Shown: in pieces, positions 1-64,000 of the stretch
How the letters are laid out: every line of letters begins with the position of its first letter
Position numbering within the stretch: position 1 is the first letter of the stretch
NCBI RefSeq assembly: GCF_030295995.1
Contig: NZ_AP027365.1
Coordinates: forward strand, 2,202,066 to 2,266,065
DNA from: Thalassotalea hakodatensis
Lineage (GTDB): Bacteria > Pseudomonadota > Gammaproteobacteria > Enterobacterales > Alteromonadaceae
Reading direction: 5' to 3'
DNA: 64,000 nt
Made by a program: the position numbers and the translations under genes
The notes under the pieces: generated by a model
The model's input: the letters and a program-made list of their open reading frames with translations, nothing else
Databases searched by the model: none
What the model was told of the DNA's origin: nothing

Positions 1-1
1 C

Positions 2-688
2 CAAGTTTTAGCGGCTAAAAATCTTACCACTAACCTTACCGTATTCTCTAGTAAAGAAGATGAAAGTCTATTGGAATATCAAGGACTTTTTGATCATGTA
101 AATTATTTTGAAAATATTTCAAACTTTGTTGTCGGAAAAAAGCTATCTTCCAATAAACAAGCACTACATATTTATTACTTTGCAGAAAATGATCAGTATC
201 AGTTTGAATTATTTGTTGATGCTTTATTACTTGCACAACGAAGTAAACAAGAAAAAGATACTATTTGGATCAGTGGCATTGGTAATAACCGAATTGAAAA
301 TGGTTTAAATATTAAACCCGCGCTCTTTATTAACCCAAAAAGTGAAGCTAAAGCACCAAATCGTTTAACCAGTCATTTTGATTTAGTTCCAACCATATTA
401 ACTACTTGGCTGAACTGCCCTCTTAGAGGAATTAATCATAGTGTTGGTAAAGACATCACAACGTTATATCAAAGTCGTATTATTGCCAATACGGTTGATA
501 ATGGCATCATGGTATTTAGCAAAGATAAATCAGTTTTAGTTGATCAGAACGGTAATTTTCAAAGTTACTCTCGTCAACTTGAATCCCCCATTATGGTCAA
601 TAGAGACTTTCCGTTAATGATTGATGGTGTTCACTTTATCAAACAATACAGTCAAACATCAGATAAAAAAGATGGCTCGAGTGATTAA
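2..688 (+). CDS. YejM/PbgA-like inner-membrane sulfatase-fold protein, C-terminal part
   Basis: The frame is open from base 2 and gives 228 residues ending at 688; the start lies outside the window. The visible part resembles the C-terminal half of the periplasmic arylsulfatase-like domain of DUF3413/YejM proteins, including a VPTILTTWLNC stretch followed by a GINHSVGKDI segment. Members of this family carry five N-terminal membrane helices and a periplasmic globular domain, and in enterobacteria they regulate LPS synthesis or cardiolipin-related envelope balance. The membrane part cannot be seen here. The ATG-like start inside the frame is only an internal TTG. The identification rests on recall of the family, so the exact function is inferred. 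Confidence 0.7.
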   Translation, partial: QVLAAKNLTTNLTVFSSKEDESLLEYQGLFDHVNYFENISNFVVGKKLSSNKQALHIYYFAENDQYQFELFVDALLLAQRSKQEKDTIWISGIGNNRIENGLNIKPALFINPKSEAKAPNRLTSHFDLVPTILTTWLNCPLRGINHSVGKDITTLYQSRIIANTVDNGIMVFSKDKSVLVDQNGNFQSYSRQLESPIMVNRDFPLMIDGVHFIKQYSQTSDKKDGSSD

Positions 689-724
689 TAAAAAACCAAT
701 TAGTTTGTAAAGCAATATTATTGA

Positions 725-752
725 TTGCATTAAAAATATAAAGCGCTATTAT
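725..752 (+). promoter_or_regulatory. candidate promoter of tRNA-Pro
   Basis: A TTGCAT (725-730) and a TATTAT (747-752) are separated by 16 bases and lie 10 bases upstream of the tRNA. The match to a sigma70 promoter is reasonable but is not proof; the tRNA could also be read from the upstream gene. Confidence 0.35.
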
Positions 753-762
753 ACTGCGCTAT

Positions 763-839
763 CGGGATATAGCGCAGTCTGGTAGCGCGTGCGTCTGGGG
801 GACGTGAGGTCGCAGGTTCAAGTCCTGCTATCCCGACCA
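763..839 (+). tRNA. tRNA-Pro (GGG)
   Basis: A 77-base cloverleaf with an encoded CCA end. The 7-bp acceptor stem pairs CGGGATA with TATCCCG. The D stem is GCGC/GCGC, and the anticodon loop CTGGGGG gives anticodon GGG. The T loop is TTCAAGT. All arms fold as expected for proline tRNA. Confidence 0.96.
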
Positions 840-964
840 TTTTCATCTGAAAAATATTATAATTTACACTCATTGCTTATCGTTTCAAACGGATTAATTA
901 TAATATTGCTTCTTTAGTTATCTATAACAACATCACGGCATTTTAATACTACGCTGCTGAAAAA

Positions 965-1297
965 TTATAGCCAAAACAACTTCATTAACCCTAAATTAAT
1001 CACGTAACCACCAATACAGAGAAACAAAAATAAACAAAAAGCTAGTAACAATGGCTTGATCCCCGCGTTACGTATCGCACTTATGTGGGTACGTAAACCT
1101 AAAGCGACCATCGCAATAGTTAATAAAATATTATCTAACCAAGCAATGCTTTGAGAAACTTCATAAGATATCCATGAAGTTGAATGAACACCACTTGCTA
1201 AAATAAAAAATAATGCAAACCAAGGAAACTCAATGTGAGATTCATGCCCATTTGTATTATTTTTGTTGAGCCAAATGGATAAAAAGAATAAAAACGG
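965..1297 (-). pseudogene. YeiH-type putative sulfate exporter, C-terminal remnant
   Basis: On the minus strand an open stretch of about 110 codons ends with TAA at 965. It encodes membrane helices typical of the C terminus of YeiH/UPF0324 putative sulfate exporters: a PWFALFF segment, then an IAMVALGLRT segment, an AGIKPLLLA segment and a GGYVIN end. Going upstream the frame hits a TGA at 1298-1300, so the N-terminal two thirds are missing. It abuts a LysR fragment pointing the other way, so it is a deletion remnant and cannot be a working transporter. Confidence 0.75.
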
Positions 1298-1641
1298 TCA
1301 ATATAAAAATCTGGTTAAGCAATCAGCATTGGCTTTTACGGGAGCCTGGTTCAGGTACGCTAGAAATTTCAAAACAGCTATTGGAACAAAAAAATATTAA
1401 AATTATAAATAGAATGCAACTAGGCAGCAATGAAGCCATTGCGAGAGCAGTTGCACAAGGTTTAGGCGTTGCCCTATTACCAAATGTTGTAACTGAAGAG
1501 TTAGTGCAGCTTGGTAAATTTAAACGTCTAGAACCGCTAAATAATGAGAAAACATCAAGATCTTTATACCAATTAAAATATAAAGAAAGAGCTAGTTCCC
1601 ATGCCGCTAATGTGTTTGAAGCAATCTTATTTACTGTTTGA
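1297..1641 (+). pseudogene. LysR-family regulator, C-terminal remnant
   Basis: The plus-strand frame from about 1297 to the stop at 1641 encodes the last part of a LysR substrate-binding domain. It has the typical REPGSGT motif, then SNEAIARAVAQGLGVALLP. The DNA-binding helix-turn-helix and half of the effector domain are absent, so this is a 5'-truncated gene. YeiH genes are commonly transcribed divergently from a LysR regulator. The two remnants fit one deletion that removed both start regions. Confidence 0.75.
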
Positions 1642-1646
1642 ACACA

Positions 1647-2720
1647 TTAATTTGGGCTTGTGTTTTTTTGATTTGTAAGTATTTTAGCGATCCGACTATT
1701 TATAATTTCTGATAAATTCCAATTATACAACTTAGGATCCGTTGTACTATAGAATTGAATTACCACAGCATCTAGGTCTTTGTAATAATTAGCGAAACTT
1801 TGATATCCAGGCACCCAACCAGCATGTTCGAACTTATAAATGCTAGAGTATATTTCCTGCTCTTTCCCTGAAAAAACAGAGCCGTCGTTTAATGCTTTTA
1901 CAAAAAGGCCAACATCTTCAGCTGTCGCGAGCATACCATGTTCGTCTTCCTTTAAATCAAAAGGGTGTCCGACATGATAACCACTCATTACCTGTTCAAG
2001 CGTAACTTCATCTAGGCCTGAATATGTATTCACTAAGTTAAGTGGTGTAAGAGTTCGTGCTTTAATAAATTGAAAATTATCGTAACCCAAGGCCTCATCC
2101 ATTATTTTATTTATTAACAGATAATTAGTATTGCTATATTCATAACCATCCCCGGGTTTAAAATTAGCCGGTTTATTTAAAATTAATGCTAAGCTTTCTT
2201 CGTAAGTTTCGGTTGGAGTACCCCAGAAATTTTCTGTATCGGTAAAATTTGGTATTCCACTTCGATGTTCTACCATCATTTTTAGAGTGATACTTTCTGC
2301 ATATTGAATTTGACCGACTAGTTCTGGTAAATAATCTGCAAGGCTTTTATTCAATGAAAGCTTTCCATCGTTAACTAACTTTGCTACTGCAACAGCATCG
2401 TAAAGTTTGCTAATGCTGGCAATTTTGAAAAGCGCTTTAGGTTTGGCAGCTACTTTAGCTTCTTTATTATGCCAACCTGCTGTATAAACCTGAGCTGGCT
2501 GTCCTGTTTGGTTAATATATACAATCATGCCGTCAAAACCATGTTCTATGGCTTCATCTAATTGTTGTTGTATTGTATTAGGTAACGGTAGTAGCCATGC
2601 CTTTACTAATAGCCACGGCACAAAATATAATGAAAAAATAGACGTAATAATAAGCGAAAAACCGAATATTTTTTTTGCCTTTGGTTTTATCAAATTACAC
2701 CTCAATATATTAATTATCAA
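1647..2720 (-). CDS. membrane-anchored serine hydrolase, beta-lactamase/class C penicillin-binding fold
   Basis: A protein of 357 residues (counted from the longest start) with one N-terminal membrane segment (about residues 18-45) and then a serine beta-lactamase-like domain. The nucleophile motif SxxK is SISK at 102-105. The second motif is YSN at about 195-197, and an HAG segment near 305 can serve as the third motif. Relatives include Pab87-like carboxypeptidases and esterases; the substrate cannot be told. A GAGG ribosome site lies just before an in-frame TTG at 2693, so the real start may be that TTG, giving 348 residues. The catalytic part faces the periplasm. Confidence 0.8.
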   Translation of the reverse strand: MIINILRCNLIKPKAKKIFGFSLIITSIFSLYFVPWLLVKAWLLPLPNTIQQQLDEAIEHGFDGMIVYINQTGQPAQVYTAGWHNKEAKVAAKPKALFKIASISKLYDAVAVAKLVNDGKLSLNKSLADYLPELVGQIQYAESITLKMMVEHRSGIPNFTDTENFWGTPTETYEESLALILNKPANFKPGDGYEYSNTNYLLINKIMDEALGYDNFQFIKARTLTPLNLVNTYSGLDEVTLEQVMSGYHVGHPFDLKEDEHGMLATAEDVGLFVKALNDGSVFSGKEQEIYSSIYKFEHAGWVPGYQSFANYYKDLDAVVIQFYSTTDPKLYNWNLSEIINSRIAKILTNQKNTSPN

Positions 2721-2852
2721 ACATTACGAATGATTTGAAATCGCTAACCCACTCCCTATTTGTTAGTATACTAAAAATTTACTAAACGACATCAACCAAC
2801 TAAATTGAAAGAATAGATGAATAACTAACCTAGTTAGCACTATACCTATTTA

Positions 2853-3173
2853 CTAAGTTTTTGGATAATACGACGTAAAAGTTAAGTCATTATGACCTTT
2901 AATAAGAAGATGCACCTCGGCTGGTTTATCCCAATTTATTTTTTCAAATACAGCAATGAATTCATGTAGCTCCAAATAATCTACGGCAGCAACAAACATA
3001 TCACAACTAATCGTTTTGTGGCCACCAGCACTATTTTCTACTGAATTAAGCCTTGTGCCTTGATATTTTTTAGATAAATATTCATTAATTGTATCTATAC
3101 TACCGTAATCACTGTTCATCCAAGCCCCATCTTGTATGGCGGTAGTAAGGATAATATTCGTTATACAAGTCAT
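2853..3173 (-). CDS. hypothetical protein, 106 aa
   Basis: I do not recognise this protein. It is a small soluble protein of mixed alpha/beta character, without signal peptide or membrane segment. The middle part alternates hydrophobic and charged residues, and the C terminus is beta-rich with a LLIKGHNDLTF stretch. It lies at the outer edge of the decayed integron region and reads on the same strand as the cassettes, so it may be an old cassette gene. No attC is visible directly after it. Confidence 0.55.
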   Translation of the reverse strand: MTCITNIILTTAIQDGAWMNSDYGSIDTINEYLSKKYQGTRLNSVENSAGGHKTISCDMFVAAVDYLELHEFIAVFEKINWDKPAEVHLLIKGHNDLTFTSYYPKT

Positions 3174-3813
3174 ATGTTAATCAAACCTTTCAGAAAAATA
3201 ACGTTAGTATCATATATGCAATACGCAAGATATTTAATAGCTATCCATCTAAAGAAGTGACCACTGCAATTATGGCTGAGATGATTTCTTTATGCTGAGA
3301 AATAATGCACTTTAAAACTTGCCTACTTCCTTGGTATATAACACATGTTAAAGACAAGTAATATATTGGCCAAAATAAGCGACACTGGAGCAAAAGTCAG
3401 CTGTTTTTTGCCCCATTTAATTTTCATCGTATAGATAATATCCCACAAAATAATAATACTTCCAGTGTAGTGAGTGCCTAACTTTAGCTGCCACTAATGT
3501 TTTTTGATTAATGTTCACTCAAAATAATTTATTGCGCTCGAGTGATTCTTGCTTGTGAGAAACTTGTGGACTTTGACACTTTATAATCATCATTTAAGTT
3601 AAAAAGGCTCCTTTTTCGAGGACTACCTTTTTACAATATAAATACAACAAAAAAATAAATACATGAGAACAAAGGCTTAACAGATAATTTACTTGTTTGT
3701 ATTTTTATTGATTTGTTGTTTAACGTGAAGTTTTTTATTATTTAATCGTGCTTGATTAAGAAGTAAAAGCCGTTAATTAGCACAAAGTTAATAGACAGCC
3801 CAGCGCTATTTAT
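3174..3813. other. gene-free stretch with one decayed attC
   Basis: No convincing ORF is seen. The only structured part is the decayed attC at 3338-3420, listed separately. The rest is AT-rich with poly-T and poly-A tracts and probably holds the promoter of the CPBP gene that follows. Confidence 0.5.
3338..3420 (-). other. decayed attC-like site
   Basis: The segment with TTGGCCAAAATAAGCGAC, GGAGCAAAAG and CAGCTGTTTTTTG is clearly related to the intact attC half at 11,488-11,563, which has TTGGCTAAAATTAGCGAC and GGAGCAAAAGCCAACTGTT. The GTTRRRY core on the 3' side has been lost. It shows that the cassette array once reached at least this far. Confidence 0.55.
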
Positions 3814-3873
3814 ATGCAGCCTCAAGTTTTGTCCTTTTTAATTAAAGCCTATATTTATCAACAGGAACACATA

Positions 3874-4839
3874 ATGCGCATCCAAGAAAAGCCAGACGAC
3901 TCACTCAAGGCTCGTTCTAAATGCAGTGATGATAATACAGATAAACCCAGTATTTTAGGAGCTCTATATATAACCTTTTTAGTACTCATTGGAACACTGC
4001 TTATTCAGTTTATTTTTCTTATACCACTCTTAATTAATGGCATGTTAACCCTTGATATGTTTAATTTGTCACAACGTGAATATAGTGAAGCACTTGGCAC
4101 TGCTGGCGAATCATTTGTTTTATTAGCCGAGTTAATCGCTATTATAATTTGTATAAAAATAGCTTTTTACATCCAAAACATCCCTTTCAGTTCCTTAGGC
4201 TTTAAACTAAATGGTTATAAAACTGATGCGATATTAGGCGCGTTGGCGGGAATTATTATTATAGCAACATGTTTCTTTTTATTAGTCAGCAAAGGTTATA
4301 TCTCATATACAGTTCGGCCATTTAACCTTGTACCATGGTTAGCAAGTTGTTCACTTTTTTTAATAGTAGCAATGTTAGAAGAAATTTTATGCCGAGGATT
4401 TATCCAAGGTCTTTTAATGAGGGCAACGACACCCTACTTAGCTTTATTTATTTCCTCAATGATTTTCATGGCACTCCATTTAGGTAATGATAATTGGACA
4501 TTAATATCGCTAATTAACTTAGCACTAGCAGGTGTTACTTTTGGCCTTTATTATTTACACACCAGAAATTTATGGTTCCCCATTATGCTTCACTTTACTT
4601 GGAATTTTTTTCAAGGTACCGTTTTGGGCTTCGAAGTTAGCGGTCATAAAATGGAAAGTTGGCTAGTGATTGTTCGTAACGAAAACTCGTTAATTACCGG
4701 AGGAAACTTTGGTTTAGAAGGTTCGGTTCTAGTGACAGCCTTTGAAATACTATTAATTATATTGATCCAATTAACGTTTGCTGCAAGTAAAACTAAATCA
4801 AATGAACGAAAATTGATTAATTTATCATCCAGTGCTTAA
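3874..4839 (+). CDS. CPBP-family intramembrane protease (Abi/CAAX-type)
   Basis: A protein of 321 residues from the ATG at 3874, which has an AGGA ribosome site 8 bases upstream; a longer frame from 3814 has none. Several membrane helices carry the CPBP metal motifs: EExxxR (EEILCR, residues 169-174), an FMALH segment with His near 202, and HFTWN with His near 240 and Asn near 244. The family are membrane glutamic/metallo-type proteases that cleave prenylated or peptide substrates. In bacteria they are linked to bacteriocin immunity or maturation. The substrate here is unknown. It is one of few plus-strand genes in the array region and has no attC of its own. Confidence 0.82.
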   Translation: MRIQEKPDDSLKARSKCSDDNTDKPSILGALYITFLVLIGTLLIQFIFLIPLLINGMLTLDMFNLSQREYSEALGTAGESFVLLAELIAIIICIKIAFYIQNIPFSSLGFKLNGYKTDAILGALAGIIIIATCFFLLVSKGYISYTVRPFNLVPWLASCSLFLIVAMLEEILCRGFIQGLLMRATTPYLALFISSMIFMALHLGNDNWTLISLINLALAGVTFGLYYLHTRNLWFPIMLHFTWNFFQGTVLGFEVSGHKMESWLVIVRNENSLITGGNFGLEGSVLVTAFEILLIILIQLTFAASKTKSNERKLINLSSSA

Positions 4840-5014
4840 CGTTTCTCAGAACATGTAGTGTTTATCAATGAATTTATAAATGGTTATAAATGGTTATAAA
4901 TACCAACGAAGAAGCAGAATAGATAGGACATCCAGTAGAATAGTTAAAAATCTAAAATCTTTAATCACAATCACCACAGTACCTAAAAATTATTTTGACA
5001 AGTTATAATACAGT

Positions 5015-5115
5015 CGCTAATTTAAAAAGGCAGAGCCATATCGAGTTTGTTCAAATTGTGTAGCAAAGCGGAACCACCTAAGCTGTTAACAGTCCGGCTT
5101 AAATTTTTGTTAGCC
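5015..5115 (-). other. attC site, partly decayed (toxin-antitoxin cassette)
   Basis: The GTTAGCC core is at 5109-5115, right after the toxin stop. The segment with AGCAAAGCGGAACC and CTGTTAACAGTCC matches the intact attC at 11,086-11,187, which has GGAGCGGAACCGAG and CTGTTAGCAGTCCC. The outer core near 5015 has drifted (GCTAAT in place of GCTAAC). Confidence 0.7.
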
Positions 5116-5118
5116 GTT

Positions 5119-5418
5119 TTAACTCTGTAAAAGAAACCTGCGTAGATCGCGTTCTTGTCGCATAACATGTAAAATATAAACTTTGTCGCTATCCACTTTA
5201 TAAAAAATACGACAAGGATTAATATTCATTTCACGATAATTTAAGTTCATCAATTCATGTGGTCTTTTACCAGATTCAGGATGATTTTCTAATCTAGATA
5301 TTTTATCAAATACTTTCTGAGTCAACTTTTTTGCAGCAGAAAGATTACTTAAAGCAATATATTCAGCGATCTCGTTTAAATCATCTAGGGCTGAGGAAGT
5401 CCATATTACTTCAGCCAT
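5119..5418 (-). CDS. ParE/RelE-superfamily toxin
   Basis: A 99-residue protein with the compact ParE/RelE fold: two N-terminal helices (SALDDLNEIAEYIA), then a beta sheet ending in YILHVMRQERDL. The C-terminal HVMRQERD resembles the conserved HxxRxxxD of ParE toxins, which poison gyrase, more than the catalytic set of RelE ribonucleases. It overlaps the antitoxin gene by 13 bases, the normal operon layout. An attC core follows immediately, so the pair sits in an integron cassette. Toxin-antitoxin cassettes are known to stabilise such arrays. Confidence 0.85.
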   Translation of the reverse strand: MAEVIWTSSALDDLNEIAEYIALSNLSAAKKLTQKVFDKISRLENHPESGKRPHELMNLNYREMNINPCRIFYKVDSDKVYILHVMRQERDLRRFLLQS

Positions 5419-5663
5419 TTACTCATTTTCTCTTTTGCTTCTTGATTTGAGAAAGTTTCACCATTTTTAATTGCTTGCTCACCGCGTGCTACACCTTCAA
5501 GAATAGCCAATCTCTGTTGCATAAACTCATAATCTTCTACATCAACTAAGTAAGCAGATGGTTGACCATGTTCAGTTATCAGTACGGGTTCTTTTGATGT
5601 ATGTAGGTCAGCTAGAATTTTAGTAGCTTGCCGTTTAAGTGTTGTTACAAGTTCAACTCTCAT
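5406..5663 (-). CDS. Phd/YefM-family antitoxin
   Basis: An 85-residue protein read from the ATG at 5663 (MRVELVTTLK); a longer frame to 5699 adds residues with no family match. The N terminus is the Phd/YefM DNA-binding fold, with the typical EPVLITEHGQPSAYLVDVEDYE segment split by turns. The charged C-terminal helix would wrap the toxin. It precedes and overlaps the ParE-like gene, and by family rule it represses its own promoter. No strong ribosome site is visible. Confidence 0.85.
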   Translation of the reverse strand: MRVELVTTLKRQATKILADLHTSKEPVLITEHGQPSAYLVDVEDYEFMQQRLAILEGVARGEQAIKNGETFSNQEAKEKMSKWLK

Positions 5664-5737
5664 GATAAATCTTATATAAACATTCAAATAATGTATCACA
5701 ATAGTATCACATTAACTCAAGGTTACAATCTTACACC

Positions 5738-6085
5738 TTAGTGAACAGCAGATTTAATAACGTACCAGTTTCCGTTCTTCTTATATAATCCCATTTCGAT
5801 AACTGCGTCCCGCTTTTCGTATATACCTTTCCATACGAATCTAAAAATATCTAAGCCATCAAATTTAGAGTTTCTCAACGAACCTAGAAATTTGTAGCCA
5901 GTATTCATGCCATTTCTTTCATGCATACTTTTGATGTCGTTTAAAAAATCTTCTTTAAAAAAATTTGCTAGATATTTTTCTTCGTAACGCTTGATGTATA
6001 ACTCGAAATTCGAGGTGTCATCCGCTTCGAGCATTTCTTTAAGGTATTTTTCAGCGGTTTCTAATGCTAAAGAAGATTCTTTCAT
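5738..6085 (-). CDS. hypothetical protein, NTF2-like size, 115 aa
   Basis: A small soluble protein with two N-terminal helices, then a beta-rich half ending in GLYKKNGNWYVIKSAVH. That ending is typical of NTF2-like or DUF4878-like folds, in which the last strand reads NGxWYV. I do not recognise a precise family. Its start at 6085 lies a few bases from a truncated attC end, so a small deletion probably brought it against the next cassette. Confidence 0.6.
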   Translation of the reverse strand: MKESSLALETAEKYLKEMLEADDTSNFELYIKRYEEKYLANFFKEDFLNDIKSMHERNGMNTGYKFLGSLRNSKFDGLDIFRFVWKGIYEKRDAVIEMGLYKKNGNWYVIKSAVH

Positions 6086-6087
6086 TA

Positions 6088-6115
6088 CTTCATCCTTGTT
6101 TAACAGCTTGTTAGC
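6088..6115 (-). other. attC right-end fragment
   Basis: ATCCTTGTTTAACAGCTTG followed by the core GTTAGCT (6109-6115) matches the end of the intact attC at 13,792-13,892. The amidohydrolase stop codon lies inside the core, as in other cassettes here. The rest of the site is missing. Confidence 0.6.
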
Positions 6116-7557
6116 TATTTATTAACCATCAAATTCTCTCTAGCTATGGGGTCTCCATGCAAGATAATCGTTTCTATACGGTTCCACGATTCTATAGAGT
6201 CTAAAGGATTAGTTTTAAGCAGCAGAAGGTTAGCAACTTTACCAACTTCTAAAGTGCCATAATCTTTATCAATTCTGAATTGTTTAGCATTATTAATGGT
6301 TGCCGCCGCCAGTACTTCTTCCAGCGATAGCCCTGCGGCAACCATAGCTTTCATTTCTTGGTAAGTTGTCAGTCCAGGTTGATTGGCAAAACTAGGACTT
6401 CCAGGGAAGTCCGAAGCCAATAAAATTGGATGGTTAGAACTTCTTAGATATTGAATGACTTTATTACCTTTTCCTATTCGCCCATATAAAAATGCATCTG
6501 AGATTGATTGATCAGGCATTCCATCAAAACCAATTCGAAGTTCCTCCTTGAACCACTGCGCCTCACTCGTTTTATACCAATCTATAAGTGACTTAGGCGT
6601 AATGGATGAAAATTCAGGAGAATTAACAATAGCAGGTAGCATTACTTCACCTAAGCCAGCAATCACTCTTTGTGTAGGCATATAGCCTATTTTGTTATTA
6701 ATCATTACATCCAGAGTGTTAGATATCTCCTTAGGTATATCTTTCTCGCGATTATATTGCCCCCAATTCCACATACCATGAGCGATCACATCAACATCTG
6801 CGCCAAGTGCTAATTGTTGCATATCTAAGGCATTAGCATGAGCTACTATAAGTAAATTAAATTTTTCAGCCGCTATTTTAATTCGCTTTAGCGTATTGGT
6901 TGATAATGTTTGCCATTGACTAGCGTTACCATAACCGTCTTCAAAATAAATTTTTATACATGAAGCACCTGAATCGGCAATTTCACCAACTAACCTTTCT
7001 ACTGAATTTACTGCGGTTGCCTCTGCACTTTCATCAATTAAATAAGTAAACATTGATCTTGATAGATCATCTGTTTTTTCTACATACGGAAAGGTATTCT
7101 TTGATGTTAATACCTCACAGCGAAAATAATCAGGGTGATGAGGCGCCGAAGTAAAATAGTCGAAACTCACTCCCGGATTAGGATCAAGTATTTGAGTGAC
7201 CCCATAATATAAAAAGCTTCTTGGTTGTTGCTCAAAATAAGCCTTTACGAGTTTTGGGTTCTTAATAGCCACAGGTTCAACACCAAAACCCATACCAGGA
7301 ATTGACGAAACATGCGCATGGCTATCCATAAGACCAGGCGTTAAGAATTTTCCCGAACCATTTATTTTAAGATCGTAGGATGTAATCTTTTTGTTAGTTA
7401 TTTTGGTAATTCGTCCATCATTTATTAATACATTCATCTGAGTTTTTGGAACTTGCAAGTGAGATGAAACTATAGTGACATTTTCTATTAGAACTTTGCT
7501 CTCCGCCAATGAAGAAAAAGAAAACAAAGAAATTGAGAGTAATAATACCTTAATCAT
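6115..7557 (-). CDS. exported amidohydrolase-family protein
   Basis: 480 residues with an N-terminal signal peptide (about residues 1-18, ending SLAES), so it is secreted to the periplasm. The TIM-barrel metal-dependent hydrolase signature is clear. HAH at residues 80-82 follows LTPGLMDS, a Lys sits in CIKIYF (about residue 200), histidines occur in VAHANA and IAHGMW, and the last metal ligand is the Asp of LLASDFPG. The C terminus has the usual small beta domain (GTLEVGKVANLLLL). Substrates in this group include Xaa-Pro dipeptides and imidazolone-like rings; the actual one is unknown. It is unusually long for a cassette gene. Its stop overlaps an attC core. Confidence 0.83.
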   Translation of the reverse strand: MIKVLLLSISLFSFSSLAESKVLIENVTIVSSHLQVPKTQMNVLINDGRITKITNKKITSYDLKINGSGKFLTPGLMDSHAHVSSIPGMGFGVEPVAIKNPKLVKAYFEQQPRSFLYYGVTQILDPNPGVSFDYFTSAPHHPDYFRCEVLTSKNTFPYVEKTDDLSRSMFTYLIDESAEATAVNSVERLVGEIADSGASCIKIYFEDGYGNASQWQTLSTNTLKRIKIAAEKFNLLIVAHANALDMQQLALGADVDVIAHGMWNWGQYNREKDIPKEISNTLDVMINNKIGYMPTQRVIAGLGEVMLPAIVNSPEFSSITPKSLIDWYKTSEAQWFKEELRIGFDGMPDQSISDAFLYGRIGKGNKVIQYLRSSNHPILLASDFPGSPSFANQPGLTTYQEMKAMVAAGLSLEEVLAAATINNAKQFRIDKDYGTLEVGKVANLLLLKTNPLDSIESWNRIETIILHGDPIARENLMVNK

Positions 7558-7583
7558 AATAATTCCATGTGAGATTATTTAAA

Positions 7584-7610
7584 TAGCTAACGAGCCTGTA
7601 GAATAACTCG
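7584..7610 (-). other. attC left-end fragment
   Basis: AGCTAAC (7584-7590), followed by GAGCC and a short inverted repeat, looks like the outer core of an attC upstream of the amidohydrolase. The body and other core are not visible, so the site is broken. Confidence 0.4.
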
Positions 7611-7663
7611 TTATTATTATTTTTGAATTCAAAAACTTAATTAAAACTTAATTAAAACTTAAT

Positions 7664-7737
7664 TAACTTAATTAGACATCCACTATACCACTGCCATAAC
7701 TTAATAACTTAATTAGACATCCACTATACCACTGCCA
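7664..7737. repeat. 33-bp direct repeat, period 41
   Basis: A 33-base unit (7664-7696) is repeated exactly at 7705-7737 with 8 bases between. An AT-rich ACTTAATTAA array precedes it. It lies in a gene-free stretch (7558-7910) with no other clear feature apart from an attC fragment. Confidence 0.75.
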
Positions 7738-7910
7738 AGAAGTAACTGAATATCTAAACTTGATTAAAGTGCATAAAAATCGGTAATAAATCGCCTTCAA
7801 CGAGTCAAACAAGTGAAATTTAGTATTTCTGCAGAGTAATGATCAAATCTAGGTCAAACAAACCTCTTCCATACAAGGAATTGTTAGACTCGATAAGGAT
7901 AACTAGGTGT

Positions 7911-8885
7911 TTACGCTAATAGCTTTTCACAATTAGCAAGATTGCTTCGCCGTTTTCGGTGTTGGTGTTGGCAGTATTTAGTTAAGCTATCAACATCGCC
8001 TACAGCACCTCTAAAGCAGCGACTAAACTGTTGGCTTAGTGTAACCCAGTTACCGGCACTGATATTCAGGCGAGTCAGTAGTTTAGGTTGGTGCTGTGCT
8101 ATATAGCCTTTTTTATCTTCTCTGATACAACGCCCAGTTAATTCCACAAGCTCAAGGTAATCTGTTAAACAAAACGGTAAGCCTGCAGGGCTACCTTTGC
8201 TCGGATTACCAACAAATGGTGGTAACTTTTCAGGCTGTTTGCCTTGAATAGCCGCCTTGATGCGTAGTTTGATGCTTGTAAAGTCTGAAGTTTCTGGTGT
8301 TTTGGCGATATTAGCTCGAATGGGGTTTAAGTCTACATAAGCCATACAAGCGGCAAGTGCTTTTTCATCAAGTAGTGCTTGAGAGCTAAACCGCCCTTCC
8401 CAAAATCTGCCTTTGCAATTGTCTTCTCGATTGGCTTGTCTGGCAATAGACTCATTTAATAACCGCATCAACCAACTAATGTCCATGAGTCGTTTACGGT
8501 ATTGCTCAGCCGTTTGCCTAACGATATCTATCATGGGAGCTAAAAGCTCTTCACCGCGTAAATACTTTTGTGTAAGTAATGTACCCTTAAACAATTGATG
8601 CCAACGCTTTAGCACCTCATCCATCGACCAACTGTTTGCTGTTTCTTCATCAACAAACAAAACCAAATGTACATGGTTACTCATCACCGCATAAGCACAC
8701 ACATCAATGGCAAATACGTCACTAAGTTGAAACAGTCTATTTTCCACCCATTGTCTTCGGTGCTCATAACTTTTTCTAGTAACGACATCTTTGCCACACA
8801 AAAACGCACGGCGAACACAACGGGAAATACAATGATAATAAGGTGTAGCCGCCAAACATACTTGACGACTTCTGGCGATAGTCAT
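7911..8885 (-). CDS. Y1 (IS200/RAYT-like) transposase
   Basis: 324 residues. The N-terminal Y1 HUH domain carries the metal-binding pair as HVHLVLF, preceded by AVMSN. The candidate nucleophilic Tyr lies in the AYVDLNPIRANI segment near residue 185. The length and layout fit the REP-associated tyrosine transposase-like group common in Alteromonadales rather than the short IS200 enzyme. The N terminus (MTIARSRQVCLAATPYYHCISRC) is typical of that group. It interrupts the cassette array and lies upstream of two 35-base tandem repeats. Confidence 0.85.
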   Translation of the reverse strand: MTIARSRQVCLAATPYYHCISRCVRRAFLCGKDVVTRKSYEHRRQWVENRLFQLSDVFAIDVCAYAVMSNHVHLVLFVDEETANSWSMDEVLKRWHQLFKGTLLTQKYLRGEELLAPMIDIVRQTAEQYRKRLMDISWLMRLLNESIARQANREDNCKGRFWEGRFSSQALLDEKALAACMAYVDLNPIRANIAKTPETSDFTSIKLRIKAAIQGKQPEKLPPFVGNPSKGSPAGLPFCLTDYLELVELTGRCIREDKKGYIAQHQPKLLTRLNISAGNWVTLSQQFSRCFRGAVGDVDSLTKYCQHQHRKRRSNLANCEKLLA

Positions 8886-8942
8886 TTCGCTTCCTTGCGA
8901 TTGATTTACAATGACTCAAAGATTAGACAAACGTTGGAATTA

Positions 8943-9009
8943 TTCAAGTTAAATATGGGTGTCTAGATTATTTTTTGTTCAAGTTAAAAATGGGTGTCTA
9001 GTTTATTTT
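8943..9009 (-). repeat. two tandem 35-base units next to the Y1 transposase
   Basis: TTCAAGTTAAATATGGGTG (from 8943) and TTCAAGTTAAAAATGGGTG (from 8978), each followed by TCTAG and a T-rich run, form two near-identical units at a 35-base period. They lie upstream of the transposase start and end at the truncation point of the IS3 copy. They may be transposon end repeats or a REP-like unit. Confidence 0.65.
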
Positions 9010-9273
9010 CTTTTTAAGCTTTTGAATTGCAGACAGTTCTTTTTGGGTGGGGACTTTACTCATTATTTCATTGCTGCCCTGGTAGCGCTGATGCTTAGAG
9101 AATTTACCTTCTCTGTATTCCTTCCGCCAACGACTGAGCATAAACGGGTGAATATCAAGTGCTAAAGCAACATCCTTTGACATGACATTGTCTTTTAAGC
9201 TTAGTTTGACTACTTTGATTTTGAAACTTACTGGGTAAAACCATGTTTTTCTAGGTTGTGTATATTTGGGCAT
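8998..9273 (-). pseudogene. IS3-family transposase OrfA, truncated copy
   Basis: The frame from ATG 9273 encodes MPKYTQPRKTW and then a helix-turn-helix (VALALDIHPFMLSRWRKEY), as in IS3-family OrfA. It runs to LKKKIN, where homology with the second copy (12,417-12,789) breaks off at about base 9009. OrfB is missing. The N-terminal reading frame is intact here but frameshifted in the other copy. It cannot transpose by itself. Confidence 0.8.
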
Positions 9274-9325
9274 TGTAGCCTCCTCAATATGATGAGGAGG
9301 TGTCCACCAAAACGGGGGAGGTGCA
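9009..9325 (-). mobile_element. truncated IS3-family element (right end only)
   Basis: Bases 9009-9325 are nearly identical to 12,525-12,841 of the full copy, including the terminal GGTGTCCACC...GGGGGAGGTGCA end. The other end is lost at the Y1-associated repeats. The terminal CA (9324-9325) is directly followed by TGTCC and the remaining half of an attC. Confidence 0.85.
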
Positions 9326-9350
9326 TGTCCGTTCTTGAGCGCCTTGTTAG
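9326..9350 (-). other. attC remnant (HTH-membrane protein cassette)
   Basis: TGTCCGTTCTTGAGCGCC and the core TTGTTAGG form the gene-proximal end of the attC of the following cassette. The outer part was removed with the truncated IS3 copy. Confidence 0.7.
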
Positions 9351-9352
9351 GT

Positions 9353-9946
9353 CTATACTTTCACAAAGTTATGCCGTAGTTCTTTATACGCCATGATCAA
9401 TAAGGCTGCACCACCAGCACCAAACATAAACAATAAGAAAGAAGGAGACATTCCATTAACTAACCAATAGATGCACGCAGCAATAAAAAGTGTAATTAAT
9501 GGCGCACCGATAACAATTAACCCTGTTTCAATATACTTTTTGTTCCTGAATGCATAAGCTAAGGCTGGAGCAGAAACCATAAGCCCGATAATGAACCCCA
9601 ATATATTTAAGGTGGCAAATAGATCTGATTGAGGGCTAGGTAGTCGACCCGATTCACTTACCGCCGCAACAGTAATGATTATTAAGCCAATTAATAACGA
9701 ACCAAATAAAAATATAGGTCTCTGGTTTACAGATTCGTTCTCTTCTTCTTGCAAGTCCTTAACATTAACATTGAATGTAGCGGCAAGACTCACAACAGTA
9801 TTAATAGATGCTATACCTTCTGCTTCAACACGCTGAATAGTACGCAAGCTTATGCCCGATGCTGTAGCCAGCTGATCTTGAGGCCAGCCTCTATCTAAAC
9901 GCAAACGACGTATTGTATTAGGTGATATTTTCATTTCATATTCCAT
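9353..9946 (-). CDS. HTH (XRE/Cro-type) protein with membrane domain
   Basis: 197 residues. Residues about 8-62 are a Cro/C1-type helix-turn-helix (NTIRRLRLDRGWPQDQLA, then SLRTIQRVE). A polar linker follows, then four predicted membrane helices (around 76-95, 110-130, 140-160 and 168-185). The ATG at 9946 has an AGGAG ribosome site 6 bases upstream. This is a one-protein membrane-bound regulator layout. It is cassette-encoded and ends at an attC core. The signal and target genes are unknown. Confidence 0.8.
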   Translation of the reverse strand: MEYEMKISPNTIRRLRLDRGWPQDQLATASGISLRTIQRVEAEGIASINTVVSLAATFNVNVKDLQEEENESVNQRPIFLFGSLLIGLIIITVAAVSESGRLPSPQSDLFATLNILGFIIGLMVSAPALAYAFRNKKYIETGLIVIGAPLITLFIAACIYWLVNGMSPSFLLFMFGAGGAALLIMAYKELRHNFVKV

Positions 9947-10046
9947 CGTAGACTCCTGTAGGTTTGTACTACGAGAACCCTACTAAATCCCTTATCCTTT
10001 CCATACGACACTTTACCGCCAACAGCCGCCAATGCGCCGCAAATAG

Positions 10047-10146
10047 ACCTAACGCCCATATTAGCAGGCAAATTGTGCTTGGCTATAATTTGGAACGCAG
10101 TGACAAACGCCAAGCTCCATTTGTCCTGCTGAATTTTTTGTTAGGT
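10047..10146 (-). other. attC site (first ORF-less cassette)
   Basis: Cores ACCTAAC (10047-10053) and GTTAGGT (10140-10146) bound an imperfect palindrome whose arms include GCTTGGCT and GCCAAGC. The stem differs from the attC of the sister cassettes, but the last 20 bases are the same as theirs. Confidence 0.85.
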
Positions 10147-10390
10147 GAATTTACTTGAGCATCAGTTATTTAGCAAGTGGTTCGATTCTCTACTGAGCCT
10201 GATTGTTTAACCCAAAAACTTAAACCTGAACTAAGCAACAAGCAGTGTGTAAAAATAACAGAAACTGCCCTGCCAATGACACCAAACCAAGCCGCAACTT
10301 TTTAAACACCAGAATCACAATAGTTGAGTTGAAAACAAATCAAATTGTTAAACACTAAACCCAACAAACGATAACTAAATGAGTTATTCA

Positions 10391-10494
10391 CCCTAACGCT
10401 TATATTAAACGGCTTAAAATGATTGGTTTGCTTTTTTGCGCCTTGCAAAAAACGAGACAAGCTTTTTAAGTCCGATTTGAATTTTTTGTTAGGT
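10391..10494 (-). other. attC site (second ORF-less cassette)
   Basis: Cores CCCTAAC (10391-10397) and GTTAGGT (10488-10494), 104 bases. The stem arms include AAAACGAGACAAGC and GATTGGTTTGCTTTTTTGCG. It is practically the same as the sites at 10,739 and 15,573. Confidence 0.85.
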
Positions 10495-10738
10495 GAATTT
10501 ACTTGAGCATCTGGTATTTAGCAAGTAGTTCGATTCACTGCTGAACCTGATTATTTAACCCAAGAACTTAAACCTGAACTAAGCAACAGGCAGTGTGTAA
10601 AAATTAAAGAAAACTAGATTGACGATAACTCCAAACTAAGCCGCAACTTTTTAAACACCAGAATCACGGTGTTGGAATAAAAACAAATCAAGTTGTTAAA
10701 CACTAAACCTAATAAACCATAAGTAAATGAGTTATTCA

Positions 10739-10842
10739 TCCTAACGCTTATATTAAACGGCTTAAAGTGGTTGGTTTGCTTTTTTGCTCCTTGCAAAAAA
10801 CGAAACAAGCTTTTTAAGTCCGATTTGAATTTTTTGTTAGGT
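10739..10842 (-). other. attC site (third ORF-less cassette)
   Basis: Cores TCCTAAC (10739-10745) and GTTAGGT (10836-10842), with the same stem as the previous site and a few base changes. Confidence 0.85.
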
Positions 10843-11085
10843 GAATTTACTTGAGCATCTGCTATTTAGCAAGTGGTTCGATTCACTGCTGAACCTGATT
10901 GTTTAACCTAGAAGTTAAACCTGAACCAAGAAACAAGCAGTGTGTAAAACTAAAAGACAGCTACCCTGCCAATGACACCAAACCAAGCCGCTACTTTTTA
11001 AACACCAAAATCACAGTGTTGAAATATAAACAAATCAAGTTGTTAAACACTAAACCTAATAAACCATAAGTAAATGTGTTATTCA

Positions 11086-11187
11086 CCCTAACGCCCAAAT
11101 AAGGGGCTGATTAATAGTTTGCTAAAATGTGAAGCGGAGCGGAACCGAGCAAACTGTTAGCAGTCCCACTTAATTTTCTTGTTAGCT
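11086..11187 (-). other. attC site (small membrane protein cassette)
   Basis: Cores CCCTAAC (11086-11092) and GTTAGCT (11181-11187). The arms TAGTTTGCT and AGCAAACTGTTA pair. The loop side carries GAAGCGGAGCGGAACC. It ends 4 bases before the stop of the next gene. Confidence 0.85.
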
Positions 11188-11191
11188 TGCT

Positions 11192-11473
11192 TTACCACTG
11201 TTCTTCTTTTTTGCGGATAATGCCAACGATACGATTTTGTTTTAAACCTATATAAACTCGATTAATTATCTCAAATAAAGCACCTATAAGAGCAATAACT
11301 ATAATTATATCGAACACACTCACAATAGTATTCGTTGTCTCATTGATATCAAAGGAAAAGAAAAATGTGACTACCCAAATTACAGGTAATATAAGCAACC
11401 AGCTTATGAGACTTGCGATAAATCCATTTATTATTGAAATAATTAAAAGCTTCATTCTTTCCTTAAATGCCAC
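11192..11473 (-). CDS. small membrane protein, 93 aa (cassette)
   Basis: No recognised family. Two strong membrane helices (about residues 10-38 and 50-70) are flanked by basic residues, with a charged C terminus (RKKEEQW). Small two-helix proteins of unknown role are typical of integron cassettes. The stop lies just before an attC. The start is followed upstream by the next attC core (from 11,488), leaving little space for an own promoter. Confidence 0.65.
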   Translation of the reverse strand: MAFKERMKLLIISIINGFIASLISWLLILPVIWVVTFFFSFDINETTNTIVSVFDIIIVIALIGALFEIINRVYIGLKQNRIVGIIRKKEEQW

Positions 11474-11487
11474 TCTAGTCTATAGCT

Positions 11488-11563
11488 AGCTAACGCCTCA
11501 TTAAGAGGCAAAAAATTGTTGGCTAAAATTAGCGACGAAGGAGCAAAAGCCAACTGTTTTTTG
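11488..11563 (-). other. attC site, outer part, split by IS3 insertion
   Basis: The core AGCTAAC (11488-11494), the arm TTGGCTAAAATTAGCGAC and the returning arm AGCCAACTG lie on this side. The rest (TTGTCC...GTTATGT) is at 12842-12867, across the IS. Removing the IS and one copy of the 3-base duplication restores a site of about 99 bases. Confidence 0.85.
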
Positions 11564-11598
11564 TGATCTTCCCCCGCAAAAGTGGACACCTTCCACTT

Positions 11599-12486
11599 TT
11601 ATTTTCCTGCCAATTCAAACTCAACTGGTGGTTGATATCCTAAACTTGAATGCAATCGCTGTCTATTGTAAAAGTAATTTAAATAACCTTTTAGTTTAGA
11701 ATGTAACTTACTCATTGTTTCAAAACGATTTCCTCGAATGATGTCAGCTTTCAATGAGTGAAAAAACGACTCCACTTCCGCATTATCTGTGCAGCATCCA
11801 GGCCGGTTCATACTGGCATTAATATTGTGAATTTTTAAGTAGTGCTGAACATTGTGGGCTCGATATTCGGCACCTCGGTCAGTATGAAATAATACTCTTT
11901 CAGTGGGTTTGCGTTTTTTAATGGCAAGCCGCAATGCTTTTAACGTCAGCTCAGTTGATTTGTTTTTACCAAAGGCCCAGCCAATAACACGACGAGAGTA
12001 TAAATCGATAACGACAGCAAGGTAATGCCAACGTGCACCAACTTTAAGATACGTGATATCACCCGACCATTGCTGGTTTGTCGCTGTCGGCTTGTCTATA
12101 TTTCTACGCTTATTTTGAATTTCCTTATAGAAAAATTTAACCTTAGCTGGTTTGCTATATGTCTTAATTGCTCTAGCTCTCAAGCCACTCTCTTGCATTA
12201 ACCTTGCAACCCGCTTCTTGCTTGTTCTTATACCTGATCTTTTCAACGCATAAAACACACGGGGGCTGCCATACGTCTGATGATTAGCATGAAACACGGC
12301 TTTTATTTGCTGCAATAAATCTGCATCTCTTAACACTTTGGCTGATAAAGGACGATTACGCCAAGCATAAAAACCACTGGGAGAAACGTTGAGCCAATCA
12401 CAAAGGTACTTCACACCTAAGATTTGTCCGAACTTGTGGATGAATCCAAATCGCTCTGATGTACTTCCGCCAGATACCGTTGCCAC
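11599..12486 (-). CDS. IS3-family transposase OrfB (DDE integrase)
   Basis: 295 residues with the rve-type integrase core. The DDE triad is Asp143 (GDITYL), Asp203 (HTDRG) and Glu239 (NAEVESFF). The N-terminal HTH_21-like part (YGSPRVFYALKRSGI) is present. It overlaps the end of OrfA by 70 bases; in this family a programmed -1 frameshift normally makes the OrfAB fusion. The protein looks complete. Because OrfA upstream is damaged, the functional fusion transposase probably cannot be made. Confidence 0.92.
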   Translation of the reverse strand: MATVSGGSTSERFGFIHKFGQILGVKYLCDWLNVSPSGFYAWRNRPLSAKVLRDADLLQQIKAVFHANHQTYGSPRVFYALKRSGIRTSKKRVARLMQESGLRARAIKTYSKPAKVKFFYKEIQNKRRNIDKPTATNQQWSGDITYLKVGARWHYLAVVIDLYSRRVIGWAFGKNKSTELTLKALRLAIKKRKPTERVLFHTDRGAEYRAHNVQHYLKIHNINASMNRPGCCTDNAEVESFFHSLKADIIRGNRFETMSKLHSKLKGYLNYFYNRQRLHSSLGYQPPVEFELAGK

Positions 12487-12789
12487 TTTTTTAGCAAGTC
12501 GTTCTCCAGTTTCAGACGCTCATTTTCCTTTTTAAGCTTTTGAATTGCAGACAGTTCTTTTTGGGTGGGGACTTTACTCATTATTTCATTGCTGCCCTGG
12601 TAGCGCTGATGCTTAGAGAATTTACCTTCTCTGTATTCCTTCCGCCAACGACTGAGCATAAACGGGTGAATATCATGCTAAAGCAACATCCTTTGACATG
12701 ACATTGTCTTTTAAGCTTAGTTTGACTACTTTGATTTTGAAACTTACTGGGTAAAACCATGTTTTTCTAGGTTGTGTATATTTGGGCAT
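12417..12789 (-). pseudogene. IS3-family OrfA, frameshifted
   Basis: The expected ATG is at 12787-12789. Near 12,672 two bases are missing compared with the sister copy (TATCATGC against TATCAAGTGC at about 9154), which breaks the frame. The downstream part (12417-12659) still reads MLSRWRKEY and a leucine-zipper-like helix (LKKENERLKLENDLLKK). Confidence 0.85.
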
Positions 12790-12841
12790 TGTAGCCTCCT
12801 CAATATGATGAGGAGGTGTCCACCAAAACGGGGGAGGTGCA

Positions 12842-12867
12842 TTGTCCTTTTAAATGACTTGTTATGT
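12842..12867 (-). other. attC site, gene-proximal part after IS3
   Basis: TTGTCCTTTTAAATGACTT and the core GTTATGT (12861-12867) complete the attC begun at 11488. Confidence 0.85.
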
Positions 12868-12869
12868 TT

Positions 12870-13241
12870 TTAGGCCAAGGGCGACATGAAGTCACCCCGC
12901 CAAAGATTACATCAGTAACAAAATCAAAAAAGCAGATGCTTTAATGATAGCTGCTACATCTAAAGTAACCTCGATTTTCGAAGTTTTAAATGTGAACATG
13001 ATAGTTCCTAAATTAAACCCCGAGCCGGCTCAGGAAAATTAAACACCTGAGCTTTACGTCACAGGCCAGTGACGCCATAAGAAAGATTGCAGCCTTTCAG
13101 ATGGATTAGGTGACCGACCAAAGTCACCGTCGAAGAGTGGCCCTATTAATGAAACTATTTAGCACCGCCAAATAAGAATAAATTAATAGCTCTTCTCACA
13201 ACCTATCAGAGTACGACTCTGCTAGGTGATGTTCATTAAAA
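12870..13241 (-). ncRNA. candidate structured RNA filling an integron cassette
   Basis: The cassette body has no long ORF but a series of strong stem-loops. These are 13201-13211 with 13217-13227 (11 bp, one mismatch), 13109-13114 with 13123-13128 (GGTGAC/GTCACC), 13081-13085 with 13094-13098 (GAAAG/CTTTC), 13057-13062 with 13069-13074 (CGTCAC/GTGACG) and 13028-13034 with 13046-13052 (GCTCAGG/CCTGAGC). Hairpins are symmetric, so the strand is inferred from the cassette direction and from a ribosome site plus 30-codon ORF that follow on the minus strand. No known riboswitch family was recognised. Confidence 0.45.
12907..12999 (-). CDS. possible 30-aa hydrophobic small protein (cassette)
   Basis: ATG at 12997-12999, preceded by AGGA with 6 bases between it and the start, and stop TAA at 12907. 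The peptide starts MFTFKTSKIEV and ends with a hydrophobic stretch (AAIIKASAFLILLLM). It follows the hairpin array closely. Size and character recall toxins of type I systems, but no family is recognised, and the frame could be chance. The ribosome site supports it. Confidence 0.4.
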   Translation of the reverse strand: MFTFKTSKIEVTLDVAAIIKASAFLILLLM

Positions 13242-13342
13242 ACATAACGCCTCGTTAAGAGGCAAATAATGCTTGGCTATAATTTGGAACGCAGTGAACA
13301 AAGCCAAGCTTTATTTGTCCATGCTTTAACGACTTGTTATGT
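13242..13342 (-). other. attC site (structured RNA / 144-aa boundary)
   Basis: Cores ACATAAC (13242-13248) and GTTATGT (13336-13342). The arms TGCTTGGCT and AGCCAAGCT pair around GAACGCAGTGAAC. The stop of the 144-aa gene lies in the core. Confidence 0.88.
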
Positions 13343-13771
13343 GGCTGGCCACTCTGGCTCATCATTTTCGCCATACAACACGCCAAAATTAATATTTGTT
13401 AGTTTATTGAAGCTGAACTGAAGTTCTAGCCATTCTTTTTCATAAGTTACTGATACGAATGAGCCATAATCATCAATCATTGGTTCTGAATCCAATTCAG
13501 AACTAATAGTGGCTATAACTTCAGTCATAGCTTTACCAATAAGACGATGCCCAAATATTGTCACGTTATTATTGTGAACTTCAATCCACCCAAGGCGATG
13601 ATCGTTTTCGGCTTCAAAGGATAACTCAAGTAAAAGTTCATTAAACTGCAATCGTTTATTTTCTTCATCGGTGAAGAAGATTTTGTCAGGTTTACCCAAC
13701 GAAGCTATTACTTGTTGTTCAGAAAGACCAAAAAGAATTGAGTCCATTCCATAACCTAATGTGATTTCCAA
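13337..13771 (-). CDS. hypothetical protein, 144 aa (cassette)
   Basis: I do not recognise a family with certainty. The protein is acidic and beta-rich, without signal or membrane segment. It starts MEITLGYGMDSILFGLSEQQVIASLGKPD; the SLGKPD part recalls proteins in which a short helix precedes a repeated beta sandwich, sometimes immunity-like. The stop codon TAA overlaps the attC core, and the gene fills its cassette. Confidence 0.65.
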   Translation of the reverse strand: MEITLGYGMDSILFGLSEQQVIASLGKPDKIFFTDEENKRLQFNELLLELSFEAENDHRLGWIEVHNNNVTIFGHRLIGKAMTEVIATISSELDSEPMIDDYGSFVSVTYEKEWLELQFSFNKLTNINFGVLYGENDEPEWPAT

Positions 13772-13791
13772 TGCTTGAATCCTTTAAAGCC

Positions 13792-13892
13792 ACATAACGC
13801 CCGCCTAACAGGCGTAAATAGCTTGGCTAAAATTAGGAACGAAGTGACGTAAGCCAAGCTTTTTACGTCCTTTGTTGAGGCGCTTGTTAGCT
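13792..13892 (-). other. attC site (144-aa / HEPN boundary)
   Basis: Cores ACATAAC (13792-13798) and GTTAGCT (13886-13892). The outer arms CGCCCGCCTAACAGGCG and the inner arms AGCTTGGCT/AGCCAAGCT form a clear stem. Confidence 0.88.
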
Positions 13893-14681
13893 ATCTTTTA
13901 CTCTGTGGTAGCCATGAAAATGATGTGAAACACCACTTTTAGAGTTTTTAGATAAAACATCGTGTCTATCGCGATAGTAAACGTATAGTTCATCTGCTAA
14001 TTCAACGCACGCATGAAGAACTTCTTTGACCTCTTTTACAACAACATCATAAATTTTGTCTCGTGACTTTTCGTAAGTTTTGACCAAATCGTAGCCACTG
14101 ATACTTGAACTGTGTGATTCTGCCCAAGACATATTTTTAAACATTTGGTCATCTTCAGTATATAAATTACAAAAGCCTTTATGAGCTCGTTCATTGCGAT
14201 CTTGGCGAAGTGGAGCCCCTGTTTGATCTATAACTTTTAAGTGCTCCAGTATTTCGGGGTAATTTTCCCTTAGTACTTTGCTCAATTGCTTAATATTTAG
14301 CTTATAGTCAGGCAAATTAATTTCTAATACTTCGTTTACAAAATGAAATGCAATATCCCTCAAACTTGAAAATCGGAATAATGCTAAATCAACGATAGAT
14401 TTTAACCAGTCGTATCTATTTATATTTTGAACTGTAGAAGGCAAAGGAACTTCTTTTGCTCCTAACATCTGAGGAATTACCCGTAAGTCTACAAACTGTT
14501 GTTCTAAAGCATCAAACCTGACATAAGTTAAATGTGCGTATGCCATATGTGGATCTGCTGCTTTGAATTCTTCCCAATTTTTGTACGGGTGGTCATGTAA
14601 GAAGTACATGTTAATAGAGTCATAAAGAACGCCCTTGAATGTTGACTCTTCAAGATCCCACCAAAAGTATTCAGTTTCCAT
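13887..14681 (-). CDS. HEPN-like domain protein, 264 aa (cassette)
   Basis: A mostly helical, soluble protein. Residues 162-167 read RNERAH, the R-N-x3-H form of the Rx4-6H motif that marks catalytic HEPN ribonuclease domains. It lies between long helices (residues 93-150 and 198-243). Proteins of this type (for example Cthe_2314-like HEPN) occur in toxin and defence contexts. The partner antitoxin usually encoded next to HEPN toxins is not seen within this cassette. The stop overlaps the attC core. A HEPN fold is plausible but is inferred from one motif and helix content. Confidence 0.55.
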   Translation of the reverse strand: METEYFWWDLEESTFKGVLYDSINMYFLHDHPYKNWEEFKAADPHMAYAHLTYVRFDALEQQFVDLRVIPQMLGAKEVPLPSTVQNINRYDWLKSIVDLALFRFSSLRDIAFHFVNEVLEINLPDYKLNIKQLSKVLRENYPEILEHLKVIDQTGAPLRQDRNERAHKGFCNLYTEDDQMFKNMSWAESHSSSISGYDLVKTYEKSRDKIYDVVVKEVKEVLHACVELADELYVYYRDRHDVLSKNSKSGVSHHFHGYHRVKDS

Positions 14682-14706
14682 CTTGCTCCCTGATTACACC
14701 GAAGAT

Positions 14707-14824
14707 AGCTAACGCCGCTATCACTGGACAGCGGGCTGTAGTTGTAATTTATGTTAACGGAGCGGCAGCGTAGTGCATAAATTGCAACGAAGGACTGCTG
14801 TTCCGGTGGATAGCCTTGTTATAG
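14707..14824 (-). other. attC site, longer variant (118 bp)
   Basis: Cores AGCTAAC (14707-14713) and GTTATAG (14818-14824). The stem pairs GCCGCTATCACTGGACAGC with a return arm GCTGTTCCGGTGGATAG, and TTGTAATTTATG with CATAAATTGCAA. It differs in sequence from the other sites, which suggests a cassette from another source. Confidence 0.8.
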
Positions 14825-14829
14825 CCAGA

Positions 14830-15108
14830 TTACGATTTAGAATCATGTTGATTGATTATGCTGTCTTTGTCGCTATTGATTACCGAGCTAAGTAGATTAC
14901 CATACACCTTGCTTACTGGATTTATTAGATAAGCGACACACAATCCCATAAGCTCAATGCCGATAATAATGAGCACTAAATCTAACTCCAAACCGCCTAA
15001 GAAGTACGCAAAAAGAACACCGAATGCGATGAATGTGGATATTTCATATCCTCGCTGCAATCTTATTAATGCACGATGTTTCTTAATATCTTCTGCGGAT
15101 AATTCCAT
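14830..15108 (-). CDS. small membrane protein, 92 aa (cassette)
   Basis: No family recognised. Two membrane helices (about residues 23-42 and 43-66) follow an N-terminal charged helix (SAEDIKKHRALIRLQRGYE). The C terminus is polar. The stop lies 5 bases from the attC core. Possibly a small membrane effector or immunity protein, but nothing in the sequence fixes this. Confidence 0.65.
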   Translation of the reverse strand: MELSAEDIKKHRALIRLQRGYEISTFIAFGVLFAYFLGGLELDLVLIIIGIELMGLCVAYLINPVSKVYGNLLSSVINSDKDSIINQHDSKS

Positions 15109-15121
15109 GATCCATCCTTAG

Positions 15122-15214
15122 CTATAACGCCCAAATATGGGGCCGTAGTGTAGGCGCGAAGCGCCGAAACGGAGGTCCCAGCAGCTTTGCTGCGACATGA
15201 TTTGCTTGTTATAT
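15122..15214 (-). other. attC site (93 bp)
   Basis: Cores CTATAAC (15122-15128) and GTTATAT (15208-15214). The internal hairpin GGCGCGAAGCGCC and the GCAGCTTTGCTGC hairpin are strong. Confidence 0.8.
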
Positions 15215-15218
15215 GCTA

Positions 15219-15560
15219 CTACCACAATTGCCACCAACTCTTTGGCTTAACGTAGTTAATTTTAACAACGCTGGAACCCAACTGTTGGGGAGCCAATTCA
15301 ATAATTCCACTAGATTGAAGTAAGCGGAGCTGACTCTCAACATCTTGGCTGAAACGACTCACCTTTAGCTCCAAAGTTGCATTACTAAAGCCAGATTGCG
15401 TAAGCCTGATGAAAGCTAGCAATTTACTCTTGGTCGAGGCGCCGCTTAAATCTCTAATGGTAAATATTTGAGTATGCGAATCAAAATCAGCAATGGACTT
15501 AATAGCGCCGTCTTCGTAGCACCACTCATCTCCCTTTTGAGTTTTCCAATTACTTCTCAT
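15219..15560 (-). CDS. hypothetical protein, 113 aa (cassette)
   Basis: No family recognised. A soluble protein: an N-terminal beta part (MRSNWKTQKGDEWCYEDG), then helices with a possible winged-helix-like end (QDVESQLRLLQSSGIIEL), finishing WWQLW. The stop lies between attC sites. The size is typical for a cassette ORF. Confidence 0.6.
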   Translation of the reverse strand: MRSNWKTQKGDEWCYEDGAIKSIADFDSHTQIFTIRDLSGASTKSKLLAFIRLTQSGFSNATLELKVSRFSQDVESQLRLLQSSGIIELAPQQLGSSVVKINYVKPKSWWQLW

Positions 15561-15572
15561 GCTTCCCCGTGC

Positions 15573-15676
15573 ATATAACGCTTATATTAAACGGCTTAAA
15601 ATGATTGGTTTGCTTTTTTGCCCTTTGCAAAAAACGAAACAAGTTTTTTAAGTCCGATTTGAATTTTTTGTTAGGT
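15573..15676 (-). other. attC site (fourth ORF-less cassette)
   Basis: Cores ATATAAC (15573-15579) and GTTAGGT (15670-15676), with the same stem as the sites at 10,391 and 10,739. A distant relative of the three tandem copies. Confidence 0.85.
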
Positions 15677-15920
15677 GAATTTACTTGAGCATCTGCTATT
15701 TAGCAAGTGGTTCGATTCACTGCTGAACCTGATTATTTAACCCAAGAACTTAAACCTGAACTAAGCAACAAGCAGTGAGTAAAAATAACAGAAACGGCCC
15801 TGCCAATGACACCAAACCAAGCCGCAACGTTTAAAACACCAGAATCACGGTGGTTCAATTAAACACTATACTCGTAGTTAAACACTAAACTTAACAAACA
15901 ATAAGTAAATGAGTTATTCA
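15677..15920 (-). repeat. fourth copy of the ORF-less cassette body
   Basis: This body is closely related to the bodies at 10,147-11,085, including GAATTTACTTGAGCATCTG and CCAAACCAAGCCGCAAC. It differs in the last 80 bases, where the short peptide frame is lost. Confidence 0.8.
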
Positions 15921-16020
15921 CCCTAACGCCTCATTAAGAGGAAATTTTCAGTTGGCTAAAATGTTGAACGCAGTGAAAACAGCCAACTGTAAATTTTCCT
16001 GCTTTAATGACTTGTTATGT
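15921..16020 (-). other. attC site (zinc-ribbon protein cassette)
   Basis: Cores CCCTAAC (15921-15927) and GTTATGT (16014-16020). The arms AAATTTTCAGTTGGCT and AGCCAACTGTAAATTTTCC pair almost fully, with one extrahelical base. Confidence 0.88.
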
Positions 16021-16025
16021 GTTTA

Positions 16026-16238
16026 TTACGAACGGCCAAAGCGTCGAGAGTAACAACGTTTACAAATTTCCTTATCTTCACCATTGATTTTACAATGAAA
16101 TGTTTTTTGACGATGAGGTGAAAGATCTGAATTACAGTCATTACAATACTTGTCATTTGGCATAACAATCAACAAATAGATAATTAATGGCAAACCAATA
16201 ATTGCTAGAATAATTATTAGCGCATCATTCGAATTCAA
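16026..16238 (-). CDS. membrane-anchored zinc-ribbon-like protein (cassette)
   Basis: The long frame reaches 16283, but AAGGAGG lies directly before an in-frame TTG at 16236-16238, so a 70-residue protein starting there is preferred. It has one membrane helix (residues about 7-25) and then two Cys pairs (CNDC and CKRC) with intervening His, typical of a small zinc ribbon. The function is unknown. This is the last cassette before purC. The sequence before it (ACATAAC, 16257-16263) is a cassette core and marks the array end. Confidence 0.6.
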   Translation of the reverse strand: MNSNDALIIILAIIGLPLIIYLLIVMPNDKYCNDCNSDLSPHRQKTFHCKINGEDKEICKRCYSRRFGRS

Positions 16239-16256
16239 AAGCTTCCTCCTTGAAAC

Positions 16257-16263
16257 ACATAAC
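16257..16263 (-). other. terminal core site, possible attI remnant
   Basis: ACATAAC (GTTATGT on the minus strand) is the cassette core nearest to purC. No palindromic attC arms precede it and no integrase gene is found between it and purC, so this end may be a former attI. Confidence 0.4.
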
Positions 16264-16274
16264 AGCTTATTCAT

Positions 16275-16438
16275 AAGAACCATTCTCGCAAGTAACGCTA
16301 CGAACAGCCCTTTATTTCATAAAATTGAAAATTTAAATTATCACTTCTTCTCAACTATATCAACGAGATGCTAATATTGATTCTCGCTTTCTGCGTTGAA
16401 AACGAGAATGGTTCTTGTATTTCCGTTAAAAACAAGAA
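16275..16438. repeat. inverted repeat and two tandem hairpins beyond the array
   Basis: AAGAACCATTCTCG (16275-16288) is the exact inverse of CGAGAATGGTTCTT (16403-16416). Two hairpins with the same layout follow each other: TTCTCG/CGAGAA (16381-16386 with 16403-16408) and TTCTTG/CAAGAA (16412-16417 with 16433-16438). They differ by paired changes. No gene lies here. Confidence 0.6.
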
Positions 16439-16509
16439 CAAGCACGAACTGTTTATATATGCAGTACAATTACTAAACTATCGCGGAAATTTTTTTAATT
16501 CAGTAAAAT

Positions 16510-16533
16510 AAGCCCCAACAGATGTTGAGGCTT
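16510..16533 (-). terminator. rho-independent terminator of purC
   Basis: A stem of AAGCCTCAACA with TGTTGGGGCTT around a short loop, 30 bases past the purC stop, is followed by a T-rich stretch on the minus strand. Confidence 0.7.
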
Positions 16534-16562
16534 TAGTAAGTGTTAAACCTTAAGTTGCGATA

Positions 16563-17666
16563 TTAATCAATTAACTGGTATTGCTCTTTTAACACCGCAA
16601 TAATTTCTGCTTTAGGGTCGTCACTTAGAACGATTTTTTCGCCGGTAATCTTTTCAGCAATATCTATATAGGTTTTAGATACTGCCATTAGTACTCGCTC
16701 AGGTAACGCGTTGCTCTCTGCAAGTGCTGTGCGCTCTAACATTCGCTCTTTATTCAGTAAAATATCAGGATCTGGAAAATGAGACAGCAATAGTTGCCTA
16801 AAGCCCTCTTTCGAGTTCTCAACAACCTCACCATTACGATAAGATACACCATCCCAAATACGTGATGAATCTGGCGTGCCTACTTCATCCATGTAAATTA
16901 ATTTATCATTACCTGCTCTATCTTTGACATAACCAAATTCGAATTTAGTATCAACAAAGATTTGGTCAAGCTTTGCAAGTGCCGTTGAAATAACATTAAA
17001 ACCTTCGGTAAGTAGCTTTTCATATAAAGCAACATCATCCGTTGATTGAAAATTAAAAGCTTGGTAATTATCAACAATGTTCTCACGCGTAATGTTTACA
17101 TCATCAGCTTCAAGCACGCCTGGAATACCCTTTAATATACCTTTTGTTGACGGCGTCATTAACAAGTTCGCTAATTTAGTATCTCGCTGTAGCCCTTCAG
17201 GCAACTTAATACCACAAAAATCGCGTTCGCCTTTTTCATAGGCGCGCCACATAGAACCAGTAATATAACTACGGCAAATCGCTTCAATCATAACGGGTTT
17301 AGCTTTTTGAACAATCCATACAAAGGGATGCGGAATATCAAGAATATGGCTATCAGCTAAGCCTTGCTCTTTGAATAATTTAAACCAATGATTTGATATT
17401 GCATTGAGCGCAGCGCCTTTACCAGGTACGCCTCGCATATTGCCTTCTCCGTGCCAAATACAATCAAACGCTGAAATACGATCACTAATAACCATGATGG
17501 CAAGTTCTGTATCAGCAGGTACGTTGTAGCCTTTTTCTTTAATTAATCGCGCACTGTCTTGTGCTGTTAACCAATAAACAGAGCGAACTTTACCGCTATG
17601 AACAGGTAAATCAGTACGAATAGGTAAATCGTCATTGACGGCTAAAACGCCATTAGCATTACTCAT
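16563..17666 (-). CDS. purC: phosphoribosylaminoimidazole-succinocarboxamide synthase (SAICAR synthase)
   Basis: 367 residues. It joins CAIR and aspartate with ATP in the eighth step of purine synthesis, in the cytosol. It belongs to the longer form of the enzyme found in Vibrio and Shewanella. N-terminal [12 protein letters not shown] and RISAFDC match the nucleotide-binding lobe. [17 protein letters not shown] is the core substrate motif, and [14 protein letters not shown] near residue 265 matches the conserved active-site segment. It stands alone, with a terminator after it. It lies between rplT and the integron array and has no cassette character. Confidence 0.95.
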
Positions 17667-18115
17667 CGTTTAAACCTTTTATAAGTAAGAATCTATTTGT
17701 TTAACATCAACCGATGGTGATAAACGAATAAGTTCTCTCACGTATTCACTGTGGTTAGCAATTATATCTGAAATGCTACAATAAAATCGCGCGAATTTTT
17801 ATAAAACAACCTAGCTGCATAGTTTTCAGCTTTAATAAGAAGCCACGCACTCGTAACTTAACACTTAAACAATTTAGATGAATACACCATCAGAAGACTA
17901 CCTAGCTGCTTAGTTTGCAGAGCATAGGTTAAAGTTCAAGGAAAAATTACGCACTTGGAACTTAATACCTAAAACCACTTAAACAATTTAGATGAAAATT
18001 TTTGCCGTTAATTGATTTAAGAGCAAGGAACTAACGCGCAGTTTACGCAGGTAAATGAGCATTAGTGACGACGCTATTAGAGCAAATTAACAATAAAAAT
18101 TATCTGTCTAAAAGA
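17667..18115. other. gene-free stretch between purC and rplT
   Basis: No ORF of interest. It contains an imperfect direct duplication (17809-17883 and 17900-17996) with CTAGCTGC and AACAATTTAGATGAA in both copies. The purC promoter should lie at its left edge. Confidence 0.6.
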
Positions 18116-18118
18116 AAA

Positions 18119-18142
18119 AGGACGCCCATGGGCGCCCTTTTC
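18119..18142 (-). terminator. terminator after rplT
   Basis: A GC-rich stem (GGGCGCCC / GGGCGTCC around AT), followed on the minus strand by a run of T, 20 bases past the rplT stop. Confidence 0.8.
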
Positions 18143-18159
18143 ATATATCAACGTCTCAA

Positions 18160-18516
18160 TTAAGCTAAAGAAGCTTGCGCTTTTTCAACTAATACAGAGA
18201 ATGCTGCTTTGTCATATACTGCAATGTCAGCTAGGATCTTACGATCGATTTCAATCGATGCTTTTTTCAAGCCATTGATGAAACGGCTGTAAGATAAACC
18301 ATTTTGACGAGCTGCTGCATTTATACGAGCAATCCAAAGTTGACGGAATTGGCGCTTACGTTGACGACGGTCACGGTATGCGTATTGGCCAGCTTTAGTT
18401 ACAGCTTGGAAAGCAACGCGATATACGCGACTACGAGCACCGTAGTAACCTTTCGCTTGCTTTAAAATTTTCTTGTGAGAACGACGTGCTACTACACCGC
18501 GTTTTACTCTTGCCAT
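18160..18516 (-). CDS. rplT: 50S ribosomal protein L20
   Basis: 118 residues, the full family length. The basic N-terminal extension ([29 protein letters not shown]) inserts into 23S rRNA and is followed by the globular domain ([19 protein letters not shown]). It is the last gene of infC-rpmI-rplT, 18 bases after rpmI. By family knowledge L20 can repress this operon's translation. A terminator follows. Confidence 0.98.
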
Positions 18517-18534
18517 GTGCTAATCTCCTCTTAA

Positions 18535-18732
18535 TTAAGCGTTGCGAAGTAATTTATCAACTGCTTTCACATCTGAAGCAGCAACCATGCTTTTAGCACG
18601 AAGATGACGTTTTACTTTAGTACGACGCTTAGTCAAGATATGACGAAGACCAGCTTGTTTGCATTTGTAACCGCCTGACGCAGTTCTTTTAAAGCGCTTT
18701 GCAGCACCTTTGTTAGTTTTCATTTTAGGCAT
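18535..18732 (-). CDS. rpmI: 50S ribosomal protein L35
   Basis: 65 residues from the ATG at 18732 ([15 protein letters not shown]); a longer frame to 18768 is not real, since GGAG lies upstream of this ATG. A highly basic protein of normal length. It sits between infC and rplT. Confidence 0.97.
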
Positions 18733-18882
18733 TGATGTAAACTCCACATTGCCATTGAAATTTAGCAACGCAGGCGAAAACAGTGTTTAACGCTGTTTTA
18801 CTTGTAGGCCTAACGTTACCCGTTAAAAACAATAGTGGTGAGCAGAAATTGCTTTCTACTACTTGCTAAAACCAGCTATTGA

Positions 18883-19422
18883 TTATTTTTTCGGTGCAAG
18901 TACCATCACCATTTGACGTCCTTCCGCTCTACGAGGGAACGACTCAACTGTAGTAAGTTCTTCTAAATCGTTTTTAACACGCGTTAAAAGCTCAATACCC
19001 AGTTCTTGGTGGGCCATCTCACGACCGCGGAAACGTAAAGTTACTTTCACTTTATCGCCACCTTCTACGAAGCGCTTCAAGTTACGTAATTTAACTTGAT
19101 AGTCACCTTCATCAGTACCAGGACGGAATTTAATTTCCTTAACCTGAATTTGTTTCTGCTTTTTCTTTTGTTCTTTTTGCTGTTTGCTTTTTTCGTAAAG
19201 GAACTTACCGTAGTCCATTACACGACAAACTGGTGGTTTCGCCGTAGGGCTGATTTCTACTAAATCTACCCCCGCTTGTTCAGCTGCATCTAAAGCTTCA
19301 TCAAGTGAAACAACACCTAGTGCTTCGTTCTCTAAGCCTACTAAGCGTACTTCAGACGCAGTAATGGCTTCATTCAGTTTGTGTTGCGGTTCTTTTTGAC
19401 CGCCTTTTAAACTACCTTTGAT
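18883..19422 (-). CDS. infC: translation initiation factor IF-3, ATC start
   Basis: 179 residues. Conserved sequence extends well upstream of the first ATG (19218): [29 protein letters not shown] and [17 protein letters not shown] are the IF-3 N-domain. The frame is bounded by a TAA two codons before ATC at 19420-19422. GGAGG lies 8 bases before this ATC, so initiation at AUC is the only consistent choice. The C-domain ([15 protein letters not shown], then [12 protein letters not shown]) binds the 30S subunit. IF-3 rejects non-standard starts, so such a start gives autoregulation, as with AUU in E. coli. Confidence 0.96.
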
Positions 19423-19464
19423 AGTTTATTCCTCCAAGCATTAAAACAAACAATTTAGCAAAAG

Positions 19465-19484
19465 GTTTGAGAGTATTCTCAAAC
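19465..19484 (-). promoter_or_regulatory. hairpin between thrS and infC
   Basis: A perfect 8-bp stem (GTTTGAGA / TCTCAAAC) with a 4-base loop just after the thrS stop. It lacks a long T run, so it may modulate read-through or mRNA processing rather than end transcription. Confidence 0.5.
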
Positions 19485-19489
19485 AGCAT

Positions 19490-21400
19490 TTATGCCCGTG
19501 AACTTACTTCTTCACTTAGTTTAGTAATGAAGTCGTCAACCGACATTTTTCCTAAATCTTCCCCACTTCTTGTGCGAATGGCAATTTCGCCATTTTCCAT
19601 TTCTTTGTCACCTACGACTAAAAGATATGGAACACGCTTCAAAGTGTGCTCGCGAATTTTAAAGCCTATCTTCTCATTTCTCAAGTCTACTTTTGCTCTA
19701 AATCCACTTTCTTTTAGTTTTTTTACAACTTTTTGACAATAATCCGACTGTTTGTCGGTAATATTCATCACTGTTGCTTGATTTGGTGATAACCACGTTG
19801 GAAATTTACCTGAGTATTCTTCAATCAAAATACCGATAAATCTTTCTAATGAACCTAATATGGCACGATGAATCATCACCGGAATGTAACGTTCATTATC
19901 TTCGCCGACATAAGTTGCACCTAATCGTTCTGGTAACGCGAAATCTAATTGTACCGTACCACACTGCCAGTTACGACCTAAACAATCGAGTAAAGTAAAT
20001 TCAATTTTAGGACCATAGAAAGCACCTTCACCCGGCAGGTACTCAAATTCAATACCTTTCGACTTCATTGCTTCAGCTAAACCAAGCTCAGCTTTATCCC
20101 ACATTTCATCTGTACCAATACGCTTTTCAGGGCGAGTTGATAGCTTAACAATAATGTCTTCAAAGCCAAAGGTTTGATACACATCGTAAACTAATTCAAT
20201 ACATTTCGTGACTTCATTTTGCACTTGGTCTTCTGTACAGAAAATATGCGCGTCATCTTGTGTAAAACCACGAACACGCATTAAACCATGAAGCGCACCC
20301 GATGGTTCGTTTCGGTGACAACAACCAAATTCAGCCATACGTAAAGGTAAATCACGGTATGATTTTAAGCCTTGATTAAAAATTTGAACGTGGCCTGGGC
20401 AGTTCATTGGTTTAATTGCGTATTCACGTTTTTCAGACTCAGTCGTAAACATCGCGTCTGAATATTTGTCCCAATGACCTGATTTTTCCCAAAGTACGCG
20501 GTCCATCATTAATGGCCCTTTTACTTCGTCGTAATCATATTCGTGTAATTTTTCACGAACAAACTTTTCAAGTTCGGTATAAATTGTCCAACCATCGTTG
20601 TGCCAAAACACCATGCCTGGCGCTTCTTCTTGCCAGTGAAATAAATCAAGTGTTTTACCGATTTTACGGTGGTCGCGCTTTTCAGCTTCTGCTAATCGTT
20701 GAATGTAAGCTTTTAACTGTTTTTTATCCGCCCATGCCGTGCCATAAATACGCTGCAGCATTTTGTTGTCAGAATCACCACGCCAGTACGCGCCAGCTAC
20801 TTTCATCAATTTTAAATGATGACAATGGCGCATGTTTGGTACGTGTGGACCACGACACATATCGATATATTCTTCATGATGATATAAACCTGGACGATCA
20901 TCTTTTTCAATGTTCTCGTCTAAAATTTCCATTTTGTAAGGTTCGCCACGCTCTTCAAAAGCATCACGAGCTTCTTGCCAAGAAACAGTTTTCTTAACAA
21001 CATCATAATTTGTTTTGGCCAACTCAAGCATACGCTTTTCAAGTTTGGCAATATCGTCTTCATTAATTGAATGGTCTAGATCAATATCGTAATAAAAGCC
21101 ATTTTCAATGACGGGGCCAATCGCCATTTTTGCGCTTGGCCATAATTGTTTAATCGCATGGCCTAATAAATGCGCACATGAATGACGAATAATTTCTATG
21201 CCGTCTTGGTCTTTATTGGTGATCAGTTGTAATTCAGCGTCTGCTTCAATTAATTCACAGGCATCAACAAGTTCACCATTTACACGACCTGCAATAGTCG
21301 CTTTGGCTAATCCGGGGCCGATATCTAACGCAACATCCATTACAGATACCGCATTTTCAAATGAACGTTGACTTCCGTCAGGGAGAGTAATAACAGGCAT
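19490..21400 (-). CDS. thrS: threonine-tRNA ligase
   Basis: 636 residues, normal length. The N-terminal TGS domain ([15 protein letters not shown]) and the editing domain with [10 protein letters not shown] are followed by the class II catalytic core: [10 protein letters not shown] motif, [33 protein letters not shown] spread over motif 2, and [16 protein letters not shown] motif 3. The anticodon-binding domain ends the protein. It charges tRNA-Thr and corrects serine mischarging. First gene of the translation operon. The segment 21401-21640 upstream would carry the leader and promoter, but no operator is evident. Confidence 0.98.
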
Positions 21401-21640
21401 GAAATTTCCTTTCTACAGTGGCGGCGCATACCAAGCGTCGCATGTGGTGTTAACAAAAATTAAATCAATCAAGCATACGGACTATTATAGAACTATAATA
21501 TGGTTCAGAGAATCACGCGTAGCGCTTGTTTTTATGAGCGTGTGAATATAGGCGATTATCTCTTACAATGCAACGTATAATCGTGCTTTGGATAATTAAT
21601 TATCCCGTCCTTTCGTGGTGTTAGTATTAAGATCATTATT

Positions 21641-22261
21641 ATGAAGTTACTAACCTGTTTAAGCTTATTGTTTTGTACTTTTGTTGGAGCTTCTTCACAA
21701 AGTACATGTGGCTATCATTACAGCCTAGATTGGCAGCTTTGGCAAAGCAATGCTAATTACTCTGTTAGTACCGCTAGAATGCCAAATAACAAGTCAATCG
21801 CACTGCAAGCTAAGATTATCCTACCCACTAAAATTAACCATTTTTATCAATTTTTACATCATGAAGAAAGCGTCGCATTGTGGTTAGCGCGCGCTGAAGA
21901 TGTTGAAATTACTCAAGTGGCAAAAAACCAGTCGATGATCACCACTTATTTTTCAGGAGGTTTCTTTATTAGTCCACGTGTCATGCAGGCAACTTCAACA
22001 GTCACAACACACACTGAGCGCAACATAGTTATTAAGGTTGAAAACAAGCCAACGCCTATTACCTTACCTGAAAGTTCCGTGTTAATGACACTGCATTTTG
22101 GTTGTTGGCATATCAAACAACTGTCACCTACAGCGCTAGAGGTTACCTATCAATTTTCAGCATCAGCCAATGGTAATATTCCTACATGGATAGCGAATAA
22201 AGTGGCTAAAAAAAGTTTGTGGAAATCACTCGAAAAGTTACAACAGCATTTTACAGGTTAA
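21641..22261 (+). CDS. exported SRPBCC/START-like protein
   Basis: 206 residues with a clear signal peptide (residues 1-19). The mature part looks like a START/polyketide-cyclase-like barrel: LQAKIILPTKINHFYQFLHHEES followed by later strands with VLMTLHFGCWHI and LEVTYQFSASANGNIPTWIANKVAKKSLWKSLEKLQQHF, the usual long C-terminal helix. Periplasmic START-like proteins are probably lipid or hydrophobic-ligand binders, so this is an inference from the fold. The gene ends close to the fructosamine-kinase gene start. Confidence 0.65.
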   Translation: MKLLTCLSLLFCTFVGASSQSTCGYHYSLDWQLWQSNANYSVSTARMPNNKSIALQAKIILPTKINHFYQFLHHEESVALWLARAEDVEITQVAKNQSMITTYFSGGFFISPRVMQATSTVTTHTERNIVIKVENKPTPITLPESSVLMTLHFGCWHIKQLSPTALEVTYQFSASANGNIPTWIANKVAKKSLWKSLEKLQQHFTG

Positions 22262-22302
22262 CTATACTTACCCTGAAAGTATATTGTAAACAGGGGGGGC
22301 CT

Positions 22303-23169
22303 ATGTGGAACAGCATTGCTAAATCAATTGAACAAGCATTATCAAGCTCTTTCAAAATAGAAAAGTATAGTGCTGTTACTGGCGGTGATATCAACGAAAG
22401 CTTTTTAATTAGTGGTGAACAACAACGTTACTTTGTAAAAGTGAATGATAAAGCTAGGCTTGAACATTTTGATGCTGAGGCATACAACTTAAATAAAATC
22501 AGAGAAAGTGAGTGTATCGCTTGTCCTTCTGTCATTACCACCGGCGTGACGACTGATAAGGCTTTTTTAGTTCTACATGTCATTGACTTCCATCAACCGT
22601 CCAACGCACTTTGGCGTAGGCTAGGTGAGCAATTAGCCACCATGCATAAGCAAACAAGCCATGGTCAATTTGGCTGGCAGCAAGATAATGTTATTGGCAG
22701 TATTATACAACCTAATAGGTGGAGCAGTAATTGGCGGCAATTTTTTGCTGAGCAACGCATTGGTTGGCAATTACAATTATTGAATGAAAAATCGATTGTC
22801 TTTGGTGATATTGATTTTATTACCAACGCTTGCCATCAAATACTCTTAAACCATCACGTTGAACCTTGTTTATTACACGGGGACTTATGGCGAGGTAACA
22901 TCGGATTTGCTAATGAACAACCCGTTATTTTTGATCCTGCAAGCTATTATGGTGATCGGGAAGCAGATTTAGCGATGACAGAGTTATTCGGTGCTTTACC
23001 AGAAGATTTCTATCATGGGTATTATGACACTTACCCCTTACCTGAAGCCTATGGTGTACGTAAACATGTCTATAATTTATATCATGTATTAAACCATGCA
23101 AATATTTTCGGTGGTGTATATGTAGAACAAGCAAAAGCCTGTATAAACCGAATATTATCAATGGCGTGA
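22303..23169 (+). CDS. fructosamine-3-kinase family protein
   Basis: 288 residues from the ATG at 22303; GGGGGG lies upstream, and the longer frame from 22219 overlaps the previous gene. The kinase fold is seen in the glycine-rich VTGGDINESFLI, the Lys in YFVKVN, and the catalytic loop CLLHGDLWRGNIGF with the metal segment VIFDPASYYGDREADLAMTELFG. Such kinases phosphorylate the sugar part of glycated proteins or small amines so that the bond decomposes (deglycation). YniA of E. coli is the nearest well-known relative. Confidence 0.88.
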   Translation: MWNSIAKSIEQALSSSFKIEKYSAVTGGDINESFLISGEQQRYFVKVNDKARLEHFDAEAYNLNKIRESECIACPSVITTGVTTDKAFLVLHVIDFHQPSNALWRRLGEQLATMHKQTSHGQFGWQQDNVIGSIIQPNRWSSNWRQFFAEQRIGWQLQLLNEKSIVFGDIDFITNACHQILLNHHVEPCLLHGDLWRGNIGFANEQPVIFDPASYYGDREADLAMTELFGALPEDFYHGYYDTYPLPEAYGVRKHVYNLYHVLNHANIFGGVYVEQAKACINRILSMA

Positions 23170-23318
23170 TTTTGTCTTGAATAATTGAATTGTGAGTAAA
23201 TTCAAACGCTAATAAATAAGTTGCAGAAAGCTAATGATGAAAGTTAGCAGTTTTCAAATTTATGACCATACTTAGAAGTAAGACAAACAAAGCGATGCGT
23301 AGCATCTGGGGGGATATA

Positions 23319-23531
23319 ATGCCGCATGATTCTCTTCCACAAAAAGTGTCAGATCTTCGAATAGAATGCCCTCATTGCGGACACCATGTTTATGTTACGA
23401 TTGATCCAACATCCGGCGATCAAGATTATTACGACGAATGCTCAGCTTGTTGTAATGATATTCATTTGAATATGCACATTGATGAGTACCGACAAAAAAT
23501 TGAATTAGCTATCAATAGTGATGAACAATAA
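23319..23531 (+). CDS. CPXCG-type cysteine-rich small protein
   Basis: 70 residues from the ATG at 23319, which has GGGGGG upstream; the longer frame from 23262 has no ribosome site. It contains CPHCG and a second ECSACC cluster, the pattern of the CPXCG-motif domain family (likely a zinc ribbon). The role is unknown; in many gammaproteobacteria it is found near housekeeping genes. Confidence 0.75.
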   Translation: MPHDSLPQKVSDLRIECPHCGHHVYVTIDPTSGDQDYYDECSACCNDIHLNMHIDEYRQKIELAINSDEQ

Positions 23532-23541
23532 ACTTGTACCG

Positions 23542-24153
23542 TTAAAGCTTCATTCGTTCGATGGTATTAACAATGGTAATGGTTTGTTGATCACATTCAA
23601 TATTCACCAAAGCCCCCATTGATAAGCTAGATAAATTTGTTCTGCTCAACGTTTCTGGGATCAAGTGAACGGTAAAGTGATTATCGATAACGTCACCTAC
23701 CGTTAAACTAATACCATTAATGGTGATAAAGCCTTTCGCTAAGACAAACTTTTTCCACTGCACAGGTAACTTAAATGTCATTGAACAATTGGTGGCGGTT
23801 TGTTCGATATGACTTAAAGAAGCGGTGGTATGAATATGACCACTAACAATATGGCCGCCAAGTTCATCCCCTACTTTTAATGAACGTTCAATGTTTACTT
23901 TATCGCCTATTTTTAAATAACCTAAATTGGTAAATCTTAGCGTTTCATCGATTACATCAAAGTGAATAATACTGTTGTGTTGCTGCTGGAAAAATTTCAC
24001 CACAGTTAAACAGCAGCCATTAACCGCAATACTCGCTCCAAGTTGTAACTGTTCAATGAGTTCAAGCTCACCTTTAACAATTAACCTCATTAACTTGTGG
24101 TTTACATCTGATGAAATAATTTCAGCTTGTGATTGCACTATGCCAGTAAACAT
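23542..24153 (-). CDS. ribE: riboflavin synthase
   Basis: 203 residues made of two similar beta-barrel halves. The first starts MFTGIVQSQAEI with NGCCLTVV, the second has VSGHIH then INGISLTV. It dismutates two 6,7-dimethyl-8-ribityllumazine to riboflavin. It is divergent from a MATE transporter, the same arrangement as ribC-mdtK in E. coli. No FMN riboswitch is seen in the 64-base gap. Confidence 0.95.
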   Translation of the reverse strand: MFTGIVQSQAEIISSDVNHKLMRLIVKGELELIEQLQLGASIAVNGCCLTVVKFFQQQHNSIIHFDVIDETLRFTNLGYLKIGDKVNIERSLKVGDELGGHIVSGHIHTTASLSHIEQTATNCSMTFKLPVQWKKFVLAKGFITINGISLTVGDVIDNHFTVHLIPETLSRTNLSSLSMGALVNIECDQQTITIVNTIERMKL

Positions 24154-24217
24154 ATATGATCCAACGTTATAAAAGTTCCCGCATTTTAGCGCCCTGTTAT
24201 TTTAAGTACCACAACTA

Positions 24218-25591
24218 ATGCATATTCAAGGCTTTATTGATAATACTAAAAGGTTGATGACCTTAGCGTACCCTATTTTAATTGCTCAATTAATCCAAAC
24301 ATTAATGGGTTTTGCCGATACGGTTATGGCTGGCCGTGTAAGTTCTACCGATATGGCAGCAATTGCCGTCGCTAGTAGCATTTGGTTGCCTATTATTTTA
24401 ACTATTTCTGGTGTGGTGATGGCACTTGCCGCTATTGTTTCACAATTATCAGGTGCCAATGATTATAAAAAAATTGGTGCAGCAACCCAACAAACCGCAT
24501 GGATTTCATTTTTCATGTCAGTGGCGCTTATTGCACTTTACTACGGTGTAGCGCCCTATATTCAAGCAAATGTTTCTTTAGAACCCCAACTTCAACAATT
24601 GTTATTTGATTATTTAGAATATGTTGTATGGGGCGGCCCAGGCTTTTGTTTGTATTTGGTGTTCAGGAATTATTCTGAAGGTTTATCGCATACACGGCCT
24701 ACCATGATTGTTAGCATTGTTGGTCTTATTATTAACATTCCTGCAAACTACATTTTTATTTATGGTTATGGAGACATACCAGCATTAGGTGGTGCGGGTT
24801 GTGGTATTGCCACTGCTATTGTTTATTGGGTAATGTGTATTAGCATGTATTTATATTGCATTTTCAGTAAACATTTAAAGCATGCTCCTATTTTTGACAA
24901 ACTGTATTTACCTAACTGGCATGAAATTAAATATATCCTTATATTAGGTGTCCCTATCGCGTTATCTTTGTTATTTGAAGTCAGTTTATTTGGTGTGGTT
25001 GCCATTATTCTTGCTCCTTTTGGCGCTGAAACGGTGGCAAGTCATCAAATTGTGATCAACTTCTCGGGTCTTATCTTTATGATCCCGTTAAGCCTAGCGA
25101 TGGCGGTTACTATTTTAGTGGGTACAGCAATAGGCAATAAAAAAATTGAACAAGCAAAGCAAGTGTGTAGCTATTCTATAGCACTTGGCTTGTTAATCGC
25201 TTTGTTTACAGCACTATTTACACTTGCTTTTCGGTATCAAATTGCGGAAATATACAGCCACGAATTAGTCGTTATTGAATTAGCAGCAAGCTTAATGTTA
25301 TTAGCTACACTATTTCAGTTTTCAGATGCTATTCAAGTCATTGCAGCAGGTGCGTTACGCGGCTATAAAGACACAACAGCCATTTTATATTTAACCTTCG
25401 TTTCATATTGGATAGTAGGTTTAAGTGTAGGTTTAGTGCTGGGCATAACTGATTGGATAATAGCACCTATTGGCCCTTACGGTTTTTGGATTGGAATTAT
25501 ATCCGGACTAACAACCGCTGCTATTTTATTAGGATGGCGTTTAAAAGTGGTGCAGGCGCGGTTTGCAACTGAGGCTAAACAAACAAGTTAA
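24218..25591 (+). CDS. MATE-family multidrug/sodium antiporter
   Basis: 457 residues with 12 membrane helices. The N half has LIQTLMGFADTVMAGRVS, and the second half repeats the same layout (VASHQIVINFSGLIFMIPLSLAMAVTILVG). The length and the neighbour ribE suit the NorM/MdtK branch, which expels cationic drugs with Na+ or H+ import. The location next to ribE and tRNA-Val(GAC) matches E. coli mdtK. Confidence 0.9.
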   Translation: MHIQGFIDNTKRLMTLAYPILIAQLIQTLMGFADTVMAGRVSSTDMAAIAVASSIWLPIILTISGVVMALAAIVSQLSGANDYKKIGAATQQTAWISFFMSVALIALYYGVAPYIQANVSLEPQLQQLLFDYLEYVVWGGPGFCLYLVFRNYSEGLSHTRPTMIVSIVGLIINIPANYIFIYGYGDIPALGGAGCGIATAIVYWVMCISMYLYCIFSKHLKHAPIFDKLYLPNWHEIKYILILGVPIALSLLFEVSLFGVVAIILAPFGAETVASHQIVINFSGLIFMIPLSLAMAVTILVGTAIGNKKIEQAKQVCSYSIALGLLIALFTALFTLAFRYQIAEIYSHELVVIELAASLMLLATLFQFSDAIQVIAAGALRGYKDTTAILYLTFVSYWIVGLSVGLVLGITDWIIAPIGPYGFWIGIISGLTTAAILLGWRLKVVQARFATEAKQTS

Positions 25592-25691
25592 CGTGTTAAA
25601 ATGAGCAATTGTTAAGCAAACAGTGACAAAATACTGATAAAACATTTAAAAACGCTTGCAAGACGAATATCAGATCGCTAACATAGCGCTC

Positions 25692-25719
25692 CGTTAAAGA
25701 CGAGCCTTCGTCTTTAACG
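25692..25719 (+). terminator. 12-bp hairpin upstream of tRNA-Val
   Basis: CGTTAAAGACGA and TCGTCTTTAACG pair perfectly around a 4-base loop. It could end the MATE transcript, although no T run follows. Confidence 0.5.
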
Positions 25720-25726
25720 CTAAAGT

Positions 25727-25803
<77 letters not shown>

Positions 25804-25819
25804 CTTCTTAAAAGATCCT

Positions 25820-26269
25820 CTATAGCGTTTTAAAATACTGTAAATAGCCATCTGCTATTTCATAACCTAATGATTCATATAATTTTTGTGCAGACACATT
25901 CTCCGTCGTTGTTTCAAGCCCTATTCCTTTGGCATGAGAGTTAATCGCAAGTTTTTCTGCGCGTTCTAATAACAGTTTCCCTATGCCAATACCTCTTGAT
26001 TCTTCAATGACAAATAAGTCATTCAAGATCCATGTTGCTTGTGCAGATATTGACGAAAAGCTTGGAAATAACTGGGTAAAACCATGCACCGTGTTTGCAT
26101 CGTCAATCGCAAAATAAATGGTTGATTCACCTTTGCTTAAACGAGTTGTAAGAAAGTCAATCGCGAGATTAATATCAGAGGTTTCTTGGTAAAATTGTCG
26201 ATATAAGTCAAATAAAGGAGCGATTTTATTTGCATCGTCCACTGTTGCTTTATTTATTGTTATCTTCAT
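25820..26269 (-). CDS. GNAT-family N-acetyltransferase
   Basis: 149 residues. The acetyl-CoA-binding motif is SRGIGIGKLLLERAEKLA near residue 95, preceded by the strand LNDLFVIEE and followed by GIGLETTTENVSAQKLYESLGYEI. It acetylates an amine substrate that cannot be named. It follows tRNA-Val on the opposite strand and shares no operon. Confidence 0.88.
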   Translation of the reverse strand: MKITINKATVDDANKIAPLFDLYRQFYQETSDINLAIDFLTTRLSKGESTIYFAIDDANTVHGFTQLFPSFSSISAQATWILNDLFVIEESRGIGIGKLLLERAEKLAINSHAKGIGLETTTENVSAQKLYESLGYEIADGYLQYFKTL

Positions 26270-26478
26270 ACATTCACTTACTAGTTGTTAAAGAGCACCG
26301 AGAAATTTTCTTTACTTTTGAAATTGCAAAACGGTAATTGTAGTCACGGATACTAAATTAAGTACACCAAAATTGTAACAAAGTCGGTAAGGTGAACAAT
26401 AAAAACGACAAATAACAGTGTAAATAAAGTAACTTACCCTAAAATGAACAGATACTAAAATTAATAATGGAACCTTGT

Positions 26479-28521
26479 ATGTTAAAGCCAACCTTTAGCA
26501 AATTATTGTTAGCTACCGCGTTAACGCCATTTATGACAATCGCAGCAGATGTGTTCACTTCAACAGATATTTTCTCATTAGAATACGCATCTGATCCACG
26601 TATATCTCCTGATGGAAAAACAGCAGTATATGTTCGTAATGCCTATGACATTATGACCGATGGTAAAAATCGAGACTTATGGCTATTAAATATTAAATCA
26701 GGAATGCACGAACCACTATTTTCTGATGATAAGCAATATTCACAACCACGATGGTCACCTGATGGTAAAAAGTTAGCATTTATTAGTAATATTAGCGGCA
26801 AGTACCAAATACATATTCATTACTTAGAAAGCAACCGTACAGCGATGGTTAGTCAATTACAGGCAGGCATCTCAAGCTTAACGTGGTCACCTGACGGTAA
26901 GTGGTTGGCGTTTAGTCAAAAAGTAAATGCTCCAAACAGTAAGCTTGCAAAAATGCCGAAAAAACCAAAAGGCGCTAAATGGGCGAAACCAGTCGTTGTG
27001 ATCGACAAAGCTTATTATCAAGCAGACGGTAGAGGTTTAATCAAACCCGGCTATAGTCATATTTTTGTTATCCCGTCCGATGGTGGTACACCAAGACAAC
27101 TTACCCAAGGGAATTATCATCATAGAGGCACCTTGGCTTGGAATGATGCCAGCGACGAAATTGTATTTTCAGCAAATAGAAGAGATGACTGGGAATATAA
27201 AGGCTTAGAAGGAGATTTATTTTCAGTTTCCTTAAAAGATGGCAACTTAACACAGCTAACCTCTGCGCCAGGTAAAGAGTATGGTCCTAGCTTTTCTAAT
27301 AACGGAGAGAAGCTAGCATTTTTATCAACATCGAATGCATTAAATCCATACCGTAATGCCAAACTTAACATCATGAACTGGTCTTCAAAAGAAGCGAAAA
27401 TCGTTGCTAAAGATTTTGATCGTTCAATAAGAAGCCCACAATGGCTATCAAACAGTAAGCTAGCTTTTGCCTATGATGATTTTGGCAAACGAAAAGTTGC
27501 TACAATGACCACCAAAGGAAAAATTACTGATCTAACTGACAGTTTATCAGGAACCACATTAGGCCGCCCTTACATCAGTGGTGAATTTCATACCAATGAT
27601 TCAGGAAAAATTGTCTTTACCAAGGGGACAAGTCAACGCCCTAGTGATGTTGCTGTGGTAAATACAAAAGGTAAAGTTTCGCAGCTTACAGCGCTAAACG
27701 AAGATTTACTCGCCCATAAAACCCTAGGTAAGGTACACGAAATCAATTACAAATCATCGTTTGACGGTGAAGAGATACAAGGTTGGTACATTACTCCACC
27801 AAACTTTGACCCTAAAAAGAAGTATCCGTTATTGTTAGAGATTCATGGCGGGCCTCATTTAGCTTATGGTCCTCACTTTTCAGCAGAACTACAACGCTTT
27901 GCTGCTCAAGGCTATGTGGTATTTTATGATAATCACCGTGGTAGTAGCTCGTACGGCGAACGCTTTGCTATGTTGCTTAAATATAAATACAGCTCAAAAG
28001 AAGACTTTGCCGATCATAATTCAGGTGTAGATGCCATGATCGCTAAAGGCTTTATTGATGAAAACAATTTGTTTATTGCAGGCGGTTCAGCAGGTGGGAT
28101 TGCCACAGCATATGCAATTGGTTTAACAGACAGATTTGCCGCAGCAGCCGTAGTTAAACCTGTGATCAACTGGTTAAGTAAAGTATTAACCGCAGATAGT
28201 GGTTTACGACAAATACCCACGCAGTTTCCAGGTATGCCATGGGAGCATGTTGAACATTACTGGCAACGTTCACCTATGTCATTAGTAGGCAACGTAACAA
28301 CCCCTACTTTACTAATGACAGGTGAAGAAGATCTTCGTACCCCGATGGCACAAACTGAGCAATATTATCAGGCACTTAAATTACGAAAAATTGATACTGT
28401 GTTGGTAAAAGTACCTGGTGCTCCTCACGGTATTGCAGGAAAGCCTTCACGCATGATCGCAAAAATTGAAAATACCTTAGCTTGGTTTGAAAAGTACAAG
28501 AATAAGCCTGCACAAAAGTAA
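26479..28521 (+). CDS. exported S9-family prolyl oligopeptidase
   Basis: 680 residues from the ATG at 26479 (GGAA upstream), starting MLKPTFSKLLLATALTPF with a signal peptide ending near ADV. The N-terminal 370 residues form a beta-propeller with repeated WSPDGKKLAF-type blades. The C-terminal alpha/beta hydrolase has the triad Ser537 (GGSAGG), Asp618 (EEDLRTP) and His650 (PHGI). It fits acylaminoacyl-peptidase or dipeptidyl-peptidase-like enzymes acting on short peptides in the periplasm. Confidence 0.92.
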   Translation: MLKPTFSKLLLATALTPFMTIAADVFTSTDIFSLEYASDPRISPDGKTAVYVRNAYDIMTDGKNRDLWLLNIKSGMHEPLFSDDKQYSQPRWSPDGKKLAFISNISGKYQIHIHYLESNRTAMVSQLQAGISSLTWSPDGKWLAFSQKVNAPNSKLAKMPKKPKGAKWAKPVVVIDKAYYQADGRGLIKPGYSHIFVIPSDGGTPRQLTQGNYHHRGTLAWNDASDEIVFSANRRDDWEYKGLEGDLFSVSLKDGNLTQLTSAPGKEYGPSFSNNGEKLAFLSTSNALNPYRNAKLNIMNWSSKEAKIVAKDFDRSIRSPQWLSNSKLAFAYDDFGKRKVATMTTKGKITDLTDSLSGTTLGRPYISGEFHTNDSGKIVFTKGTSQRPSDVAVVNTKGKVSQLTALNEDLLAHKTLGKVHEINYKSSFDGEEIQGWYITPPNFDPKKKYPLLLEIHGGPHLAYGPHFSAELQRFAAQGYVVFYDNHRGSSSYGERFAMLLKYKYSSKEDFADHNSGVDAMIAKGFIDENNLFIAGGSAGGIATAYAIGLTDRFAAAAVVKPVINWLSKVLTADSGLRQIPTQFPGMPWEHVEHYWQRSPMSLVGNVTTPTLLMTGEEDLRTPMAQTEQYYQALKLRKIDTVLVKVPGAPHGIAGKPSRMIAKIENTLAWFEKYKNKPAQK

Positions 28522-28541
28522 CGTTTTAACTGCTGAAACAC

Positions 28542-28579
28542 AAAAAAAGGGATTAACGTATTTGTTAACCCCTTTTTTC
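28542..28579. terminator. bidirectional terminator between S9 and M28 genes
   Basis: AAAAAAAGGGATTAAC and GTTAACCCCTTTTTT form a stem with A and T tracts on both sides, between convergent genes. Confidence 0.88.
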
Positions 28580-28593
28580 TATAAAAGTTACTT

Positions 28594-30234
28594 TTATTTC
28601 ATCATATTGTCACGATATGCTTTAAACTCTGTACCTTCACGCCAATTTGGCCATTCAGTAGTTTCTGCCAATAAATAACCTGTTTCAAAGAACAATTGCA
28701 ACTCAGCGATTAAACCTTGCCAACCCCATGCTTCATTATATTCATCACAGGCTTGATGGTAACATTTTGCTACCTCGGCTTTAACACGGTCACCTATTTG
28801 CTTTTCAGAGTCGTTAAACCACACCGAACCACCACCTGCGCTAAGGGCTGGTACACCCTTTTTCGCTAAACTAAAGTGATCTGAACGATAATAATAGCCT
28901 CTTTCTGGCGTAAGTTCCGCAGTCAACGTTCTGCCTTGTCTTTTAGCTGCTTCAGATAAATAGCTCTCAAGTTCAGATTTACCATAACCTACAACAGTAA
29001 CGTCTTTTTTCTTGCCTGTTACATCTAAACTGTCCATGTTAATCAAGCCAACTATTTGGTTTAACGGAATGGTTGGATGGTTAGCAAAGTAACGAGAACC
29101 CAAGCGCCCTTGTTCTTCCGCCGTAACCGCAGCAAAGGTAATAGAACGTTTAGGTGCTTTTCCTAATGCTTGATAAGCTTTAGCGATGTGCATTAAACCA
29201 GCTGTACCAGTAGCATTATCATGTGCTCCGTTATAAATAACTTTTTTGCCATCATTATCAACATAGCTACCTAAGTGATCCCAATGTCCCATATAAAGTA
29301 CATGTTCTTCTGGATGTTCACTGCCTTTAAGTGTTGCAATAACGTTATTTGATGTAGAAGATTTAATCTCATTTTTTAAACGAATACTGGCTGTTAAATT
29401 AAGTGGCGTTGCTTTAAAGTTTTTAGTCAAAGCGTACTTTTTCATTTCAGTGAAGTCTTTGCCTGCTTTGGCAAATAACGCCTTTGCCTTTTCAATACTG
29501 ATCCACATTTCTACATCAATTGCTGGCTCGTTAACTTCTTTGGCTGGTAAGTGATATTGCGCACCAGTCCAACTGCTTTCAATAACATTCCATCCATAAC
29601 TTGCAGGTTTTGTTTCGTGCACAATTATTGCGCCAGCAGCTCCTTGCCGTGCAGCTTCTTCATATTTATAAATCCAACGACCATAGTAAGTCATGGTATT
29701 GCCTTCAAATAATTTAGGATCTTGCGTGGCAAAACCAGGATCATTGACTAAAACAACGACTGTTTTTCCTTTAACATCTACATTTTTATAATCATTCCAT
29801 TGATATTCTGGTGCATTGATACCATAACCAACAAACACCAGTTCAGAGTTTTTAAGCTGTATCTTTTTTTGTGTTTTACGTGAGGTTGCAACAAAGTTTT
29901 TAGGAAATTCAAAACGTAGATCTGCAATATTTAACGACGTTTCAGGCTTACTGGTAATACTTACCATTGGTACTGCTTGCGTATATTTATCACCATTTCC
30001 AGGCGATAAGCCAAGCGATTTAAAACGCTCTATTAACATCTCTGTTGTTAGTGTTTCACCAACGCCAGAAGGTTCACGCCCCTCAAAAGCATCTGAAGAT
30101 AAGATTTTAATATCTGCTTTTATCTCCTTTTCGTCAAAAGATTGGTATGCTTTATTGAAGTCATCATTTGCATAACTTACGGTACAATAACTGAGAATAC
30201 ATGCGGCAATCATGGTGTTTATTTTTATCGTCAC
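28594..30234 (-). CDS. exported M28-family metallopeptidase with PA domain
   Basis: 546 residues, signal peptide 1-22 (ending SYAND). The PA-type insertion lies in the middle (VKGKTVVVLVNDPGF, then ARQGAAGAIIVHETKPA). Zinc motifs of the M28 domain are seen: HWDHLG (first His), GAHDNATG (Asp), EEQGRLGSRYFAN (Glu-Glu), NMDSLDVTG (Asp) and YRSDHFSL (last His). It is an aminopeptidase for short peptides in the periplasm. Convergent with the S9 peptidase, so the two peptide-degrading genes form a functional pair. Confidence 0.93.
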   Translation of the reverse strand: MTIKINTMIAACILSYCTVSYANDDFNKAYQSFDEKEIKADIKILSSDAFEGREPSGVGETLTTEMLIERFKSLGLSPGNGDKYTQAVPMVSITSKPETSLNIADLRFEFPKNFVATSRKTQKKIQLKNSELVFVGYGINAPEYQWNDYKNVDVKGKTVVVLVNDPGFATQDPKLFEGNTMTYYGRWIYKYEEAARQGAAGAIIVHETKPASYGWNVIESSWTGAQYHLPAKEVNEPAIDVEMWISIEKAKALFAKAGKDFTEMKKYALTKNFKATPLNLTASIRLKNEIKSSTSNNVIATLKGSEHPEEHVLYMGHWDHLGSYVDNDGKKVIYNGAHDNATGTAGLMHIAKAYQALGKAPKRSITFAAVTAEEQGRLGSRYFANHPTIPLNQIVGLINMDSLDVTGKKKDVTVVGYGKSELESYLSEAAKRQGRTLTAELTPERGYYYRSDHFSLAKKGVPALSAGGGSVWFNDSEKQIGDRVKAEVAKCYHQACDEYNEAWGWQGLIAELQLFFETGYLLAETTEWPNWREGTEFKAYRDNMMK

Positions 30235-30373
30235 TCTTATTATCCTAATCGTTGAGTTTGAATGCTCAGCTTAGCCACAAACGAGTTAGAACACCAGACT
30301 ATTGGCTGAATTAACCTTTGCTCTGATGTAAAGTAGTAATCAGTTGGTATTAAAACATTCACAAGGAAGAATC

Positions 30374-31366
30374 ATGCACCAAATAGCTGTTTTCAGCACT
30401 AAAAAATATGATATTGAGTACCTTAATAAATTCAATATTGATAATAAACTTACCTTTAAATTTATAGCATCTACGTTATCTCAAGAAACAGTATCATTAG
30501 CAAAAGGTGCAAGTGCTGTTTGTGTTTTCGTTAATGATGATATGGATAGTAAGGTATTAGAAAAATTACACACCATGGGTATAAAGATTATTGCACTGAG
30601 GTGTGCAGGCTTTAACAATATTGACTTGGCCAGTGCGAAAAAACGTGGCTTTAGTTTGTGTAGGGTTCCCGAATATTCGCCTGAAGCAGTCGCTGAACAC
30701 ACTGTTGGGCTTATGTTAACGTTAAGCCGTAAGTATCATAAAGCCTACAATAGAGTGCGTGAAGGTAACTTTGCCTTAGATGGTTTAATGGGGTTCAATT
30801 TACATCAGAAAACCGTTGGTATTATAGGAACAGGTAACATTGGAAAAGCCACCATTAAGATACTTAAAGGTTTTGGTTGTCAGGTATTATGTTGTGATCC
30901 TTGCCCTAGTGAAGAAATAACACAATTAGGAGCAAAATATGTCTCATTTAATGAAATTTTGACCAACGCTGACATTATTAGTTTACATTGCCCATTAAAC
31001 GAGGAAACAAAACACCTCATCAATACACACACCATCGCACAAATGAAAAATGGTGTAATGTTAATAAATACCAGTCGTGGAGCTTTAATGGATAGCCGAG
31101 CATTGATCAGCGGGCTAAAATCACAAAAAATCAGTTTTCTTGGGCTTGATGTCTATGAATTAGAAAGCGAAATATTTTTTGAAGATCTATCAGAAACCAT
31201 TATCGATGATGATATTTTTGAACGTTTACTATCATTTCCAAACGTATTGATTACAGGTCATCAGGGGTTTTTCACTAAAGAAGCCCTTGAAACCATCGCT
31301 AAAACAACGATCAATAATTTGCTGTGCCTATTAAAGGGTGAACGTTCCGGCAATGAGCTTTATTGA
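30374..31366 (+). CDS. ldhA: D-2-hydroxyacid dehydrogenase (D-lactate dehydrogenase type)
   Basis: 330 residues from the ATG at 30374 (AAGGAAG upstream); the longer frame starts at an unlikely TTG. The NAD-binding domain shows VGIIGTGNIGKATIKILKGFG; the catalytic triad segments are the Arg of NTSRGALMDSRALISGL, the Glu of GLDVYELE and the His of ITGHQGFFT. It reduces pyruvate to D-lactate. LdhA fermentative enzymes have this exact layout. It is close to the Entner-Doudoroff operon on the opposite strand and has its own terminator. Confidence 0.85.
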   Translation: MHQIAVFSTKKYDIEYLNKFNIDNKLTFKFIASTLSQETVSLAKGASAVCVFVNDDMDSKVLEKLHTMGIKIIALRCAGFNNIDLASAKKRGFSLCRVPEYSPEAVAEHTVGLMLTLSRKYHKAYNRVREGNFALDGLMGFNLHQKTVGIIGTGNIGKATIKILKGFGCQVLCCDPCPSEEITQLGAKYVSFNEILTNADIISLHCPLNEETKHLINTHTIAQMKNGVMLINTSRGALMDSRALISGLKSQKISFLGLDVYELESEIFFEDLSETIIDDDIFERLLSFPNVLITGHQGFFTKEALETIAKTTINNLLCLLKGERSGNELY

Positions 31367-31381
31367 GTAAAGTTTAAACGT

Positions 31382-31411
31382 AAAAAAACCAGCAAATTGC
31401 TGGTTTTTTTT
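31382..31411. terminator. terminator after ldhA
   Basis: AAAAAAACCAGCAA and TTGCTGGTTTTTTTT form a strong stem with tails on both sides, serving both convergent genes. Confidence 0.9.
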
Positions 31412-31430
31412 AGCGTCATATATCACTAAA

Positions 31431-32078
31431 TTACTTAACGTGTGCTAATGCCTCTTTAGCCAGTTGAGTAATTTTACCCCAATCTTTAGCCGCAACAATT
31501 TCATCTGACACTAACCAAGAACCGCCACAACACATCACATTTTGTAACGCTAAGTAGTTATTAATGTTATTGATATTAATGCCACCTGTTGGACAAAAAC
31601 GAATGTCAGGGAATGGACCGCCGATAGATTGAATCGCTTTTACACCGCCCGACGCTTCCGCAGGGAAGAATTTAAAGTGATCATAACCGTAATCTATGCC
31701 GTCCATAAGTTCCGAAATAGATGAAATACCAGGAATTAGCGCACAATCACCTTCGTTACCTGCCTGTAATAAATCTTTCGTTAACCCTGGGCTGATGGCA
31801 AACTTTGCACCAGCATCAGCAGAGCGCTGTAATAACTCACGGTTTGTTACAGTACCAGCCCCAACAACGGCTTCTGGAAGCTCTTTTGCTATGGTTTTTA
31901 TTACATCTAGTGCTGCTGGTGTGCGAAGTGTCACTTCTAACACTTTTACATCTGCCGCTAATAAAGCTTCAGCGATTGGTAATGCATCTTCAACATTTTT
32001 GATCACTAATACTGGTACAACAGGCCCAAGGGCAAACAGATCTTTTGGCTGAATTTGCCAATTTTTAGCTAACGTCAT
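31431..32078 (-). CDS. eda: KHG/KDPG aldolase
   Basis: 215 residues. The Schiff-base Lys is in FKFFPAEASGG, the catalytic Glu region is VLEVTLRTPAALDVI, and VGAGTVTN and FCPTGGI are typical. It splits KDPG into pyruvate and glyceraldehyde-3-phosphate, the last step of the Entner-Doudoroff route. It is last in zwf-pgl-edd-glk-eda and overlaps glk by 4 bases. Confidence 0.97.
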   Translation of the reverse strand: MTLAKNWQIQPKDLFALGPVVPVLVIKNVEDALPIAEALLAADVKVLEVTLRTPAALDVIKTIAKELPEAVVGAGTVTNRELLQRSADAGAKFAISPGLTKDLLQAGNEGDCALIPGISSISELMDGIDYGYDHFKFFPAEASGGVKAIQSIGGPFPDIRFCPTGGININNINNYLALQNVMCCGGSWLVSDEIVAAKDWGKITQLAKEALAHVK

Positions 32079-33049
32079 AATTCCTCTTTATTATGTTGTC
32101 GAAGATAAGCTGAAGCGCCTAAAATTCCCGGTTGTGATTCAGTGATCACGAAGGTTGGTATTGTGTGATTAAACGAGCTTAAGCGCCCTTTACTCTCAAA
32201 CCGGCTTCTAAACTCACTTTGTTTAAAAAATTCAATGAAACGTGGCACAATTCCACCAGCAATATAAACGCCACCAAAACTCGACATTGTTAAGGCTAAA
32301 TTACCAGCAAAACTTCCTAATATTTTGCAAAACTGTAGTAACGTTTGATGACATATTCGGCAGTCACCAGAAAGTCCTAATTCAGATATTTGATTAGCAG
32401 AACGAGTAGGTAAACCTGATTGATGAATCTCATTTAATGCTTGATAAATTTGTTCAATACCCAAACCTGATAACAATTGTTCATAAGAAACATGAGAGTA
32501 TTTTTTATCAAGATATTCGAATACTTGTACTTCAATTGCATCAATTGGAGCAAAGTCAACGTGCCCGCCTTCGCCGCTAATGGCATACCAATTATCATTA
32601 ACGGGAACTACATTAGAAACGCCTAACCCTGTGCCCGGACCACAAATAGAAATGGGTTTGTTTGCAATAACTGAGCCTTCGCCAATTTGTATTTTTTGCT
32701 CATCATTCAAATACGGTACCGCATATGCGATAGCCGTATAATCATTAATTAACAAGAGTTTATTTAACTTAAGTTCTTGTTTTATTTCACTTACCGAGAA
32801 TTTCCAAGGTAAGTTAGTCATCTGAATGATGTCTTTATCTACAGGACAAGCAATAGCAAAACATGCATTTATCGTATTATTCGAGATATGGTTTTCTTCA
32901 ATATAGTGTCGAACTACCGCTTGTAAACTATTGAATTCACGACATTGGTAAACCGTTAATTCATTAACTTCTCCATTCGCCCTAGCAATGCCAAGACGAA
33001 TATTTGTTCCACCAATATCAGCAACTAAATTAATGGTCGCTTGACTCAT
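32075..33049 (-). CDS. glk: glucokinase
   Basis: 324 residues. The ROK-less bacterial glucokinase type: LVADIGGTNIRLGIA (ATP loop), LLINDYTAIAYAVPYL (with the catalytic Asp), ICGPGTGLGVSN and ISGEGGHVDFAP. It phosphorylates glucose with ATP to feed zwf. Overlaps edd and eda by 4 bases each, so translation is coupled. Cytoplasmic. Confidence 0.95.
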   Translation of the reverse strand: MSQATINLVADIGGTNIRLGIARANGEVNELTVYQCREFNSLQAVVRHYIEENHISNNTINACFAIACPVDKDIIQMTNLPWKFSVSEIKQELKLNKLLLINDYTAIAYAVPYLNDEQKIQIGEGSVIANKPISICGPGTGLGVSNVVPVNDNWYAISGEGGHVDFAPIDAIEVQVFEYLDKKYSHVSYEQLLSGLGIEQIYQALNEIHQSGLPTRSANQISELGLSGDCRICHQTLLQFCKILGSFAGNLALTMSSFGGVYIAGGIVPRFIEFFKQSEFRSRFESKGRLSSFNHTIPTFVITESQPGILGASAYLRQHNKEEL

Positions 33050-34872
33050 AACGTCGAACCTTCATCAAATAATGAACAAGCACCTGTATCAGCAGTGCTT
33101 AAATTACGACGCATAAAGCCGAATAATTCACGCCCCATACCTTGGTGATGGCCATTTACTTGGAATGTTGCGTTTTCACGTTGTGTAAGTTCGGCATCAT
33201 CAACTAATAAGGTTAATTCACCTTTTTCACCGTCAACAAGCAACATATCACCATTTTGAATTTTAGCGATAGTGCCACCATCTAATGCCTCAGGGCATAA
33301 ATGGATAGCGGCAGGAACTTTACCTGATGCACCGGACATACGGCCATCAGTAACCAACGCAACTTTGAAACCTTTATCTTGGAGTACACCTAAAGGTGGT
33401 GTTAATTTATGAAGCTCAGGCATACCTCTAGCTTTAGGGCCTTGGAACCTTACAACAGCAACAAAGTCTTTCTCAAGTTCACCCGCTTTGAAAGCAGCAT
33501 CTAGTTCATGCTGATCTTCAAATACAACCGCTGGTGCTTTGATCACAAAACTACCTTCACGTAATGAAGAAGTTTTTAGTACAGAGGTACCTAAATTACC
33601 TTTCAATACTTTTAAACCGCCATCCGGTTTGAATGGTGCTTTAGTGGTAGCAATGACTTCTGGATCACCTGAAACATCAGTGCTGTCAACCCATTGCAAT
33701 TTACCATCAACTATTTCAGGTTGTTTGGTGTAACGCTCTAAGCCCGGTCCACAAATGGTTTCAACATCAGGGTGCAATAATCCCGCACCTAACAGTTCTT
33801 TAAACAATAACGCCATACCGCCTGATTGTTGAAAGTGATTAACGTCTGCATGTCCATTTGGATAAATACGCGTTATTAACGGTACTGCATTTGATAAGTC
33901 ATTAAAATCTTGGAAGTTAATAATAATGCCCGCAGCGCGTGCAAAAGCAATAATGTGCATCGTTAAGTTTGTTGAACCACCTGTTGCTAATAACGCAACA
34001 ATGGCATTAACAATAGATTTTTCATTAATCATTTTGCCAACAGGCATATAATTACCTGACTGTTGAGTCAAACGTGTCACTTGGCGAGCGGCAGCTTTTG
34101 TTAATTCTTCACGTAATTGCGTATTTGGCGGAATAAAAGAAGCTCCTGGTAAATGTAACCCCATCACTTCTACAACAAGTTGATTAGAGTTTGCTGTACC
34201 GAAGAAAGTACAAGTACCTGCGGTATGATATGACGCAGATTCAGCTTCAAGTAACTCGTCTTCGCCAATTTCGCCTTTAGCAAATTGCTGACGTACACGT
34301 GCTTTTTCTTTATTTGGAATACCAGAAGGCATTGGACCTGCTGGAACAAATACCGTAGGTAAGTGACCAAACGTCATTGAAGCAATTAATAACCCGGGTA
34401 CGATTTTATCGCAAATGCCCAGCATTAATGCGCCATCAAACATATTATGCGATAACGCAACTGCGCTAGACATTGCAATAACGTCACGGCTCATCAAGCT
34501 TAGATCCATGCCTGGCTGACCTTGGGTAACGCCATCGCACATAGCAGGTACACCACCAGCAAATTGCGCAACACCACCGGTTTCAGCAACCGCTTCTTTA
34601 ATAACCTCAGGGTATTTTTCATAAGGTTGGTGAGCAGAAAGCATATCATTATATGCCGACACAATAGCAATATCAGAATGGTTTATGCCACGTAAAACAT
34701 CTTTCTCTTGCTTGCTACATGCAGCAAAACCATGTGCTAAATTACCACAAGATAAATTAGCACGATGAACCGTGGTAGCTTTCTCATGTTCTATTTTTTT
34801 CAAATAGGCTGCACGCGTCTCTTTACTGCGCTCAATAATACGATCTGTGATCGCTAAAACTTGTTTATTCAT
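33046..34872 (-). CDS. edd: 6-phosphogluconate dehydratase
   Basis: 608 residues, of the IlvD/Edd family with a 4Fe-4S cluster; cysteines in [16 protein letters not shown] and [10 protein letters not shown] are present. It converts 6-phosphogluconate to KDPG, the committing step of the pathway. 3 bases separate it from pgl. The cluster makes it oxygen-sensitive. Length is normal. Confidence 0.96.
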
Positions 34873-34875
34873 CAG

Positions 34876-35568
34876 TTACTCCGCCCAATACACTTGAGTG
34901 TTAATTTCTGGGTCGTGCAAAAATGCCCTAATTGGCATTTCACGTCTATCTTGCTCAGATAGTGCTTTTTCCAACACCGATTTTTTATTTAAACCACTAA
35001 TATGCAAAATAGTATTTTTGCTTGGCTTTAAATACGCGAAACTAAACGAAATACGCTCATAAGGTGCTGACGTAGGCTTTACTTTCAATAGTGGTGCAGT
35101 TGTCGACGATAAACATTCATCAATCTGCTCACTACACGGGAACAAAGAGGCTGTGTGGCCATCTTCTCCCATACCTAATATCAATACATCAAGTGGGAGT
35201 AATGCACTTTTCGCCGCTAAATTAAGATCAGCAAGTGTTTCTTGTGTTAAGTTTTCACCTTGTTTCAAATGAAAAAACTTAGCGTTTACCGCGTTGTTTT
35301 GCAGTAAGTTTTCATGCACTAACCGCGTATTACTTGATTCATTATCAATGTTTACCCATCGTTCATCCGCGAGAGTCACGGTGATATCTGTCCAAGGTAA
35401 CTCTTTATTAGATAACGCTTGAAAAAAACCTTTCGGTGTTGAACCACCAGACACTGCAATACTTGCACGACCATTGAGTGCTACAGCATCCGCTAAAATA
35501 TTCGCCACTTTGTTTGCAAGGGCGATGTCTAACTCTTCTCTTGTATTAAATTCGTTTATTTGATGCAT
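34876..35568 (-). CDS. pgl: 6-phosphogluconolactonase
   Basis: 230 residues from the ATG at 35568 (MHQINEF), which overlaps the zwf stop as TAATG. Motifs: AVSGGSTPKGFFQALS near the N terminus, ADERWV and GMGEDGHTASLFP (phosphate and catalytic regions of the DevB type). It opens 6-phosphogluconolactone to 6-phosphogluconate. Translational coupling to zwf is expected. Confidence 0.95.
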   Translation of the reverse strand: MHQINEFNTREELDIALANKVANILADAVALNGRASIAVSGGSTPKGFFQALSNKELPWTDITVTLADERWVNIDNESSNTRLVHENLLQNNAVNAKFFHLKQGENLTQETLADLNLAAKSALLPLDVLILGMGEDGHTASLFPCSEQIDECLSSTTAPLLKVKPTSAPYERISFSFAYLKPSKNTILHISGLNKKSVLEKALSEQDRREMPIRAFLHDPEINTQVYWAE

Positions 35569-37037
35569 TATTCTACCCATTGGCGATCGTCACGTGCGAT
35601 CAATGAAATTGAAGAAACTGGTCCCCAAGAACCCGCAGCATAGGGTTTTGGTGCCTCATTAGTAGACTGCCACGCTTCGATAATACCGTCAGCCCATGTC
35701 CAAGCAGCCTCTACTTCATCACGACGTACGAATAATGATTGATTACCGTTAATCACTTCAAGCATCAAACGTTCATAAGCATCAACCACACGTTGATCCT
35801 GGTAAATTTTAGAGAAACTCAAATCAAGCTTGTTTTCATGGATATTAAGTTGTGATGCAATACCAGGGATTTTATTCATCATTTGTAACTCAACACCTTC
35901 ATCAGGTTGAAGACGTATCGTTAACTTGTTTGCCGGTAAATCAGCATGGCTTTCTTTAAAAATGTTATGTGGCTGAGGTTTAAAATGCACAACAATTTCA
36001 CTGTGCTTCGCAGGCATTCTTTTGCCGGTACGAAGATAAAAAGGGACGCCTGACCAACGCCAGTTATCAATTTCAGCTTTAATGGCAACAAATGTTTCTG
36101 TATTGCTGTTTTCGTTTGCACCGTCTTCGTTTAAATAGCCCGGTACTGGGCCACCATTTAAAAAGCCATCTGAATATTGGCCGCGTACCGTTGTATCTTT
36201 TACGTTTTGGCGAGAGATCGGCACAAGCGCTTTAATGACTTTGAGTTTTTCATCACGAATACTATCGGCACTTAAATCTGCCGGTGGTTCCATTGCTAAT
36301 AATGACAAAATTTGTAATAAATGGTTTTGTACCATATCACGCATTTGCCCTGCTTCATCATAAAAGCCCCAGCGCCCTTCTATACCGACACTTTCAGCAA
36401 CAGTGATTTGTACGTGATCAATACAATTACGATCCCAATTGGTGGTAAATAAAGAATTTGCAAAGCGAAGCACCAATAAGTTCAGAACGGTTTCTTTACC
36501 AAGATAATGATCGATACGGTAAATTTGATTTTCATTAAAATAGCGAGAAACTTGGTCATTAATGACCTTTGATGATTCAAGACAATGGCCAATAGGTTTT
36601 TCCATAACAACCCGATCTGCTTCTGTTACTAAGCCCGCTTTCTTGAGTCCGTCAGTAATATCACCATAAATCGCTGGTGGCGTTGAAAAGTAGTAAATAC
36701 GGGTTTTATGACCGCCAGATAAGGTGTCAGCAAGTGCACTGTAACTATCAGTTTGTTTAAAATCTAATTGTTGATAAACCAAGCGAGCTTTGAATCTTGC
36801 TAACGTGGTTTCATCTAATCCCTCTTTGACAAAAGTGGTTAAATTTTCCAACACAAAGTCGTTAAACTCCGTTAATGAAATATCTTGTCGCGCAACGCCG
36901 ACAATTCGACTTTTATCATTTAACAAGCCAACGTGATCTAATTGATATAGCGCAGGTAATAGTTTGCGGCGAGATAAGTCGCCAAGCGCACCGAAAAGTA
37001 CAATTTCACTAGCCGACTGTTGTTCAGTATTTTTCAT
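35568..37037 (-). CDS. zwf: glucose-6-phosphate 1-dehydrogenase
   Basis: 489 residues. N-terminal NAD(P) motif GALGDLSRRKLLPALYQL and the active-site RIDHYLGKE motif are present, followed by EKPIGH. It makes 6-phosphogluconolactone and NADPH. First gene of the operon, divergent from hexR, so the shared spacer (37,038-37,350) contains its promoter and operator. Confidence 0.97.
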   Translation of the reverse strand: MKNTEQQSASEIVLFGALGDLSRRKLLPALYQLDHVGLLNDKSRIVGVARQDISLTEFNDFVLENLTTFVKEGLDETTLARFKARLVYQQLDFKQTDSYSALADTLSGGHKTRIYYFSTPPAIYGDITDGLKKAGLVTEADRVVMEKPIGHCLESSKVINDQVSRYFNENQIYRIDHYLGKETVLNLLVLRFANSLFTTNWDRNCIDHVQITVAESVGIEGRWGFYDEAGQMRDMVQNHLLQILSLLAMEPPADLSADSIRDEKLKVIKALVPISRQNVKDTTVRGQYSDGFLNGGPVPGYLNEDGANENSNTETFVAIKAEIDNWRWSGVPFYLRTGKRMPAKHSEIVVHFKPQPHNIFKESHADLPANKLTIRLQPDEGVELQMMNKIPGIASQLNIHENKLDLSFSKIYQDQRVVDAYERLMLEVINGNQSLFVRRDEVEAAWTWADGIIEAWQSTNEAPKPYAAGSWGPVSSISLIARDDRQWVE

Positions 37038-37126
37038 AGGGATAATTCTCTAATTTTATCTTGTCATTGTAACTAAACTACATTTGCTCATAATTTAGCG
37101 TTTGTTGAACGCTCAGTAAAGAACTT

Positions 37127-37145
37127 TTTGTAATTTTACTACAAA
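37127..37145. promoter_or_regulatory. HexR-like operator
   Basis: TTTGTA-N7-TACAAA, a 19-base palindrome, sits 90 bases upstream of zwf. It is close to the HexR site TGTAATN5ATTACA known in gammaproteobacteria such as Shewanella. KDPG would release HexR there. The spacer has no second good palindrome. Confidence 0.7.
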
Positions 37146-37323
37146 TTTAAAAATGTTCGAAATATTTAGGCGCTGCAATCAGTAAAGTCTGTTTTATAGT
37201 ATTAAACATTTGCAAAAAATTACCATTTTGTTTTATATTGTAATGCAAAATGAAATAAATTTTCATATTTACTGTTTTCAACACAGAAAATTAATTACAG
37301 CCAATAAAAAGATCTAGGGTACT

Positions 37324-37347
37324 ATGTTAAAAGATCTAGGGTACTAA
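37324..37347 (+). CDS. 7-codon leader ORF created by a duplicated start region
   Basis: The 18-base unit AAAAGATCTAGGGTACTA occurs twice (37307-37324 and 37329-37346). The first copy puts AGGG in front of an ATG (37324), giving MLKDLGY and TAA at 37345, 3 bases before the hexR ATG. Whether it is translated is unknown. Confidence 0.4.
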   Translation: MLKDLGY

Positions 37348-37350
37348 TAC

Positions 37351-38199
37351 ATGAATATATTAGAAAAAATTACCAATGAACTAGACACATTCAGTAAATC
37401 AGAACGTAAAGTTGCTGAAGTGATATTGTCTTCTCCTAGCACCGTAATACACGCCAGTATCGCAGCGTTGGCTAAACAAGCCAACATTAGTGAACCTACA
37501 GTGAATCGCTTTTGTCGTCGTTTAGATACGAAAGGTTACCCAGACTTCAAATTACATTTAGCACAAAGCTTGGCAAATGGTACGCCATATGTAAACCGAC
37601 ATGTTGATGAAAATGACAGTGCCGATGAATACACGGCAAAAATCTTTGAATCAACCATGGCCAGTTTAGAGCTTGCTCGTAAAAGTTTAAATACCGGCAC
37701 GTTAAACAGAGCTGTCGATTTATTAACACAAGCAAACAAAATTTCATTCTTCGGCCTAGGCGCATCAGCGGTTGTTGCCCACGACGCTTTAAATAAGTTT
37801 TTTCGTTTCAATGTGCCTGTTGCTTACTTCGACGACATATTAATGCAACGAATGAGTGCGATAAATAGTCAGCAAGGTGATGTCGTTGTTTTGATTTCGC
37901 ATACTGGCAGAACAAAATCTCTCGTGGAAGTAGCAAGCTTAGCGAAAGAAAACGATGCAACGGTTATCGGCATTACCACAGAAGGTACTCCGCTAGCGAA
38001 AGAATGTAGCATTGTGTTATCAGTAGATGTTGCTGAAGACACTGATTTATATATGCCTATGTCTTCACGCATCGCACAGCTAGCGTTAATCGATATTCTT
38101 GCTACTGGCTTTACTTTACGCCGTGGTACTAAATTTAGAGATAACTTGAAGAAAGTAAAAGATAGTTTAAGAAGCTCAAGATTTGAGCGCAGAGACTAA
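37351..38199 (+). CDS. hexR: HexR, RpiR-family transcriptional regulator
   Basis: 282 residues. N-terminal helix-turn-helix of the RpiR type (ASIAALAKQANISEPTVNRFCRRL) and a C-terminal SIS sugar-phosphate domain (KISFFGLGASAVVAHDA, VVVLISHTGRTKSLVEVA). In related bacteria HexR represses zwf, edd, eda, pyk and gap genes and is released by KDPG. The divergent zwf operon and the operator fit this. The ribosome site AGGG and a leader mini-ORF precede it. Confidence 0.93.
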   Translation: MNILEKITNELDTFSKSERKVAEVILSSPSTVIHASIAALAKQANISEPTVNRFCRRLDTKGYPDFKLHLAQSLANGTPYVNRHVDENDSADEYTAKIFESTMASLELARKSLNTGTLNRAVDLLTQANKISFFGLGASAVVAHDALNKFFRFNVPVAYFDDILMQRMSAINSQQGDVVVLISHTGRTKSLVEVASLAKENDATVIGITTEGTPLAKECSIVLSVDVAEDTDLYMPMSSRIAQLALIDILATGFTLRRGTKFRDNLKKVKDSLRSSRFERRD

Positions 38200-38221
38200 C
38201 AACAGTTAATCATTAATATAT

Positions 38222-38239
38222 AAGGGTCGAAAGACCCTT
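38222..38239 (+). terminator. hairpin between hexR and pyk
   Basis: AAGGGTC and GACCCTT pair around GAAA, a GNRA loop. A weak T run follows. Confidence 0.6.
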
Positions 38240-38277
38240 TACTGTTTATATTTATATGCAATTTAATAAGGATTAAA

Positions 38278-39729
38278 ATGCCTAGAAGAACGAAAATTGT
38301 TGCGACCTTAGGTCCTGCAACTGAAGATAGAGAAACGTTGAAGAAAGTGCTCGCTGCAGGTGTCAACGTTGTTCGTTTAAACTTTTCTCATGGTACTGCT
38401 GATGATCACATACAGCGGGCTAATACGGTGCGAGAATTAGCAAAAGAGTTAGGCATTTATGTCGGTATTTTAGGAGATTTACAAGGGCCTAAAATTCGTG
38501 TTTCCACTTTTAAAAATGGTCCTATCGAACTTAGCGTTGGCGATAAATTCGAACTTGATGCAACGTTAGCTAAAGGTGAAGGTTGTCAGGAAAAAGTCGG
38601 AATAGATTATAAAAATTTACCGAAAGATGTTACCCAAGGTGATATTTTATTACTAGATGATGGCCGTGTTCAGCTGAAAGTATTAAGTGTAAATGAGCAC
38701 TCGGTATTCACAGAAGTTACCGTGGGTGGCCCATTATCTAATAATAAAGGTATAAATCGTCAAGGCGGTGGCTTAACAGCACCAGCACTAACTGACAAAG
38801 ATAAAGCCGATATTAAAACAGCTGCAAAGATTGATGTTGACTTCTTAGCGGTTTCTTTTCCGCGTGACGCATCAGATATGCGAGAAGCCCGTTTATTAGC
38901 GCAAGAAGCAAACTGTAATGCCCGTTTAGTGTCAAAAATTGAACGTGCTGAAGCTGTAAACAATGATAAAACTTTAGATGATATTATATTAGCTTCAGAT
39001 GTAGTAATGGTTGCACGTGGTGATTTAGGTGTTGAAATTGGTGACGCGGCCCTTGTTGGAAAACAAAAACATATTATCGCCCGTTCACGCCAATTAAACC
39101 GTGCTGTGATCACTGCAACGCAAATGATGGAAACCATGATCACACAACCAATGCCAACGCGTGCTGAGGTGATGGATGTGTCTAACGCCGTATTAGACGG
39201 TACTGATGCAGTAATGCTCTCAGCGGAAACAGCTGCGGGTAAATACCCTGTGGAAACCGTTACTGCAATGTCAAATGTTTGTATTGGTGCTGAACAACAT
39301 CGTTCGGTAAATACATCAAAGCATCGTTTAGAACTCATGTTTAATGAAGTATCTGAAACAATTGCACTATCAGCAATGTATGCAGCTAACCATTTAAATG
39401 GTGTTAAAGCGATTATTGCATTGACAGAGTCAGGACAAACCGCAAAATTAATGTCGAGAATAACCTCTGGCTTACCTATTTATGCATTGTCACGCCATCA
39501 AAAAACGTTAAATAAAAGTGCCATTTATCGCGGTGTTTATCCATTAGAATTTGATTCAACATCAAGTAACAATGATTCCCTTTCAAATGATGTGTTAAAA
39601 GCAGTGATAAAACGTTCAGATTTAACCGAAGGTGATAAAGTTATTTTCACTCACGGCGATTTAATGGAAACTGTAGGTGCCACGAATACGCTTAAAGTTC
39701 TTACGGTTACTAAAGCCTTATTAAGCTAA
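38278..39729 (+). CDS. pyk: pyruvate kinase
   Basis: 483 residues. Starts [16 protein letters not shown]; the active-site Lys/Asp region reads [11 protein letters not shown] and [21 protein letters not shown], and [10 protein letters not shown] follows. It makes ATP and pyruvate from phosphoenolpyruvate. Length and motifs fit the AMP/sugar-phosphate-activated PykA type. It follows hexR with a hairpin between, so it has its own promoter. Confidence 0.96.
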
Positions 39730-39753
39730 TTAATCATTAATTACATTTGGAAA

Positions 39754-39777
39754 GGTAGCAAAAATGCTACCTTTTTT
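39754..39777 (+). terminator. terminator after pyk
   Basis: GGTAGCA and TGCTACC pair around AAAA, followed by a T run. Confidence 0.9.
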
Positions 39778-39790
39778 ATTGTCTGGAGCC

Positions 39791-40636
39791 TTAATCTTCA
39801 ACTAATTCAGTTAAATCTTCAATTAAATCATCTAGCTTTTTCGTTAATTTCTTACGCTGCTTAGCTGTTAACGTGTTCAATACATGTACCGTTATCTCAT
39901 GACTTATCGCATCATTTTGTTTATTAAGTTCAAGAAATTCTTCACTCCTTAAACGTTTTCTCCCGTTTATCATCAGATCAGTAAAGGCGTCTACATAGCT
40001 TTGATCTAATTGTTCAGGTGTTAACAGTGTAAAAAAAGATTGTTGCCAAGAGGTTCGATAAGCTAACCAATACTCTCGTTCACTCTGAAAGCCTTTAACT
40101 AACTGGTGAATTTTCTGCTTTTGTGTACTTGTTAGTTTTCCTACCCACTCTTTTAGATCTGCAATTTTTTCCTTTTCTCTCGCTTCTAACCACTCTTCTC
40201 TACTTAAATTTTCATGATCATCAATGCGTTTTTGGCGGATCTTTTTAATATTATCAACAAGCGACTCTCTTTGTTGTTTGCTTAATTGTAGAGAAAGTTG
40301 TGCAACTTCAGGAGCGACTTTTCGCATTAACACTTGCCAATGGCCCGTTATTTTTTCTTGATGTTCAGCTAAATCTTCTTTGCTAATACCTGCGGATATT
40401 TGTGATTTAAATTGTGTTAATTGCTCTTTATACTGATTTAGCTGTGTATCACGATGCCACTGGTGTAGTTCTTCAAATTTTAGATCGAAATTTCTTTGCT
40501 GATCTCGGGTTAAATCCACGTAATCATCAAGATACCAACCTACCCACCAATCAAGGTGGTTATACATAAACGTAGTACTACAACCTGTTAATAAACCAAC
40601 AAATAAAATAATAAAAATCTTACCTTTTAATTGCAT
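39791..40636 (-). CDS. DUF6279-family lipoprotein
   Basis: 281 residues with a lipobox (LLTGCS, Cys19). The rest is a long, charged helical protein starting YNHLDWWVGWYLDDYVDLTRDQQRNFD, the signature of the DUF6279 family. The family is of unknown function, probably outer-membrane anchored. It lies between pyk and pfkA on the opposite strand. Confidence 0.85.
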   Translation of the reverse strand: MQLKGKIFIILFVGLLTGCSTTFMYNHLDWWVGWYLDDYVDLTRDQQRNFDLKFEELHQWHRDTQLNQYKEQLTQFKSQISAGISKEDLAEHQEKITGHWQVLMRKVAPEVAQLSLQLSKQQRESLVDNIKKIRQKRIDDHENLSREEWLEAREKEKIADLKEWVGKLTSTQKQKIHQLVKGFQSEREYWLAYRTSWQQSFFTLLTPEQLDQSYVDAFTDLMINGRKRLRSEEFLELNKQNDAISHEITVHVLNTLTAKQRKKLTKKLDDLIEDLTELVED

Positions 40637-40717
40637 CTTAGTTTTCTTCCTGTGAATCTTGTATAAAATTAGGTTAACGTATTAAAAAATCAATGCAAAG
40701 TATGAATGTAACCACCC

Positions 40718-41755
40718 ATGTCTGCAATAAATAAACAAAAAAGCAATACAATACATGTTGGTTTGCTTACCAGCGGCGGTGATGCTCCAGGCATGAATGC
40801 AGCAATACGAGCGGTTGTACTCGCTGCTGCCGCTAATAACATTAACGTTACCGGTTTTCACCACGGATATAACGGCTTAATAGATAACGAATGTAGCTTG
40901 CTGAGCCTTGATGATGTTCAAGGTATAATACGGTTAGGTGGCACTATTCTAAAAAGTGCACGTTGCAAAGCCATGACCGAAAAAAGCGGCGTTGATAAAG
41001 CGGTTGATACGTTGAAACAAAATAAAATTGACGCCTTAATCGTTATCGGTGGCGACGGCTCTTTCTGTGGATTACAAGCTATTCAAAAGCACTGGCAAGG
41101 ACAAACAATTGGAATTCCTGGCACCATCGACAATGATATAGATGGTACAGACTACACTATTGGCTTTTCAACAGCAGTGAATACAGCAATTGACGCCATA
41201 GATAAAATACGTGATACCGCGAATGCATTTGATCGCGTTTTCATTGTTGAGCTAATGGGGCGTAAAAGCGGCCATATTACCTTTAATGTTGGAATATCAT
41301 GTGCTGCTGAACAAGTGATATCTTTTGAAAACTTTCACCCCTCAGAAAAGCGATTAACGCTAAATAAACTAGCCGATAACATTCAACAGTCTATTGTTGT
41401 CAATCAAGCCAGTTATTTAATTGTTATGGCTGAAAATTTATGGCCTGGTGGCAGCCAAGTTTTCGCTGACGAACTTTCAGCGTTATCAGGAGTCGATTGC
41501 ACACTTTGTACACTTGGTTATATACAACGAGGTGGTTCACCTGTCGCTAAAGATAGAATATTGGCAACAAAAATGGGCGTAGCAGCTATTCAAGCAATTA
41601 TGCAGCAACAAACGGAAGTGATGATCGGCGAACAAAATAACGCCATGGTGTCCATACCATTAACTCAAACAACACTCCATCAGAAACAAGTGAGTCAGTC
41701 ATTAGTTGATGCGCAACAAAATATCTTAGCTATGACTGCTCAAACGGATACTTAG
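40718..41755 (+). CDS. pfkA: ATP-dependent 6-phosphofructokinase
   Basis: 345 residues. LLTSGGDAPGMNAAIRA, GGDGS (111-115) and PGTIDND (134-140) are present. Gly after GGD and Gly before TIDND mark the ATP enzyme and not the pyrophosphate form. It completes the Embden-Meyerhof route, so both glycolytic routes are encoded in this window. Allosteric details cannot be seen. The gene is convergent with the LytTR regulator. Confidence 0.93.
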   Translation: MSAINKQKSNTIHVGLLTSGGDAPGMNAAIRAVVLAAAANNINVTGFHHGYNGLIDNECSLLSLDDVQGIIRLGGTILKSARCKAMTEKSGVDKAVDTLKQNKIDALIVIGGDGSFCGLQAIQKHWQGQTIGIPGTIDNDIDGTDYTIGFSTAVNTAIDAIDKIRDTANAFDRVFIVELMGRKSGHITFNVGISCAAEQVISFENFHPSEKRLTLNKLADNIQQSIVVNQASYLIVMAENLWPGGSQVFADELSALSGVDCTLCTLGYIQRGGSPVAKDRILATKMGVAAIQAIMQQQTEVMIGEQNNAMVSIPLTQTTLHQKQVSQSLVDAQQNILAMTAQTDT

Positions 41756-41787
41756 AAAACATTCAATTGGATTAAGTCAATGTCATT

Positions 41788-42624
41788 TCAGGAGGTAATT
41801 GATTGTTTAACCTTTTCTTTATAGCTGCGACTAACCTTTAGTTCTTTACCATTAGTCATCACTAGATAATATTCTCCATTTAATTGACTGCAAAATTTAT
41901 CAACATAATTTTTATTTACAATGGTTGAGCGATGGCTTCGAATAAATAACCGCGGATCTAAACTCTCTTCAAGTTGCTTCATGGTTTTACGTAAAATATG
42001 TGTCTCGCTATTTGTGTGAACACACATATAATCACCAGCAGCGTCAATCCATAGTATCTCTTTAACGGGTACCCGGCTGACTTCACCGCCGTCTTTTATA
42101 GCAAGTACGTCTGAAAAATGTGATACGGTAACAGGGTTATTGTTTGCTAGATCATTTATAATATCTTGACTATCGTGGCCAGTAACATCACTGACAAGCT
42201 TGACAAGTTTTTCAATGTGAACGGCATGCTCTGAGCTTGATAAATTACTTCTTACTCTATCCAGTGTTTGTGCAAGACGCTCTTCATCTGCTGGTTTCAT
42301 TAAATAATCTTGAGCATGAACATCAAACGCTTTTAATGCGTATTGATCAAAGGCAGTAACAAACACCACTACGGGTAAGGTCAAATCTTGCTCTAACAAT
42401 GCCTGCATTACTTCAAAACCATCTAAGCCTGGCATCTGTATATCTAGAAACATCAGATCAGGTTGATAAGCTCTAACCGCTTCAATCGCTTCTCTACCGT
42501 TACTACACTCCATCACAATGTCGATATCATCATGTGACTGTAATCTAACAGCTAGACCCTTTCTAGCTAGTGCTTCATCATCAACAATGATGGTAGATAA
42601 TTTTTTGCCCATTAATTTACCCAA
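41788..42624 (-). CDS. LytTR-family response regulator
   Basis: 278 residues. The receiver domain has the phospho-Asp in LMFLDIQMPG near residue 60. The C-terminal LytTR DNA-binding domain starts near residue 175 with ILWIDAAGDYMCVHT and contains LFIRSHRSTIVN. It overlaps the kinase gene by 8 bases, so the pair is one operon. Target genes are unknown. Confidence 0.92.
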   Translation of the reverse strand: MGKLMGKKLSTIIVDDEALARKGLAVRLQSHDDIDIVMECSNGREAIEAVRAYQPDLMFLDIQMPGLDGFEVMQALLEQDLTLPVVVFVTAFDQYALKAFDVHAQDYLMKPADEERLAQTLDRVRSNLSSSEHAVHIEKLVKLVSDVTGHDSQDIINDLANNNPVTVSHFSDVLAIKDGGEVSRVPVKEILWIDAAGDYMCVHTNSETHILRKTMKQLEESLDPRLFIRSHRSTIVNKNYVDKFCSQLNGEYYLVMTNGKELKVSRSYKEKVKQSITS

Positions 42625-43681
42625 CTTCGTATGGCATTCTGATGTTCACTTTAACACCATTTGGCGTATTATTGGATACAACAAGTGAAAAATTCACATC
42701 ATAAAGCGCTTGTAAGCGCTCTCTTGTATTGGCAAGCCCTACTCCATTTTCTCGATATAAATTACCATTTGATATTTCAGCGCCAGGACCATTATCAGAT
42801 AACTCAAGTAATAGATCATTACCAAAACTGGACACATTAACATTTATCGCGCCACCTTGTTCTTGTACGGCAATAGCGTGCTTAATTGAATTTTCAGCTA
42901 ACGGTTGAAGGATCATGCTCGGCACCAATGCTTTTTGACAATTTGCATCGACTGTAAAATTAACCTGTAACCGCTCTTCAAACCGTACCTTTTCAATATC
43001 AAGATATAACTTTAATGCTTGCAACTCGCTTTCAAGCGTTACTTTCTTCATGGGATCTTTATCAAGTGAATATCGTAAAAATTCGCTCAGTTTGGTAACC
43101 ATTTTATTAGCGGTATTATTTTCATTCACTAAAATTAAGGTAGAAATGGCATTTAAAGTATTAAACAAAAAATGTGGGTTTAACTGATATCTAAGCATTT
43201 TTAATTGCGCTTCATGCGCAACAGTATTGGCTTTTAGCACGTTTTGTTTTTCTTTTTGCAGCATTTGATAATATTTAGTCCCGAAATACAGTAAGCTCCA
43301 ACTCAGTACAATAAAGAATGAAAACGTGGTATTTCTTGCGTAATAAATCAAATTATCAGGGCGATAACCGTGCTTATAAATTTCCCAATAGTTAATATTT
43401 TGCACTACTTGCCAAATTAGGCCGGTAATGTATGAGCATGCCAGAACATACAAGGCTATTTTTAACGGGGTGAAGTTCCATATTTTACGATATACATAAC
43501 GCAGCGGAATGGTAAACAACCAACCAGCATAGGCATTTAATAAGATAATCACCGTAAATATATCACGTAGATCGTGCAATAATGACCCAAGGTAATGAAC
43601 AAGCGCAAAGCCAAACCAGCCCGCAGTGTGCATTAACCAAAATAAACGGTTTCTATCTTCTATTAACTTCGTCCAATTCAC
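42617..43681 (-). CDS. LytS/YehU-type sensor histidine kinase
   Basis: 354 residues. Four membrane helices in the first 130 residues, then a coiled coil and the His_kinase domain with the phospho-His in LNPHFLFNTLNAIS. The ATP-binding part has MILQPLAENSIKHA and LSDNGPGAEI. It signals to the LytTR regulator next to it. The ligand is unknown. Confidence 0.92.
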   Translation of the reverse strand: MNWTKLIEDRNRLFWLMHTAGWFGFALVHYLGSLLHDLRDIFTVIILLNAYAGWLFTIPLRYVYRKIWNFTPLKIALYVLACSYITGLIWQVVQNINYWEIYKHGYRPDNLIYYARNTTFSFFIVLSWSLLYFGTKYYQMLQKEKQNVLKANTVAHEAQLKMLRYQLNPHFLFNTLNAISTLILVNENNTANKMVTKLSEFLRYSLDKDPMKKVTLESELQALKLYLDIEKVRFEERLQVNFTVDANCQKALVPSMILQPLAENSIKHAIAVQEQGGAINVNVSSFGNDLLLELSDNGPGAEISNGNLYRENGVGLANTRERLQALYDVNFSLVVSNNTPNGVKVNIRMPYEVG

Positions 43682-43873
43682 AAAAACAACCTATTTTTCT
43701 CCGTTACTTATCATTATGATGGACGTAGTGGCATGGCGCATTACCGCTAGTCGTGACAAATGTACGACTTATCTCATTTTACGTTTGCTTGGCAAACTTT
43801 GCGGTTATTAAGGTCTGTTGTCTTTCGTGATTGACAGGGAATTTAAAAGGCGGCGAATACCGCCTTCTAACGA

Positions 43874-44227
43874 TTAAGGCAACGATAACATTTTACCCAG
43901 TGGTTGCCCGCCAAGTAAGTGAAGATGAATGTGATAAACTTCTTGTCCACCATGTTGATTACAATTCATGATCAAACGAAAACCGTCTTCTGCAATGCCT
44001 TCTTCTTTCGCTAACTTTTTCGCGACAGTAAATAGGCGTCCCATAATTAACTCATCGTCTACTTCGATATCATTAACCGTTGGGATCAATTTATTCGGTA
44101 TGATCAAGATATGCGTGCTTGCTTGCGGTGAGATGTCCCGAAACGCCGTCACTAATTCATCTTGATATAAAAGATCCGTTGGGATCTCTTGACGAACAAT
44201 TTTTGAAAATATTGTTTCTTCAGCCAT
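43874..44227 (-). CDS. hinT: HIT-family purine nucleoside phosphoramidase
   Basis: 117 residues with the HIT motif HIHLHLLGG near residue 100 and [10 protein letters not shown] in the first half. It hydrolyses adenosine phosphoramidates. It is 8 bases downstream of the RND permease gene, so it may be the last gene of that transcript. Confidence 0.92.
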
Positions 44228-44235
44228 AGTAAACC

Positions 44236-47200
44236 TTATGCAGTGGTAAGTTTTGCTTTTGTCATTTTAGCAAACCTTTTGACATCTTCTACCAGTAAAT
44301 AGTTAACTGGTATTAAAATTAGCGTAATAAACGTGGCGAAAATAATACCAAAACCGAGCGATACCGCCATTGGGATCAAGAACTGCGCTTGTGTCGCTTT
44401 TTCAAATAATAGTGGCATTAAACCTATAAACGTCGTTAACGATGTTAACATTACGGGTCTGAACCTTGATTGTCCTGCTGTTAATACTGCTTCCATTAAA
44501 GCAATACCTTCTGCACGGCGTTTATTAATAAAATCAACGAGTACTAAGCTATCGTTAACCACGACGCCAATCAACGCCATAATACCGAGTAAACTCATTA
44601 TTGTGAGATCCATTCCCATGATCCAGTGCCCAATAACCGCGCCAATTGCACCAAACGGTATCACAGACATTACGATTAATGGTTGTATGTACGACTTAAA
44701 TGGGATTGCCAATAAGCAGTAAATAATGAAAAACACAAAAGTTAAACCTAATTGTAAGCTACTGAATGAATCACTTTGCTCTCTAGCTTCGCCTTCCATA
44801 GTAAACGAGACCCCAGGATATTTAGTCACTAATGATTCCATAAAAGGCCTTAAATCATTATTTAGCACCGTCATATTGGTACTTTCTTTATCAACATCTG
44901 CAGTAACATTCACTGTTCTATATCGATCTATACGGTTGATGGCAGACGGACTTTTACCGGCTTTTAGTGTGGCAACATGAGACAAAGGAACTTGCCCTCC
45001 GCTTGGTGTTGCAATCAGCATTTCATTTAAGTTGGCAACCGACTGCCGTTCAGATAGTGGAAATTTGATCATCACTCTGACGTCATCTCTTCCGCGTTGT
45101 ATGCGCTGGATTTGTGCACCAAAGAATGCATTCCTAACCTGACGAGTAATAGTGGTGCGGGAAATTCCCAATGCATGACCCTGTTCGGTCAATTCAATCT
45201 CAAGTTCTTGCTTACCATTAGACAAGCTATCTGAAATTTCAAATGCTGTAGGATAGGTTCTTAGCCGCTCTTTTACTTGTTCTGACACTTCTTTTAATGT
45301 GTCTAAATCATTAGCTGCTAATTGAATATCAATAGGATCACCACCACGGCCTATTTCGGCTCTAAAGGTTAAGCTTTCAGCACCAGGCACTTTTCCAATT
45401 AATTCTCGCCATTCATTCACAAGTTGTCTGGTACCTACACCAGAATGATTTTCATCTGCGGGGGTAATTTCAAAGCGTACACGTCCTTGTTCGTTACGTG
45501 TGATAGCCAATACATTTAAAATAATACTGGTGCCATTCTCATCACGATATTTATCTTGTAATTCTCTCGCTGCATTTGCCATTTTAACGACGTAGCTATC
45601 TACCACGTCATAATTAGTTCCAACTGGCATCGTTAAGTTTGCACGAGCTGTTTCACTGGCTATACGAGGGAAAAAGACAAACTTTGTCCAGCCTGACATA
45701 ATAAATGCGATGATAATGAAGAACACCCCAATGAATAAACTTAGCGTAGTTAGACGATGCTTTGTTGCAATCGCCAGAATGGGTTTATAGTAGCGAATAA
45801 TTGCGCCTTCAAAGCCATCAGCAAAATTTTGCTGCCAACGACTAAAACGTGATCCGGTCGAATTATCGGTATCTTTATTACGAATTTTTAAATGTTTTAA
45901 ATGCGACGGTAAAACAAACTTTGACTCAATAAGGGAAAACAATAAAACCGGTATCACAACGACAGGAATTTGTGCGAAAATCGCACCGCGCATGCCGTCA
46001 ATAAACGCTAAAGGTAAAAATGCTGCAACGGTTGTTAAAATACCAAAGGTAACTGGAGTAGCCACCTCTTCAGTGCCTTTTACCGCAGCTTCTAAGCCAC
46101 TTGATGCCGTTTGGGAATGCCGGTAAATATTTTCACCGGTGACTATGGCATCATCAACCACGATCCCCAGCACTAATATAAAACCAAATAAACTCATAAT
46201 ATTAATTGAGATATCAAATACCGGCATCATGATAAATGCGCCCATAAAACTGACAGGGATACCAATAAATACCCAAAAAGCAATGGTTGGACGTAAAAAT
46301 AATGTCAATAAAATCAATACGAGGAAGCCACCTTGTAGTGCATTACTGATAAGCGTATTTAAGCGGCTCTTTACGATTTCAGAGTCATCATCCCAATAAC
46401 TAAGTTCGAACCCTTTGGGCAAGGTAGATTGACGATCTTCAATATATGCTTTTACAGCATCAGCAACATCTATCGCGTTCTGATCACCTATACGATAAAC
46501 TTCAATCATCGCACCTTGCTTACCATTGAACCTAGCACGCATAGGTGTTTCTTCAAAACCATCATTAACGGTAGCAACATCACTTACATGAATAATAGAA
46601 CCATCAGCATTGGTTTTGATCACAATCTGTTCAAATTCATCTTTGCGATATGCTTGCCCTTTACTTCGCACTAATACATCACCACCATCAGTACGAATGT
46701 TCCCTGCGGACATATCAGATGAACTGTTTTGAACAGCAGTTGCAATATCAGTAATGCTTATTTGATATTGACGTAATTTTTGTTGGCTCACTTCAATATT
46801 AATTTCATAGTCACGCACCGCATCTAACGACACTTGTGTAATTTCTGGTAACGTTAATAAATCATCGCGCACTTGTTCCGCAAAGGTTCTGATCTCTTTT
46901 TCGCTATAATCAGAAGCAACAGTGACTGCAATAACTTCTCTTTTACGTTGTAGTAACGAAATGACAGGTTTTTCAGCTTCCCCAGGGAATGTGTTAATCG
47001 CATCAACGCGGCTTTTAACATCATTTAGAAGCTCTCGTGCATCGTAGCCAGAATCCGCTTCAATACGCACCCTTGCAGAGCCTTCAGTTGAGGTGCTGCT
47101 GATTTTTTCAATACCTTCAAGGTCTTCTACAGCTTCTTCAATTCTGATCGCAACCCCTTTTTCAACATCTTCAGGTGTTGCTCCACGTAAACTTACTGAA

Positions 47201-47337
47201 ACGTTGACAACGTCTGATTCAAATGAAGGAAATACTTCGAGTGGAATATTACTTTTTATTGACATCACACCCATCATTAAGATGGTGATCATCAACAAAT
47301 TAGCGGCTACATGATTTCGAGCAAACCAAGCGATCAT
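44236..47337 (-). CDS. RND efflux transporter permease subunit
   Basis: 1033 residues, AcrB/HAE-like size. The 12-helix layout has two large periplasmic loops. The proton relay of helix 4 reads [16 protein letters not shown] with two Asp. The N-terminal [17 protein letters not shown] is typical of one RND subgroup. It uses the proton gradient to expel drugs or lipophilic compounds. It overlaps the adaptor gene by 4 bases. Confidence 0.93.
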
Positions 47338-48611
47338 AGCTCACCTCCTTGAGGTTGCTTGCGAGCAGCTTGGTTAGTTAACTTATTGCCTTTTTTACCG
47401 TCTTTTTTCATCGTTCGCTTAGGCTTATCATTGCTGTTGGCAATTTGCCCATCACGCTCGTTTATCGCCACACGTGTACCCGAAGTGACTTGACCTAACG
47501 GCGTTAATACAAGCAAATCACCTTCAACGAGACCTTGATCAATAATAGCAACCTTGTCGTTCTGCCATGTCGTGGTGATTTCTTTACGAATTAACACATT
47601 ATCTTCAACAACATAGACGTAACTTCCTTGGTAAATAGCTCTGTTCGGAATCGTGATAGCACCTTCAACGGTTTTACCGGTAATTTCAGCACTAACATAC
47701 TGACCGATTTTTATCGGCATGCCATTGTTAACTTCAACACCATAAGGGTCTGTAATTTGTGCTACAACATATAATTGCTGAGAGTTAACATCATAGGCGC
47801 CCTCTGTGCGTACTACCTTACCTTGCCAAAATTGCTCCTTTACCAAGCTAGACTCAAAGCGTACCTCAGGTTGCACCTGTGCTTGTGATAAACGCGTATT
47901 TTCAGGTAAATCGATATAAGGTAAATCTTTATTTTTAAGCGGTAAACGAATTTCAACATAATCAATCGCATAAATTTCAGCCAATTGTGTTCCTGTAGAT
48001 ACCAACTGACCCACATCGACATTTTTGCTCAATATTCTGCCAGAGAAAGGTGCAATAATACGTGTTCGTTCTAATGCAAGTTCAGCTTTATGCAAACTTG
48101 CTTGTGCTGATTCAACATTTGCTTTCGCCGCTTGAATTTGTGGTTTTCTCATCACAAGATCTGGCGCTTGTTCGTTATTACCTAATCGCGTCCAGTCTTG
48201 TTTAGCCTGTTCTACTCTTGCTTGTTCTTCACTATATGTTTGACGAGCGTTCAATAAATTTGATTTCGCTATCGCAACTTCTGCCTTTAAGTCACGGTCA
48301 TCAAGACGAACAAGTTCATCTCCTTTTTCAAAGAAGCCACCCGCTTGAAACTTTTCAGAAATACTCACGATTTGGCCTGATACTTGAGGATATAGAATGC
48401 TTTGCGTTCTTGGTTTTACCGTTCCATAACTTTCAATAATGACTGTAAAGCTCGTTGGATTGATGGTTTTTACATCTACATCTAATTGCGCTACACGCTT
48501 TGGTGCTTGTCTTTTACTCTGTGGTGGATTACCGATAATAAACATTGCGATTACGACACACGCGATAATCACAATTAAAGGAAGAATAAACGTTAATTTA
48601 AGCTTTTTCAT
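47334..48611 (-). CDS. RND efflux periplasmic adaptor subunit
   Basis: 425 residues. One N-terminal membrane anchor (residues 5-27), then biotinyl-lipoyl-like parts (SGRILSKNVDVGQLVSTG), a long alpha-helical hairpin (residues 110-185) and a beta-barrel. The C terminus is basic, with many Lys and Asn. It links permease and outer-membrane channel. The permease gene follows with a 4-base overlap. Confidence 0.92.
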   Translation of the reverse strand: MKKLKLTFILPLIVIIACVVIAMFIIGNPPQSKRQAPKRVAQLDVDVKTINPTSFTVIIESYGTVKPRTQSILYPQVSGQIVSISEKFQAGGFFEKGDELVRLDDRDLKAEVAIAKSNLLNARQTYSEEQARVEQAKQDWTRLGNNEQAPDLVMRKPQIQAAKANVESAQASLHKAELALERTRIIAPFSGRILSKNVDVGQLVSTGTQLAEIYAIDYVEIRLPLKNKDLPYIDLPENTRLSQAQVQPEVRFESSLVKEQFWQGKVVRTEGAYDVNSQQLYVVAQITDPYGVEVNNGMPIKIGQYVSAEITGKTVEGAITIPNRAIYQGSYVYVVEDNVLIRKEITTTWQNDKVAIIDQGLVEGDLLVLTPLGQVTSGTRVAINERDGQIANSNDKPKRTMKKDGKKGNKLTNQAARKQPQGGEL

Positions 48612-48616
48612 AGTAG

Positions 48617-50032
48617 TTACTCATCGCTCCATAAACCATTGGCCAACTCACTGGTATTTCCACCAAGGGCTGCATGTAATGTTATTTTATTTTGTAATAT
48701 TTGATTGGTTAGCTGTATTAGCTGTGTTTGGGTATCAAAGGCTCGTCGTTGTGCTTCAAGTACCGTTGAATATGTTACTAAGCCCTTCATATATTGATCG
48801 AAGGCGAGCTTTTGTGCCGCTAAGGTATTTTCTAACGACTGATTAAATTGGCTATATCTTTCTTGAAGCGCTTGCCTATTGCTTAAAGCATTCTCAACTT
48901 CAACAAAACTTGCGTGTAAGCTTTGCAAATATTGTTGTTCTTTTTGCTTAACCGTGATGCGAGAAATTTCTTCTTGTGCCGCTAATTTACCCGCATTAAA
49001 GATCGGTGCAGTTAAGCTACCAATTAATGACCAAGCTAAAGGGTCCCCACTTAATAAGTTACCGATATCATCGGCACTATCACCAATATTTGCACGCAAT
49101 TGAATGCTTGGAAAACGTTGTTTGTGTGCAATGGCTAAACCTGCATCTGCAGCAAGTAAGTCATACCAACTACTTTTTAGATCAGGTCGGCGAGCTAGTA
49201 TTTCTGAAGGAGTTCCAACTGCAATATTTTCGTTCAACACTGGTAACTCTTGAGTGTTAAAGCCAATAGGTTGCTCTGGCGATCCTAATAATAAAAATAG
49301 TTGTCGTTGAATTTGTCGTACTTGTTGTTGTTGATCCGCTACGCGAGCAAGTTGGCTACTGACATCATTTTTAGCTAAATAGACATCAAGTGCTTGATTT
49401 AATCCTAATCGATATGAACGCTCCATCATATCTAAGTTATCAGATAAATTTTTTGCCCGCTCCTGATACAGAGAAAGCAATTGATTAGCTTCTGCTAATG
49501 AAAACCACGTACTCGCTACTTCAGTGATTAATGTCAAACGCTGTTGCTCTAGTTGCGCTTTCGCTGCAGCGTATTGCAAGTTTGCTTGGCGTTGCTGAGC
49601 TGATAATTTACCCCATAAATCAATTTCATAGCTTAACTGTAAAGAAATATCAGCGGTATTATTATAAGATTGCGTGGTATTACTGGTTGTTTTTCTGCGT
49701 GATTGCTCGGCGGTTAAGCTTAATTCAGGTAATAAAGTTGCCCCTGCAATTGTTACTTGCTGTTCTGCCAACAAGAGTGAATAATAATTACTTTTATATT
49801 CTTGGTTATTATTCAATGCCTGTTCTATCAATGTAAGCAAAGTTTCATCTTGAAAGCTATTCACCCAATTATTGACAATAGGGGTTTGTTGCTCACTCAT
49901 GGCACTAAGCCATTTTTCGGGCGCAGTAAAGTTTTGGGTGTTTTCGTGTATGGCTGAAGGTGCGCTGCACCCTGCAAATAATACACTGCTGACAATTAAA
50001 CTTATGATGTTTGAAGGTTTAGCTAAAATCAT
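48617..50032 (-). CDS. NodT-type outer-membrane efflux lipoprotein (TolC family)
   Basis: 471 residues with a lipobox (LFAGCS, Cys22). Two OEP repeats, with long helices such as LLLAEQQVTIAGATLLPELSLTAEQ and LSYEIDLWGKLSAQQRQANLQYAAAKAQL. It forms the exit channel of the RND pump. First gene of the operon, 5 bases before the adaptor. The 175 bases upstream are gene-free and separate it from the divergent LysE gene. Confidence 0.92.
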   Translation of the reverse strand: MILAKPSNIISLIVSSVLFAGCSAPSAIHENTQNFTAPEKWLSAMSEQQTPIVNNWVNSFQDETLLTLIEQALNNNQEYKSNYYSLLLAEQQVTIAGATLLPELSLTAEQSRRKTTSNTTQSYNNTADISLQLSYEIDLWGKLSAQQRQANLQYAAAKAQLEQQRLTLITEVASTWFSLAEANQLLSLYQERAKNLSDNLDMMERSYRLGLNQALDVYLAKNDVSSQLARVADQQQQVRQIQRQLFLLLGSPEQPIGFNTQELPVLNENIAVGTPSEILARRPDLKSSWYDLLAADAGLAIAHKQRFPSIQLRANIGDSADDIGNLLSGDPLAWSLIGSLTAPIFNAGKLAAQEEISRITVKQKEQQYLQSLHASFVEVENALSNRQALQERYSQFNQSLENTLAAQKLAFDQYMKGLVTYSTVLEAQRRAFDTQTQLIQLTNQILQNKITLHAALGGNTSELANGLWSDE

Positions 50033-50208
50033 TATTGTTTCGCTATATATACAAATTAATTAAAAACTTTTTGTTATTAAATATGTTACTTAACCCATTA
50101 TAAACTCACAATGGTATTTACATAGCTTTACGTATAACAACTCAAGCATCGATAAAACGACAAAAAATCACGATAAATAACACTTAATTTTACTTTTAAA
50201 GCGACATT

Positions 50209-50829
50209 ATGGATCTCTCAACAATACTTCTTTTTATATCGACCTTCTTCTTGATCAGTTTAACGCCTGGCATGTGCATGACACTAGCACTCAGTTTAGG
50301 CATGAGTATTGGCGTGAGAAAAACCTGTTGGATGATGTATGGTGAGTTATTAGGTGTTGCTATTGTAGCAATTTCTGCTGTGTTAGGCGTGGCAACCTTA
50401 ATGTTAAGTAGCCCTTTATTATTCTTGCTGTTCAAGGTTATCGGGGCTTGTTATTTAAGTTACCTAGCAATTCAAATGTGGCGTAGTAAAGGTACGCTAT
50501 CTTTACATGGTAAAGTATCAACGTCTCAGCAGACAGATATCAGCGCGTTATTCAAACAAGGCTTTTTCACCGCCATCGCTAACCCTAAAGGTTGGGCATT
50601 TATGGTTTCTTTATTACCCCCCTTTATCAAAAAAAGTTACGCGTTACCACCTCAATTATTTGTTTTGGTTACTATTATTCTTATTTGTGAGTTTGTTTGC
50701 ATGTTTATTTATGCCAACGGTGGTAAAGGGCTTTCTCTGCTATTAGCTAAACATGAAAATGTAAAAATACTCAATAAAACTTCTGCGTTACTGATGTTTT
50801 TTGTCGCGATATGGCTAGTAATGAGTTAA
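50209..50829 (+). CDS. LysE/RhtB-family exporter
   Basis: 206 residues with six membrane helices. The N-terminal LISLTPGMCMTLALSLGMSIGVRKT is the LysE signature. Exports an amino acid or derivative that cannot be named. Its end overlaps the next convergent gene by 4 bases. Confidence 0.88.
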   Translation: MDLSTILLFISTFFLISLTPGMCMTLALSLGMSIGVRKTCWMMYGELLGVAIVAISAVLGVATLMLSSPLLFLLFKVIGACYLSYLAIQMWRSKGTLSLHGKVSTSQQTDISALFKQGFFTAIANPKGWAFMVSLLPPFIKKSYALPPQLFVLVTIILICEFVCMFIYANGGKGLSLLLAKHENVKILNKTSALLMFFVAIWLVMS

Positions 50830-51257
50830 CGCAAATAACTAGGTACTGTGATAGAAAACGTTTCAGACTGTTCAGCATTATTGGTCACTGTTATCCATAT
50901 ACGCCACTGCATACCTGTATTACCACAACTACCAACAAATCCTTGCGCTTCATAGTACCCTTCTTTATCAGCGTTAAACATTAACGGTATTTTACCCATG
51001 TACATATTTTCTCCTTCCATATAGCCCGTAACTTTAATGATTTCGCTATTATTGCTTGAATCAACTCGCATAATAAAAGGCGTTTCTGCGACTAACCTTT
51101 GTCGATTGAACTTTAGATCAACTTGGTTGTTTAAAACCTCAACAACGCAAGCACTTTGCCCATCGATACAAATTGGATTTATTGTCTTTTCAGGTTTATG
51201 ATCTGTACAGCTTATTAGCATCAAAAAAAGAAAAGTTAAGAAAAAATTTCGGTACAT
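50826..51257 (-). CDS. hypothetical lipoprotein, 143 aa
   Basis: A lipobox (LMLISCTD, Cys17) gives a membrane-anchored protein. The mature part is beta-rich with an FNRQRLVAETPFIMRVDS segment and a GSCGNTGMQWRIWITV end. No family is recognised. It lies directly before ccoN on the opposite strand, so a link with the oxidase is possible but not shown. Confidence 0.6.
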   Translation of the reverse strand: MYRNFFLTFLFLMLISCTDHKPEKTINPICIDGQSACVVEVLNNQVDLKFNRQRLVAETPFIMRVDSSNNSEIIKVTGYMEGENMYMGKIPLMFNADKEGYYEAQGFVGSCGNTGMQWRIWITVTNNAEQSETFSITVPSYLR

Positions 51258-51333
51258 TTTATTCAGGGTAAGTCTTTAAAAATGTGGAATTTACAGGGAA
51301 TTGCTGACAAATTAAACACTTTAACGATTTTTT

Positions 51334-51347
51334 TTGATTTAAAACAA
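51334..51347 (+). promoter_or_regulatory. FNR/Anr-type box upstream of ccoN
   Basis: TTGAT-TTAA-AACAA agrees with the FNR site TTGATN4ATCAA with one difference. It is 160 bases before the ccoN start. FNR control of cbb3 oxidase is common in related bacteria. Confidence 0.6.
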
Positions 51348-51508
51348 ATTTTCTCTTATCTACAGGTGACTTTTTGGTGCTAAATGTCTATTATTCGCGC
51401 GGGTTTAAGACTCGCTGTGTGATTAAGTAATTTTTAGGCTATAACTATTACTATAAATCACTCTTCAATTTGAAACTATTTTATAATTATAACTGCGGAA
51501 ACCATACC

Positions 51509-52933
51509 ATGACTCAAAATGATTCGTCAGCAGTTGACTATAACTACAATGTTGTACGTCAGTTTACTGTAATGACTGTAATTTGGGGTATTGTAGGTAC
51601 TTTACTTGGTGTTATTATTGCTGCGCAGCTCATATGGCCTGCGTTAAACTTTGATACTCCTTGGTTAACCTATTCCCGATTACGTCCTCTTCACACCAAT
51701 GCGGTAATTTTTGCTTTTGGTACCAGTGCGTTATTTGCGACTTCATATTTTGTTGTACAAAGAACGTGTAAAACCAGCCTTTTTGGCGGCTCCCTTGCGG
51801 CATTTACCTTCTGGGGCTGGCAACTCGTTATCGTGCTCGCGGTAATCACCTTGCCCCTTGGTTATACTTCTAGTAAAGAATATGCTGAATTAGAATGGCC
51901 AATCGATATTTTGATCGCGGTCGTGTGGGTGTCTTACATCATTGTTTTTTTTGGTACATTAATAAAAAGAAAAACTTCACATATCTATGTGGCTAACTGG
52001 TTCTTCGGCGGTTTTATTCTTACCGTAGCTGTTTTACACATTGGTAACAGTATGGTTATACCGGTATCGATGATGAAGTCGTATTCAATCTACTCTGGTG
52101 CTATCGATGCCATGATGCAGTGGTGGTATGGTCATAATGCAGTAGGTTTCTTATTAACAGCTGGCTTCTTAGGGATGATGTATTACTTTGTGCCTAAACA
52201 AGCTGAACGTCCAATTTACTCTTATCGCCTCTCTATTGTTCACTTTTGGGCATTAGTATCACTTTATATCTGGGCTGGCCCTCACCATCTACATTACACT
52301 GCATTACCTGACTGGGCGCAAAGTGTTGGTATGGTAATGTCTATTGTTCTATTCCTTCCATCTTGGGGCGGTATGATCAACGGTATTATGACCCTTTCAG
52401 GTGCTTGGCATAAATTACGTTACGACCCAATTTTGCGCTTCTTAATTGTTTCATTATCTTTCTATGGCATGTCAACTTTTGAAGGCCCTATGATGGCAAT
52501 TAAATCAGTAAACGCATTATCACATTACACTGACTGGACTATCGGACACGTTCATTCAGGTGCATTAGGTTGGGTTGCCATGATTTCAATTGGTGCAATG
52601 TATCACTTGATCCCTGTGTTATTTAACCAAGGCCGTATGTATAGCATTAAGTTAATCAATGTACATTTTTGGATGCACACCGCAGGTGTAGTTCTGTACA
52701 TCGTTGCAATGTGGATTTCGGGTGTTATGCAAGGGTTAATGTGGCGTGCTGTCAATACAGACGGTACGTTAACGTATAGTTTTGTAGAAAGCTTAACCGC
52801 TTCATACCCTTTCTATATTATCCGTTTCTTAGGCGGTGTTTTAGTTGTAGCTGGTTTTATATTAATGGCTTACAACATGTTCAAAACCATTTACGCAGAA
52901 GACAATGGTCTTAGGCGTGTTGAACAAGTATAA
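51509..52933 (+). CDS. ccoN: cbb3-type cytochrome c oxidase subunit I
   Basis: 474 residues from the ATG at 51509, which has GGAAA upstream. The catalytic subunit has 12 or more helices. Heme and CuB ligands are seen in [11 protein letters not shown] (His), [27 protein letters not shown] (His pair) and [14 protein letters not shown]. First gene of ccoNOQP. It reduces O2 at high affinity under microaerobic conditions. Confidence 0.96.
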
Positions 52934-52944
52934 GGGGGCTGAAC

Positions 52945-53589
52945 ATGAAAAATAAACATGAAAAAGTCGAAAAAAGTGTAGGCTTGTTCTTTATCTTTAC
53001 TATTTTCGCTATTAGCATTGGTGGTCTTGTAGAAATAACACCACTTTTCTTTCAAAAAGAAACAACGCAACCAGTAGAAAATTTACGTCCATATACGGCA
53101 TTAGAACTCGAAGGACGAGACATCTATATCCGCGAAAGTTGTAACGTATGTCATAGCCAAATGATCCGCCCTTTCCGTGCGGAAACAGAGCGTTATGGTC
53201 ATTATTCTGTTGCGGGTGAGCATGTATGGGAGCATCCATTTTTATGGGGTTCTAAGCGTACTGGTCCTGATCTAGCACGTGTGGGTGGTCGATATAGTGA
53301 TGACTGGCATCGTGCGCACTTGATCGATCCTCGTTCAGTGGTACCAGAATCTAATATGCCAGGCTTCCCTTGGTTAGCCGAAAATACACTTGATGGCAAC
53401 TTAACGGCAAAGAAATTGGAAACGTTTAATTTCTTAACAAGAAATAGAAGCCATAAAGATGAAGATGGTAATCCAATTCCATTATATTCAGCTGAAGATA
53501 TCAAGAATGCTAAGTTAGCAGTAAAAGGCAAAACTGAAATGGATGCCTTAATTGCTTACTTACAATCTCTTGGTCACGCATTGAAGTAA
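52945..53589 (+). CDS. ccoO: cbb3-type cytochrome c oxidase subunit II
   Basis: 214 residues. One N-terminal membrane anchor and a mono-heme domain with CNVCH at residues 66-70, followed by [18 protein letters not shown]. Transfers electrons from CcoP to CcoN. Eleven bases separate it from ccoN. Confidence 0.96.
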
Positions 53590-53594
53590 TCGTC

Positions 53595-53774
53595 ATGGAT
53601 TATGGAACGCTTAGAGGCGTAATAGCTTTATTAATATTAGCTTTATTTATCATCATTGTGATCTGGTCATATAACAAGAAGCGCAAGTCAACGTTTGACA
53701 AAGCTGCTAATTCTATTTTTGAAGAAGAACACAAAAAAGAAAATAACAAACAGGAGACTAATAATAATGTCTAG
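53595..53774 (+). CDS. ccoQ: cbb3-type oxidase subunit CcoQ
   Basis: 59 residues, too short for many gene finders. One membrane helix (GVIALLILALFIIIVIWSY) starts near residue 8, followed by a charged tail (KKRKSTFDKAANSIFEEEHKKE). It stabilises the complex. It overlaps ccoP by 8 bases. Confidence 0.92.
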   Translation: MDYGTLRGVIALLILALFIIIVIWSYNKKRKSTFDKAANSIFEEEHKKENNKQETNNNV

Positions 53775-54804
53775 TTTCTGGAGTATTTGGATAACTGTTC
53801 TCACACTTGGAACGTTAGTAGGTTGTTTTCTCCTACTACGTTGGTGTTTAAAGAACTTTGTTGGTGTCCCTGAGGGCGAGTCAACTGGCCATGATTTCGA
53901 CGGTATAGAAGAATTAAATAACCCCTTACCCAAATGGTGGAGCACATTTTTCTTGGTCACCATTATTTGGGGCTTTGGCTATTTATTAATGTATCCAGGG
54001 TTAGGTAATTTTAAAGGCTTATTTGGTTGGACAAGCTCTAATCAAGGCATTGTGAGCATGGAAGACTCAAAACAACAAGCCGCCGAAGCTAGAGAAAAAG
54101 GACTTATCGTTGAATACGATATGGAAATGAAAGCGGCAGAACAAAGGTTTGGCCCTATCTTCGATAAATTTGCAACATTTAGTATTGAAGAAATTGCGAG
54201 TGCTAAACATCAAGAAATTGATTTTGATCTTGACCAAGAACTAACACCAGCCCAAGAGCAATTGCTACAACGAAAAGAAGCGATTGAAGTAGGTAAACGT
54301 TTATTCTTGCAAAACTGTTCGCAGTGTCATGGTTCTGATGCTCGCGGTACTACCGGTTTCCCTAATCTTGTTGATAAAGATTGGTTATACGGAGGCACTC
54401 CTGCTGACATTAAACACAGCATTATGGAAGGCCGTAAAGCACAAGGTATGATCGCTTGGGAAACCATGTTAGGTGGTGAACAAGGTGTTAAGGATGTAGC
54501 TGCCTATGTGCTGAGCTTAAGCGGACGTGAAGCTAAGCAAGGTAACATTGAATCTGGTAAAGAAAAATTTGTTATGTGTGCAGCTTGTCATGGGGCTGAA
54601 GGTCAAGGTAGTGAAGCAATGGGTATTGCCCTTGGCGCGCCTAGATTAAATGATAACATTTGGCTTTATACAAGTTCAGAGCGTGGTATTCAAGAGTCTA
54701 TTCGTCACGGACGTGCTGGTGTAATGCCCGCTTGGAAAGATATCTTAGGTGAGAAAAAAGTACATGTTATTAGCGCTTATGTTTACAGTCTTTCACATGA
54801 ATAA
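53767..54804 (+). CDS. ccoP: cbb3-type oxidase diheme subunit III
   Basis: 345 residues from the ATG at 53767 inside the ccoQ end; a longer frame from 53695 is wrong. Two N-terminal membrane helices, FHG-like GVPEGESTGHDFDGIEELNNPLPKWW, and two heme sites, CSQCH (184-188) and CAACH (271-275). It passes electrons from soluble cytochrome c to CcoO. Last gene of the operon, ended by a strong terminator. Confidence 0.96.
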   Translation: MSSFWSIWITVLTLGTLVGCFLLLRWCLKNFVGVPEGESTGHDFDGIEELNNPLPKWWSTFFLVTIIWGFGYLLMYPGLGNFKGLFGWTSSNQGIVSMEDSKQQAAEAREKGLIVEYDMEMKAAEQRFGPIFDKFATFSIEEIASAKHQEIDFDLDQELTPAQEQLLQRKEAIEVGKRLFLQNCSQCHGSDARGTTGFPNLVDKDWLYGGTPADIKHSIMEGRKAQGMIAWETMLGGEQGVKDVAAYVLSLSGREAKQGNIESGKEKFVMCAACHGAEGQGSEAMGIALGAPRLNDNIWLYTSSERGIQESIRHGRAGVMPAWKDILGEKKVHVISAYVYSLSHE

Positions 54805-54825
54805 CAGCTAAATAAGTACGTTTCT

Positions 54826-54857
54826 AAAAACCTCTTTCATTTGAAAGGGGTTTTTTT
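54826..54857 (+). terminator. terminator after ccoP
   Basis: AAAACCTCTTTCA and TGAAAGGGGTTTT pair, followed by a T run. Confidence 0.88.
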
Positions 54858-54938
54858 ATACCTTTTTTGTACTTCATCTTGTTTGATAGGATTATGATTA
54901 CAGGATATATAAGAAAACTTTAAATGTACCTGACCCCT

Positions 54939-56150
54939 TTAATTCTCGCTTAATTGCATAAAGCATGCTTGCTCTATTGCAGAAGATAACAAAATATTCT
55001 CAACATCATTATCACGTATATGATGAATAAACTTTAACGTTTTAAAGGCATCAAACCAAACGATAAATTGCTTCTCAAACTGTATTTTTTTAGCACTTAA
55101 ATGCTGTTCAACAAACTTTGTAAATCCGATAGCAATTAATGCATGTTTACTCTTCGTTGATAATTGTTCGAGCCATATGTTTAAAGAAAATCTTAATTCA
55201 AATAGCGTATCTACGTTATCTAACACATTTTTCAAATTATCAAAAATGGCCGGATGATAATAATAGTATCCTAATCCTTGTTCGGCTTTAGTGATTATCT
55301 TTTCAACCGCAGGCCCTGTACCAAAAGGTACTCTATCGGAAAGCCGCGCCTTTAAAATAACCGTACTGTGCTCAATAAAATAGACCTTACCAAGTTTGGC
55401 AAGTTTATTGATCAGATAAAAGTCTTCACCTGCACTTCGTTTAGGAAAACCCCGAACTTGGGCGTAGTGTTGAGCTTTAAACGCAAGTAAGCTACCTATA
55501 GTATAAAAATTATAAGGGGAGTTGGCATATGTTAATCCTGCTACGTAGTAACGCATTGCTTGTTCATATAGCGCATTTGCCTGATAAATCTTCTTATCAT
55601 CACATTGATGAGTAAAATTATAGGTAGCAATGGCCACGTCTTCATTGCAACTTTTTACTGCTGAAAAATAATCAGTCGGCAAGGTTGCGTCAGCGTCCGT
55701 TGAATGAATCCATTGACTAAGCACCACCTGTTGTTGCATTAATTGGCAAGCGAGATCTGCTCCAATTTTTCGTGCCAGTCCCACCCCTTGTTTTGCTGGA
55801 ATGCCTTTTGTGAATCTGTCCACCACTAATATTGCTGAAGGTGAATCAGCAAGTTGTACTAAAGCGAGATTCTGGTTTTGCCATAACAAGGGCCCGCTCG
55901 CTAACGCTGCAGTTTGAAGCGCCAATTGTAATCTATTCTCTTCATCTGTTTCAGGTTGATTTACAACAAGAATGACTAAAAAACCCTGTTCAAGTAAACT
56001 GCTTTCATTAAATTGTGTTAAGAAAGCAGTACACTCTTTATAGGCCGGTATTACCACTACGTGGTGATAACGTAAACCTGAAGGCAATTTATCGATTAAC
56101 ATCACCTCAGGCTCAGCATACCGCTGAAGATATTTTTCAATTACGTTCAT
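54939..56150 (-). CDS. glycosyltransferase family 2-like protein
   Basis: 403 residues. A GT-A-like fold: HHVVVIPAYKECTAFL near residue 30, a DXD-like segment WIHSTDADATLPTDYFSAV, and GSLLAFKAQHYAQVRGFPKRSAGEDFYLINKLAKLG, the usual acceptor and ED motif. The sugar donor and acceptor cannot be told. It is 6 bases from miaE and may share its promoter. No membrane segment is seen. Confidence 0.8.
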   Translation of the reverse strand: MNVIEKYLQRYAEPEVMLIDKLPSGLRYHHVVVIPAYKECTAFLTQFNESSLLEQGFLVILVVNQPETDEENRLQLALQTAALASGPLLWQNQNLALVQLADSPSAILVVDRFTKGIPAKQGVGLARKIGADLACQLMQQQVVLSQWIHSTDADATLPTDYFSAVKSCNEDVAIATYNFTHQCDDKKIYQANALYEQAMRYYVAGLTYANSPYNFYTIGSLLAFKAQHYAQVRGFPKRSAGEDFYLINKLAKLGKVYFIEHSTVILKARLSDRVPFGTGPAVEKIITKAEQGLGYYYYHPAIFDNLKNVLDNVDTLFELRFSLNIWLEQLSTKSKHALIAIGFTKFVEQHLSAKKIQFEKQFIVWFDAFKTLKFIHHIRDNDVENILLSSAIEQACFMQLSEN

Positions 56151-56156
56151 CAGCGA

Positions 56157-56729
56157 TTAATGTAACGCTGCTGTAAAGGGTAATTGTGAACAAATATCAG
56201 CTTCTGCTATCAAAATTTCTTCTAACCTTTGGTCAACTTCAGCTTTATCAAAATATTCATAGGCTAACTCTACAAAGAGATTTTTATGCTTTTCTTCAGA
56301 TTTAGCAATACTGACATAGAAATCTTTTTCTTTCCCTTCAGGAAGCGCTTCAGCAACAAGAGAGAATCGTTCATGACCTCTCGCTTCAATAACACCTGCA
56401 ACCAAAAGTCTATCTAAGAAGAATACGTCTTGACCGTGACGAAATAACCCGCGTATTTTTTTGATGTACACATCTTTCGCATCGTTGCCAAGTTGTATAT
56501 CACGTGCCTGCATTAGCTTGATCACTTGCTTAAAGTGAATCAACTCTTCAATCGCTAAGTCTGTCATGGCACGTACTAATGTCTTTCTATCTGGATAATG
56601 AGATAACATAGACACCGCCATTCCTGACGCTTTTTTTTCTGCCGCTGCGTGATCTTGTAAAAAGGTATCAAAGTCTGCTAGCACAGCTTCTGTCCATTCA
56701 AATGGGGTATGGTATTTTAATTCAAACAT
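56157..56729 (-). CDS. miaE: tRNA-(ms2io6A)-hydroxylase
   Basis: 190 residues from the ATG at 56729; a longer frame begins at TTG. Di-iron motifs EELIHFKQV and ARGHERFSL then EEKHKNLF give the Glu and His ligands. The enzyme uses O2 to hydroxylate ms2i6A at tRNA position 37. Next to a glycosyltransferase with a 6-base gap. Confidence 0.9.
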   Translation of the reverse strand: MFELKYHTPFEWTEAVLADFDTFLQDHAAAEKKASGMAVSMLSHYPDRKTLVRAMTDLAIEELIHFKQVIKLMQARDIQLGNDAKDVYIKKIRGLFRHGQDVFFLDRLLVAGVIEARGHERFSLVAEALPEGKEKDFYVSIAKSEEKHKNLFVELAYEYFDKAEVDQRLEEILIAEADICSQLPFTAALH

Positions 56730-56826
56730 AAGGCTCAAACAGTTAGTACAAAGATAATTGCGCGCTATTTTACCCTGCTTTTACAGAACAACAAGTAGAG
56801 AAGCTTCGAACGTTTAAAATGGTGAT

Positions 56827-58059
56827 TTATTTATCCGTTATTGCTAACTGCAGCATTTTTTTCAGTTGTTGAATAATAGATTTTGATTTTTGAGGCTCAT
56901 ACCCTTTTATACTTGGTGTATGAATATGCCCTACCGCTAGCATTGGATTTAATTGATCACGTAACAATAAGCTTCGATACGACACTTCATTAGAAAGATA
57001 ACCACCTCCTGAACCTTCTACTGAAGTACGTTTTTGCAATTGCATAATATGCTCAACCGTAAGTGGACCTGTCACTGTGGTTACACTGCGGTTATCATTT
57101 ATTGCAAATGGACCTGCAGCGTTAGACATCGCTTTGACGGGTAAACTAAATTCAATAAATTCAGGTCCGTCTAGGTGATGATTATTTAATGACGGAAGCA
57201 TTGGATCTTTTTTTGTCGCGCCAGTAAACATATTTAGATTATCAGGCGCATGTGCGCTACGTCGTAGGCCTGGAAAGCGTTCTAAATCAAAATCTGTACG
57301 TCCCATACTTACCGTTATTATATAATCAACTTCATTAAAATAAGGAGATAACAATGCTTCAACCATGCCTTGATCAAAGTCTGCAAACCTTACAGGTAAT
57401 ATTAACGTTTCAATTTCCACGCTTATACCATCTTTACTGATCAATAAATCATCAAGCGCTAACGCTGCAACGCCAGATGGATTACTTTGACGAATGTTGC
57501 GATCTAAAAAAAATGGATCAAACCCGGTCACTAACATTTTTTTATCGCTATTTTTATTAAAAGAGATGTCTTGCTGACCTCTAGAAATCAATTCAAACTT
57601 CCACATTAATGCTTGTTGCTGTGTATAAAGTGCTTCTTTAAAAGCCGGAGCAGCACGTAAAGCAGCAGACATTGATAACCTAGCCCAATAAAGACTTCTA
57701 TCATCAAATCGTTTAGTTTGTTCAAAACTTGTAACACCTTCCTGCCACAATAAACGTGCGTGACGAATGACAACTTGCGTTAAGGCCGTAACATTACGTG
57801 CTTGCTTAATTTGTTGTTCAAAAGTTTCTACTCTTGATTTAAGTACATTAAACACATTAGGCATTGCTGTTTTCGCATCAACAATTCGTTGCTCTTCGAC
57901 ACTTTTTTCGATGATGGAATTGTTCGAAACATTTTTTGCGTTAGCTAAGGTATCTGGCTTTTCGTTTTGTGGTTGATATAAAGGTTGACTAAACACCGAG
58001 TAAGGCAGGCTCACTGAAAATAACGCAACCATAAGATATTTTGCTAAGAAGCCTTTCAT
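56827..58059 (-). CDS. exported pyroglutamyl-peptidase I-like protein, Cys replaced
   Basis: 410 residues from the ATG at 58059 (AAAGGGA upstream) with a signal peptide and an N-terminal helical part of about 150 residues, then a C15-like domain. VTGFDPF (177-183) with NPSG, then the Glu of LERFPGLRR (260) match. At the nucleophile position of C15 enzymes, AGxYxCN, the sequence reads GGGYLSN, with Ser356. The His of GHIHTP (380) is kept. Whether Ser serves as nucleophile is unknown. Location periplasmic, unlike the cytosolic classical enzyme. Confidence 0.72.
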   Translation of the reverse strand: MKGFLAKYLMVALFSVSLPYSVFSQPLYQPQNEKPDTLANAKNVSNNSIIEKSVEEQRIVDAKTAMPNVFNVLKSRVETFEQQIKQARNVTALTQVVIRHARLLWQEGVTSFEQTKRFDDRSLYWARLSMSAALRAAPAFKEALYTQQQALMWKFELISRGQQDISFNKNSDKKMLVTGFDPFFLDRNIRQSNPSGVAALALDDLLISKDGISVEIETLILPVRFADFDQGMVEALLSPYFNEVDYIITVSMGRTDFDLERFPGLRRSAHAPDNLNMFTGATKKDPMLPSLNNHHLDGPEFIEFSLPVKAMSNAAGPFAINDNRSVTTVTGPLTVEHIMQLQKRTSVEGSGGGYLSNEVSYRSLLLRDQLNPMLAVGHIHTPSIKGYEPQKSKSIIQQLKKMLQLAITDK

Positions 58060-58377
58060 ATTAATCCCTTTATAATGCAATAAAATTTATCAACGCCTAC
58101 TAACGATAATAAGCATAAAAATGACATGAGGAAAGCGATTTATCGTAACAAACTATCTTAATAACAATACTTAGGTTTCACTCTTAACGAGAACTATCTT
58201 TGCAATTAATGTAATAAAATTACAAACACCTATTGCTTTTTTAATTATTCATGGCAAAGTGTTCAGCACAGTTGTTGTATTTGTCCTGTCAAAGATAGCT
58301 TTCTCAATAAACTTCTCCGCAAGCAAGCAATCGCTGTATTCACAATTTGGTTTACATATACAAGAGGTAGCGCTTCA
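58060..58377. other. gene-free spacer
   Basis: Divergent spacer between the peptidase-like gene and asnB. No repeats or clear operators were noticed. Confidence 0.5.
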
Positions 58378-60042
58378 ATGTGTTCGATATTTGGTATATT
58401 AGAAATAAAATCTGGGGCAGATGCCCTTCGTCCTAAAGCAATAGAATGTTCTCGTTTACTTCGTCATCGCGGCCCTGATTGGTCAGGTGTTTATAGCAAT
58501 GATAATGCTATATTGGTGCATGAACGTCTCGCCATCGTAGATACAGAGCACGGTGCTCAACCACTATATAATGAAGACAAATCTCACGTTCTTGCAGTAA
58601 ATGGTGAAATTTATAACCATAAAACGCTCGAAGAAAGACTCACCGTAGATTACCACTTTAAAACACATTCAGACTGCGAAGTTATTTTGCCGCTATATCA
58701 AGAGTTTGGTACTGAGTTCGTTGATAAATTACAAGGAATGTTTGCGTTTTGCTTATATAACGCAGAGGACAATAGTTATTTAATTGCTCGCGATCATATT
58801 GGGATTATCCCCCTTTATACCGGCCGTGATGAAGACGGAAATTTTTATGTGTCTTCAGAAATGAAAGCGTTAATGCCACTTTGTAAAACGGTTGAGGAAT
58901 TTCCACCTGGACATCTACTAGACAGTAAAGATGGTAAATTAGTTAAATATTATCAACGAAACTGGATGGAATATTCAGCAGTTAAAGATAACTTCACCAG
59001 CAAAACAAAGTTAAGAGAAGCGCTTGAAGAATCAGTTAAAAGTCACTTAATGACAGATGTGCCATACGGCGTACTGCTTTCTGGTGGTCTAGATTCTTCA
59101 TTAATTTCATCAATTACGCAGAAGTTTGCTGCTAGACGTATCGAAGAAAATGACTTATCGGAAGCTTGGTGGCCAAAAGTGCATTCATTTGCCTGCGGAT
59201 TAGAAGGTTCACCTGATTTAATTGCGGCGCAAAAAGTCGCCGATAGCATTGGTACTATCCATCACAGTGTGGTATTTACCGAACAAGAAGGTATTGACGC
59301 ACTCAAAGAAGTAATTTACCACTTAGAAACGTACGATGTAACCACAGTACGTGCCTCAACGCCAATGTATTTAATGGCACGTAAAATTAAAGCCATGGGC
59401 ATAAAAATGGTACTCTCTGGCGAGGGTGCAGATGAAATTTTTGGCGGTTATTTATACTTCCATAAAGCACCAAACGCCCAAGAGTTTCATGAGGAGTTAC
59501 TACGTAAATTAGACAAGCTGCATATGTTCGACTGTTTACGTGCAAACAAATCTATGTCGGCTTGGGGCGTTGAAGCGCGAGTACCCTTTTTAGACAAAAA
59601 CTTTATGGATGTTGCCATGCGCATTAATCCTGAAGATAAAATGTGCGGTAACGGTAAAATCGAAAAAGGTGTTTTACGTGCCTCTTTCGAAGGTTATTTA
59701 CCTGATGAAATTTTATGGCGTCAAAAAGAGCAATTTTCAGACGGTGTAGGTTACTCTTGGATTGATGGGTTAAAAGAGCACGTTGAGTCACAAGTGACTG
59801 ATCAACAACTTGCTAATGCGAAATTTAAATTTCCTCATAACACGCCAGACACCAAAGAAGCCTATTTTTATCGGGCAATATTTGAAGAACACTTTCCGCT
59901 AGAGTCGGCGGCAAAATGTGTACCTGGTGGTAAATCGGTTGCATGTAGTACACCACAAGCACTCGCGTGGGATGAAGCCTTTAGCAAAATGGCTGATCCA
60001 TCGGGCCGTGCGGTACAAAACATTCACAACGATAGCTATTAA
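58378..60042 (+). CDS. asnB: asparagine synthase B
   Basis: 554 residues. N-terminal Cys2 is the glutaminase nucleophile (MCSIFG). RGPDWSG and VNGEIYNH are class II amidotransferase motifs. The PP-loop SGGLDSS lies at 235-241. It makes asparagine from aspartate, glutamine and ATP. It stands alone with a terminator. Confidence 0.96.
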   Translation: MCSIFGILEIKSGADALRPKAIECSRLLRHRGPDWSGVYSNDNAILVHERLAIVDTEHGAQPLYNEDKSHVLAVNGEIYNHKTLEERLTVDYHFKTHSDCEVILPLYQEFGTEFVDKLQGMFAFCLYNAEDNSYLIARDHIGIIPLYTGRDEDGNFYVSSEMKALMPLCKTVEEFPPGHLLDSKDGKLVKYYQRNWMEYSAVKDNFTSKTKLREALEESVKSHLMTDVPYGVLLSGGLDSSLISSITQKFAARRIEENDLSEAWWPKVHSFACGLEGSPDLIAAQKVADSIGTIHHSVVFTEQEGIDALKEVIYHLETYDVTTVRASTPMYLMARKIKAMGIKMVLSGEGADEIFGGYLYFHKAPNAQEFHEELLRKLDKLHMFDCLRANKSMSAWGVEARVPFLDKNFMDVAMRINPEDKMCGNGKIEKGVLRASFEGYLPDEILWRQKEQFSDGVGYSWIDGLKEHVESQVTDQQLANAKFKFPHNTPDTKEAYFYRAIFEEHFPLESAAKCVPGGKSVACSTPQALAWDEAFSKMADPSGRAVQNIHNDSY

Positions 60043-60061
60043 TTGTCGCTAGTGTGTATGA

Positions 60062-60086
60062 AAAACCGGCATATTTGCCGGTTTTA
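60062..60086 (+). terminator. terminator after asnB
   Basis: AAAACCGGC and GCCGGTTTT pair around ATATTT. Confidence 0.88.
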
Positions 60087-60184
60087 TACTTTTAGTGAAT
60101 TTATTTACCCAAAACTATTAAAACTTCTCACAAATTGATTTAAAGTTGAGGTTTACTTTAGTTAACCACAAAGAAGGCGTTATT

Positions 60185-60970
60185 TTGTCTAATCGCGTAG
60201 AACCAGAAATTCCAAACATTACGTTAGATGATGATCATATTAAGCCGTCATCAACCAAAACAACGAATACAAATAGCACAACACCGACTAAAACGGTAAC
60301 TTCCCCAAGTAAAACATCCGGTGTGTCAATATTTTTTACCGTCGCTATTTACCTCGCACTGGCAGGTACAGGTTATTATTTTTTTGAACAAAATAAGCAA
60401 TTAAAAACCTCTATTAATGAAGCTGATCAACGTATTCAACAGCTTGAAGATCAACTCTCTGCTACAGGCGAAGAAATGGGCGAGTCTACCGTTGCCCTAA
60501 AAGCGAAGTTACAAGCTATTTCTGAAAAAACCGAAAAGCTTTGGGCAGAAATGGACAAGCTATGGGCTTCTGCATGGCGAAGAAACCAAAGTGAAATAAA
60601 AGAACTACGCGCACAAAATAAAAAACAAGCGAGTGCTAACAACAACGTAACAAATACCGTCAATACGTTAGCCGCATCTGTTGGTAATATTACAGAAAAA
60701 CAAACGGCTACAGAATTTACTGTTGATGCACTTTCTGAACAAGTACAACAAGCTAATACTTTAAAGCAAGAAATCAATCAACTAAGTGATGATATGGCAG
60801 CTATTCAACAAAACATTCAAGGAAGAAACAGTCAACAAATTGAAGTAGCAAGCAATGTTAACTCACTTGATATGCAAATTAAGCTGTTGATAGAGCGAAT
60901 TGAATCGTTAGAAAATAAAAAAGCAGTGACCATTCCACCCGGTTCAAATATCCCTTCTGCTAATGAGTAA
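60185..60970 (+). CDS. membrane-anchored coiled-coil protein
   Basis: 261 residues from a TTG at 60185; AAGAAGG lies 7 bases upstream, and the alternative start at 60146 has no support. The N-terminal 45 residues are Thr/Ser-rich. A membrane helix follows (FFTVAIYLALAGTGYYFF), then a long coiled coil with heptad Leu, Ile and Gln. No family recognised. Could act in cell envelope or division. Confidence 0.65.
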   Translation: MSNRVEPEIPNITLDDDHIKPSSTKTTNTNSTTPTKTVTSPSKTSGVSIFFTVAIYLALAGTGYYFFEQNKQLKTSINEADQRIQQLEDQLSATGEEMGESTVALKAKLQAISEKTEKLWAEMDKLWASAWRRNQSEIKELRAQNKKQASANNNVTNTVNTLAASVGNITEKQTATEFTVDALSEQVQQANTLKQEINQLSDDMAAIQQNIQGRNSQQIEVASNVNSLDMQIKLLIERIESLENKKAVTIPPGSNIPSANE

Positions 60971-60986
60971 AGCAATTAGCCTATAA

Positions 60987-61018
60987 GCGCGACGTAACAC
61001 TATTTACCAACGTCGCGC
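60987..61018 (+). terminator. hairpin after coiled-coil gene
   Basis: GCGCGACGT and ACGTCGCGC pair perfectly around 14 bases; no T run. Confidence 0.5.
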
Positions 61019-61147
61019 AACTAACTACATATTCTTATGTGTTATTTTTGTAGAAATACACCAACAAACGTATTTAAATGTGGAATTTCAAACAATATAG
61101 CTATTAGCTTACACAGTACGTTGATGTTCTATGGTTTTACTTATTTT

Positions 61148-61563
61148 ATACCAATTCGCATAAAGATTAAGTCAGTTCAGAGCGATGTCAGAGGTGGGAG
61201 AATAAGCGAAACGTGTGCAGGTATAGTTCTACATCAAACACGTTTTGCGCAATTATCGCGCCTCTAACACGCTCCCAAAGGACGAGTTTAAACGCTTCAT
61301 AGCCTGTGTTGTTGATTTTGAAAAGGACGCTACAAGGATGTAGCTTATTAGAGAACACAGGAGCACGTTCTCCTGAATAACCATTCTTTGCAATCAATGC
61401 CTTGCCTCTAACCCTTTTATTTCTCGCTAAGTGGCTAAATACTTAATTGAGTTGGTATTAGATAACGCAGGAGCACGTTCTCCTGAATAACCATTCTCTA
61501 CAATCAACGCCGTGCCTCTAAAGCGTTTAATTCTCGCTGAATGACCGAATATTTATGCGAATT
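61148..61563. repeat. MITE-like element, right terminal repeat split by IS
   Basis: ATACCAATTCGCATAAA (61148-61164) and TTTATGCGAATT (61552-61563) are inverted. The missing GGTAT is found right after the IS at 62938-62942. Without the IS a nearly perfect 17-base repeat is restored. Inside are two direct copies of about 105 bases (61357-61440 and 61465-61550) with AGGAGCACGTTCTCCT. No ORF. Confidence 0.7.
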
Positions 61564-61656
61564 AATGGAATGGACTCTCTCCACTCCCCATCGGCGTCAT
61601 AATGCGCCATAGTAGTTAGGGGTAAGTTTTCGCATAAACAAAGTAGAGAGAGTCAC

Positions 61657-62670
61657 ATGAATAAAGTAACAATAGGTTTAGATATCGCCAAGAACATTTT
61701 TCATTTAGTTTGGTTATCAAACATGGGAAAGGTGCTCAAAAAGAAAAAGCTGAAACGTGCGAATATTAAAGCGTACTTTGCTAATTTAGAGTCTTCGATT
61801 GTTGTTATGGAAGCCTGTGGCTCCACTAATTACTGGGCGCAAACTATAAAAAGTTACGGTCATGAAGTTAAAGTCATTGCACCGCAATATGTTGTTCCTT
61901 ATCGAAAAGGTAATAAAAATGACTTTAATGATGCGGAGGCGATAGCTGAAGCATCACAACGCGTGAATATGCGCTTTGTTCCGATAAAAAATGTAGAGCA
62001 GCAAGATATTCAACTTTTACATCGAATCAGAGAACGACGAATAAAATTTAGAACCGCATTAATCAATCAAACTCGAGGGTTATTAGCTGAGTACGGTATA
62101 AGTATCGCTCAAGGGGCAAATCAAGTGAGAAAAGCTGTACCTGATATTTTAGAAGATGCAGAGAATAAACTCACCGTGTTATCACGCAGACATATATCCA
62201 ATTTGTATGACGAATTAATTGGACTCGATGAGCAAATCAAGGCATTAGACAAAGAGCTAAGTACACTTAGTAAGACAAAGAAAGTATGCGAAAGATTAAA
62301 AACAATGACAGGGATAGGCGCTATCATCGCAACGGCTTTTTATAGTGCAGTTGGTGATGGAAAAGCGTTTAAAAATGGCCGTCATGTTGCTGCATGGCTT
62401 GGTTTAGTGGCCAAACAGCATACAACGGGGGATAATCCTAACTTAAAAGGCATTAGTAAACGAGGGAATACTTATTTACGAACCCAACTCATTAACGGTG
62501 CCAGAGCTGCATTAGTAAAAGCAGGGAATAAAACCGATAAAGTGAGTCAGTGGGCGAGTAGTCTACGTGAACGACTGCCGTTTAATAAAGCGGTAGTGGC
62601 CTTAGCCAATAAGATGGCAAGAATGGCATGGGCTATGGTTGTTAAGGAAGAAGATTATAAGTTTGCTTAA
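61657..62670 (+). CDS. IS110-family transposase, IS1111 group
   Basis: 337 residues. N-terminal RuvC-like DEDD domain: Asp9 (IGLDIAK), Glu52 (VVMEACGS), Asp89 and Asp92 (KNDFNDAEAI). A C-terminal Transposase_20 part has MTGIGAIIATAFYS, and GDNPNLKGISKRGNTYLRTQLINGAR with the catalytic Ser of that domain. Complete by length. Confidence 0.93.
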   Translation: MNKVTIGLDIAKNIFHLVWLSNMGKVLKKKKLKRANIKAYFANLESSIVVMEACGSTNYWAQTIKSYGHEVKVIAPQYVVPYRKGNKNDFNDAEAIAEASQRVNMRFVPIKNVEQQDIQLLHRIRERRIKFRTALINQTRGLLAEYGISIAQGANQVRKAVPDILEDAENKLTVLSRRHISNLYDELIGLDEQIKALDKELSTLSKTKKVCERLKTMTGIGAIIATAFYSAVGDGKAFKNGRHVAAWLGLVAKQHTTGDNPNLKGISKRGNTYLRTQLINGARAALVKAGNKTDKVSQWASSLRERLPFNKAVVALANKMARMAWAMVVKEEDYKFA

Positions 62671-62920
62671 AGCAAACAATCACAGATAAAACGGAATAAC
62701 ATTCAAAAGCAAAAATTGCAAAGATAGATATTGACGGAAAACGGTTCAGAGCCGCTCTATTAAAACCTGATAATACCAAGGGCTGTTAGAAGCCGTCGAG
62801 ATTGATAAGGTAATAGGGGCGGATATCCATCAGGGCTAGAGCGGATAAATCCGCTCATAAAAAAGCCGAATATATGGCAGCAATGAACTTTGAAACCCTA
62901 TCAATTACTATCTTGCAATC
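62671..62920 (+). ncRNA. predicted guide (bridge/seeker) RNA region of the IS
   Basis: Noncoding DNA between transposase stop and right repeat. GAGCGGAT/ATCCGCTC (62839-62846 with 62849-62856) is a perfect hairpin, and GGCT/AGCC pairs lie before it. IS110-family elements encode a guide RNA in a noncoding end; in the IS1111 group it is on the 3' side. The exact ends are not determined. Confidence 0.55.
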
Positions 62921-62964
62921 GGAGAGAGTCCATATATGGTATTAATCATTTGTAAGCATTAAAT

Positions 62965-63160
62965 AACCTGAACTCGGGATAAGAAGTTAGCTAATCAACT
63001 GAAACGGTGAGCTTTTTATTTATCACACTGTTCTAGCACGGAGTTTTTTCTTAGTGCAAGGCAAATTTTTGCGTCAATAACTTGTCTATTGCAAATAAAT
63101 TTAACGCAGTAATAAGGAAAAACAGCTGCTAGAAATAAGTTGTTATCCCGGGCTCAGGTT
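62965..63160. repeat. second MITE-like inverted-repeat element (196 bp)
   Basis: AACCTGAACTCGGGATAA (62965-62982) and TTATCCCGGGCTCAGGTT (63143-63160) are inverted with two mismatches. No ORF inside. Confidence 0.65.
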
Positions 63161-63174
63161 AAAGAGTAAATAAT

Positions 63175-63226
63175 CCACCTGCATAGTAGGTGGATTTTGA
63201 CAAAGCTCCCTTCTAGGGAGCTTTTT
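63175..63226. terminator. two hairpins, second a terminator
   Basis: ATCCACC/GGTGGAT (63175-63196) is followed by AAAGCTCCC/GGGAGCTTT with a T run (63202-63226). It can end transcription on both strands; the PEP-CTERM gene lies on the minus strand beyond it. Confidence 0.8.
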
Positions 63227-63288
63227 AGTTAACAATAAAAGTAAACTCACTGTTTAATCGGTTTAGTAATTGAAAAATTTAATCTCTG

Positions 63289-63852
63289 TTACTGAACTCT
63301 ACGATTGGCAGACAATAAAAACGGTACCAATAACATTAATGCTAAAAATATAGTGCTTGGTTCAGCTACTGATACTGCTTCACTATTTACGCTATTACCA
63401 TTAGCAAAGTTTACATCATATGATGGTGTAACATTAAAATCGATAGCAAAACCATCGAGGCCTGAAATATCAAAAGAACTGGTTCCCTCCGTTTCAGCAA
63501 CGAGATCAAATGTCGCAATAGTAAAATCACCTGTTACAGGAGAAAATACATCAGAAAACAAGAAACCTAAACCAAAACTTTCACTGGTTACCTCTAATCC
63601 ATCAAACGCACCCAAGCTACTATCAACCAATGATAGATCACTGCTCATACTTACACTGTCAAAAGAAAAGATTGTATTATCAAAGTTAAAATCAAACCAA
63701 AACATATCACTTTCAACGAAATTTGAGCCATTAATCTCTACATTTATGGCACTACCTGTCGCTACGGTATCTGAACTAATGTTAACTGTGATCAAGCCAG
63801 CATTGGCATTCATACTTAACAGCAATAAAATACATATTATAAAGTTTTTCAT
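63289..63852 (-). CDS. PEP-CTERM protein with cohesin-like domain
   Basis: 187 residues. A signal peptide (1-18, ending NANAG) is followed by a cohesin-like beta domain. The C terminus is VAEPSTIFLALMLLVPFLL, then RR: the PEP-CTERM sorting signal (a variant with AEP in place of PEP), which exosortase cleaves. The exosortase gene is not in the window. Probably exported to the surface or matrix. Confidence 0.82.
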   Translation of the reverse strand: MKNFIICILLLLSMNANAGLITVNISSDTVATGSAINVEINGSNFVESDMFWFDFNFDNTIFSFDSVSMSSDLSLVDSSLGAFDGLEVTSESFGLGFLFSDVFSPVTGDFTIATFDLVAETEGTSSFDISGLDGFAIDFNVTPSYDVNFANGNSVNSEAVSVAEPSTIFLALMLLVPFLLSANRRVQ

Positions 63853-63919
63853 TTTTACTTCCTTTCATTCATTAATATGGAAGCGAACCTGATTGTTAGC
63901 AAATCCGCTCCTTTTTTCG

Positions 63920-64000
63920 TTATTCAACTAAAGATCGACAACCTTGGGTATCAAAATCAGCTACAATAGTTGCCCCTGAGACATCTCCAGTGATCTGAAT
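63920..64000 (-). CDS. C-terminal end of a gene running out of the window
   Basis: The minus-strand frame from the right edge has 26 codons (ITGDVSGATIVADFDTQGC, then SLVE) and a TAA at 63920. The rest is beyond the window. Too short for identification. It lies 68 bases upstream of the PEP-CTERM gene on the same strand, so they may be one operon. Confidence 0.55.
   Translation of the reverse strand: MQITGDVSGATIVADFDTQGCRSLVE

What the first reader, a model, noticed from the sequence alone, without database searches (positions are those of the whole stretch)
9326..12867. Two IS3-family copies at the same position of attC sites
The full copy lies between TTG and TTGTCC in an attC with a TTG duplication. 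The truncated copy ends just before TGTCC in another attC of different sequence. Both junctions are within one base of the same point of the attC right arm. This suggests the element prefers attC sites or their folded form.
Basis: partly seen in the sequence, partly recalled or inferred. Interest (0 to 1): 0.6.

Follow-up and report, generated by a model that had tools for sequence, protein, structure and literature searches.

The report
IS3 elements that target integron attC sites
A group of small jumping genes in marine and other bacteria inserts at one precise spot in the recombination sites of integron gene cassettes, possibly by reading a short sequence box 23-24 bases away, which makes integron arrays their habitual landing place.

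Summary
This genome has 3 full IS copies, one truncated copy and one 35-bp remnant; each abuts attC sequence at the same point and in the same orientation. attC-like places found in 4.28 Mb number only 19 (150 of 731 candidates scored). I picked 41 complete relatives, in 26 genomes or records, by IS ends and transposase motif. In 41 of 41 an R''-type box (TAACA/C) starts 23 or 24 nt before the transposase-5' end of the IS. Random positions give 0.5-0.6%; other IS3 elements 0 of 34. 3-bp duplications occur in 21 of 41. A profile of that half-site, trained on other genomes, puts both window insertions and 9 of 9 strong intact window attCs in the top 12 of 128,000 positions. The transposase is a DDE/rve IS3 OrfAB, not the DEDD IS1111-attC type. 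Whether duplex half-site or folded hairpin is read is open; I lean to duplex (about 0.6), because five duplication-bearing sites and a mini-element in flhB lack a recognisable complete attC. My searches showed no attC-specific IS3 element; ISfinder could not be checked.

The parts
11564..12841 (-). full IS3-family copy (1278 bp; orfA carries a 2-bp deletion near 12675, so probably not autonomous)
   Evidence: ends TGCACCTCCCCC..GGGGGAAGATCA; 2 bp shorter than the 1280-bp copy at 2594 kb
11599..12486 (-). orfB, DDE (rve) transposase
   Evidence: Pfam rve 4e-24; NCBIfam IS3 transposase NF033516, 300 bits against a cut-off of 160
11561..11563 (.). target duplication (TTG), attC loop side
12842..12844 (.). 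target duplication (TTG), R'' side
12845..12866 (-). R''-L'' half of the interrupted attC (TAACAAG.. starts at 12864)
   Evidence: highest half-site score of 128,000 window positions
11489..11563 (-). rest of the interrupted attC (stem, loop, L', R')
   Evidence: part of CM match 11489-11581; fold of joined empty site
9006..9325 (-). truncated copy of the same IS (transposase-5' end only)
9326..9351 (-). R''-L'' half of the attC next to the truncated copy (TAACAAGG.. starts at 9349)
   Evidence: rank 7 of 128,000
10048..16019 (-). attC array around the copies: intact attCs at 10048, 10392, 10740, 11087, 13243, 13793, 14708, 15574, 15922 (weaker 15123)
   Evidence: eight of these nine built the model and match by construction, 15574 did not

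Best explanation
This is an IS3-family insertion sequence (OrfAB, probably fused by -1 frameshifting on A6G; DDE catalysis; TG..CA ends; 3-bp target duplication) of a lineage whose target is the R''-L'' half of integron attC sites. Shown: insertions lie in that half, in one orientation (transposase on the R''-bearing, cassette-coding strand), 23-24 nt from the R'' box, beside the extrahelical base of the folded window site. Inferred (about 0.6): the transposase complex reads the R'' box and L''-like sequence in duplex DNA and joins at a fixed distance. Inferred from the family, not tested: movement by the IS3 copy-out-paste-in route. Inferred: attC arrays serve as repeated intergenic landing sites, and the attC entered is split and probably disabled.
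For: Own genome: all 5 IS-derived junction sets abut attC at the same point and orientation; 19 attC-like places found. 41 of 41 complete copies in 26 genomes or records have TAAC[A/C] 23-24 nt away; null 1067 of 208,000 and 816 of 127,920; controls 0 of 34 (0 of 28 with inverted repeats of 14 or more of 24). Of 40 further distinct 5' junctions, many decayed, 24 have it at 23-25 nt and, by my reading, 9 more show a one- or two-base variant. 3-bp duplication in 21 of 41. Half-site profile trained without this genome: both window insertion sites and 9 of 9 strong intact attCs in the top 12 of 128,000. Tree: the 18 L''-arm rows used form one clade, 97/90. For duplex reading: 5 of 21 duplication-bearing sites have no recognisable R' arm, and a complementarity test finds a second arm in 0 of these 5 against 6 of 12 with CGTTA; a 254-bp derivative with duplication lies inside flhB at a TAACAAGG site, 24 nt.
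Against: No experiment. 20 of 41 copies lack an exact 3-bp duplication, including 2 of 3 full copies here, so recombination between copies or decay has to be assumed. 7 of 40 partial 5' junctions show no R'' box (L021, L035, L037 second end, L046, L051, L063, L190). The left end of the G004/Thalassotalea copy (L015/L075) lies in a phage-integrase-family frame, not an attC. Against the duplex reading: the complementarity test also misses 6 of 12 expected attCs, a fold z-score does not separate the classes, the flhB site can form an imperfect hairpin (z -1.9) and scores only 6 bits, and the profile was trained largely on attC arms, so it shows sufficient information, not use. attC architecture nearly fixes the R''-L'' distance, so the ruler cannot be assigned to R'' alone.
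Confidence: 0.86

Rival explanations
1. The transposase recognises the folded, single-stranded attC hairpin (as the integron integrase does), and the insertion point is set by the extrahelical base.
For: In the folded bottom strand of the joined window site the duplication is the three pairs beside the extrahelical T. Most targets look like complete attCs: 25 of 41 copies have CGTTA within 190 nt on the far side (at least L147 and L173 of these may be chance), and by my reading 6 more (L053, L103, L116, L117, L184, L242) have a variant R' box.
Against: Five of 21 duplication-bearing sites (L030, L146, L148, L174, L176) have no recognisable second arm (complementarity p 0.06 to 0.95). The linear half-site alone picks out the sites. 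One target is in flhB.
Confidence: 0.35
2. The copies did not transpose into attCs; they were spread as passengers of cassettes by the integrase, or by recombination between IS copies.
For: 20 of 41 copies lack an exact duplication, as recombination between copies would produce. Known precedent: IS3 copies in a Vibrio cholerae integron recombine (PMC11023631, passages).
Against: The attC halves differ from copy to copy; 21 of 41 have duplications; copies lie at three separate places of this genome; the crossover point of attC recombination is elsewhere (R' box, established knowledge).
Confidence: 0.04
3. Survivorship: the IS inserts anywhere, but only copies in silent attC spacers survive.
For: attCs are intergenic and dispensable.
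Against: It cannot explain two adjacent base positions and one orientation in 41 of 41 copies; other IS3 elements show 0 of 34.
Confidence: 0.01

Closest known systems
IS1111-attC group (ISPst6, ISKpn4)
   Same: Insertion sequences that target attC sites of gene cassettes at one place (PMC11187229, abstract start in a listing and passages)
   Different: Those have a DEDD transposase and a guide-type seekRNA; here the transposase is a DDE/rve IS3 OrfAB with TG..CA inverted repeats and 3-bp duplications
IS1397 and ISKpn1 (IS3 family, REP/palindromic-unit specific)
   Same: IS3-family elements with specificity for a dispersed palindromic sequence, attributed to the transposase (PMC1525189, passages)
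   Different: Their target is REP; here it is the R''-L'' half of attC. I did not place IS1397 in the tree
Group IIC-attC introns
   Same: Mobile elements that invade attC sites (PMC8876359, passages)
   Different: Introns with a ribozyme (reverse transcriptase recalled), said to insert opposite to the cassettes (PMC9229058, passage); here a DNA transposon codirectional with the cassettes
IS3 copies in the Vibrio cholerae superintegron
   Same: IS3-family copies inside a cassette array (PMC11023631, passages)
   Different: Described there as inserted in a cassette coding sequence and in the last cassette, without target duplication; no attC specificity in the passages seen

Membership tests
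IS3 family | rve-type DDE OrfB plus HTH OrfA | tested here: met
   Pfam rve, HTH_21, rve_3 and HTH_Tnp_1; NCBIfam NF033516 300 bits against a cut-off of 160
IS3 family | TG..CA inverted repeats and 3-5 bp target duplication | tested here: met
   TG..CA ends in all 41 (required by the selection); identical 3 bp in 21 of 41, 4 bp in one more (L249)
IS3 family | -1 frameshift fusing OrfA and OrfB | tested here: inconclusive
   A6G at the overlap, frames in the right register; no protein evidence
IS1111-attC group | DEDD transposase of the IS110/IS1111 type | tested here: not met
   Pfam and NCBIfam matches are rve/IS3-type, none of the IS110 type
IS1111-attC group | insertion in attC | tested here: met
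   works like it, is not a member
IS1397/ISKpn1-like REP-specific IS3 | insertion in REP palindromes | tested here: not met
   the recurrent target is the attC R''-L'' half; REP was not searched for, and relation of the transposases was not tested
Group IIC-attC introns | intron ribozyme with reverse transcriptase | tested here: not met
   the protein frames of the element are transposase OrfA and OrfB; no ribozyme search was run

The most novel reading that the evidence does not exclude
attC targeting is ancestral to a deep, well-supported branch of the IS3 family (26 of 52 rows, 100/99). Group I (here) and, from few copies, group III use the R''-L'' arm; group II sits elsewhere in attC-like sequence. 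Their DDE transposases have come to read, as duplex DNA, the R'' box that the integron integrase also uses, with a 23-24 nt ruler: a long-standing class of integron parasites outside the RNA-guided IS1111 type.
Probability: 0.45. Interest if true: 0.72.

Novelty: new variant of a known kind. Interest (0 to 1): 0.62.

Why it matters
Strict site-specificity in a DDE transposase is uncommon, and how such an enzyme reads a target is an open question. Here nature supplies dozens of insertions at one point of a well-studied DNA site, in a lineage with IS3 sisters that lack the trait, so the determinant can be mapped. For integron biology it adds a parasite that splits attC sites, may freeze cassettes in place, and seeds arrays with homology for deletions and inversions. 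One copy is on the IncC conjugative plasmid pKAZ2.

Tried and rejected
Segmental duplication: rejected, flanks differ. Anchoring on GGA/L'' only: not sufficient, 13 of 42 sites (41 complete copies plus the truncated window copy) have no GGA at the expected place, yet all keep 23-24 nt from R''. A fold z-score as a test for attC: uninformative, 12 attC-like targets scatter from -2.7 to 0.1 with a fixed stretch. A complementarity test for the second arm: half-sensitive, 6 of 12. A fold-plus-box scan for attC gave many false sites; replaced by a covariance model. Other collections: viral contigs 2 loci; plasmids with the window protein none; phages none; plasmids with groups II and III one and none. 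Translating orfB by guessed coordinates: 4 of 5 in a wrong frame. The script stopped part-way for a missing file.

Literature: 8 searches and passages of 7 papers show no attC-specific IS3 element. [quoted passage not shown] The library holds open-licence papers only; Tetu and Holmes 2008 is not held; ISfinder could not be searched.

Full report
What is there. The window is C1:2202066-2266065 of a single-contig genome of 4,275,310 bases. Named relatives of the IS in one genome-contig scan are Thalassotalea, Colwellia, Cognaticolwellia and one Shewanella, with a distant ninth hit in Avibacterium. From 10 to 16 kb the window holds an attC array on the - strand: nine strong covariance-model matches, eight of which built the model, plus weaker ones. 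No integron integrase was found in the window; the only match over the integron-integrase cut-off in the genome is at C1:2391330-2392277, 125 kb to the right. Two attCs are interrupted by the same IS3-family element: a full copy (11564-12841) and a truncated one (9006-9325). OrfB matches rve and, far above its cut-off, the NCBIfam IS3 transposase; OrfA has the HTH_Tnp_1 domain. Compared with the copy at 2594 kb, the full window copy lacks 2 bp in orfA.

Own genome. A DNA search finds 3 full copies, the truncated copy and a 35-bp end remnant. The three full copies have attC sequence on both sides, the truncated copy on its remaining (R'') side, the remnant on its loop side only; the point and the orientation agree. 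A model from 8 window attCs finds 22 matches at E<=0.01 in the genome; 3 are the opposite strand of other matches, so 19 places, about 0.05% of the genome. Only 150 of 731 first-look candidates were scored, so this is a lower bound. One of the 19 (C1:2213554) is the interrupted attC itself. Even with ten times as many sites, five of five would not be chance.

Relatives. DNA searches of 5 genus genomes, 395 family genomes and 20 of these again, profile searches of 394 order, 369 class and 398 phylum genomes (the order search repeated with another profile), and one genome-contig scan gave many relatives. In some searches only 2-6 candidates per genome were scored, and loci were fetched for part of the matches, so counts are samples. 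From the fetched loci I selected complete copies by IS end patterns, length 1200-1330, a transposase motif and at least 30 nt of flank, without regard to flank sequence: 41 distinct copies from 26 genomes or records. The patterns were written after I had seen many flanks, but use IS letters only. They miss some copies: L028 and L080 fell to the partial set, and the longer copies of G787 were left out. In 41 of 41, TAAC followed by A or C begins 23 nt (19 copies) or 24 nt (22 copies) before the IS on the transposase strand. The same test is met by 1067 of 208,000 random positions of the fetched loci and 816 of 127,920 window positions. It is met by 0 of 34 other IS3 copies whose ends were found automatically (28 with inverted repeats of at least 14 of 24; some of these ends may be wrong); further control loci gave no ends or were duplicates and were dropped. 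Among 40 more distinct 5' junctions, mostly of decayed copies, 24 have the box at 23-25 nt, 9 show by my reading a one- or two-base variant there, and 7 have none.

Target duplications and exceptions. 21 of 41 complete copies have an identical 3-bp duplication; 20 do not, including two of the three full copies of this genome. One of the 20 (L249) has a 4-bp repeat. On the far side, 25 of 41 have CGTTA within 190 nt; at least L147 and L173 of these may be chance. Of the 9 duplication-bearing copies without it, L053, L103, L184 and L242 have a variant R' box by my reading, while L030, L146, L148, L174 and L176 show no second arm that I recognise. A complementarity test between the half-site and the far flank reaches p<0.05 in 6 of 12 duplication-bearing copies with CGTTA and in 0 of those 5 (p 0.64 for L030, 0.06 for L146, 0.65 for L148, 0.46 for L174, 0.95 for L176), so it supports the difference but is only half-sensitive. 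A 254-bp internal-deletion derivative (L191) has a GGC duplication and lies inside flhB: the joined frame is open over 344 codons, and the two pieces match Bac_export_2 at profile positions 1-91 and 101-329. Its site has CCTAACAAGG with the T at 24 nt. It can form an imperfect hairpin (z -1.9) and scores only 6 bits, so it is supporting, not conclusive. The left flank of L015/L075 is a phage-integrase-family frame (58 bits over a cut-off of 27.1), a clear non-attC junction of a copy whose other end is lost.

What is read. A two-block profile of the 38 sites from other genomes, applied to both strands of the window, ranks the full-copy site first of 128,000 positions and the truncated-copy site seventh. 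Nine of nine strong intact attCs are in the top 12; the remaining member is position 6113, which the covariance model did not call. No R' arm is among these; R' reads TAACGC in these attCs rather than TAACAA. The linear half-site thus holds enough information to explain both the attC preference and the choice of arm; since it was learned largely from attC arms, this does not prove that it is what the enzyme reads. The distance is 23-24 nt whether or not GGA is present (13 of 42 sites lack it there), and when GGA ends at 22 the junction is at 24 (2 sites). In the folded bottom strand of the joined window site, the duplication is the three base pairs next to the extrahelical T. A folded-target model therefore remains possible.

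Family history. A tree of 52 OrfB proteins puts the 18 L''-arm rows in one clade (97/90). Its sister is L118, L120 and L130 (the joint branch 98/98), which I labelled 'none' before the run; on re-reading, L130 has attC arms on both sides, L120 on the 3' side, L118 only a 5' R'' box. The next branch (L119, L122, L125, L127, L135) lies in attC-like sequence at other places. These 26 form one side of a 100/99 branch; the other 26 rows are those in which I saw no attC targeting or did not resolve the site. Eleven loci gave no usable frame and are not in the tree, among them L098, L103, L140 and L179; these, and L213-L215, are placed in group I by their ends and transposase sequence, not by the tree. 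L213-L215 come from three other families, L214 from another class of the phylum. Groups II and III rest on few copies. Plasmid pKAZ2 (IncC) carries a copy with ACC duplications in a short attC.

Known relatives. attC targeting is known for the IS1111-attC group (DEDD transposase with seekRNA; PMC11187229, listing and passages) and for group IIC-attC introns (PMC8876359, passages). IS3 elements with palindromic targets are known for REP (IS1397, ISKpn1; PMC1525189, passages). The IS3 copies of the V. cholerae superintegron are described as lying in cassettes (PMC11023631, passages). A Shewanella survey reports no IS interrupting attC (PMC9229058, passage). None of my 8 searches showed an attC-specific IS3 element; subscription papers and ISfinder were out of reach. 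I therefore file this as a member of the IS3 family and a new variant of attC-targeting mobile elements.

How it works, step by step. Shown: the position, the orientation, the duplication in half of the copies, the transposase class and the half-site. Inferred: reading in duplex form (about 0.6 against about 0.35 for the folded form), the copy-out-paste-in route, and loss of attC function after insertion. A side effect follows from sequence alone: copies at several attCs provide homology for deletion or inversion of cassettes between them, and the copies without duplication may be traces of that.

Noticed in passing
G000 C1:726086-726136 (L013/L025) and G004 C14:1735 (L026): Palindromes of about 50 bp made of two inverted IS left ends lie beside or inside attC remnants; they may be footprints of aberrant transposition or MITE-like forms.
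   Followed up: partly
L119, L122, L125, L127, L135: A second IS3 group with ends such as TGATCTTGCACCC or TGAACTAGCACCAC sits in attC-like sites at other positions, in one case (L122) in the opposite orientation.
   Followed up: partly
L108, L111, L113: IS3 elements with ends ..CGAG|TACCCC: in L111 and L113 just beyond the R' box of an attC, in L108 near attC sequence; possibly yet another integron-associated preference.
   Followed up: no
window 6113 and 5112 (- strand): High-scoring R''-L'' half-sites without a strong attC model match, one just after the stop of the amidohydrolase-like ORF 6115-7557; possible attC remnants.
   Followed up: no
window 7911-9010: A gene with a Y1 (IS200-like) transposase match and a repeated ..ATGGGTGTCTAG.. 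motif lies next to the broken end of the truncated IS copy and may have caused the truncation.
   Followed up: no
G000 C1:2390206-2392277: An open integron integrase frame next to a second frame with partial integron-integrase matches in inverted orientation.
   Followed up: no
window 10140-11090: Similar stretches of about 350 bp in tandem, without an ORF that I recognise, each with an attC (10392, 10740; a similar attC at 15574).
   Followed up: no
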